Source: an uncultured Burkholderiales bacterium | GTDB lineage: Bacteria > Pseudomonadota > Gammaproteobacteria > Burkholderiales > Burkholderiaceae_C | NCBI GenBank assembly: GCA_903906635.1 | Contig: CAIVLE010000138.1 | Span: 1-34,352 of the forward strand | Direction: 5' to 3' | Length of the DNA: 34,352 nt | Part shown: one piece after another, positions 1 through 34,352 of the stretch | Layout: each line of letters starts with the position of its first letter | Position numbering within the stretch: the first letter of the stretch is position 1 | Notes under the pieces: generated by a model | What the model saw: only the letters and a program-made list of their open reading frames with translations | Told to the model about the DNA's origin: nothing | The model's database searches: none | Position numbers and translations under genes: made by a program

Positions 1-2
1 AC

Positions 3-2042
3 CACACCGAGGCCTTGGTCTCGGTCGACGTCAACTCTGCACGCTCCATCAAGGGGGGGGACATCGAAGAAACCGCCACCCGCACCAACCTGGAAGCCGC
101 TGACGAAGTGGCACGCCAGATGCGCTTGCGCGACTTGGGCGGGCTGATCGTGATCGACTTCATCGACATGGACGAATCACGCAACCGCCGCGATGTGGAA
201 AATCGCCTGCGCGATGCATTGCGTCAAGACCGTGCCCGTGTGCAGTTTGGCACCATCAGCAAGTTCGGCTTGATGGAAATGAGCCGTCAGCGTCTGCGCC
301 CGGCTCTGTCCGAAGGTGCCTCGATCCCATGCCCACGCTGCGGTGGTTCAGGCCATGTGCGTGACACGGAAAGCTCAGCGCTGCAAATTCTGCGGATCAT
401 TCAAGAAGAGTCGATGAAAGACAACACGGCCGCGGTTTACGCCCAGGTGCCGGTGGAAGTCGCATCTTTCTTATTGAACGAGAAACGCACAGAGATCGCC
501 AAGATCGAGTTGCAACAGCGCCTCAACGTGCTGCTGGTCCCCAACAAGTCGTTGGAGACGCCCAACTACAAGTTGGAACGCCTCAAGCATGACGACCCCC
601 GCCTGGACCGCATCGAGCCGAGCTACAAAATGGTCGAAGTGGTGGAAGACTCCACCGCCGTGACCCGTCGCTCACAAGAGCCCACCAATAAGCAAACGCC
701 CGTCATCAAGGGCGTGCTGCCCGATGCGCCTGCTCCGGTGGTGGAACCCAAACCCCCTGCAGCTCCCAAAGCTGTGGCCGCTTCTCCCGTGCCCAAGGCC
801 AAGCCAGCCGTGGCTCAAGCCGAAAAGGGTTTCTTTGGCTGGATCAAAGGTTTGTTCGGTGGCAGCGATGCCGCGCCAGCAACTCAACCTGTTGAAGTCA
901 AGCCGGAGGAGAAGAAAGACGCAAGACGCGATGGCCGTGGCCCGCGTGGTGAAGGCCGTGGTGAAGGCCGAGGCGAAGGTCGCGGACGCGGCGGCCGTGG
1001 GGGCCGTGGCAGCGATCGCGCCGAGCGCGGCGAAGGCCGTGGTGAACGCACCGAGCGCGTTGAAGGTCGCCCAGAAGGTCGCCCAGAAGGACGCGCTGAG
1101 GGCCGTAACGCCGAGCGTGGCGAAGCCCGCACGGGTGAGCGCCAAGAGCGCAATGGCGAACGCACGGACAACCGCACCGAACGCGGTGGTGAGCGTGGTG
1201 AGCGCGGAGAACGCGGTGAGGGCCGAGGCCCACGCCAAGAGCGCAACCGTGGCGGCCGCAACACTGCGGATGGCCAAAACAGCCGCCTTGGCGAAGCAAC
1301 CGCGGGCGTCAATGACAGCCCCGAAGCCCAAGCCGAGATGCGCGCCAAAGCACGCACCGAACGCATGGCCCGCGAAGAGCGCTCTGGCGAACCACAAGCC
1401 AGCGCAGATGCACCGCGCAACGAAGGCCGCCGCGAACGCAGCCCACGTGGAGAAAATCGCCGCGGTGAGCGTCCTGCGCGGCTTGACGAACCAGCCGATG
1501 CACAAGGCACACTACCGCTGACTGAGCAAGATGCGCAATTGGCGCCTGCAGCCTCACAAGCCAACGAGGACAACGCAGGCGAACGTCCACGCCGCTCCCG
1601 CGACCGCTATGGTCGTGATCGTCGTGAACGTTCAGACCGCACCCCGCGTGAAGAGAATCTGGCTTTTGATGCTCAGGACTCACAAGCTCAGCAAGCACCG
1701 CGCGAGTTGGAGGCGCAACAAGAAGCACCCCGTGCGCCAGAGCCCAGCAACCACATGCCAGCACCTGCTGCCTTGCCCCAGGCGGCATCAGCCCCGGCAG
1801 CTGCCCCTGCACCGCGTGGCATGCCACGCGTGCAACCGTTCACCCTGGTGGTGACGGATTTGGAAGCGATTGCCCAACACAGTGGCTTGCAGTGGGTCAA
1901 CTCCAACGCCGAGCGCGTTGCAGCAGTTCAAGCAGCTATCGCTGCTGAGCCCAAACCTGTGCATGTCCCACGCGAGCGTCCAGCGCCGCTGGTCTTGGAT
2001 GAAGGTCCTTTGGTGCTGGTGGAAACCCGCAAAGACCTGTAA
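3..2042 (+). CDS. rne: Ribonuclease E, C-terminal part (5' end outside window)
   Basis: Frame open from the window start ([39 protein letters not shown]...); RNase E/G catalytic motifs and Zn-link [10 protein letters not shown], then a long Arg/Gly/Glu-rich disordered tail. Confidence 0.95.
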
Positions 2043-2056
2043 GGGTCTTTGTGACG

Positions 2057-2076
2057 AGCCGCTGAATTAAGCGGCT
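2057..2076. terminator. Hairpin between convergent rne and hemY
   Basis: AGCCGCT-GAATTA-AGCGGCT perfect 7-bp stem overlapping the hemY stop; no strong T-run. Confidence 0.4.
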
Positions 2077-3368
2077 GCCACCTCAGCGGCGCGTCTCCAG
2101 TACATCTGGGCACGCGCCGTTTCTTCTTTGTGCTCAGCCAATTGCGCCAACGTGCGCCAAGCTTGGCGTTGTAACTCGGCATCGGTGAGTTGAGGCGCCG
2201 CCAGCTCCAGCATTTGCTGCGCTTTGCCCCACAAGGAATGCTGCCAGCACACCATGCCGGACAAATACTGCAGTTCCACCCAGCGGGGGTAGACCTGGCG
2301 CGCGCGGTCGATGCTAGCCAACCAGTCGGCATCGGCAGGCATGCGTTCCAACGCGTGTGACAGCAACTGCACCACGCGCTGGCGAATCGCAGGCGTGCAG
2401 CTGTCGGCTTGCTGCACCATGCGGTTCCAAAGCGGTGTGAGCCAAGGCATCACCGACTCGGCTTGACCACTCAAATGCAACATCCGGTGCGACGCGTGCA
2501 ACACCACCTCAGGCAAAGCTTGCTCTTGGGGCTCTAAGGCGTCCCACGCGCGCTGCAGCTGGGTGTCGTCATGCGCATCGTTGAGACTGGAGATGGCCAA
2601 TTCACGCACCAAACTGTTGGCCGCTGTGGGGGCAAATGCGCCGTGCTTGGTCAACAAGCGAGCCGTGTCCAAGGCCAAAGCATATTGGCGGTTCAAACGC
2701 GTGGCTTTGAGGCGCATGCGCAAGCTGAGTGTGCGCCGAGCCGTGCCCTGGGGCAGGCTGTCGAGCCAGTGCAAGGCTTGGGGAGCATCACGGTCGCTGA
2801 GGGACCACCGGGCAGCGCCCAACTTGGCTGCGTCCATAGCCTCGCGCATGGCCTCGCCGGGATGCTGCTCGGCCAGCGCAAGCGCTGATTGAAAATGCGT
2901 GTCGCGGGTTTCACGATCTCGCAATGCTTGCGCACTTTCTGCCGCCATCAAGTGAGCCAATGCCCGCAACTGCTGGACGTGGCGTGGCGCCGGGTCGGCC
3001 AGGGTGCGGGTGGCACCCAGCAACACTTCGAGCTCCAAGACCTGTTGGGCTGACTTGACGGCACGCAGATAACGGCCCGACATCCATTGCGTCAACGCGT
3101 CCAAGAACGCTGCGTGCATGGCACGTTCCTTTTGCTGCAAACGCCAGCGACGGGCTTGATGTGGCAAGTCCAGCAAAGCTGACAAAGCACGCCACGCCAA
3201 ATGCACGGTGATGAACACCAACACCAGCACAGCCAAGGCCAAATTCAAGGACACATCCAAGCGGTAAGGCGCCCAAAACACTGTCACCGTGCTTTGGTTG
3301 CCACCCGCCAGCAACGCCGAGGCCACCGCCACACCAAACAAAGCCACCAACCATAGTGCCGCTCTCAT
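2067..3368 (-). CDS. hemY: HemY-like heme biosynthesis-associated TPR membrane protein
   Basis: N-terminal two-TM HemY_N-like region, TPR-like remainder, position directly after hemX. Confidence 0.85.
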   Translation of the reverse strand: MRAALWLVALFGVAVASALLAGGNQSTVTVFWAPYRLDVSLNLALAVLVLVFITVHLAWRALSALLDLPHQARRWRLQQKERAMHAAFLDALTQWMSGRYLRAVKSAQQVLELEVLLGATRTLADPAPRHVQQLRALAHLMAAESAQALRDRETRDTHFQSALALAEQHPGEAMREAMDAAKLGAARWSLSDRDAPQALHWLDSLPQGTARRTLSLRMRLKATRLNRQYALALDTARLLTKHGAFAPTAANSLVRELAISSLNDAHDDTQLQRAWDALEPQEQALPEVVLHASHRMLHLSGQAESVMPWLTPLWNRMVQQADSCTPAIRQRVVQLLSHALERMPADADWLASIDRARQVYPRWVELQYLSGMVCWQHSLWGKAQQMLELAAPQLTDAELQRQAWRTLAQLAEHKEETARAQMYWRRAAEVAAA

Positions 3369-3369
3369 C

Positions 3370-4452
3370 TCAACGCCCCGCCGCAGCCGTGGTGAGCGCC
3401 GCCAAGCTGTCGTCCACTCTAGGCAAATCGGTTTGCTTGGCTTGCGCTAAAACATCGCGCGCCAGTGCCAAGGTGGATTGGCCTTGACGACTTTGGGTGT
3501 CAAAGTACTGCGTCACATCGCGGATCACCAAATTCAAATCCGAACGCACCACGTCAAAGTGACGCGCCAACAAACCCAATCGCACGTTCAAAATGCGCAA
3601 CTTCAAGTTCTCACGCACAAAGTAACTTTGGTCAGGCGCTAGCAAACTGGCCTCGGGACGGTCGACACGGCTGATGCGGATCAAACCCCGCACGTCATCC
3701 CAGATGCCCGCCAGGGTGTACTCCCACCAACTCGCGCTGATGGCGCTGGCCCAGCTGTTTTCTGGCTTGACCTGCACCGGCTTGTTCGCTGCGGCAACGC
3801 CCACTGCGTTCAGCATGGGCAGGTTGTCTACGGCATTGACGAGTTCATCGAGCTTGATCAACAAACTGGGCGTGTCCGTGACTGCCGTGGCTTTGATGCG
3901 TTCGATGTCACGCGTGAGCGCCCGCAACACCGGCGCGAGTCGGGGCTGAGCCACCTTGGTCAAACGCTGTTCGGCCGTCTTCAACGCGGCCAGCAAAGGT
4001 TGCACACTGCCCGTGAGTTGGGACTGCTGTTGTGCCAAGCGCAGCGCAGACTCGATGTCGACCACCAGGTTCTCGTCGCGTGAACGCGACAAGCTTTGCA
4101 TCAGCTCCTCGAGTTGGCTGCGTTGCAAAGACACTTCGCTGAGCTTGGCATCCGTCACCGCTAATCGTGCAGCGGTCTCTCGCGCCAACTCCTCGGCTTG
4201 CTTGGCACTCAAGCGAGCTTGCACCGCTTGGCTGCCACTGTCCGCACTTTGACGCGCCAATTGTTCTTGTATGCCCGACAACTTGAGCCACATGCTGCCA
4301 GCCCCCACCGCGCCAACCAGTGCCAGCGCACCGATGCTGCGTGTGATCCACAGCGAGCTTGGATTTGCTGACACGGACAAACCCTGCTCAGCCTCTTGAA
4401 CAGGCTTGGGATGGGAGGGATTCAGGGGAGGATCGACATGCTCAGGCTTCAT
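3370..4452 (-). CDS. hemX: HemX-like protein (annotated as uroporphyrinogen-III C-methyltransferase in many genomes)
   Basis: Single TM plus coiled coil; conserved region (EYTLAGIWDDVRGLIRISRVDRPEASLLAPDQSYFVRENLKLRILNVRLGLLARHFDVVRSDL); between hemD and hemY. Confidence 0.85.
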   Translation of the reverse strand: MKPEHVDPPLNPSHPKPVQEAEQGLSVSANPSSLWITRSIGALALVGAVGAGSMWLKLSGIQEQLARQSADSGSQAVQARLSAKQAEELARETAARLAVTDAKLSEVSLQRSQLEELMQSLSRSRDENLVVDIESALRLAQQQSQLTGSVQPLLAALKTAEQRLTKVAQPRLAPVLRALTRDIERIKATAVTDTPSLLIKLDELVNAVDNLPMLNAVGVAAANKPVQVKPENSWASAISASWWEYTLAGIWDDVRGLIRISRVDRPEASLLAPDQSYFVRENLKLRILNVRLGLLARHFDVVRSDLNLVIRDVTQYFDTQSRQGQSTLALARDVLAQAKQTDLPRVDDSLAALTTAAAGR

Positions 4453-5267
4453 GCCAACGATTCTAATGACGCCAACACATCGGCCAAGACCGGACGCGCC
4501 ACCAGGACTTGACCAAAACCCAAGGCCTGCGCAGCCTGGCCAATGCGCGCGTGGGTCACGATGCAGCGCGAACTCGACCAGTCCTGCGCAGGCAAACAGC
4601 GCTGGAGGTTAGCCACAGCCTGCGAGCTGCTCAAACACCAGACGCTGCCATCGGTCGCCGCAAGCGCCGCCTGGCTGCGCTGCGCCTGAGACCAAACCGG
4701 TGCTTGGCGCTGATACGCCACCACAAAATGCACAGGCACCTGAACACTCTGGAGTTGCTGAGCCAGCCAATCTCGGCCAAAGCCGGTGGCATCAGCGTCT
4801 GGGTTCAAATTTTGGGGTCCCACGTCGCGCCCCCGCACAATCAACACCGGCTGGCCACTTGCCACCTGAGGATGAACCTCTTGCCAAAGCGCCTCCGAGT
4901 CAAATTGCCCGCCCTGCTCGTTTGGACTGTCGATCAGCCTGGGGGGCACGCCCGCTTTGAGCAGTGCTTTATGGGTACCAGGGCCCGTAGCCCAGCAGCG
5001 TGTGTGGTCATCGCGCCAAGCATGGCTTTGGGGCTGACGCGCAAAAAAACAACGCACTGCTGGCGCACTCACAAACATCACCGCCTGCCATTGCCCCCAG
5101 CGTGACCAGGCCCGCTCGATTGGCTCCACTTCAGGCGCGGGTGCAATGTCAATCAGCGCCATCGCCTGCGCGTCGTAACCCGCCTGTTGCAAGGCTGCGA
5201 CCCAGACAGGTGCATCACTGGCAGGACGGGTGATCAATACGCGCACAGCACCCGCCTTTCTTGTCAA
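4449..5267 (-). CDS. hemD: Uroporphyrinogen-III synthase
   Basis: [24 protein letters not shown] start; 4-nt overlaps with hemX and hemC. Confidence 0.9.
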
Positions 5268-6202
5268 GCCGCGCCCTGCGCTTGCAGCTGGGCGGCCACC
5301 GACTCACCCAACTCACGCGCCAAAGACTGTGCTTGGGGGTCAGCGCGGTCGAGCGCCAATTCGCCTTGGGCTCTCAGCAACACGGGCGAGCCCAGCGGGT
5401 CCCCCCAGGCAGCTTGCAACTCAAGCACCCCCTCGCGCCACACCGCATGAGCGGCCAAGGGCATGGAACAGCTCCCGCCCATCGTACGGCTTACAGCACG
5501 CTCGGCCGTCACGGCCAACCAGGTGGTCACATCGGCCAGCGGCGCCAAGGCTTGGGCCACTTCGGGATGGGCACTGCGCACCTCGATGCCCAAAGCGCCT
5601 TGCCCCGCAGCAGGCAGCATCTCGTGGGTGTCAAAGATATGACGAATGCGCTCCTGTAGCCCCAGACGCTTCAACCCCGCTGCGGCCAACACGATCCCGT
5701 CGTACTGCCCCTCGTCCAACTTGCGCAAGCGGGTGTCCAAATTGCCGCGCAACGGTTCAATCTTCAAATCGGGCCGCAAAGCACGCAACAACACCGTGCG
5801 ACGCAAGCTCGAGGTACCGACCACCCCACCAAGCGGCAAATCGTTGAGACTGGCAAAGCGCGGAGACACCCAGGCATCGCGCGGGTCTTCACGGGTCATC
5901 ACACAGGCCAAATCAAAGCCCACAGGCAAATCCATCGGCACATCTTTGAGGGAATGAACTGCCAAATTGGCGCGACCTTCCTCCAGCGCCACCTCCAGTT
6001 CTTTGACAAACAACCCTTTGCCCCCCACCTTGCTGAGAGAGCGATCCAAAATTTGGTCACCCTGAGTGGTCATGCCCAGCAACGACACGCTGTGACCTAA
6101 CTGTTGCAGCAAATCTTGAACATGATGTGCTTGCCACATGGCCAAACGGCTTTCTCGGGTGGCAATGATCAGGGAGGTTTTGGAAAATGAGGCGTTGGAC
6201 AA
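5264..6202 (-). CDS. hemC: Hydroxymethylbilane synthase (porphobilinogen deaminase)
   Basis: [60 protein letters not shown]. The track ORF extends to 6334; TTG at 6202 is my preferred start but is uncertain. Confidence 0.92.
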
Positions 6203-6316
6203 AGCTGCAAACTCGCTGTGAGTGAAATTTAAATCGAGATTCTTTAAATGGTAGCAGGCACCTTGAAATACAAGCTGCCTGTGCCCCTGCATGGCGGGAC
6301 CGATAAAATCTTGGAC

Positions 6317-7769
<1,453 letters not shown>

Positions 7770-7770
<1 letters not shown>

Positions 7771-8246
7771 TGTCAGACGACAAAGCTCAGCGAAACGCGC
7801 TCCACGCCATTGCGTGCTTTGAAGCCATCAAGGGGGTGGCTGCATGCGCTGTGTTGATTGGCGTGCTGGACCTGCTTCACCACGATGTTCGCGCTTTGGC
7901 GATGGCCCTGATTGGCCGCTTTGGCCTCGACCCCCAAGCGCATTACCCTTCCGTGTTGTTGCACTACGCCGAGTTGCTACCCCATGCTGACGTCCAGATG
8001 CTGGTCTTGCTCGGCCTGGCCTACATTGCCCTGCGCTTTGTGGAGGCTGCAGGGCTGTGGCTTGGCAAAGCGTGGGGCGAGTACTTGGGGGCCTTGTCGG
8101 GGGGAATCTACATTCCGTTTGAAGTCACGCACCTCATCCATGAACCGTCGATGTTCAACTTGGGCGTGGTGCTGCTCAATGTGGTGATCGTGGGCTACTT
8201 GGCCCGTGTGTTGTGGCAACGTCACCAAGAACACACGGCTTCGTGA
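7770..8246 (+). CDS. DUF2127-like membrane protein
   Basis: AIACFEAIKGVAACAVLIGVLDLLHHDV start, multiple TM segments; TGATG overlap with the argH stop. Confidence 0.8.
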
Positions 8247-8314
8247 CCCACATCCAGCGCTGCCCCAAGCGGCGATGCTCTTGGCTTTGCCTGTGACGTC
8301 GCGGCACAAGCCGT

Positions 8315-8551
8315 TTAGGCGCTCTTTTTCTTCTGAACGTCTTCCCAATGTGCCCGGTGCGAAGAGGACTCATGGTCCCATTTGAACAAGTCAGGGTACT
8401 TTTGCATGACCATTCGGATGACTTGACTCGACTCCATGGCGCTCAAACCGTAAGCATTTTTCAATGAATCTCGGGTGGCGAAGCCATGTTGCGTGGCAAC
8501 GTCGACGATCATTTGAAAACTTTTTTGGAATTCTTTGTCATCCATGATCAA
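8315..8551 (-). CDS. Small hypothetical protein (78 aa)
   Basis: Coherent charged/helical ORF with its own start, next to an AT-rich intergenic region; family not recognised. Confidence 0.6.
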   Translation of the reverse strand: MIMDDKEFQKSFQMIVDVATQHGFATRDSLKNAYGLSAMESSQVIRMVMQKYPDLFKWDHESSSHRAHWEDVQKKKSA

Positions 8552-8588
8552 AAGTTTTTGAACTGCTGCAAAGCCGTCGATTGATAAT

Positions 8589-8603
8589 TTCTAAATTTTA
8601 GAA
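8589..8603. promoter_or_regulatory. Perfect palindrome in divergent AT-rich intergenic region
   Basis: TTCTAAA-T-TTTAGAA, flanked by TTGAT (8581) and ATCAA (8613), between a minus-strand ORF and the plus-strand oxidase. Confidence 0.35.
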
Positions 8604-8779
8604 TATTCAGTGATCAATTTTTTATTTTTTTGCCCATATTTAGACTCACTTGCATGACAAAGCGCTCATCAAGACCGGGGCCTAGATCGAAAAAATTTCA
8701 ATCTGCCTGTCCCATGCATCACAAGCCAAGAGGCGAGTGAACGCTAGGATCACATTTTTAAGAATTCGGAGCCCCACTC

Positions 8780-9934
8780 ATGCCAGTGATCACCAACATC
8801 GAAGACCTGCGCGTTTTGGCCCAAAAGCGTGTGCCCCGCATGTTCTACGACTACGCCGATTCAGGCAGTTGGACCGAGGGCACCTACCGCGCCAACGAAA
8901 GCGATTTCCAAAAAATCAAATTGCGCCAGCGCGTCGCGGTGAACATGGAAAACCGCAGCACCGCCACCCACATGGTCGGCGTGCCCACCAAAATGCCCGT
9001 GGCCATTGCGCCGGTTGGCCTGACCGGCATGCAAAGCGCCGATGGCGAAATCAAGGCCGCCCGGGCTGCCGAAAAATTTGGCATTCCCTTCATTTTGTCG
9101 ACCATGAGCATTTGCTCAATAGAAGACATTGCCCAACACACCCGTGCGCCCTTCATGTTTCAGCTCTACATGATGCGCGACCGCGAGGCCATGGCCCAAA
9201 TGATCGAGCGCGTGCGCAAGGCCGGTTGCAGCGCCTTGGTGCTCACGCTGGACCTGCAGGTGATTGGCCAGCGCCACAAAGACCTTAAAAATGGTCTCAC
9301 CGCACCTCCCCGCCCCACGCTCGCCAACATCTTGAACTTGATGACCAAACCGCGCTGGTGCATCGGCATGGCGGGCACTCGCCGTCACACCTTTGGCAAC
9401 TTGGTGGGTCACGTCAAAGGCGTGAGCGACATGAACTCCCTGTCTGCCTGGACCAATGAGCAATTTGACCCACGTCTGTCGTGGGCCGATGTGGCCTGGG
9501 TCAAACAGCAGTGGGGCGGCAAGCTGATCCTCAAAGGCATCCAAGACGTAGAAGACGCCAAACTCGCCGTGCAAAGCGGTGCTGATGCGCTGGTGGTGAG
9601 CAACCACGGAGGCCGTCAACTCGATGGTGCGCAGTCCAGCATTGAGGCGCTGCCAGCCATCGTGGCAGCGGTAGGCTCAGACATTGAGGTGTGGATGGAT
9701 GGCGGCATTCGCTCAGGCCAAGACGTGCTCAAGGCATGGGCCCTGGGTGCACGCGGCACGTTGATTGGCCGCGCCATGGTCTATGGCTTGGGTGCGATGG
9801 GCGAAGAAGGCGTGAGCAAAGCACTGCAAATCATCCACAAAGAGCTCGATGTCACCATGGCATTTTGCGGCCACACCCAGATTCACAACGTGGACCAAAG
9901 CATCTTGCTGCCGGGTACGTTCCCCAAAGCCTGA
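8780..9934 (+). CDS. lldD: FMN-dependent alpha-hydroxy-acid oxidase / L-lactate dehydrogenase
   Basis: FYDYADSGSWTEGTYRANESDF start; VSNHGGRQLDGAQSSIEALP and MDGGIRSGQDVLKAWALGARGTLIGRA motifs. Confidence 0.92.
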   Translation: MPVITNIEDLRVLAQKRVPRMFYDYADSGSWTEGTYRANESDFQKIKLRQRVAVNMENRSTATHMVGVPTKMPVAIAPVGLTGMQSADGEIKAARAAEKFGIPFILSTMSICSIEDIAQHTRAPFMFQLYMMRDREAMAQMIERVRKAGCSALVLTLDLQVIGQRHKDLKNGLTAPPRPTLANILNLMTKPRWCIGMAGTRRHTFGNLVGHVKGVSDMNSLSAWTNEQFDPRLSWADVAWVKQQWGGKLILKGIQDVEDAKLAVQSGADALVVSNHGGRQLDGAQSSIEALPAIVAAVGSDIEVWMDGGIRSGQDVLKAWALGARGTLIGRAMVYGLGAMGEEGVSKALQIIHKELDVTMAFCGHTQIHNVDQSILLPGTFPKA

Positions 9935-9946
9935 ACGCGTCACAGC

Positions 9947-10141
9947 TCAGGACTTGGCTTTCTCGCTCCACAACTCGCCACCCGTGGCCCAGTTTTGACG
10001 CTTGATGTCATAAAACAAAATGTCCACGCCATCGGGTTGACCGCCTAACACTTTGCAGGTCACCTCGGTGATGGCTCTGGCCAGTTCACGTTTTTGCTCC
10101 ACGGTACGGCCTTCAAACAAATCAATGCGGATGGTTGGCAT
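9947..10141 (-). CDS. 4-oxalocrotonate tautomerase family protein (64 aa)
   Basis: MPTIRIDLFEGRTVEQKRELARAITEVTCKVLGGQPDGVDILFYDIKRQNWATGGELWSEK; catalytic Pro after Met. Confidence 0.9.
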   Translation of the reverse strand: MPTIRIDLFEGRTVEQKRELARAITEVTCKVLGGQPDGVDILFYDIKRQNWATGGELWSEKAKS

Positions 10142-10192
10142 CTCAGACTCCTGGGGGGGGTTATAAATGGCTGCGATTATGCTTGGGGGGCT

Positions 10193-11452
10193 GTGACCAC
10201 CCCCTCCCCCGACTCCTCCCGCCAGCGCCGCATTGCACACCTCGACATGGACGCGTTTTACGCATCGGTCGAGTTGCTGCGCTACCCCCAGCTCAAAGGC
10301 TTGCCGGTGGTCATCGGTGGCGGGCGTCGCCGTGAGGACGACTTGCTGGCACGCTTGCGCGAGGCCTACCCCGACCAAGAGTGGTCCCAAGAGCACTTGG
10401 CCCACATACCGCTGGACTTCTTCCCGCGCATCTCGGGCTACACCGGACGCGGTGTGATCACCACCGCCACCTATGCCGCGCGGCAATTTGGCGTAGGCTC
10501 GGCCATGGGCGTGATGAAAGCGGCCAAGTTGTGCCCTGACGCCATTTTGCTGCCCGTGGACTTTGACCAATACCGCCACTACTCGCGCACCTTCAAAGCC
10601 ATCATCACTGACATCGCCCCGGTGATGGAAAACCGCGGCGTGGACGAGGTGTTCATCGACTTCACCAACGTCCCCGGAGGCCAGCGCGAGGGCGGGCGAG
10701 TGCTGGCACGGTTGATTCAAAAAAGCATTTTTGACGCCACGGGCTTGACCTGCTCGGTGGGCGTCGCACCCAACAAACTGCTGGCCAAAATGGCCAGCGA
10801 GTTCAACAAGCCCAATGGCATTTCCGTCGTGTACGACAGCGACTTGGCTCACATGATCTGGCCCCTGCCGTGTCGCAAGGTCAACGGCATTGGCCCCAAG
10901 GCCGAAGCCAAACTGGCCGCACACGGCATTCACACCATTGGCGACTTGGCGCAACGCGAACGCCCGTGGCTGATTGAGCACTTTGGCAAAAGCTACGGCG
11001 CCTGGTTGCACGACGCAGCCCACGGCCGAGATGACCGCCCGGTTGAGACCCAGAGCGAGCCCGTGAGCATGAGCCGCGAAACCACCTTCGAGCACGACCT
11101 TCACGCCGTGCGCGACCGCGAAGCACTGGGGGCCATCTTCACCCGCCTGTGCACGCAAGTGGCCGACGACTTGGCCCGCAAAGGCTATGTGGGCAAAACC
11201 ATTGGCATCAAGTTGCGTTACGACAACTTTCAAAGCGTCACCCGTGACCACACTCTGGCCACTTACATCGATCAAGCCGACGCCATCCGTCAAGCCGCAG
11301 GCCAGTGTTTGAAGCGGGTAGATTTATCGCGTCGCCTGCGCTTGCTGGGCGTGCGGGTGGGCTCGTTGATGAAGCGCGAAGACTGGCAAGGCCTCAGCAC
11401 CCCAGAAGCGACCAGCCTCCACGAGGCGGAGGTTCAGGCGGATTTGTTTTAG
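10193..11452 (+). CDS. dinB: DNA polymerase IV (Y family)
   Basis: IAHLDMDAFYASVELLRYPQLKGLPVVIGGG; CSVGVAPNKLLAKMASEFNKPNG; C-terminal QADLF clamp-binding-like motif; GTG start at 10193 preferred. Confidence 0.92.
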   Translation: MTTPSPDSSRQRRIAHLDMDAFYASVELLRYPQLKGLPVVIGGGRRREDDLLARLREAYPDQEWSQEHLAHIPLDFFPRISGYTGRGVITTATYAARQFGVGSAMGVMKAAKLCPDAILLPVDFDQYRHYSRTFKAIITDIAPVMENRGVDEVFIDFTNVPGGQREGGRVLARLIQKSIFDATGLTCSVGVAPNKLLAKMASEFNKPNGISVVYDSDLAHMIWPLPCRKVNGIGPKAEAKLAAHGIHTIGDLAQRERPWLIEHFGKSYGAWLHDAAHGRDDRPVETQSEPVSMSRETTFEHDLHAVRDREALGAIFTRLCTQVADDLARKGYVGKTIGIKLRYDNFQSVTRDHTLATYIDQADAIRQAAGQCLKRVDLSRRLRLLGVRVGSLMKREDWQGLSTPEATSLHEAEVQADLF

Positions 11453-11456
11453 TTCG

Positions 11457-12305
11457 CTACTGCCGCGCCGTGCGCACATTCGCCGGAGGCGACTGCGGAT
11501 GGCTGGTGCGCCAGGGGTTGATGTCCAAGCCCCCGCGGCGGGTGTAGCGCGCGTACACCTCCAAGCGCAGCGGTTGGCAGCGACGCCAAATGTCCATGAA
11601 GATGCGCTCGACGCATTGCTCATGAAACTCATTGTGGTTTCTAAAACTCACAATGTAGGCCAGCAAGCCACCTTGCTCAATTTGCGGCCCGCTGTAGCGA
11701 ATGCGCACGCTGCCCCAATCGGGCTGGCCTGTCACCAGGCAGTTGCTCTTGAGCAAGTTGCTGGTCAAGGTCTCGCTGACCGGCGCTTCGTCAAAGTTAG
11801 CCTGCAACAGCTCGGGGGCGGGTTGGTAATGGGTGCATTCCAAATCGAGCCGGTCCAGGCTCAGGCCATCGAGTTCATGCAGCGGCTCATGGTCAAACTG
11901 CTCAGGCAAGACCAGCTGCACACCCACCCCTGCCAGCACGGGGCCGCCGTGCCAAATGGCCGCGCTCAGGTCCTGGCGCAGGCGAGCCAACAATTCATGG
12001 GCATCAGCCAAGCGGGTGTTGTTAAAGCTGTTGAGGTAGAGCTTGAACGACTTGCTCTCGATGATGTGGGTTGATTCGGCCGGCACCGTGATGCGCGCCA
12101 GCGCCAACTGCGGCTTACCGCGCAAGTTGAGCCAGCTCAGCTCATACGCCGTCCACAGGTCAGCGCCAAAGAACGGCGCTTGTCCCACGATGCCAATTTC
12201 TTCTCGTTTGCTCAGGCGTGGAATCGCAAACAGCAACGTCGGATCGTACTGATCGGCATAGGACGAGGCTTTGCCAAGCTGCGATTGCTCTGGGGTATTG
12301 CTCAT
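11457..12305 (-). CDS. queF: NADPH-dependent 7-cyano-7-deazaguanine reductase
   Basis: [16 protein letters not shown] and [40 protein letters not shown] motifs. Confidence 0.95.
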
Positions 12306-12317
12306 GGGGCCTGGCCT

Positions 12318-13091
12318 TTAACTCTGCTTTCGGCGAAACACCAAGCGATCAGGCTCAGACACGGCGGCCTCATAGGCATAGCCTTCAAGGTTAAAGCCTT
12401 GCAAAGCCTTGGGCGTTTTCACTTGGTGGGTGACAGCATAACGGGTCATCAAGCCACGCGCACGTTTGGCCAAAAAGCTGATGATTTTGTATTTGCCGCC
12501 TTTGTAGTCTTCAAACACACAGTCGATCACGCGAGCCTTCAAGGCCTTTCGGTCGACCGATTTGAAATATTCTTGTGAGGCCAAGTTCACCACGATGGGC
12601 TCACGCGCACCGTCTAAACGCGTGTTGAGGTATTGGGCAATCTGCGTGCCCCAAAACTTGTACAAGTTGTTGCCTTGGTCATTGGCCAAGGACGTGCCCA
12701 TCTCCAAGCGGTAGGGCTGCATCCAGTCCAGGGGGCGCAAGACGCCATACAGGCCACTCAAAATCGCCACATGCTCTTGGGCCCAGGCCAGGTCTTTGGC
12801 GCTCAAAGTTTTGGCATCCAAACCTTCGTACACATCCCCGTTGAAAGCCAACACCGCTTGCTTGGAGTTCTTGGCCGTGAATTGAGGCGACCAGGCTTGG
12901 TAACGCGCCACATTCAGCGCAGACAAAGCATCGCTCAGGTCCATCAAGCTGGCAATGTCTTGTGGGGACTTTTCCTTCAAGATGTCGATCAACGCCTGAG
13001 ACTGCTTCACAAACAAAGGTTGTGTGTGTGGCACATCACCCGCAGGGGTGTCGTAGTCAAGGGCTTTGGCAGGAGACAGCAAAAAAAGCAT
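12318..13091 (-). CDS. yaaA: YaaA family peroxide stress protein (DUF328)
   Basis: [16 protein letters not shown] start; [23 protein letters not shown]; start moved from 13118 to 13091. Confidence 0.93.
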
Positions 13092-13150
13092 AGGTCGCTT
13101 AAAGATAAAAGGCGGCAAGAAAAGGCTGGTGTACAGCCTGAATTATGAAG

Positions 13151-13181
13151 GGCCCCACGTCAAAGACCAGACCGTGGGGTC
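13151..13181 (-). terminator. Hairpin downstream of the DUF3501 gene
   Basis: GGCCCCACG / CGTGGGGTC 9-bp stem with one G-T pair and 13-nt loop, about 10 nt past the minus-strand stop; T-run weak. Confidence 0.45.
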
Positions 13182-13191
13182 TTGAACAGAC

Positions 13192-13782
13192 TCAGTGCAA
13201 ATCAGCGACCAAGGAGGCCAGGGTGTTGGGCGCCACCGCAGTCTGTGCGGTGCAATGGACGTGGTCGCACCCCAGGCAGACTGGTGCCCCTGACTTGACT
13301 GCCGCACGCATGTCTGGCGTGAGCTCAAAGCGCACAAAGTGCACCGCTGACGTTTGGGTGTCATTCTCTCGGTCGAGGTCTTCGTCAGCAATGGCGTACA
13401 CACGCCCATGGCCCTCCAGGGCAACATACACACGGTCCTCCACGCCAATCAACTTCGCCAGTGCAGCCTCGCGCTCTTGGGGATTGGGATAGGCCAGCAT
13501 CAAGGTGCCCTTCCAGTGGGTGCCGGTAGGCACCAAGGGTCGGTAGGCTTCGATCTCTTGCGCAATGCCTTCTTCTTCAAACACTTTTTCAGTGCGCAAC
13601 ATTTCTTGAATTTGGTAGCGGATGGTGGCTTCACTTTCAAACTGCACATACACATGCTCGCTCAGCGCCACGCTGCGCAACTGTCGCAGCGCACGCATCT
13701 CGTGTTGGTGCTCTTTGCGCCACTTGGCATAGGCCTCCAAGGTCATGAGGCTGTCTGCTGTGATGTACCCGGTGGTTCGCAT
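13192..13782 (-). CDS. DUF3501 family protein
   Basis: RQLRSVALSEHVYVQFESEATIRYQIQEMLRTEKVFEEEGIAQEIEAYRPLVPTGTHWKGT; adjacent to rubrerythrin. Confidence 0.9.
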   Translation of the reverse strand: MRTTGYITADSLMTLEAYAKWRKEHQHEMRALRQLRSVALSEHVYVQFESEATIRYQIQEMLRTEKVFEEEGIAQEIEAYRPLVPTGTHWKGTLMLAYPNPQEREAALAKLIGVEDRVYVALEGHGRVYAIADEDLDRENDTQTSAVHFVRFELTPDMRAAVKSGAPVCLGCDHVHCTAQTAVAPNTLASLVADLH

Positions 13783-13788
13783 GGCAGC

Positions 13789-14211
13789 TCAATCCACCAA
13801 ATCGGACAAGGCTTTTTGGTAACGGTTGGCGTGCGAGCGTTCGGCCTTGGCCAAAATTTCAAACCAATCCGCAATGTCGTCAAAACCTTCATCGCGCGCA
13901 GTCTTGGCCATGCCTGGGTACATGTCGGTGTATTCGTACATTTCTCCGGCCACGGCCGCCGCCAAGTTTTGGCGCGTGGTGCCAATGGGCAAGCCGGTGG
14001 TGGGGTCACCGGACTGCTCCAAAAACTCCAAATGCCCCAGGGCGTGTCCGGTTTCCCCTTTGGCGGTAGAGCGAAACAATGCCGCGATATCCATCTGCCC
14101 TTCCACATCCGCCTTGTTGGCAAAGTACATGTAGCGTCGGTTGGCCTGTGATTCACCCGAAAACGCTTGTTTGAGGCATTCCTCGGTGCGAGAACCTTTG
14201 AGTACGGGCAT
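13789..14211 (-). CDS. Rubrerythrin family protein
   Basis: [89 protein letters not shown]; no C-terminal rubredoxin domain; start MPVLKG at 14211. Confidence 0.93.
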
Positions 14212-14352
14212 AAAAACTTCCTTGAAATGAACACAACAACTCGACGCTGAGGTCGCCACGTGTCAAAGCCTAACGTGGTTTGGACCCGCCCCTGTGGCGT
14301 GGGCCGCCACCCCCCCGCTAGGTAGAATGAGCACCTGGTTATTTTCCGTCTC

Positions 14353-14380
14353 AAACGGCCGCTTTTTGCGTGCCGTTTTT
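14353..14380 (+). terminator. Intrinsic-terminator-like hairpin immediately upstream of valS
   Basis: AAACGGC-CGC-TTTTT-GCG-T-GCCGTTT stem (10 bp with one bulge) followed by further T residues; about 20 nt before the valS ATG. Confidence 0.5.
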
Positions 14381-14400
14381 CATTTCTCAAAGCCGTGTCC

Positions 14401-17400
14401 ATGAGCAACTTGCCTACCCCCAAAGCCGCACAACCTGGCCTTGACAGTCTGTCCAAATCGTTCGAGCCCGCAGCGCTGGAAGCCCATTGGGGCCCGGAAT
14501 GGGAGAGACGCGGTTATGGCGTAGCGGGCTTTCGTGGCACACAAACACCTCAGACCAATGCCCCTGCATTTGCGATCCAACTGCCGCCCCCCAATGTGAC
14601 GGGCACTTTGCACATGGGACACGCCTTCAACCAAACCATCATGGACAGCCTCACGCGCTACCACCGCATGATGGGTTTCAATACGGCTTGGATTCCAGGC
14701 ACTGACCATGCAGGCATTGCCACCCAAATCGTGGTGGAGCGCCAACTCCAAGCCCAAGGCATCAGTCGCCACGACATGGGCCCTACCCCTGCCGAAGCAC
14801 GCAAAAACCTTGTCTCCAAAGTGTGGGAATGGAAAGAGCAATCGGGCAGCACCATCACCCGCCAAATGCGCCGCATGGGCGACAGCGTGGACTGGAGTCG
14901 TGAGTACTTCACCATGGACCCCAAGCTGTCCCAAACAGTGACCGAGACCTTTGTGAAGTTGTACCAGCAAGGGCTGATCTACCGGGGCAAGCGCTTGGTC
15001 AATTGGGACCCCGTGCTACAAAGCGCGGTCTCTGACCTTGAAGTCGAGAGCGAAGAGGAAGAAGGCTCGCTGTGGCACATCCGCTATGACTTTGCCGACG
15101 GCCCACAACGCATCAACTCAGAAAGCGTGCAAGGCTTGGTGGTGGCCACCACCCGCCCCGAAACCCTCTTGGGCGACGTGGCTGTGATGGTTCACCCCGA
15201 AGATGAGCGCTACCAGGCCCTGATCGGCAAGCAAGTGAAACTGCCTTTGTGCGAGCGCACCATCCCCGTCATCGCCGACAGCTATGTGGACAAGGCCTTT
15301 GGCACAGGCGTGGTCAAGGTCACGCCGGCGCACGACCCTAACGACTATGCCGTGGGTCAACGCCACAAGCTGGAGATGATTTGCGTGCTCAACCTCGACG
15401 CCACGATCAACGACCACGCGCCCGAAAAATACCGTGGTCTAGACCGCTTTGAGGCACGCAAGGCGGTGGTCGCCGACCTCCAAGCCGCGGGTCACTTGGT
15501 GGAGGTGAAAAAACACAAACTCATGGTGCCGCGTTGCGCGCGCACCGGCCAAGTGATCGAACCCATGCTCACCGACCAGTGGTTTGTCGCCATGAACCAA
15601 GTGGGCAAGGGCGACGCCACGGGCAAGAGCATCACCCAAAAAGCCATCGATGCAGTGCAGTCGGGCGAAGTCAAATTCGTGCCTGAGAACTGGATCAACA
15701 CCTACAACCAATGGATGAACAACATCCAAGACTGGTGCATCAGCCGCCAGCTGTGGTGGGGCCATCAAATTCCGGCTTGGTACGACGAGAACGGCAAGGT
15801 GTATGTGGCCCTCAACGAGGCCCAAGCCCAAGCCCAAGCCCCTGGCAAAACCCTCAAGCGCGATGAAGATGTGCTCGACACCTGGTATTCATCCGCCCTG
15901 GTGCCCTTCTCCACGTTGGGCTGGGCAGCTGGCGAGGAGGGCCTGGGTGCTGGGGGCAGCGATTTGGCAAGCCAAGCGAAGACGGACCAGAGCGGCTCGG
16001 CGACGACTGCAAGCGCCACCGCTGCCAGCCAAAGCACCAACGACCTCGACCTGTACCTGCCCTCCAGCGTACTGGTCACGGGCTACGACATCATCTTCTT
16101 TTGGGTCGCCCGCATGATCATGATGACCACCCACTTCACCGGTCGCGTCCCCTTCAAACACGTCTACATCCACGGCCTGGTGCTCGACGCCCAAGGCAAA
16201 AAAATGAGCAAGTCCGAAGGCAATGTGCTCGACCCGGTGGATTTGATCGACGGCATCTCGCTCGAGCCCTTGCTCGACAAACGCACCCAGGGGCTGCGCA
16301 AACCTGAAACCGCGCCCAAGGTGCGCAAGCAAACTGAAAAAGAATTCCCTGAGGGCATCCCAGCCTACGGCGCCGATGCATTGCGGTTCACCTTTGCAGC
16401 ACTGGCCAGCTTGGGCCGCAGCATCAACTTTGACAGCAAGCGCTGCGAGGGCTACCGCAACTTCTGCAATAAGCTGTGGAACGCCACCCGCTTTGTGTTG
16501 ATGAACTGCGAGGGCCAAGACTGCGGTCTCAAAGAGCACACCAAAGCCGAGTGCGCTGCTCCGGGCGTGGACGGCGCAGGCAACGCCACGGCGGCAGGTC
16601 CGTTCCATGACTACTTGTCATTTAGCCAAGCCGATCGTTGGATCGTGTCTCAAATTCAACGCGCCGAAGCCGAGGTGGCCAAAGGCTTTGCCGAGTACCG
16701 CCTCGACAACGTGGCCAACACCATTTATGACTTTGTCTGGAACGAGTTTTGTGACTGGTACCTCGAAATTGCCAAGGTGCAAATCAACACCGGCAACGAC
16801 GCCCAGCAACGTGGCACCCGCCGCACCTTGATTCGGGTGCTGGAGACCATCTTGCGTTTGGCCCACCCCATCATTCCTTTCATCACCGAAGAGCTATGGC
16901 AAAAGGTGGCGTTGGTAGCAGGCCGACTGCCTGCAGATGCGACTCAAGCATCGGTCAGCATCAGCGCCTACCCAGTGAGTCAGCCCGATCGCATCGACGA
17001 AAAAGCCGAAGCCCATGTGGCGCGCCTCAAATCCTTGGTCGATGCCTGTCGCAATTTGCGAGGCGAGATGAACGTCTCACCAGCCACCCGCATGCCTTTG
17101 TTCGCACTCGCGAGCTCTGGCGAGGATGTGGCCTTCATGCAATCCGCTGCGCCCGTGCTGCAAGCACTGGCCAAACTCAGCGAAGTCAAGGTCTTTGACG
17201 ACCCAGCATCTTGGGCAACAGCCGCACAAGACGCCCCGGTGGCCGTGGTGGGTGAACTGCGCTTGTGCTTGTTCATCGAGATCGATGTGGCGGCAGAAAA
17301 AATTCGTTTGGGCAAAGAGGCCGATCGACTGCAAAAAGAAATCACCAAAGCGCACAGCAAACTCAGCAACGAGGCCTTTGTGGCCAAAGCCCCCCCGGTC

Positions 17401-17487
17401 GTGATCGAGCAAGAGAAAAAACGTGTTGCCGACTTCACGGCCACTTTGGCCAAGGTACAAGATCAGCTTCAACGACTCTCCCAGTAA
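14401..17487 (+). CDS. valS: Valyl-tRNA synthetase
   Basis: [21 protein letters not shown] (HIGH motif), [13 protein letters not shown] (KMSKS), C-terminal coiled coil. Confidence 0.97.
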
Positions 17488-17512
17488 ACTTCTCAAAACA
17501 ACCAAATTCCCC

Positions 17513-18397
17513 ATGAAAACAGCCTTGACCAAAGCCGTGTTCCCCGTTGCGGGCATGGGCACACGTTTCCTACCTGCCACCAAAGCCAGCCCCAAAGAAA
17601 TGCTGCCCGTGGTGGACAAGCCTTTGATCCAGTACGCGGTGGAAGAGGCCTATGAGGCTGGGATTCGAGAAATGATTTTTGTCACCGGTCGCAGCAAGCG
17701 CGCCATCGAAGACCATTTCGACACCGCGTATGAATTGGAAACCGAACTCGAAGCCGCTGGCAAGCATGCCCTGCTTGAGATGGTGCGCAGCGTTCAACCC
17801 AGTGACATGCAATGCGTCTACGTGCGCCAAGCACGTGCCTTGGGTCTGGGCCATGCCGTGCTGTGTGCAGAGCACCTGGTGGGGGATGAACCATTTGCGG
17901 TGCTGCTCGCCGATGACTTGATGCAAGGTCTAGCCGGTGGCCCAGGCGTGTTGAAACAAATGGCCCAGGTGTTTGCCAGCACCCAGTCCTCGGTGCTGGC
18001 TGTGCAAGAAGTGCCCCTCGAACATGTGCACCGCTACGGCATCGTGGCCGGTCACGACATCGGGCAAGGCTTGGTGGATGTGCAACAGATGGTCGAAAAA
18101 CCCAAGGCCGAGCTGGCCCCCTCACGCCTGGCCGTGGCAGGGCGCTACATCCTGACCCCGGCTGTGTTTGAACGCATCCGCGCGGGCGGACGCGGTGTGC
18201 AAGGTGAGATTCAACTCACCGATGGCATTGCTGGTTTGTTGGCCAGCGAGAAAGTCTTGGCGTTCTCCTACGACGGCAAGCGCTATGACTGTGGCAGCAA
18301 ACAAGGCTTCTTACAGGCCTCGGTCGAGTTGGCTTTGCAGCACCCCGAAGTGGGCGGCGAGTTCCGCGCCTACCTCCAGCAGCTCAACGTCGCTTGA
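17513..18397 (+). CDS. galU: UTP--glucose-1-phosphate uridylyltransferase
   Basis: [41 protein letters not shown]; start corrected to 17513. Confidence 0.95.
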
Positions 18398-18611
18398 GCA
18401 CGTGAATGAAGTCCTCTCCGGAGGTCTCCTGAGACACGAGTTCATTGCCCGTTTGCTTGGCAAATGCCGCAAAGTCGCGCATCGATCCGGGGTCGGTAGA
18501 TGCAACACGCAGCAACTCCCCAGTTTGCATGGTGGTCAAGGCCTTTTTGGCTTTGAGGATCGGCAAAGGGCAATTCAGGCCACGGGTGTCGAGTTCTTGG
18601 TCAATCTGCAT
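18384..18611 (-). CDS. TusA family sulfurtransferase-like protein
   Basis: [19 protein letters not shown] CPxP motif. Confidence 0.93.
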
Positions 18612-18617
18612 CTCAGG

Positions 18618-19160
18618 TCAATCTAGGTTGAGTTTTTCTCGTTCGGCCCACTCCATGAAGCGGGGCTCAATGCCTTGGCTGCGCTGCCAATCGGCCATCG
18701 CGTAACCGGTACCCGCTGGCCAACAAATCACATCTTCGGGGCGGTAAAGCTTGTACTCTACCAACTCTGGGGACAAGGCAATGTCGCCGTGCGCCAGCGC
18801 ATGGTAGGCAATGATGACTTGGTTCATGCGCTGAAAGTCATACACCCCAACCAAGCTCAAGGCGTGGGTTTGTAAGTTCGTTTCTTCGGCAATCTCACGG
18901 CGAATCCCGTCTTCGGGCGATTCACCCGCCTCCATGAATCCGGTGATCAAGGCAAAGCGTCGGCCCGTCCACGCCGCATTGCGCGCCAGCAAAATTTGCC
19001 CCTGGTATTGCACGATGGCCGCCAACACGGGGGTCGGATTGTTCCAGTGCGTCCAGTCACAGGCCGTGCAACGCAAGCGTTCGGTGAGTCCGCCATCTTC
19101 TTGCTTGGCAATCAAGCTCAGGGGCGTGGCGCAACTGGGGCAAAAACGAAACGCGCTCAT
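18618..19160 (-). CDS. NUDIX hydrolase with N-terminal zinc ribbon (NudC-like)
   Basis: FCPSC...CTAC zinc ribbon; GFMEAGESPEDGIRREIAEET NUDIX box. Confidence 0.92.
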   Translation of the reverse strand: MSAFRFCPSCATPLSLIAKQEDGGLTERLRCTACDWTHWNNPTPVLAAIVQYQGQILLARNAAWTGRRFALITGFMEAGESPEDGIRREIAEETNLQTHALSLVGVYDFQRMNQVIIAYHALAHGDIALSPELVEYKLYRPEDVICWPAGTGYAMADWQRSQGIEPRFMEWAEREKLNLD

Positions 19161-20071
19161 GCGGGGAACACTCCGGTGGAGAGGTAACGGTCACCCCGGT
19201 CGCACACGATGAACACAATGGTCGCGTTGTCCACACGCTGTGAGATTTGCTGCGCCACCCAACACGCGCCGGCCGCTGAGATGCCCGCAAAAATGCCCTC
19301 CTCGCGCGCCATGCGTCGGCACATCTCCTCAGCATCGTCTTGGCTCACATAGACCAATTCATCCACATGGCTGGGGTCGTAAATTTTAGGCAAGTACTCT
19401 TGCGGCCACTTGCGGATGCCCGGAATGCGCGAGCCCTCGCTGGGCTGTGCGCCGATGATGCGCACGTTTGGATTTTGGGTTTTTAAATAGCGCGACACGC
19501 CGGTGATGGTGCCCGTGGTACCCATGGCGCTGACAAAGTGGGTCACACGGCCCTGGGTGTCTTGCCAAATTTCTGGGCCCGTGGTTTCAAAGTGGATGCG
19601 TGGGTTGTCGTCGTTGCCAAACTGGTCAAGCACCCGCCCTTTGCCTTCGCGCTGCATGCGCTCGGCCAAGTCACGGGCGTACTCCATGCCGCCGCTCTTG
19701 GGCGTCAAAATCAACTCAGCACCAAATGCTTTCATGGTTTGAGCACGCTCGATCGACAAGTCCTCGGGCATGATCAACACCATGCGGTAGCCCTTGATGG
19801 CCGCAGCCATGGCCAAGGCGATGCCGGTATTGCCCGAGGTGGCCTCAATCAAGGTGTCGCCGGGCTGAATGTCGCCGCGCTCTTGCGCACGCTGAATCAT
19901 GGACAGGGCAGGGCGATCTTTGACCGAACCCGCAGGGTTGTTGCCTTCAAGCTTGCCCAAAATCACATTGCCGCGTCGCGCGTTGTCAGCAGCACCAATT
20001 CGTTGCAAAGCCACCAACGGCGTTTTGCCAATTGCGGCTTCGATCGTGGGATACAAGTTTTTTTCGTTCAT
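19157..20071 (-). CDS. cysM: Cysteine synthase B
   Basis: IEAAIGKTPLVALQRI, LEGNNPAGSVKDRPALSMI, EATSGNTGIALAM; start at 20071 or 20089, not the track start 20197. Confidence 0.94.
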   Translation of the reverse strand: MNEKNLYPTIEAAIGKTPLVALQRIGAADNARRGNVILGKLEGNNPAGSVKDRPALSMIQRAQERGDIQPGDTLIEATSGNTGIALAMAAAIKGYRMVLIMPEDLSIERAQTMKAFGAELILTPKSGGMEYARDLAERMQREGKGRVLDQFGNDDNPRIHFETTGPEIWQDTQGRVTHFVSAMGTTGTITGVSRYLKTQNPNVRIIGAQPSEGSRIPGIRKWPQEYLPKIYDPSHVDELVYVSQDDAEEMCRRMAREEGIFAGISAAGACWVAQQISQRVDNATIVFIVCDRGDRYLSTGVFPA

Positions 20072-20111
20072 AGGCTTGGACTGTGCCATAATATTGGTCG
20101 TTCTCTCCAGT

Positions 20112-20196
20112 GCCCGGGTGGTGAAATTGGTAGACGCAGGGGACTCAAAATCCCCCGCCGCAAGGCGTGCCGGTTCGATTCCGGCCCCGGGCACCA
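20112..20196 (+). tRNA. tRNA-Leu(CAA)
   Basis: GCCCGGG...CCCGGGC-ACCA acceptor, anticodon stem GGGGA/TCCCC with loop CTCAAAA, variable arm, GGTTCGATTCC T-arm, encoded CCA. Confidence 0.95.
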
Positions 20197-20248
20197 CTGG
20201 TTAACGTAGCATAGGCTCAACAGCCCTTTCGCTTTCAGAGAAACTCCC

Positions 20249-21499
20249 ATGAATGACGACGAAGACGAGTTCCCCGATTTCGTAGTTGGTAGCGGAACAG
20301 AGCACCGTGTGGCTGTCTCCGAAGTCACTGGCAATGCCAAAAACCCCAAAAATGTGGTGGTGTCTCACCCCGAAGAAGCCGCCGAGCGCAAATCAGGCCC
20401 TCAACACGTCAACGACGAATCCAAAGCCAGCAAACCCTTGCAGGGCGGCGACGCAGGGATCAACAACCCCGACAAACGCTTGGCCGATGGCACACCAGAC
20501 GCCAACGTTCAACACCTTGCCAAGCAAGCCCTTGCGGCCAACCTCCAAGCGGCTCCAAGTGGCCCAAGCGCTGCTGCCAATGTGCAAAGCGTCCACACAG
20601 ATGCGCCGGCCATCAACCGTCAAGCCGTGGCGGCCTCTGCGCCCACAGGGCCCAATACCCAGTCCATTGGCAGCGATGCCATCAACGACAACCGCCAAGC
20701 CCTCCACACGCCCGCCACCCCTGCAGCCAACGTGCAAAGCCTCGCCACGGATGTGGCAGCGAACAACCGCCAAGCCTTGCCGCCATCAGCCCCCACGGCG
20801 CCAAACATCCAGGCCAACGCTGGCGATGCCGCAGACAAGAACCGTCAAACGCTCCAAACCACACCTGCGACTGCACCCAATGTGCAAAGCATTCCAAGTG
20901 ATGAAGCCGCGGCCCGACGCCAAGCCATCCCCACGGATCAGGCCTCAGACAACCGTCAAGCCCTGGGCAGCCCTAACACGCCGTCCAATCATCAACCGGT
21001 GTTGACTGCCAGCGGTCGCCCCAACGTGCAAGACATTCCCACCCTGGTCATTGACCCGAACTTGCAATCGGTCAACTCCGCTGCACCGATGGCTGACAAC
21101 CGCCAAGCCATTGGCAGCAGCGATGCAAGCCTCAACCGACAAGCCGCCCCCGAGGACGGGCCAGGCAAGAACCGCCAAGCCACAAGTGCCCAAGCCTTGA
21201 ACGACCACCGTGAAGCCCTGCCATCGGGTTCTGCTGTGCGTTCCAAGGTCGACTTCCCATCGGGCCAGGGCGACTCGGCCAGTCCATCGAACGCCCTTCA
21301 AAACTCAAAACACGACCAAGCAGCAGGTGAGGCCTCTGCGGTCTCGGCTGGCCAAACCCCACCACTCACAGCTGCCGAACAAGAAAAGCTCAAGCACGAG
21401 GAAGCATCGGCCCTGTTTCACCGCCGTCTGGTGGGCATCAAACACAACGTCGATGATCTCAACCACCGCCTCACCGACTTTGAACAGAAATCACTTTGA
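20249..21499 (+). CDS. Hypothetical N-x-Q tandem-repeat protein (416 aa)
   Basis: Clean ORF after tRNA-Leu; acidic N-terminus MNDDEDEFPDF; about 20 N-x-Q units at 12/13-residue spacing; C-terminal helical EQEKLKHEEASALFHRRLVGIKHNVDDLNHRLTDFEQKSL. Confidence 0.85.
   Translation: MNDDEDEFPDFVVGSGTEHRVAVSEVTGNAKNPKNVVVSHPEEAAERKSGPQHVNDESKASKPLQGGDAGINNPDKRLADGTPDANVQHLAKQALAANLQAAPSGPSAAANVQSVHTDAPAINRQAVAASAPTGPNTQSIGSDAINDNRQALHTPATPAANVQSLATDVAANNRQALPPSAPTAPNIQANAGDAADKNRQTLQTTPATAPNVQSIPSDEAAARRQAIPTDQASDNRQALGSPNTPSNHQPVLTASGRPNVQDIPTLVIDPNLQSVNSAAPMADNRQAIGSSDASLNRQAAPEDGPGKNRQATSAQALNDHREALPSGSAVRSKVDFPSGQGDSASPSNALQNSKHDQAAGEASAVSAGQTPPLTAAEQEKLKHEEASALFHRRLVGIKHNVDDLNHRLTDFEQKSL
20504..21220 (+). 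repeat. Coding tandem repeat, 12/13-aa units (75-bp double unit in the first part)
   Basis: Asn (or aligned Arg/His) at residues 86, 98, 111, 123, 136, 148, 161, 173, 186, 198, 211, 223, 235, 247, 259, 271, 284, 296, 308, 320. Confidence 0.9.
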
Positions 21500-21609
21500 G
21501 CACACCTGAGTGTCTGGGGTGTCTCACGTGTCGCAGTTTTTTCAAAATTCACACTTTGCCCTCATTACGATAGAGGTTGACACCTAGACCCCCATTGCCA
21601 GGAGCCCCC

Positions 21610-22731
21610 TTGAGCCATCTTTTTTCTGAATTCACCCTCTCCTCCCCAAGCGGCCCTTTGACCTTGGCCAACCGCGCGGTGGTTGCGCCCATGTGCCAAT
21701 ACTCTGCGCACAACGGCCACGCCACCGACTGGCATTTGATGCACTGGGGCAATTTGCTCAACAGCGGCGCGGGACTCTTCACCCTTGAAGCGACAGCCGT
21801 CACAGCACGTGGTCGCATCACGCCCTATTGCTTGGGTCTGTGGGACGACAGCACTGCGGCCGCTTTGAGCGAGACCTTGGGGCGAGCTCGACACCTCGCC
21901 CCCCGAGTGCCCGTGTGCATTCAGCTGTCTCATGCGGGCCGCAAAGCCTCCAGCGCAGCGCCTTGGGATGGCGGCAAATTGCTCGATGCAGCGCACCAAG
22001 GCTGGCAACCCGAGGGCCCTTCGGATGTGCCCCATTTGGCAGAAGAAACACCCCCCGAGTCGCTCAGTGCCCAAGGTTTGCAAGACATCCAAACTGCTTT
22101 TGCACAAGCCGCCCAACGTGCCCAAGCCATGGGCATCGAAGCCGTCGAATTACACGGTGCCCACGGCTACTTGTTGCACCAGTTTTTGTCCCCCTTGTCG
22201 AACCACCGCAGCGACGCTTACGGAGGCAACTTTGAAGGACGCATCCGTTTCCCACTCGAAGTCTTCCAAGCGGTACGCGCTGTCTACAAGGGAAGCTTGG
22301 GTATCCGTTTGTCTGCCACCGATTGGGTCGAGGGCGGATGGACGCCCGAAGAAACCGCCGACTTTTCCTTGCGTTTGAAGTTGGCTGGTGCCGACTTTGT
22401 GCACATCTCTTCGGGGGGGGTGTCATCCCAACAAAAAATTGCCATTGGCCCGGAGTACCAAGTGCCGTTTGCCAAGTTGGTCAAGCAAAAAAGCGGGCTA
22501 CCCACCATGACCGTGGGTCTGATCACCACGCCACAACAAGCCGAAGATATCTTAGTGCGCGGCGATGCGGACCTGGTGGCCCTGGCCCGCGCTTTTCTCT
22601 ACAAACCCCGCTGGGTTTGGGAAGCGGCTGCCGCGCTGGGTGGCACCGTCCAAGCCAGCCAACAATACTGGCGCTGCATGCCGCGTGAAGCCCAAGGCAT
22701 CTTTGGTGCCGTGCGCATCGGCCAACGTTGA
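21610..22731 (+). CDS. NADH:flavin oxidoreductase / old yellow enzyme family
   Basis: LANRAVVAPMCQYSA, VCIQLSHAGRKAS, ELHGAHGYLLHQFLSPLSNHRSDAYGG; TTG start at 21610 preceded by CAGGAG (track start TTG 21577). Confidence 0.92.
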   Translation: MSHLFSEFTLSSPSGPLTLANRAVVAPMCQYSAHNGHATDWHLMHWGNLLNSGAGLFTLEATAVTARGRITPYCLGLWDDSTAAALSETLGRARHLAPRVPVCIQLSHAGRKASSAAPWDGGKLLDAAHQGWQPEGPSDVPHLAEETPPESLSAQGLQDIQTAFAQAAQRAQAMGIEAVELHGAHGYLLHQFLSPLSNHRSDAYGGNFEGRIRFPLEVFQAVRAVYKGSLGIRLSATDWVEGGWTPEETADFSLRLKLAGADFVHISSGGVSSQQKIAIGPEYQVPFAKLVKQKSGLPTMTVGLITTPQQAEDILVRGDADLVALARAFLYKPRWVWEAAAALGGTVQASQQYWRCMPREAQGIFGAVRIGQR

Positions 22732-22751
22732 ACCTTCATTTCAAACCCATC

Positions 22752-23753
22752 ATGAAACACTTTTTGAACTCAAGCTCACGCCGCTGCATCACGGCCTTGC
22801 TGGTCAGCGCCACAGTGAGCGCTTTGGCCTGCTTGCCTGCTCAGGTGTGTGCTGACACCTTCCCCAGCAAACCCATCACACTGGTGGTGCCCAACCCACC
22901 GGGGGGCTTGCTAGACACCTCGGCGCGCTTGCTCAGCGACCCCCTGGCCCGCTTGATTGGCCAGTCGGTGGTGGTCGACAACAAGCCCGGGGGCAGCGGC
23001 AACTTGGCTTACTCGCTGGTGGCGCGCAGCCCCAAAGATGGCTACAACGTGTTGGTTTCTTACTCGGGCTACCACATCGCCAACCCCATTTTGATGGACA
23101 AGCTCCCCTGGGAGCTCAAAGACCTCACCCCCGTGGGCTTGATCACCGTGGCCACCAACGTGATTGCGGTACACCCCTCGGTGCCTGCCAACAACCTCAA
23201 GGACTTCATCGCCTGGGTCAAACAAAATCCTGGCAAGGTGAACTACGCCTCCCAAGGCAATGGCTCGGTGTCGCACATCGGGACCGAAATTTTCAAACAA
23301 CAAACCGGGCTTGACATGACCCATGTGCCCTACAAGGGCTCGGGCCAAGCGATCCAAGACGTGCTGGCAGGCCAAGTGCAGGTGTTCATTTCGACCCCAC
23401 CCTCGGTGATGGGCCATGTGCTCAGTGGCAAGCTCAAAGCGCTGGCAGTGACAGGCAAAACCCGTCACCCCCAATTGCCTCAAGTGCCCACAGCGTCTGA
23501 GGCAGGCTTGCCCGGCTTTGAGCTGGAGTCTTGGGTGGCCTTGTATGTGGCCTCTGGCACGCCCAAAGAGGTGGTGCAAAAGCTCTCGCAAGAGGTCAAA
23601 CGCAGCATGGAGCTGCCCGAGACGAAGCAACGCGCCGATGCAGCAGGCGTGGAAGTTCGCTTCCTGTCCCCCGAGAACACCACCAAACTGCTCGAGCGCG
23701 ATACCGCCAGCTGGGCCAAAGCCATCAAAGCCGGCAACATCAAGTTCGACTGA
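22752..23753 (+). CDS. Tripartite tricarboxylate transporter substrate-binding protein (Bug/TctC family)
   Basis: Signal peptide, FPSKPITLVVPNPPGGLLDTSARLL, VVDNKPGGSGNLA, VPYKGSGQAIQDVLAGQVQ. Confidence 0.92.
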   Translation: MKHFLNSSSRRCITALLVSATVSALACLPAQVCADTFPSKPITLVVPNPPGGLLDTSARLLSDPLARLIGQSVVVDNKPGGSGNLAYSLVARSPKDGYNVLVSYSGYHIANPILMDKLPWELKDLTPVGLITVATNVIAVHPSVPANNLKDFIAWVKQNPGKVNYASQGNGSVSHIGTEIFKQQTGLDMTHVPYKGSGQAIQDVLAGQVQVFISTPPSVMGHVLSGKLKALAVTGKTRHPQLPQVPTASEAGLPGFELESWVALYVASGTPKEVVQKLSQEVKRSMELPETKQRADAAGVEVRFLSPENTTKLLERDTASWAKAIKAGNIKFD

Positions 23754-23763
23754 ACGACGCTGA

Positions 23764-24675
23764 TCACACCAAGCCGTCTTGCACCTGCGGGTAACGCAAT
23801 TGCAAGCGCAGCTCGCGCTTCATGCGGCGGTTGTCCAAGCGGCGTGACTCGCTCATGAAGCTCAATTGCAGGGCTGGCAATTCAACTTGTGCCTGCGCCC
23901 GGCTGATGCGCGGGGGCTTGGGCAAGCCATACAAGCCAGCGGCCAAATCAAAATAGTCACCCATCTTCAGTTGGGCGTCGTCGTTGACGTTGTAACGGCG
24001 TTGGGTTTGACCTCGCCACAAGGCCAATTGGCAGGCACGCGCCAAATCGTCTGCGTGGATGTGGTTGGTGAACACATCGTCTGAGGCCTCCAGCACCGGG
24101 CTGCCACGCAGCAAGCGCTCGCGCGGGGTGCCGCCTTCGCGGTCGGGCGCGTAGATGCCCGGAATGCGCAACACACTGGCGCGTACCCCCGCACGTGAGC
24201 GTGCGAAATGACGCACCCTTTGCTCGGCATCCACCCGGCGCTGGGCGCGTGGGGTGGTGGCGTGCAGGGCACGCGTCTCCGCCACCCAAGCCCCACCGCA
24301 ATCGCCATAGACTCCGCTGGTCGAGCCATAGACCAAACTGCGGGGTGGCGAGCGCAACAGCAATGCACGGGTGAGGGCCAAGGTGCGCGGGTCGGTGTGG
24401 CCCTGCAAGGGGGGCGGCGCCAAATGCAGCACGCGGGTGGCCAAGCCGGCCAAGCGCTTCACGCTCGCGGGGTGGTCTAAATTGCCCAGTAGGGGCGTCA
24501 CCCCAGCAGCACGCAAAGCAGGTGAACGCGCCGCAGTGGAAGTCAGCGCCATGATGCGAACGTGGCGCTGGGTACGCACCACCCGTAGGCCCACGTCACC
24601 ACAACCCACGATGAGCAGCCGTTCGCGGCGAAAGCGCGCAGGCAGCGCGCCAAGAGGGGATTGGTTGGAAGGCAA
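23764..24675 (-). CDS. NAD-dependent epimerase/dehydratase-like protein
   Basis: LLIVGCGDVGLRVV dinucleotide-binding motif; SLVYGSTSGVYGD; FTNHIHADDLARA. Confidence 0.85.
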   Translation of the reverse strand: MPSNQSPLGALPARFRRERLLIVGCGDVGLRVVRTQRHVRIMALTSTAARSPALRAAGVTPLLGNLDHPASVKRLAGLATRVLHLAPPPLQGHTDPRTLALTRALLLRSPPRSLVYGSTSGVYGDCGGAWVAETRALHATTPRAQRRVDAEQRVRHFARSRAGVRASVLRIPGIYAPDREGGTPRERLLRGSPVLEASDDVFTNHIHADDLARACQLALWRGQTQRRYNVNDDAQLKMGDYFDLAAGLYGLPKPPRISRAQAQVELPALQLSFMSESRRLDNRRMKRELRLQLRYPQVQDGLV

Positions 24676-24709
24676 AATACGCTTTGTAAAAGTTCAAGGA
24701 TACCCAAAG

Positions 24710-25747
24710 ATGAGTTTCAACATCACGGTCCAACCCAGTGGCCGCGCATTCACCGCCAATTCCGAGGAAACCTTGTTGGCCGCTGGCCTGCGACAAGGCA
24801 TTGGCCTGCCCTATGGCTGCAAAGACGGCGCCTGCGGTTCATGCAAGTGCAAAAAAATCTCCGGTGAGATCACCCACGGCCCCCACCAAGACAAAGCCTT
24901 GAGTGCCCAAGAAGAGGCCAACGGCTTGGTGTTGACTTGCTGCGCCCATGCCCACAGCGATGTGGTGCTGGAGTCGCGCCAAGTCACCGAAGAAGGCGCT
25001 TTTCCCATCAAGAAAATGCCGGTGCGCGTGATCTCGCTCGAAAAAAAATCGCACGACGTGATGGTGATCAAACTGCAACTGCCAGCCAACGACGTGATGA
25101 AATTCCACGCGGGTCAATATGTGGACTTCTTGTTACGCGATGGGGACCGCCGCAGCTACTCGATGGGCAATGCACCGCACACCTTGGTCGAGGGTGCCCC
25201 CGCCATCGAGCTGCACATTCGCCACATGCCCGGTGGCAAGTTCACCGACCACGTCTTTGGTGCCATGAAGGAGAAAGAAATCCAGCGCATCGAAGGCCCG
25301 CAGGGCAGCTTTTACTTGCGCGAAGACTCTGACAAGCCCTTGGTGTTCTTGGCCTCGGGCACGGGCTTTGCACCGATCAAAGCCATGTTGGAGCACATGC
25401 AGCACAAGGCCATCACACGCCCTGTCACGCTTTACTGGGGCGGTCGCCGGCCTGGCGATTTGTACCTCAACGACTGGGTACAAGCCCAACTGGCCTTGAT
25501 GCCCAACTTGCGTTACGTGCCCGTCATCTCTGACGCCCTGCCCGAAGACTCATGGCTTGGTCGTACGGGGTTTGTGCACCAAGCGGTGTTGCAAGACACG
25601 CCCGATTTGAGCGCTTACCAGGTGTATGCCTGCGGTGCACCCATCGTGGTGGACTCGGCGCGCAGCGCCTACACCGCAGCGGGTTTGCCAAGCGACGAGT
25701 TCTATGCTGACTCCTTCACCTCGGCGGCAGACAAAGCTGCCACCTGA
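24710..25747 (+). CDS. 2Fe-2S ferredoxin/FAD-NAD(P)-binding reductase (CDP-6-deoxy-delta-3,4-glucoseen reductase-like)
   Basis: YGCKDGACGSCKCKK ferredoxin motif; DRRSYSMGNAPH; FLASGTGFAPIKAMLEHM; start corrected to 24710. Confidence 0.9.
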   Translation: MSFNITVQPSGRAFTANSEETLLAAGLRQGIGLPYGCKDGACGSCKCKKISGEITHGPHQDKALSAQEEANGLVLTCCAHAHSDVVLESRQVTEEGAFPIKKMPVRVISLEKKSHDVMVIKLQLPANDVMKFHAGQYVDFLLRDGDRRSYSMGNAPHTLVEGAPAIELHIRHMPGGKFTDHVFGAMKEKEIQRIEGPQGSFYLREDSDKPLVFLASGTGFAPIKAMLEHMQHKAITRPVTLYWGGRRPGDLYLNDWVQAQLALMPNLRYVPVISDALPEDSWLGRTGFVHQAVLQDTPDLSAYQVYACGAPIVVDSARSAYTAAGLPSDEFYADSFTSAADKAAT

Positions 25748-25762
25748 ACAAAAAAGCCACAG

Positions 25763-26771
25763 ATGTCCAAACTCCTGCAACAGCGCGCGCACTCGCGCTT
25801 ATTCGTTCGAGCGCTGATAGGTTTGGCGTGGGGCTGGGCCAGCTTAGGGGGCTGGGCTCAGGGCTTTCCCAGCAAGCCCATTCGCTGGGTGGTGGTGGCG
25901 CCCGCGGGCTCGTCGCTGGATGTGATTGCACGTGCCATGCAAGAGCGGCTCAAAGACAATTTGGGCCAAGCGGTGGTGGTGGACAACAAACCACAGGCAG
26001 GGGGCACATTGGGTACCGCCGAGGTGGCCAAATCGCACCCCGATGGCCACACCTGGGTGTTGTCGTACAACGGACCGCTGGCCTTTGGCCCACACCTGTA
26101 TCCCAAGCTGCCCTACCAGCCACTGCGCGATTTGCAGCCGGTGATGATCACCACCTCTCAACCCAATGTGATTGCCGCCAACGCCGAGTTCCCGGCCAAC
26201 ACCATGCGTGAGTTGGTGAGTCTGCTCAAACAGCATCCGGGGCCAGTACAACTTCGCCTCGGTGGGCAATGGCAGTGCGTCGCACCTGACCATGGAGTAC
26301 ATCAAGGCCATCACCGCCACCTTTGCCGTGCACATCCCGTTCAACGGCAGTCCCCCCGCCGTGCTGGCCACGGTGTCTGGGCAAACCCAACTCATGGCCT
26401 CGGTGCCCACTGCGCTCACCCCACAGGTCAAACAAGGCCGCTTGAAGTACCTGGCCGTGACGAGCGCGCACCGCTATGCCTTGCTGCCCGATGTACCCAC
26501 CGTGGCCGAGAGCGGCGTGCCTGAACTCAAAGGGTTTGAAGCGCTGGCATGGAACGGCGTGTTGGTGGCCGCCGGCACACCGCGCGCGGTGGTCGAGCGC
26601 ATCAACAGTGCGCTCAATGCCGCTTTGAACGACCCGGCGGTGCGCGAACGCTTGAAAGGTGCCGGCCTGGACCCGGTGGGTGGCAGCCCCGAGCAGTTCA
26701 CCCAGTTGATCATGCAAGAGTCCGCCAAGTGGGCCCCCATCATTCAGCGCTCGGGCGCACGCATCGATTGA
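25763..26771 (+). pseudogene. Bug/TctC family binding protein, interrupted by an apparent +1 frameshift at the G4 run 26239-26242
   Basis: Frame 2 gives ...PANTMRELVSLLKQHPG; homology continues in frame 0 as QYNFASVGNGSASHLTMEYIKAITATFAVHIPFNGSPPAVLATVSGQTQ...RSGARID. Confidence 0.88.
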
Positions 26772-26836
26772 GGCCCCAGGTGGTGTGGACTTCGCGCAAC
26801 CGCCGGCCAATCTGGGCCCAAACACATCGGCACCCC

Positions 26837-27808
26837 ATGTACACACACGTGAAGCGGCTCTTGCTGTGGGCCTGGCTGCTGCCTGTGAGCGCCTTGGCTC
26901 AAGCATCCAGCACCAAACCGATCCGCCTGATCGTGCCCTACGCAGCAGGTGGGCCGGTTGATGTGACGGCTCGCGCCTTGGTCGAACGGGTCAAAGACAC
27001 GCTCGGCCCGGTGATCATCGACAACCGCCCGGGCGCAGGGGGCAACATCGGCGCTGACGCCGTGGCCAAAGCCACACCCGACGGCTCGGTGATTGGCATC
27101 GCCGCCACCGCCACCCATGCGGTGAATCCCTGGCTGTACAGCCGCATGCCCTACAACGCAGCCACTGACTTTGCGGCCATCACCCAAATGCTGCGGGTGC
27201 CCAACGTGTTGGTGATGAACGCAGCCACGGCGCAACGCTTGCAGATCACCTCGCTGGCTGACTTGCTGCGTTACGCACGGGCCCACCCTGGGCAGCTCAA
27301 CTTTGGCTCGGGGGGCAACGGCAGCGCGGGGCATCTGGCGGGAGAATTATTCAAATCCCGCGCCGGTATTTATGCGGTACATATTCCCTACAACGGGGGG
27401 AACCCAGCGCAGCTGGCTTTGCTGTCGGGCCACGTCGACTTCAACTTCGACAACCTGGCCAGCGCTGCCCCCAACATCAAGAGCGGTAAGTTGCTGGCTC
27501 TGGCGGTCACCACCAGGCAACGCAGCCCCCACATGCCCGAAGTGCCTGCTGTGGCCGAGACACTGAGCCAGTTTTCGGTTGACACGTGGTGGGGCTTGGT
27601 GGCGCCTGCAGGCACACCTGCTGGGCTGATTGAGCGACTCAACCTCGCCTTCACACAAGCCTTGAATGCCCCCGAGACACGTCAGCGTTTTGCCGTGTTG
27701 ATGGCCGAGCCTGCACCCAGCTCCCCACAGGCCTTTGGCCAGTTCATGGCGTCTGAGTTGTCAGCGTATGAACGGGTGGTCAAAAGCAGTGGTGCCAAGG
27801 TTGACTGA
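26837..27808 (+). CDS. Bug/TctC family substrate-binding protein
   Basis: STKPIRLIVPYAAGGPVDVTARALVE, IIDNRPGAGGNIGADAVAKATPDG; start corrected to 26837. Confidence 0.92.
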   Translation: MYTHVKRLLLWAWLLPVSALAQASSTKPIRLIVPYAAGGPVDVTARALVERVKDTLGPVIIDNRPGAGGNIGADAVAKATPDGSVIGIAATATHAVNPWLYSRMPYNAATDFAAITQMLRVPNVLVMNAATAQRLQITSLADLLRYARAHPGQLNFGSGGNGSAGHLAGELFKSRAGIYAVHIPYNGGNPAQLALLSGHVDFNFDNLASAAPNIKSGKLLALAVTTRQRSPHMPEVPAVAETLSQFSVDTWWGLVAPAGTPAGLIERLNLAFTQALNAPETRQRFAVLMAEPAPSSPQAFGQFMASELSAYERVVKSSGAKVD

Positions 27809-27812
27809 CGGC

Positions 27813-28592
27813 ATGCCCCCCCCCAGCCCCCGTCATCCCGAGCTGCTGGTGCGCGAAGTGGAATGGCTGCGCCCTTTGCAATGGCTGGCTTTGGCGTGGC
27901 GCGACATGGAGCGTTGCCCCACTGCAGGTGTGATGCATGGCTTGATCTTGGCGGTCATCGGGGGCGCGATGTTTTGGTTTGCGCGACACGCGTTTTGGTG
28001 GCTGGCCGCCATGCTGTCAGCTTGCATGACCCTCGCGCCCTTGCTGGCCGCGGGCCTGTACGAGATCAGCCGAAGGCTAGAGCGCGAACAAGACGCCAGC
28101 GTGGCCGACGCGTTTCGCGTTTGGACCCAAGGTGACCGTCGCTTGCGCCTGTTTGGCCTGCTGCTGGCCCTCACCAGTGGCGGTTGGCTGTTGTGTTCTG
28201 CCGCGTTGATTCATAGCTGGTTGCCTGCCAGCGTGTACTCACCTGCTGACTTTGTGCGGCTGGTGGTGCTGCAGCCCAACTTTGGTTTGTTTGAGCTGTG
28301 GCTCCTCATGGGCGCGTTGCTGGCAGCCCCCATGTTTGCCTCGACCGTGATCACCCTGCCTCTCTTGCTGGATCATCCCACCTTGAGCTTGCACCAAGCC
28401 ATCCTCACGAGTTGGCGCGTGGTGGCGCTCAACCCGATGGCCATGGCGCTGTGGGCGGGACTGCTGTGTTTGTTCACCGCGCTGGGCATTGGGTCTGCGT
28501 TCTTGGGACTGGTGGGCGTCGTGCCTATGCTGGGGCACGCCAGTTGGCATGCTTACCGCGACCTGGTCGACCATGACGCTCACGCGCACTGA
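27813..28592 (+). CDS. DUF2189-like membrane protein
   Basis: LQWLALAWRDMERCPTAGVMHGLILAVIG, multiple TM helices; start corrected to 27813. Confidence 0.85.
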   Translation: MPPPSPRHPELLVREVEWLRPLQWLALAWRDMERCPTAGVMHGLILAVIGGAMFWFARHAFWWLAAMLSACMTLAPLLAAGLYEISRRLEREQDASVADAFRVWTQGDRRLRLFGLLLALTSGGWLLCSAALIHSWLPASVYSPADFVRLVVLQPNFGLFELWLLMGALLAAPMFASTVITLPLLLDHPTLSLHQAILTSWRVVALNPMAMALWAGLLCLFTALGIGSAFLGLVGVVPMLGHASWHAYRDLVDHDAHAH

Positions 28593-28598
28593 GCGGGC

Positions 28599-28799
28599 AT
28601 GAGCGAAGAACAATTCGCCCAATTTGGCCTGACCTTTGGCGTGGGGGGCTTCATGCTCTACATGCTGTTCATCATTTACGCCTTGGCGCGTGAGTCCAAA
28701 GCGGGCAAATTCGGCACCTTTGTGCTGTTTTTGGTGCTGGCCTTTGGCATGATCGGCTTCATCGCCAAGCAGGTGTTGATTTGGCTCATGACGCCTTGA
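28599..28799 (+). CDS. DUF2788-like small membrane protein
   Basis: MSEEQFAQFGLTFGVGGFMLYMLFIIYALARESKAGKFG; two TM helices. Confidence 0.85.
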   Translation: MSEEQFAQFGLTFGVGGFMLYMLFIIYALARESKAGKFGTFVLFLVLAFGMIGFIAKQVLIWLMTP

Positions 28800-28805
28800 G
28801 CGTCA

Positions 28806-28823
28806 CCGGTCTGCGCTGACCGG
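28806..28823. terminator. Hairpin between convergent DUF2788 gene and livF
   Basis: CCGGTC-TGCGCT-GACCGG 6-bp stem; no T-run. Confidence 0.35.
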
Positions 28824-28829
28824 CAGAAT

Positions 28830-29561
28830 TTACTCGCCCAAATAAGCTTCACGCACCTTGGGGTCGTGCAGTAAATCGCTCGCTGCCCCGCTGAGGGTGA
28901 TCAGGCCTGACTCCATCACATAGGCGCGGTCGGCAATGTGCAAGGCACGACTGGCGTTTTGTTCCACCAACAGCACCGTCACGCCTTGGAGCGAGACCTG
29001 TTGCACGACCTCAAAAATTTTGTCCACCATCAAAGGCGACAAGCCCATTGACGGTTCGTCAAGCAACAAAACTTGGGGCCGACTCATCAGGGCACGGCCC
29101 ATGGCGAGCATTTGCTGTTCACCGCCCGACAAGGTTCCGGCCAGTTGGTCACGTCGCTCTTTGAGTCGCGGAAAGGTGGTGAAGACCCGCTCGATGTCCT
29201 CGGCCACACGCAGTGTGTCCCGTCGGATGTAGGCCCCCATTTGCAGATTCTCAAAAATCGTCATGCGGGTGAACACACCGCGCCCTTCGGGGACCATGGC
29301 CAGGCCTTGCTGCACCAAGTCCCAAGGCCCCAAACCTCGGATGTCTCGCCCCATCAGTTCTATCTGCCCGCCCACCAAAGGCAGCAAACCCGTGATGGCT
29401 TTCATGGTGGTGGTTTTGCCTGCGCCATTGGAGCCGATCAAAGACACCAGCTCTCCAGCGCGCACTTGCAGGCTCACACCCTTGACGGCCTGAATGCCGC
29501 CATAGGCCACTTCTGCGTGGCTCACACGGAGCAGCACAGGGGCTGAGTCATTGACACGCAT
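28830..29561 (-). CDS. livF: Branched-chain amino acid-type ABC transporter ATP-binding protein LivF
   Basis: GSNGAGKTTTMKAITGLL Walker A, LSGGEQQMLAMGRALMSRPQVLLLDEPSMGLSP; start corrected to 29561. Confidence 0.93.
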   Translation of the reverse strand: MRVNDSAPVLLRVSHAEVAYGGIQAVKGVSLQVRAGELVSLIGSNGAGKTTTMKAITGLLPLVGGQIELMGRDIRGLGPWDLVQQGLAMVPEGRGVFTRMTIFENLQMGAYIRRDTLRVAEDIERVFTTFPRLKERRDQLAGTLSGGEQQMLAMGRALMSRPQVLLLDEPSMGLSPLMVDKIFEVVQQVSLQGVTVLLVEQNASRALHIADRAYVMESGLITLSGAASDLLHDPKVREAYLGE

Positions 29562-29562
29562 C

Positions 29563-30426
29563 TCAATGGCCTCCTGTGCCCAAGTAGGCCTCAATGACCT
29601 GTGGGTCGCGCTGCACCTCGCCGGGCGTGCCCTGGGCAATCACCTTGCCGTAGTCCAGCACGGTGACGCGGTCACACAGGCCCATCACGAGTTTCACGTC
29701 ATGCTCAATCAGCAACACCGTGCGGTGGTCGTGGCGAATTTTGTCGATCAAGGCACGCAGCTGCACCTTCTCCGTGGCGTTCATGCCCGCCGCGGGTTCA
29801 TCCAAGGCAATGAGTTGCGGCTCGGTCGCCAAGGCACGGGCGATTTCTAGGCGGCGCTGGTCGCCATAGCTCAAAGTGCGCGCCTTGTAATGCGCCAAGG
29901 AGGCAATGCCCACGTAATCGAGCAGCTCATGGGCGCGTTGTTCAATGGCGGCCTCTTCGGCTATGAAATGGCGGGTTTTGAAAATCGCCCCCAGCAGCCC
30001 AGAGCCCGTGCGCACGTGACGACCGACCATCACGTTTTCCAAAGCCGTCATCTCGGCAAACAAACGGATGTTTTGAAACGTACGAGCAATGCCCGCTTGC
30101 GCCACGCGGTGCACGGCGGTGGGTTTGTAGGGCTGGCCTGCCAACTCAAAGCGCCCCGTGTCTGGCGTGTACAACCCAGTGATGACGTTGAAAAAGGTGG
30201 TCTTGCCCGCGCCGTTGGGGCCGATCAAACCGTAGACCTGACCGCGCGCAATCTGCATGCCCACGTCACTCAGGGCCTGTAAGCCACCAAATCGTTTGGA
30301 GATGCCTGACACCTCAAGCACCCAATCCGTGGGCGAAGAGGAGGCGTGCAAGGCGTGTGAGGCGTGCGAGACCCCCGGCATGGCGGATTGGGGCATGACT
30401 GAGGTCGGCAAAGTATCAGCGGTCAC
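29563..30426 (-). CDS. livG: Branched-chain amino acid-type ABC transporter ATP-binding protein LivG
   Basis: GPNGAGKTTFFNVITGLYTPDTG, LSYGDQRRLEIARALATEPQLIALDEPAAGMN. Confidence 0.93.
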   Translation of the reverse strand: MTADTLPTSVMPQSAMPGVSHASHALHASSSPTDWVLEVSGISKRFGGLQALSDVGMQIARGQVYGLIGPNGAGKTTFFNVITGLYTPDTGRFELAGQPYKPTAVHRVAQAGIARTFQNIRLFAEMTALENVMVGRHVRTGSGLLGAIFKTRHFIAEEAAIEQRAHELLDYVGIASLAHYKARTLSYGDQRRLEIARALATEPQLIALDEPAAGMNATEKVQLRALIDKIRHDHRTVLLIEHDVKLVMGLCDRVTVLDYGKVIAQGTPGEVQRDPQVIEAYLGTGGH

Positions 30427-31508
30427 GGCTTCGCTCCTGACTGGGGCAGGCTTTGACCATGTTCAGGGCTGGGCCAAAGCCCACGCGGGCGCCACAGCAT
30501 GACGCCTACCATGGCCAAGGCAATCAACAGTTGGCGCAAGATGGCGGCATCCAAGCGTCCATCGGTCATTTCTTGCAAGGGGCCCGCCACATAGCGCAGG
30601 GCCTCAGGCAAAGCCGCCAGCAACACGGCGCCCAAAATCACGCCAGGCAAATGCCCCAAGCCGCCCAACACCACCATGGCGACGATCATCACCGACTCCA
30701 TGAGACTGAACGACTCGGGTGAGATGAAACCTTGAAACGCCGCGAACATCGCACCCGACATGCCGCCAAACGTGGCGCCCATGCCAAAGGCCATGAGCTT
30801 TAAATTGCGGGTGTTCAAGCCCATGGCCTTGGCGGCGATTTCGTCCTCACGAATCGCCATCCAGGCGCGTCCAATGCGCGAGTTCTCTAGCCGGTGGCAC
30901 ACCACCACACTGGCTACCACGAGGATGAGAAAGAGGTAGTAATACAAGGTGACGCTGGCCAACTCAATGAACCCCAAATCCAAGCGCCGAGACAAGGGAT
31001 AGCCCCACACCGAGACCGCATCGATGGGCCCAATGCCTTTGGGGCCGTTGGTGATGTTGACGGGTTGGTCCAGGTTGTTCAAAAACACGCGGATGATTTC
31101 CCCAAAGCCCAAGGTGACGATGGCCAGGTAGTCTCCACGCAACTTCAACGTAGGCGCGCCCAGCAGCACGCCAAACAACCCGGCCAAGCCAGCAGCCAGT
31201 GGCAAGACCAACCACAAACTCAGATGCAGGCCTTGTGGAAACATCGCCGCGATGGCTGAAAAACTCTCCCCCAAATGCGGTGAGGCAAGCAGTCCATACA
31301 AGTACGCGCCCACCGCAAAAAACGCCACATAGCCCAAGTCAAGCAAGCCCGCGTAACCCACCACAATGTTCAAGCCCAGCGCCAGCAGCACATACAGCAG
31401 CGACATGTCGGCAATGCGCACCCAGGCATTGCCAAAGCTTTGCAGCACCAAGGGCAAGGCCAGCAGCGCGGCGGCCATGAGCCAGCGGTTCGAGGCGTGA
31501 CGTGTCAT
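30423..31508 (-). CDS. livM: Branched-chain amino acid-type ABC transporter permease LivM
   Basis: YVLLALGLNIVVGYAGLLDLGYVAFFAVGAYLYGLL; 4-nt overlap with livG. Confidence 0.93.
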   Translation of the reverse strand: MTRHASNRWLMAAALLALPLVLQSFGNAWVRIADMSLLYVLLALGLNIVVGYAGLLDLGYVAFFAVGAYLYGLLASPHLGESFSAIAAMFPQGLHLSLWLVLPLAAGLAGLFGVLLGAPTLKLRGDYLAIVTLGFGEIIRVFLNNLDQPVNITNGPKGIGPIDAVSVWGYPLSRRLDLGFIELASVTLYYYLFLILVVASVVVCHRLENSRIGRAWMAIREDEIAAKAMGLNTRNLKLMAFGMGATFGGMSGAMFAAFQGFISPESFSLMESVMIVAMVVLGGLGHLPGVILGAVLLAALPEALRYVAGPLQEMTDGRLDAAILRQLLIALAMVGVMLWRPRGLWPSPEHGQSLPQSGAKP

Positions 31509-32433
31509 GCGCGGTCCGCCACGCGCTCACCCAGCAAGCCCGAGGGGCGCAAGGTCAACACCAAGATGAGCACCAAAAAGGCAAAGATGTCGCTGTACTG
31601 GCTGCCCAACACGCCTCCTGTCAAATCGCCCAGATAGCCCGAACCGATGGACTCGATCAAGCCCAGCAGCACCCCACCCACCACGGCTCCCGCCAAATTA
31701 CCAATGCCACAAACACAGCCGCCGTGAAGGCTTTGAGGCCCGGCAAAAAGCCCATCGCATGCTGCACAGTCCCGTAGTTTGACGCCCACATCACCCCAGC
31801 GAGGGTGGCCAGCACGGCACCGATGACAAAGGTGGCCGAAATCACCACATCGGGTTTGACGCCCATCAGGCTCGCCACGCGCGGGTTCTCGGCCGTGGCA
31901 CGCATGGCCCGCCCAAGCGATGTGGCATGGACCAACCACGACAACACAGCGAGCGCCATCGCTGTGACCGCCAAGATCATGAGTTGGGTGGGCGTGATCA
32001 CCGCGTCGCCAATGGGAATGGGCGTGCTGGGCAACAGCGTGGGGTAAGGCTTGAAATTGGGCTTCCAGATGATCATGGCCAAGGTCTGCAACAAGATGGA
32101 CATGCCAATCGCGGTGATCAAAGGCGCCAGCTTAGGCGCATTGCGCAGTGGACGGTAGGCGATTTTTTCAATCGCCAAATTCAAGGCCGCAGCAGCCACA
32201 CACGCCACCACCATCGAGAGCAACAAAATCACCCAGCCCGGCGTGTTCGGTAACAAGGGCTGTAGCCAGCCGATCACCGACCAGCTGCACAAGGCGCCCA
32301 CCATGAGCACCTCACCATGTGCAAAGTTGATCAAGTTGATGATGCCGTAGACCATGGTGTAGCCCAAGGCCACCAGCGCATACATGCTGCCCAGCACGAG
32401 ACCGTTGATGACTTGTTGAAGCAAAACGTCCAT
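31505..32433 (-). pseudogene. livH: Branched-chain amino acid-type ABC transporter permease LivH, apparent -1 frameshift near 31708-31711
   Basis: N-terminal part MDVLLQQVINGLVLGSMYALVALGYTMVYGIINLINFAHGE...GLKAFTAAVF in one frame; C-terminal GIGNLAGAVVGGVLLGLIESIGSGYLGDLTGGVLGSQYSDIFAFLVLILVLTLRPSGLLGERVADRA in another. Confidence 0.9.
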
Positions 32434-32439
32434 GGGGGT

Positions 32440-33759
32440 TCACTGACCTGCTTGTTGGTTTTTGTCACGCAACTGGCGCAACTTATCGGCTATTTTGATT
32501 TCTAAACCGCGCGCAACCGGGCGGTAAAAGCCCGGATTATCAAGCCCCTCGGGCAGGTAAGTTTCTCCGGCCGCAAAGCCATCTTCTTCGTCGTGTGCGT
32601 AGCGGTAGCCCTTGCCCCAGTCCATGTCTTTCATCATCTTCGTTGGCGCGTTGCGCAAATGCATGGGGACCGGGCGGGTGCCGTCTTTTTTTATGAGCGC
32701 GCGGGCCTCCTTATAGGCCTTGTAGACCGCGTTCGACTTGGGTGCCACGGCTAGGTAGACCACGCACTCGGCCAGGGCCAACTCGCCTTCAGGGCTGCCC
32801 AAGCGCTCGTACACCTCTGCCGCATCCAGGGCCAAACGCAGAGCACGGGGATCAGCCAGTCCAATGTCTTCGCTGGCCATGCGAATCAACCGACGCGCCA
32901 TGTACTTGGGCTCGGCCCCGCCGTCGAGCATGCGCACCAGCCAGTACAGGGCGGCATCGGGGTCAGAGCCACGCACCGATTTGTGCAAAGCGCTGATGGT
33001 GTCGTAGAACTGTTCGCCACCTTTGTCGTAGCGTCGCATGCGCTCGCCCAACACACGCATCAACCAACTGTCGTCGATCTCTTGGCGCTTTTCACGCGAA
33101 GCGGCCACGGCCAAGGTTTCTAAGGTGTTGAGCAAGCGGCGGGCATCGCCGTCGGCATAGGCCACCAAACGTTGGTGTGCTGCGCCGTCCAAGGCAGGTA
33201 CCGCTTGAATCGATTGCGCCTTGGCAATGATTTGACCCAAGTCATCCTCGGACAAAGGTTGCAGCACGTACACCGCGGCACGCGACAACAAAGCCGAGTT
33301 CACCTCAAACGAGGGGTTTTCGGTGGTCGCGCCAATGAAAGTGAACAGCCCCGACTCGACATGCGGCAAAAACGCGTCTTGCTGGCTTTTGTTAAAGCGG
33401 TGCACCTCGTCCACAAACATGATGGTGCGTCGTGGGTCCAAGCCATCGCGCACAGCCACCGCCATCTCCACCGCTTCACGGATTTCTTTCACGCCGCCCA
33501 ATACCGCGCTGATGGACAAAAACTGCGCATCAAACGCATCGGCCATCAAACGCGCGATGGTGGTTTTTCCCACACCGGGCGGGCCCCACAAAATGCAGCT
33601 GTGCGGTTGGCCCGACTCAAACGCCACCCGCAAGGCCATGCCCTCGCCCAGCAAATGCTGCTGGCCAATGACCTCACCCAAGCTGCGGGGGCGCAGGCGT
33701 TCAGCGAGAGGGATGTGGGTGGAGGACACGTTGGGGGTGAGGAATCGGGTGATGCTCAA
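32440..33759 (-). CDS. rarA: Replication-associated recombination protein A (MgsA/RarA AAA+ ATPase)
   Basis: PLAERLRPRSLGEVIGQQHLLGEGMALR, LWGPPGVGKTTIARLMADAF, MFVDEVHRFNKSQQDAFLPHVE. Confidence 0.96.
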   Translation of the reverse strand: MSITRFLTPNVSSTHIPLAERLRPRSLGEVIGQQHLLGEGMALRVAFESGQPHSCILWGPPGVGKTTIARLMADAFDAQFLSISAVLGGVKEIREAVEMAVAVRDGLDPRRTIMFVDEVHRFNKSQQDAFLPHVESGLFTFIGATTENPSFEVNSALLSRAAVYVLQPLSEDDLGQIIAKAQSIQAVPALDGAAHQRLVAYADGDARRLLNTLETLAVAASREKRQEIDDSWLMRVLGERMRRYDKGGEQFYDTISALHKSVRGSDPDAALYWLVRMLDGGAEPKYMARRLIRMASEDIGLADPRALRLALDAAEVYERLGSPEGELALAECVVYLAVAPKSNAVYKAYKEARALIKKDGTRPVPMHLRNAPTKMMKDMDWGKGYRYAHDEEDGFAAGETYLPEGLDNPGFYRPVARGLEIKIADKLRQLRDKNQQAGQ

Positions 33760-33954
33760 AGTGTAGCGAAGGGGGTCAAGCGGGTGATGCTTGGCGGTTA
33801 AATGGGTAAGCCATGGCCACGGAAACGCAATAGGGCCCTGCCGAGCGGCTCTTATTTGGGTTCGCGCCCACCAAGGGGCAACGAGGCCGTCCGAAGATGT
33901 GCGGTCTGTTTGCGTCGTATCGCACCGTTCCCGTCATGCCAGTGCAAGGAAGAC

Positions 33955-33986
33955 GTCCACAGAACTCGCCCCTGCGAGTGCTGGAC
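33955..33986. other. Stable hairpin in unexplained region upstream of rarA
   Basis: GTCCA...ACTCGC-CCCT-GCGAGT..TGGAC nested perfect arms; no confident ORF covers it. Confidence 0.35.
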
Positions 33987-34059
33987 CACGTGGGAAGTCT
34001 CTGTAGGGGATTGAGCCTCAGCCCTCCTTCCTGAGTACGCCATCCACACTCTCGAGAGT

Positions 34060-34200
34060 TCACCACGTGATCGTGACTGGCTCCTCGATGAAAGACTGTA
34101 AGGGATTGAATTGGCTGATCTCTGAGAGGTCGCCCACATTGAACTCATAGGCGCCTTGGGTGTTGAACAGGCTGTCGTGGACACCAAAGGTTGTTCTCAT
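34060..34200 (-). CDS. Possible small ORF or gene fragment (46 aa)
   Basis: ATG at 34200 gives MRTTFGVHDSLFNTQGAYEFNVGDLSEISQFNPLQSFIEEPVTITW*; below the track's apparent length cutoff; no family recognised. Confidence 0.25.
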   Translation of the reverse strand: MRTTFGVHDSLFNTQGAYEFNVGDLSEISQFNPLQSFIEEPVTITW

Positions 34201-34312
34201 TTCTCGTTGCCATGCCTCGTTGACATGCGTACTTTGAGTCCTTTGTACAGAGGCCCTTAGCTCCTAAATAGTTCTCTAGGGATCGATAGTTGATCCATAC
34301 CTAAGCACTCAC

Positions 34313-34352
34313 GGGAGTACTTCGATGGGAGTACTTCGATGGGAGTACTTCG
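34313..34352. repeat. 14-bp tandem repeat at window end
   Basis: GGGAGTACTTCGAT x2 plus 12 nt of a third copy, running off the window. Confidence 0.9.

Follow-up and report, generated by a model that had tools for sequence, protein, structure and literature searches.

What holds a protein chain to a spacing of 12 or 13 residues over some twenty units, and what such a chain might do in the cell, are the questions raised by an open reading frame (ORF) that follows a tRNA-Leu gene in the window, the whole stretch of 34,352 nucleotides analysed here. The ORF and the parts of its product are as follows:

20249-21499, plus strand: NxQ repeat protein gene, 416 aa, ATG start
20249-20359, plus strand: N-terminal family motif, residues 1-37; acidic start, then, in consensus form, S-G-x(2)-H-x-V-x-V-S-E-x-T-G-N-A-K-x-P-K-N-x-V
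20504-21223, plus strand: repeat array, 20 units of 12/13 aa, residues 86-325; predicted disordered; dN/dS at N and Q 0.016
21371-21493, plus strand: C-terminal helix, residues 375-415, pLDDT mostly >90; conserved coil F-H-x-R-[LV]-x(2)-[IL]-K-x(2)-V-x(2)-[LI]-N-x(2)-L

The 416-aa protein contains 18 N-x-Q motifs, and 16 of the 17 successive gaps between them are 12 or 13 residues (in order 12, 13, 12, 13, 12, 13, 12, 13, 12, 13, 24, 12, 12, 12, 13, 12 and 12), the single gap of 24 lying across a degenerate unit that reads RRQ at residue 223; the unit at residue 320 reads HRE. In 20,000 shuffles of its residues the maximum was 9 N-x-Q motifs and 2 gaps of 12 or 13. Identity autocorrelation was strongest at a lag of 25 residues (0.26), then at a lag of 12 (0.21), over a background of approximately 0.08. 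The preliminary description, made from the sequence alone, had reported about 20 N-x-Q units in 12/13 register, a 25-aa double repeat and degenerate units at these same two residues, all of which was borne out, as was an acidic N-terminus without a transmembrane (TM) segment: residues 1-80 carry a net charge of -7, and the best 19-residue hydropathy value is only 0.55, so there is no TM segment in the protein. Cys is absent, and no export signal was found, the start being acidic and a hydrophobic segment lacking. TRF detected no DNA-level tandem repeat within the ORF, and the repeat pattern is therefore held at the protein level and does not stem from recent tandem duplication, which was rejected as the source of the array. 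Elsewhere in the window, a perfect 14-bp tandem repeat (2.9 copies, 34313-34352) lies at the very end of the contig, and 12-bp repeats at 945-1094, inside the ORF 15-2042, encode an RGEG-type tail.

The surroundings of the gene comprise the following features:

20112-20196, plus strand: tRNA-Leu(CAA), 52 nt upstream of the ORF; order the same in about 20 relatives
20088-20095, plus strand: conserved CATAATAT, immediately 5′ of the tRNA; a possible -10 box for tRNA and ORF
19157-20095, minus strand: cysM-like cysteine synthase, left flank of the conserved locus; identity from the sequence as read, not a profile search
21577-22731, plus strand: old-yellow-enzyme-type (OYE) oxidoreductase, right flank of the conserved locus; identity assigned in the same way

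A comparison of synteny beside tRNA-Leu in related genomes, proposed in the preliminary description, showed that the gene order cysM–tRNA-Leu–repeat gene–OYE is fixed in about 20 genomes. At this locus the flanking proteins are mostly 75-97% identical, and the repeat protein is mostly ~30-40% identical (71% in the nearest relative). The distance from the end of tRNA-Leu to the ATG of the repeat gene is mostly 43-69 nt among relatives. The repeat gene is probably co-transcribed with tRNA-Leu, because CATAATAT is conserved upstream of the tRNA and no terminator-like site was found on the plus strand between tRNA-Leu and the ORF. At two related loci (L065 and L099) cysM and tRNA-Leu are separated by several kb of variable genes, some of which match a kinase and a response regulator; these genes are absent from the window.

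Database searches gave no relative of the window protein in a described family: there was no match in Pfam or NCBIfam even at E 10, in PHROGs at E 1 or, using the family profile A1, in the PDB at E 1, and nothing was found in the literature on this repeat protein. The earlier statement that the pattern belongs to no named family thus stands, and neither of two findings named beforehand as counting against the proposal, a confident match to a characterised family or absence of the ORF from relatives, was made. With a 16-row alignment as the query, the family was matched in 77 of 85 Limnohabitans genomes, and in 39 of the 41 good ones, including Limnohabitans spp. Jir61, JirII-31 and B9-3. In the sample of the taxonomic family, one of 140 further genera (G200) gave a match, and the order-level sample gave only marginal coil-type matches (E about 0.005), none of them convincing. 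The sole phylum-level match (G771) has a different repeat, ADFxLDALRxHRTNR, without N-x-Q, and was rejected as a relative. Viral contigs and plasmids were searched and contained no family relative, and a phage or plasmid origin was rejected on that ground. The window gene is a vertically inherited Limnohabitans gene.

Across the 32 family members compared, the invariant or nearly invariant columns sit at both ends, in an N-terminal motif (IIRS..H.V.V..GS.NAK and variants) and a C-terminal coil (FHGR[VL]..[IL]K..V..[LI]N..LD), between which lie 0 to 30 N-x-Q units per member. The unit logo is N-x-Q-[GAS]-[IVL]-[PGA]-[TNS]-[DE]-x-[ILVA]-x-[DA] across the family and takes the form N-x-Q-[small]-[ILV]-x-x-[D/E]-x-[ILV/A]-x-x in the window clade. 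Of the family N-x-Q gaps of up to 40 residues (n=702), 94% are 12/13 or multiples, with 411 gaps of 12, 138 of 13, and 10 of 11 and 14 together. The window protein carries the N-terminal motif, the 12/13 register and the C-terminal coil in one chain, the combination by which the family is defined. Among members whose N-x-Q motifs are few or absent, most still show a significant 12/13 period (z 4.8-11.6; weak in L199 and L138), as in L182 with its D-H-x-x-x-[VI]-[PA]-x-[DE] units, and members in which His or Ala replaces N or Q still keep it. The register persists where N-x-Q has been lost, and is thus the more fundamental feature of the two. Further copies were noted in Limnohabitans sp. Jir61, namely a second full-length one ~7 kb from parA/parB-like ORFs (L102:8363-9853) and a paralogous 229-aa ORF with a few N-x-Q motifs and a C-terminal coil (L101:9111-9800).

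Selection on the array was assessed against the nearest ortholog of the window protein (L061, 71% identity, overall dN/dS 0.39). The dN/dS ratio was 0.016 at the 40 N and Q positions, 0.57 in the remaining repeat positions and 0.13 in the C-terminal coil, and Asp at unit position 8 together with its column neighbours was identical in 17 of the 20 units. A lack of purifying selection at the N-x-Q positions, also named beforehand as evidence against the proposal, was therefore not what was found. These values bear on the idea of the array as an entropic spacer, there simply to hold the N-terminal motif and the C-terminal coil apart by its length, with N and Q kept for solubility. Such a spacer would accord with N-x-Q numbers ranging from 0 to 30 between members, with conservation concentrated at the ends, and with a flagellar-operon stub that has no array (below), but it needs neither a dN near zero at N and Q while their neighbours drift nor a unit length fixed at 12/13, and we regard it as quite unlikely.

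AlphaFold2 (AF2) modelling of the full protein, another check proposed at the outset, gave a pLDDT of about 40 across the repeats and mostly >90 over residues 375-415, a single helix (32 sequences). The most regular homolog (L005, near-perfect 12-aa repeats) was likewise modelled as a disordered array with a confident C-terminal helix, and no regular solenoid coil appeared in the monomer models (disordered array, pTM 0.19). Perfect repeats are reported to lead AF2 into confident but mistaken solenoids (PMC11795689); that none was built here therefore counts against a solenoid, as evidence rather than proof. The models concern the isolated monomer, not a chain that might fold against a partner or within a fibre. 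The preliminary description had left the choice between a short solenoid and a flexible array with a C-terminal coil, and of these the flexible array is favoured, the C-terminal helix is supported and the solenoid is not. A beta-solenoid, or a cross-beta or amyloid-like fibre formed alone or when triggered, in which each 12/13-residue unit supplies one rung of an N/Q ladder, would nevertheless explain the strict unit length (gaps of 12 and 13 greatly outnumbering those of 11 and 14), the alternation of N, Q and an aliphatic residue at unit positions 1, 3 and 5, and the ladder type of the residues under selection. We consider this structure unlikely in view of the L005 model, the Pro-rich B units of the window array and the retention of register in members that have His or Ala for N or Q. 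Taken with the per-position selection, the models predict that the array is a disordered chain of a conserved short motif.

The origin of the family appears to lie in a flagellar operon. A three-gene cassette is found downstream of flhB in Limnohabitans and, judged from gene I, in approximately 5 of 140 other genera sampled (examples are L098:5275-9689, L117:13293-20000 and L104:3954-7854). Gene I encodes a cytoplasmic domain of no known family (no Pfam match), a TM segment and a SPOR domain; gene II, between the SPOR gene and the coiled-coil gene, encodes a member of the repeat-protein family; and gene III encodes a TM and coiled-coil protein. DamX-type SPOR proteins have the same layout of N-terminal cytoplasmic domain, TM and C-terminal SPOR; gene I differs from them in its place after flhB and in its N-domain without a Pfam match. 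Gene II resembles the window gene in the motif [IVL][IV]RS..H.V.V..GS.[NS]A[KR], the C-terminal coil and also, in some Limnohabitans genomes, the 12-aa repeats, but it lies in the flagellar operon, and outside the genus it is short and mostly without repeats. In G200, from another genus, gene II has 12-aa DHRE repeats, not N-x-Q (L104:6066-6995).

The window copy does not occupy the gene II position, as it sits at the tRNA-Leu locus; in the same genome that position, on contig C203, is taken by a gene II stub flanked by the SPOR and coiled-coil genes. In five genomes gene II consists of the N-terminal motif and the coil with few or no N-x-Q motifs. The seven genomes with a long N-x-Q gene II have no other full-length copy among the matches listed, whereas at least 24 of the 27 inspected genomes with a coil-only stub have a repeat protein elsewhere; in G081 and G005 the stub is present with no repeat protein among the matches listed. 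This exclusivity gives a Fisher p of 2e-5 among the matches listed, a value that overstates the evidence because the genomes are related and the relocations amount to about 4-5 independent events. Addresses outside the operon include the tRNA-Leu locus (A), a site beside a B12-binding-domain gene (D), a site beside a transporter gene (K) and other places, and in an FlhB tree the addresses A, B, D and K each form one clade (support 98-100). In the D clade the repeat gene lies directly 3′ of the B12-binding domain (PF02310) gene (L110:11017-11988, L111:7139-8056 and L114:7753-8727). Most simply, the gene would have left the flagellar operon once in each clade, and a stub would have stayed behind.

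The flagellar link of the repeat protein is drawn from this origin and exclusivity, and a strictly flagellar role is doubtful because G100 (96% complete) has kept a family member while FlhA and FlhB were not found in its genome, which may be incomplete; strict dependence on flagella was rejected on this evidence. In favour of the link, FlhB was not found in G085 (99%), where FlhA is a fragment only and the family match is coil-only. The description of L. australis as non-motile (PMC3031073) was counted against it. The flagellar cluster of G074 (L107 and L108) looks complete and has very long ORFs, FlgE-like (1269 aa), FlgK-like (1297 aa) and flagellin (1331 aa).

A second relative has two TerB domains (PF05099 x2) followed by N-x-Q units. 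This protein, TerB2-NxQ, shares with the window protein N-x-Q arrays in 12/13 register, and is set apart by its TerB domains, which Pfam does not find in the window protein, and by the absence of the N-terminal motif. Several members have a C-terminal hydrophobic segment, which we read as a TM helix. In all 5 loci examined the TerB2-NxQ gene comes third, behind those for a response regulator and a histidine kinase, although two of these loci have otherwise different neighbours; the operon, with an OmpR-type response regulator, occurs in the window's own genome (L095:298-4537, contig C73) and at L097, L100, L105 and L106. No paper was found on a TerB-domain protein with a two-component system. 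The N-x-Q units could be ligands of TerB domains, placing the soluble protein and TerB2-NxQ in one complex under kinase and regulator control, a proposal that overlaps with the adaptor described below. The same units in both proteins and the placing of the TerB2-NxQ gene with those of a regulator and kinase would fit, but strong TerB2-NxQ matches occur in about 42 of 85 Limnohabitans genomes compared with 77 for the whole family, and the gene is not co-located with the window gene; we think such a complex rather improbable.

The explanation we favour, at about even chances, is that the window protein is a cytoplasmic, largely disordered, multi-site adaptor of flagellar-cassette origin that links membrane-anchored partners. 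Its short N-terminal motif would dock, the ~20 copies of a 12/13-residue recognition unit would form evenly spaced binding sites whose fixed spacing sets the positions of partners, and the C-terminal helix would serve in oligomerisation or docking. In the window clade the repeat-bearing copy would have moved once to the tRNA-Leu locus while the coil-only stub stayed in the operon. Gene neighbourhood and shared units suggest as candidate partners the membrane-anchored cassette proteins, TerB2-NxQ of the response-regulator/kinase operon, or both. While sequence, selection, synteny, family and exclusivity are observed, and the disorder and helix predicted, we infer that the protein is cytoplasmic and oligomerises, which partners it has and what it may do at the flagellum or cell pole. 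Motif arrays that are freely disordered do not usually keep so strict a register, and this counts against the adaptor. One very unlikely variant would account for the register: the array may be a molecular ruler, an extended chain running along a cytoplasmic polymer or ring of matching subunit spacing, with a docking site every 12-13 residues (an estimated 4.1-4.4 nm). The flagellar C-ring or an FtsZ-like filament is presumed to offer such a spacing. The disordered chain would then take its fixed register from that of its partner, and unit length would accordingly be conserved more tightly than the N-x-Q letters.

Disordered chains that act as multivalent scaffolds through repeated short motifs are known, an example being CsoS2 of carboxysomes. 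If the adaptor reading holds, the window protein resembles these in repeating short motifs along a disordered chain, but no sequence relation was found and its spacing is far stricter. Curlin (CsgA) and RTX repeat proteins also have short strict repeats, with N/Q and Asp, respectively; they differ in being exported and in unit length and motif, and the curlin repeat (PF07012) gave no Pfam match to the window protein at E<10. While disordered multivalent scaffolds as such are not new, a strictly registered one of flagellar-cassette origin appears to be. The analysis describes a previously undescribed protein family, matched in most genomes of a dominant freshwater genus, whose letters vary while its spacing is constant, and which therefore offers a natural test of what fixes register in a disordered chain. 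It further directs attention to two sources of linked repeat proteins, an undescribed flagellar-operon cassette of three genes and a two-component operon; one species of the same genus is described as non-motile.
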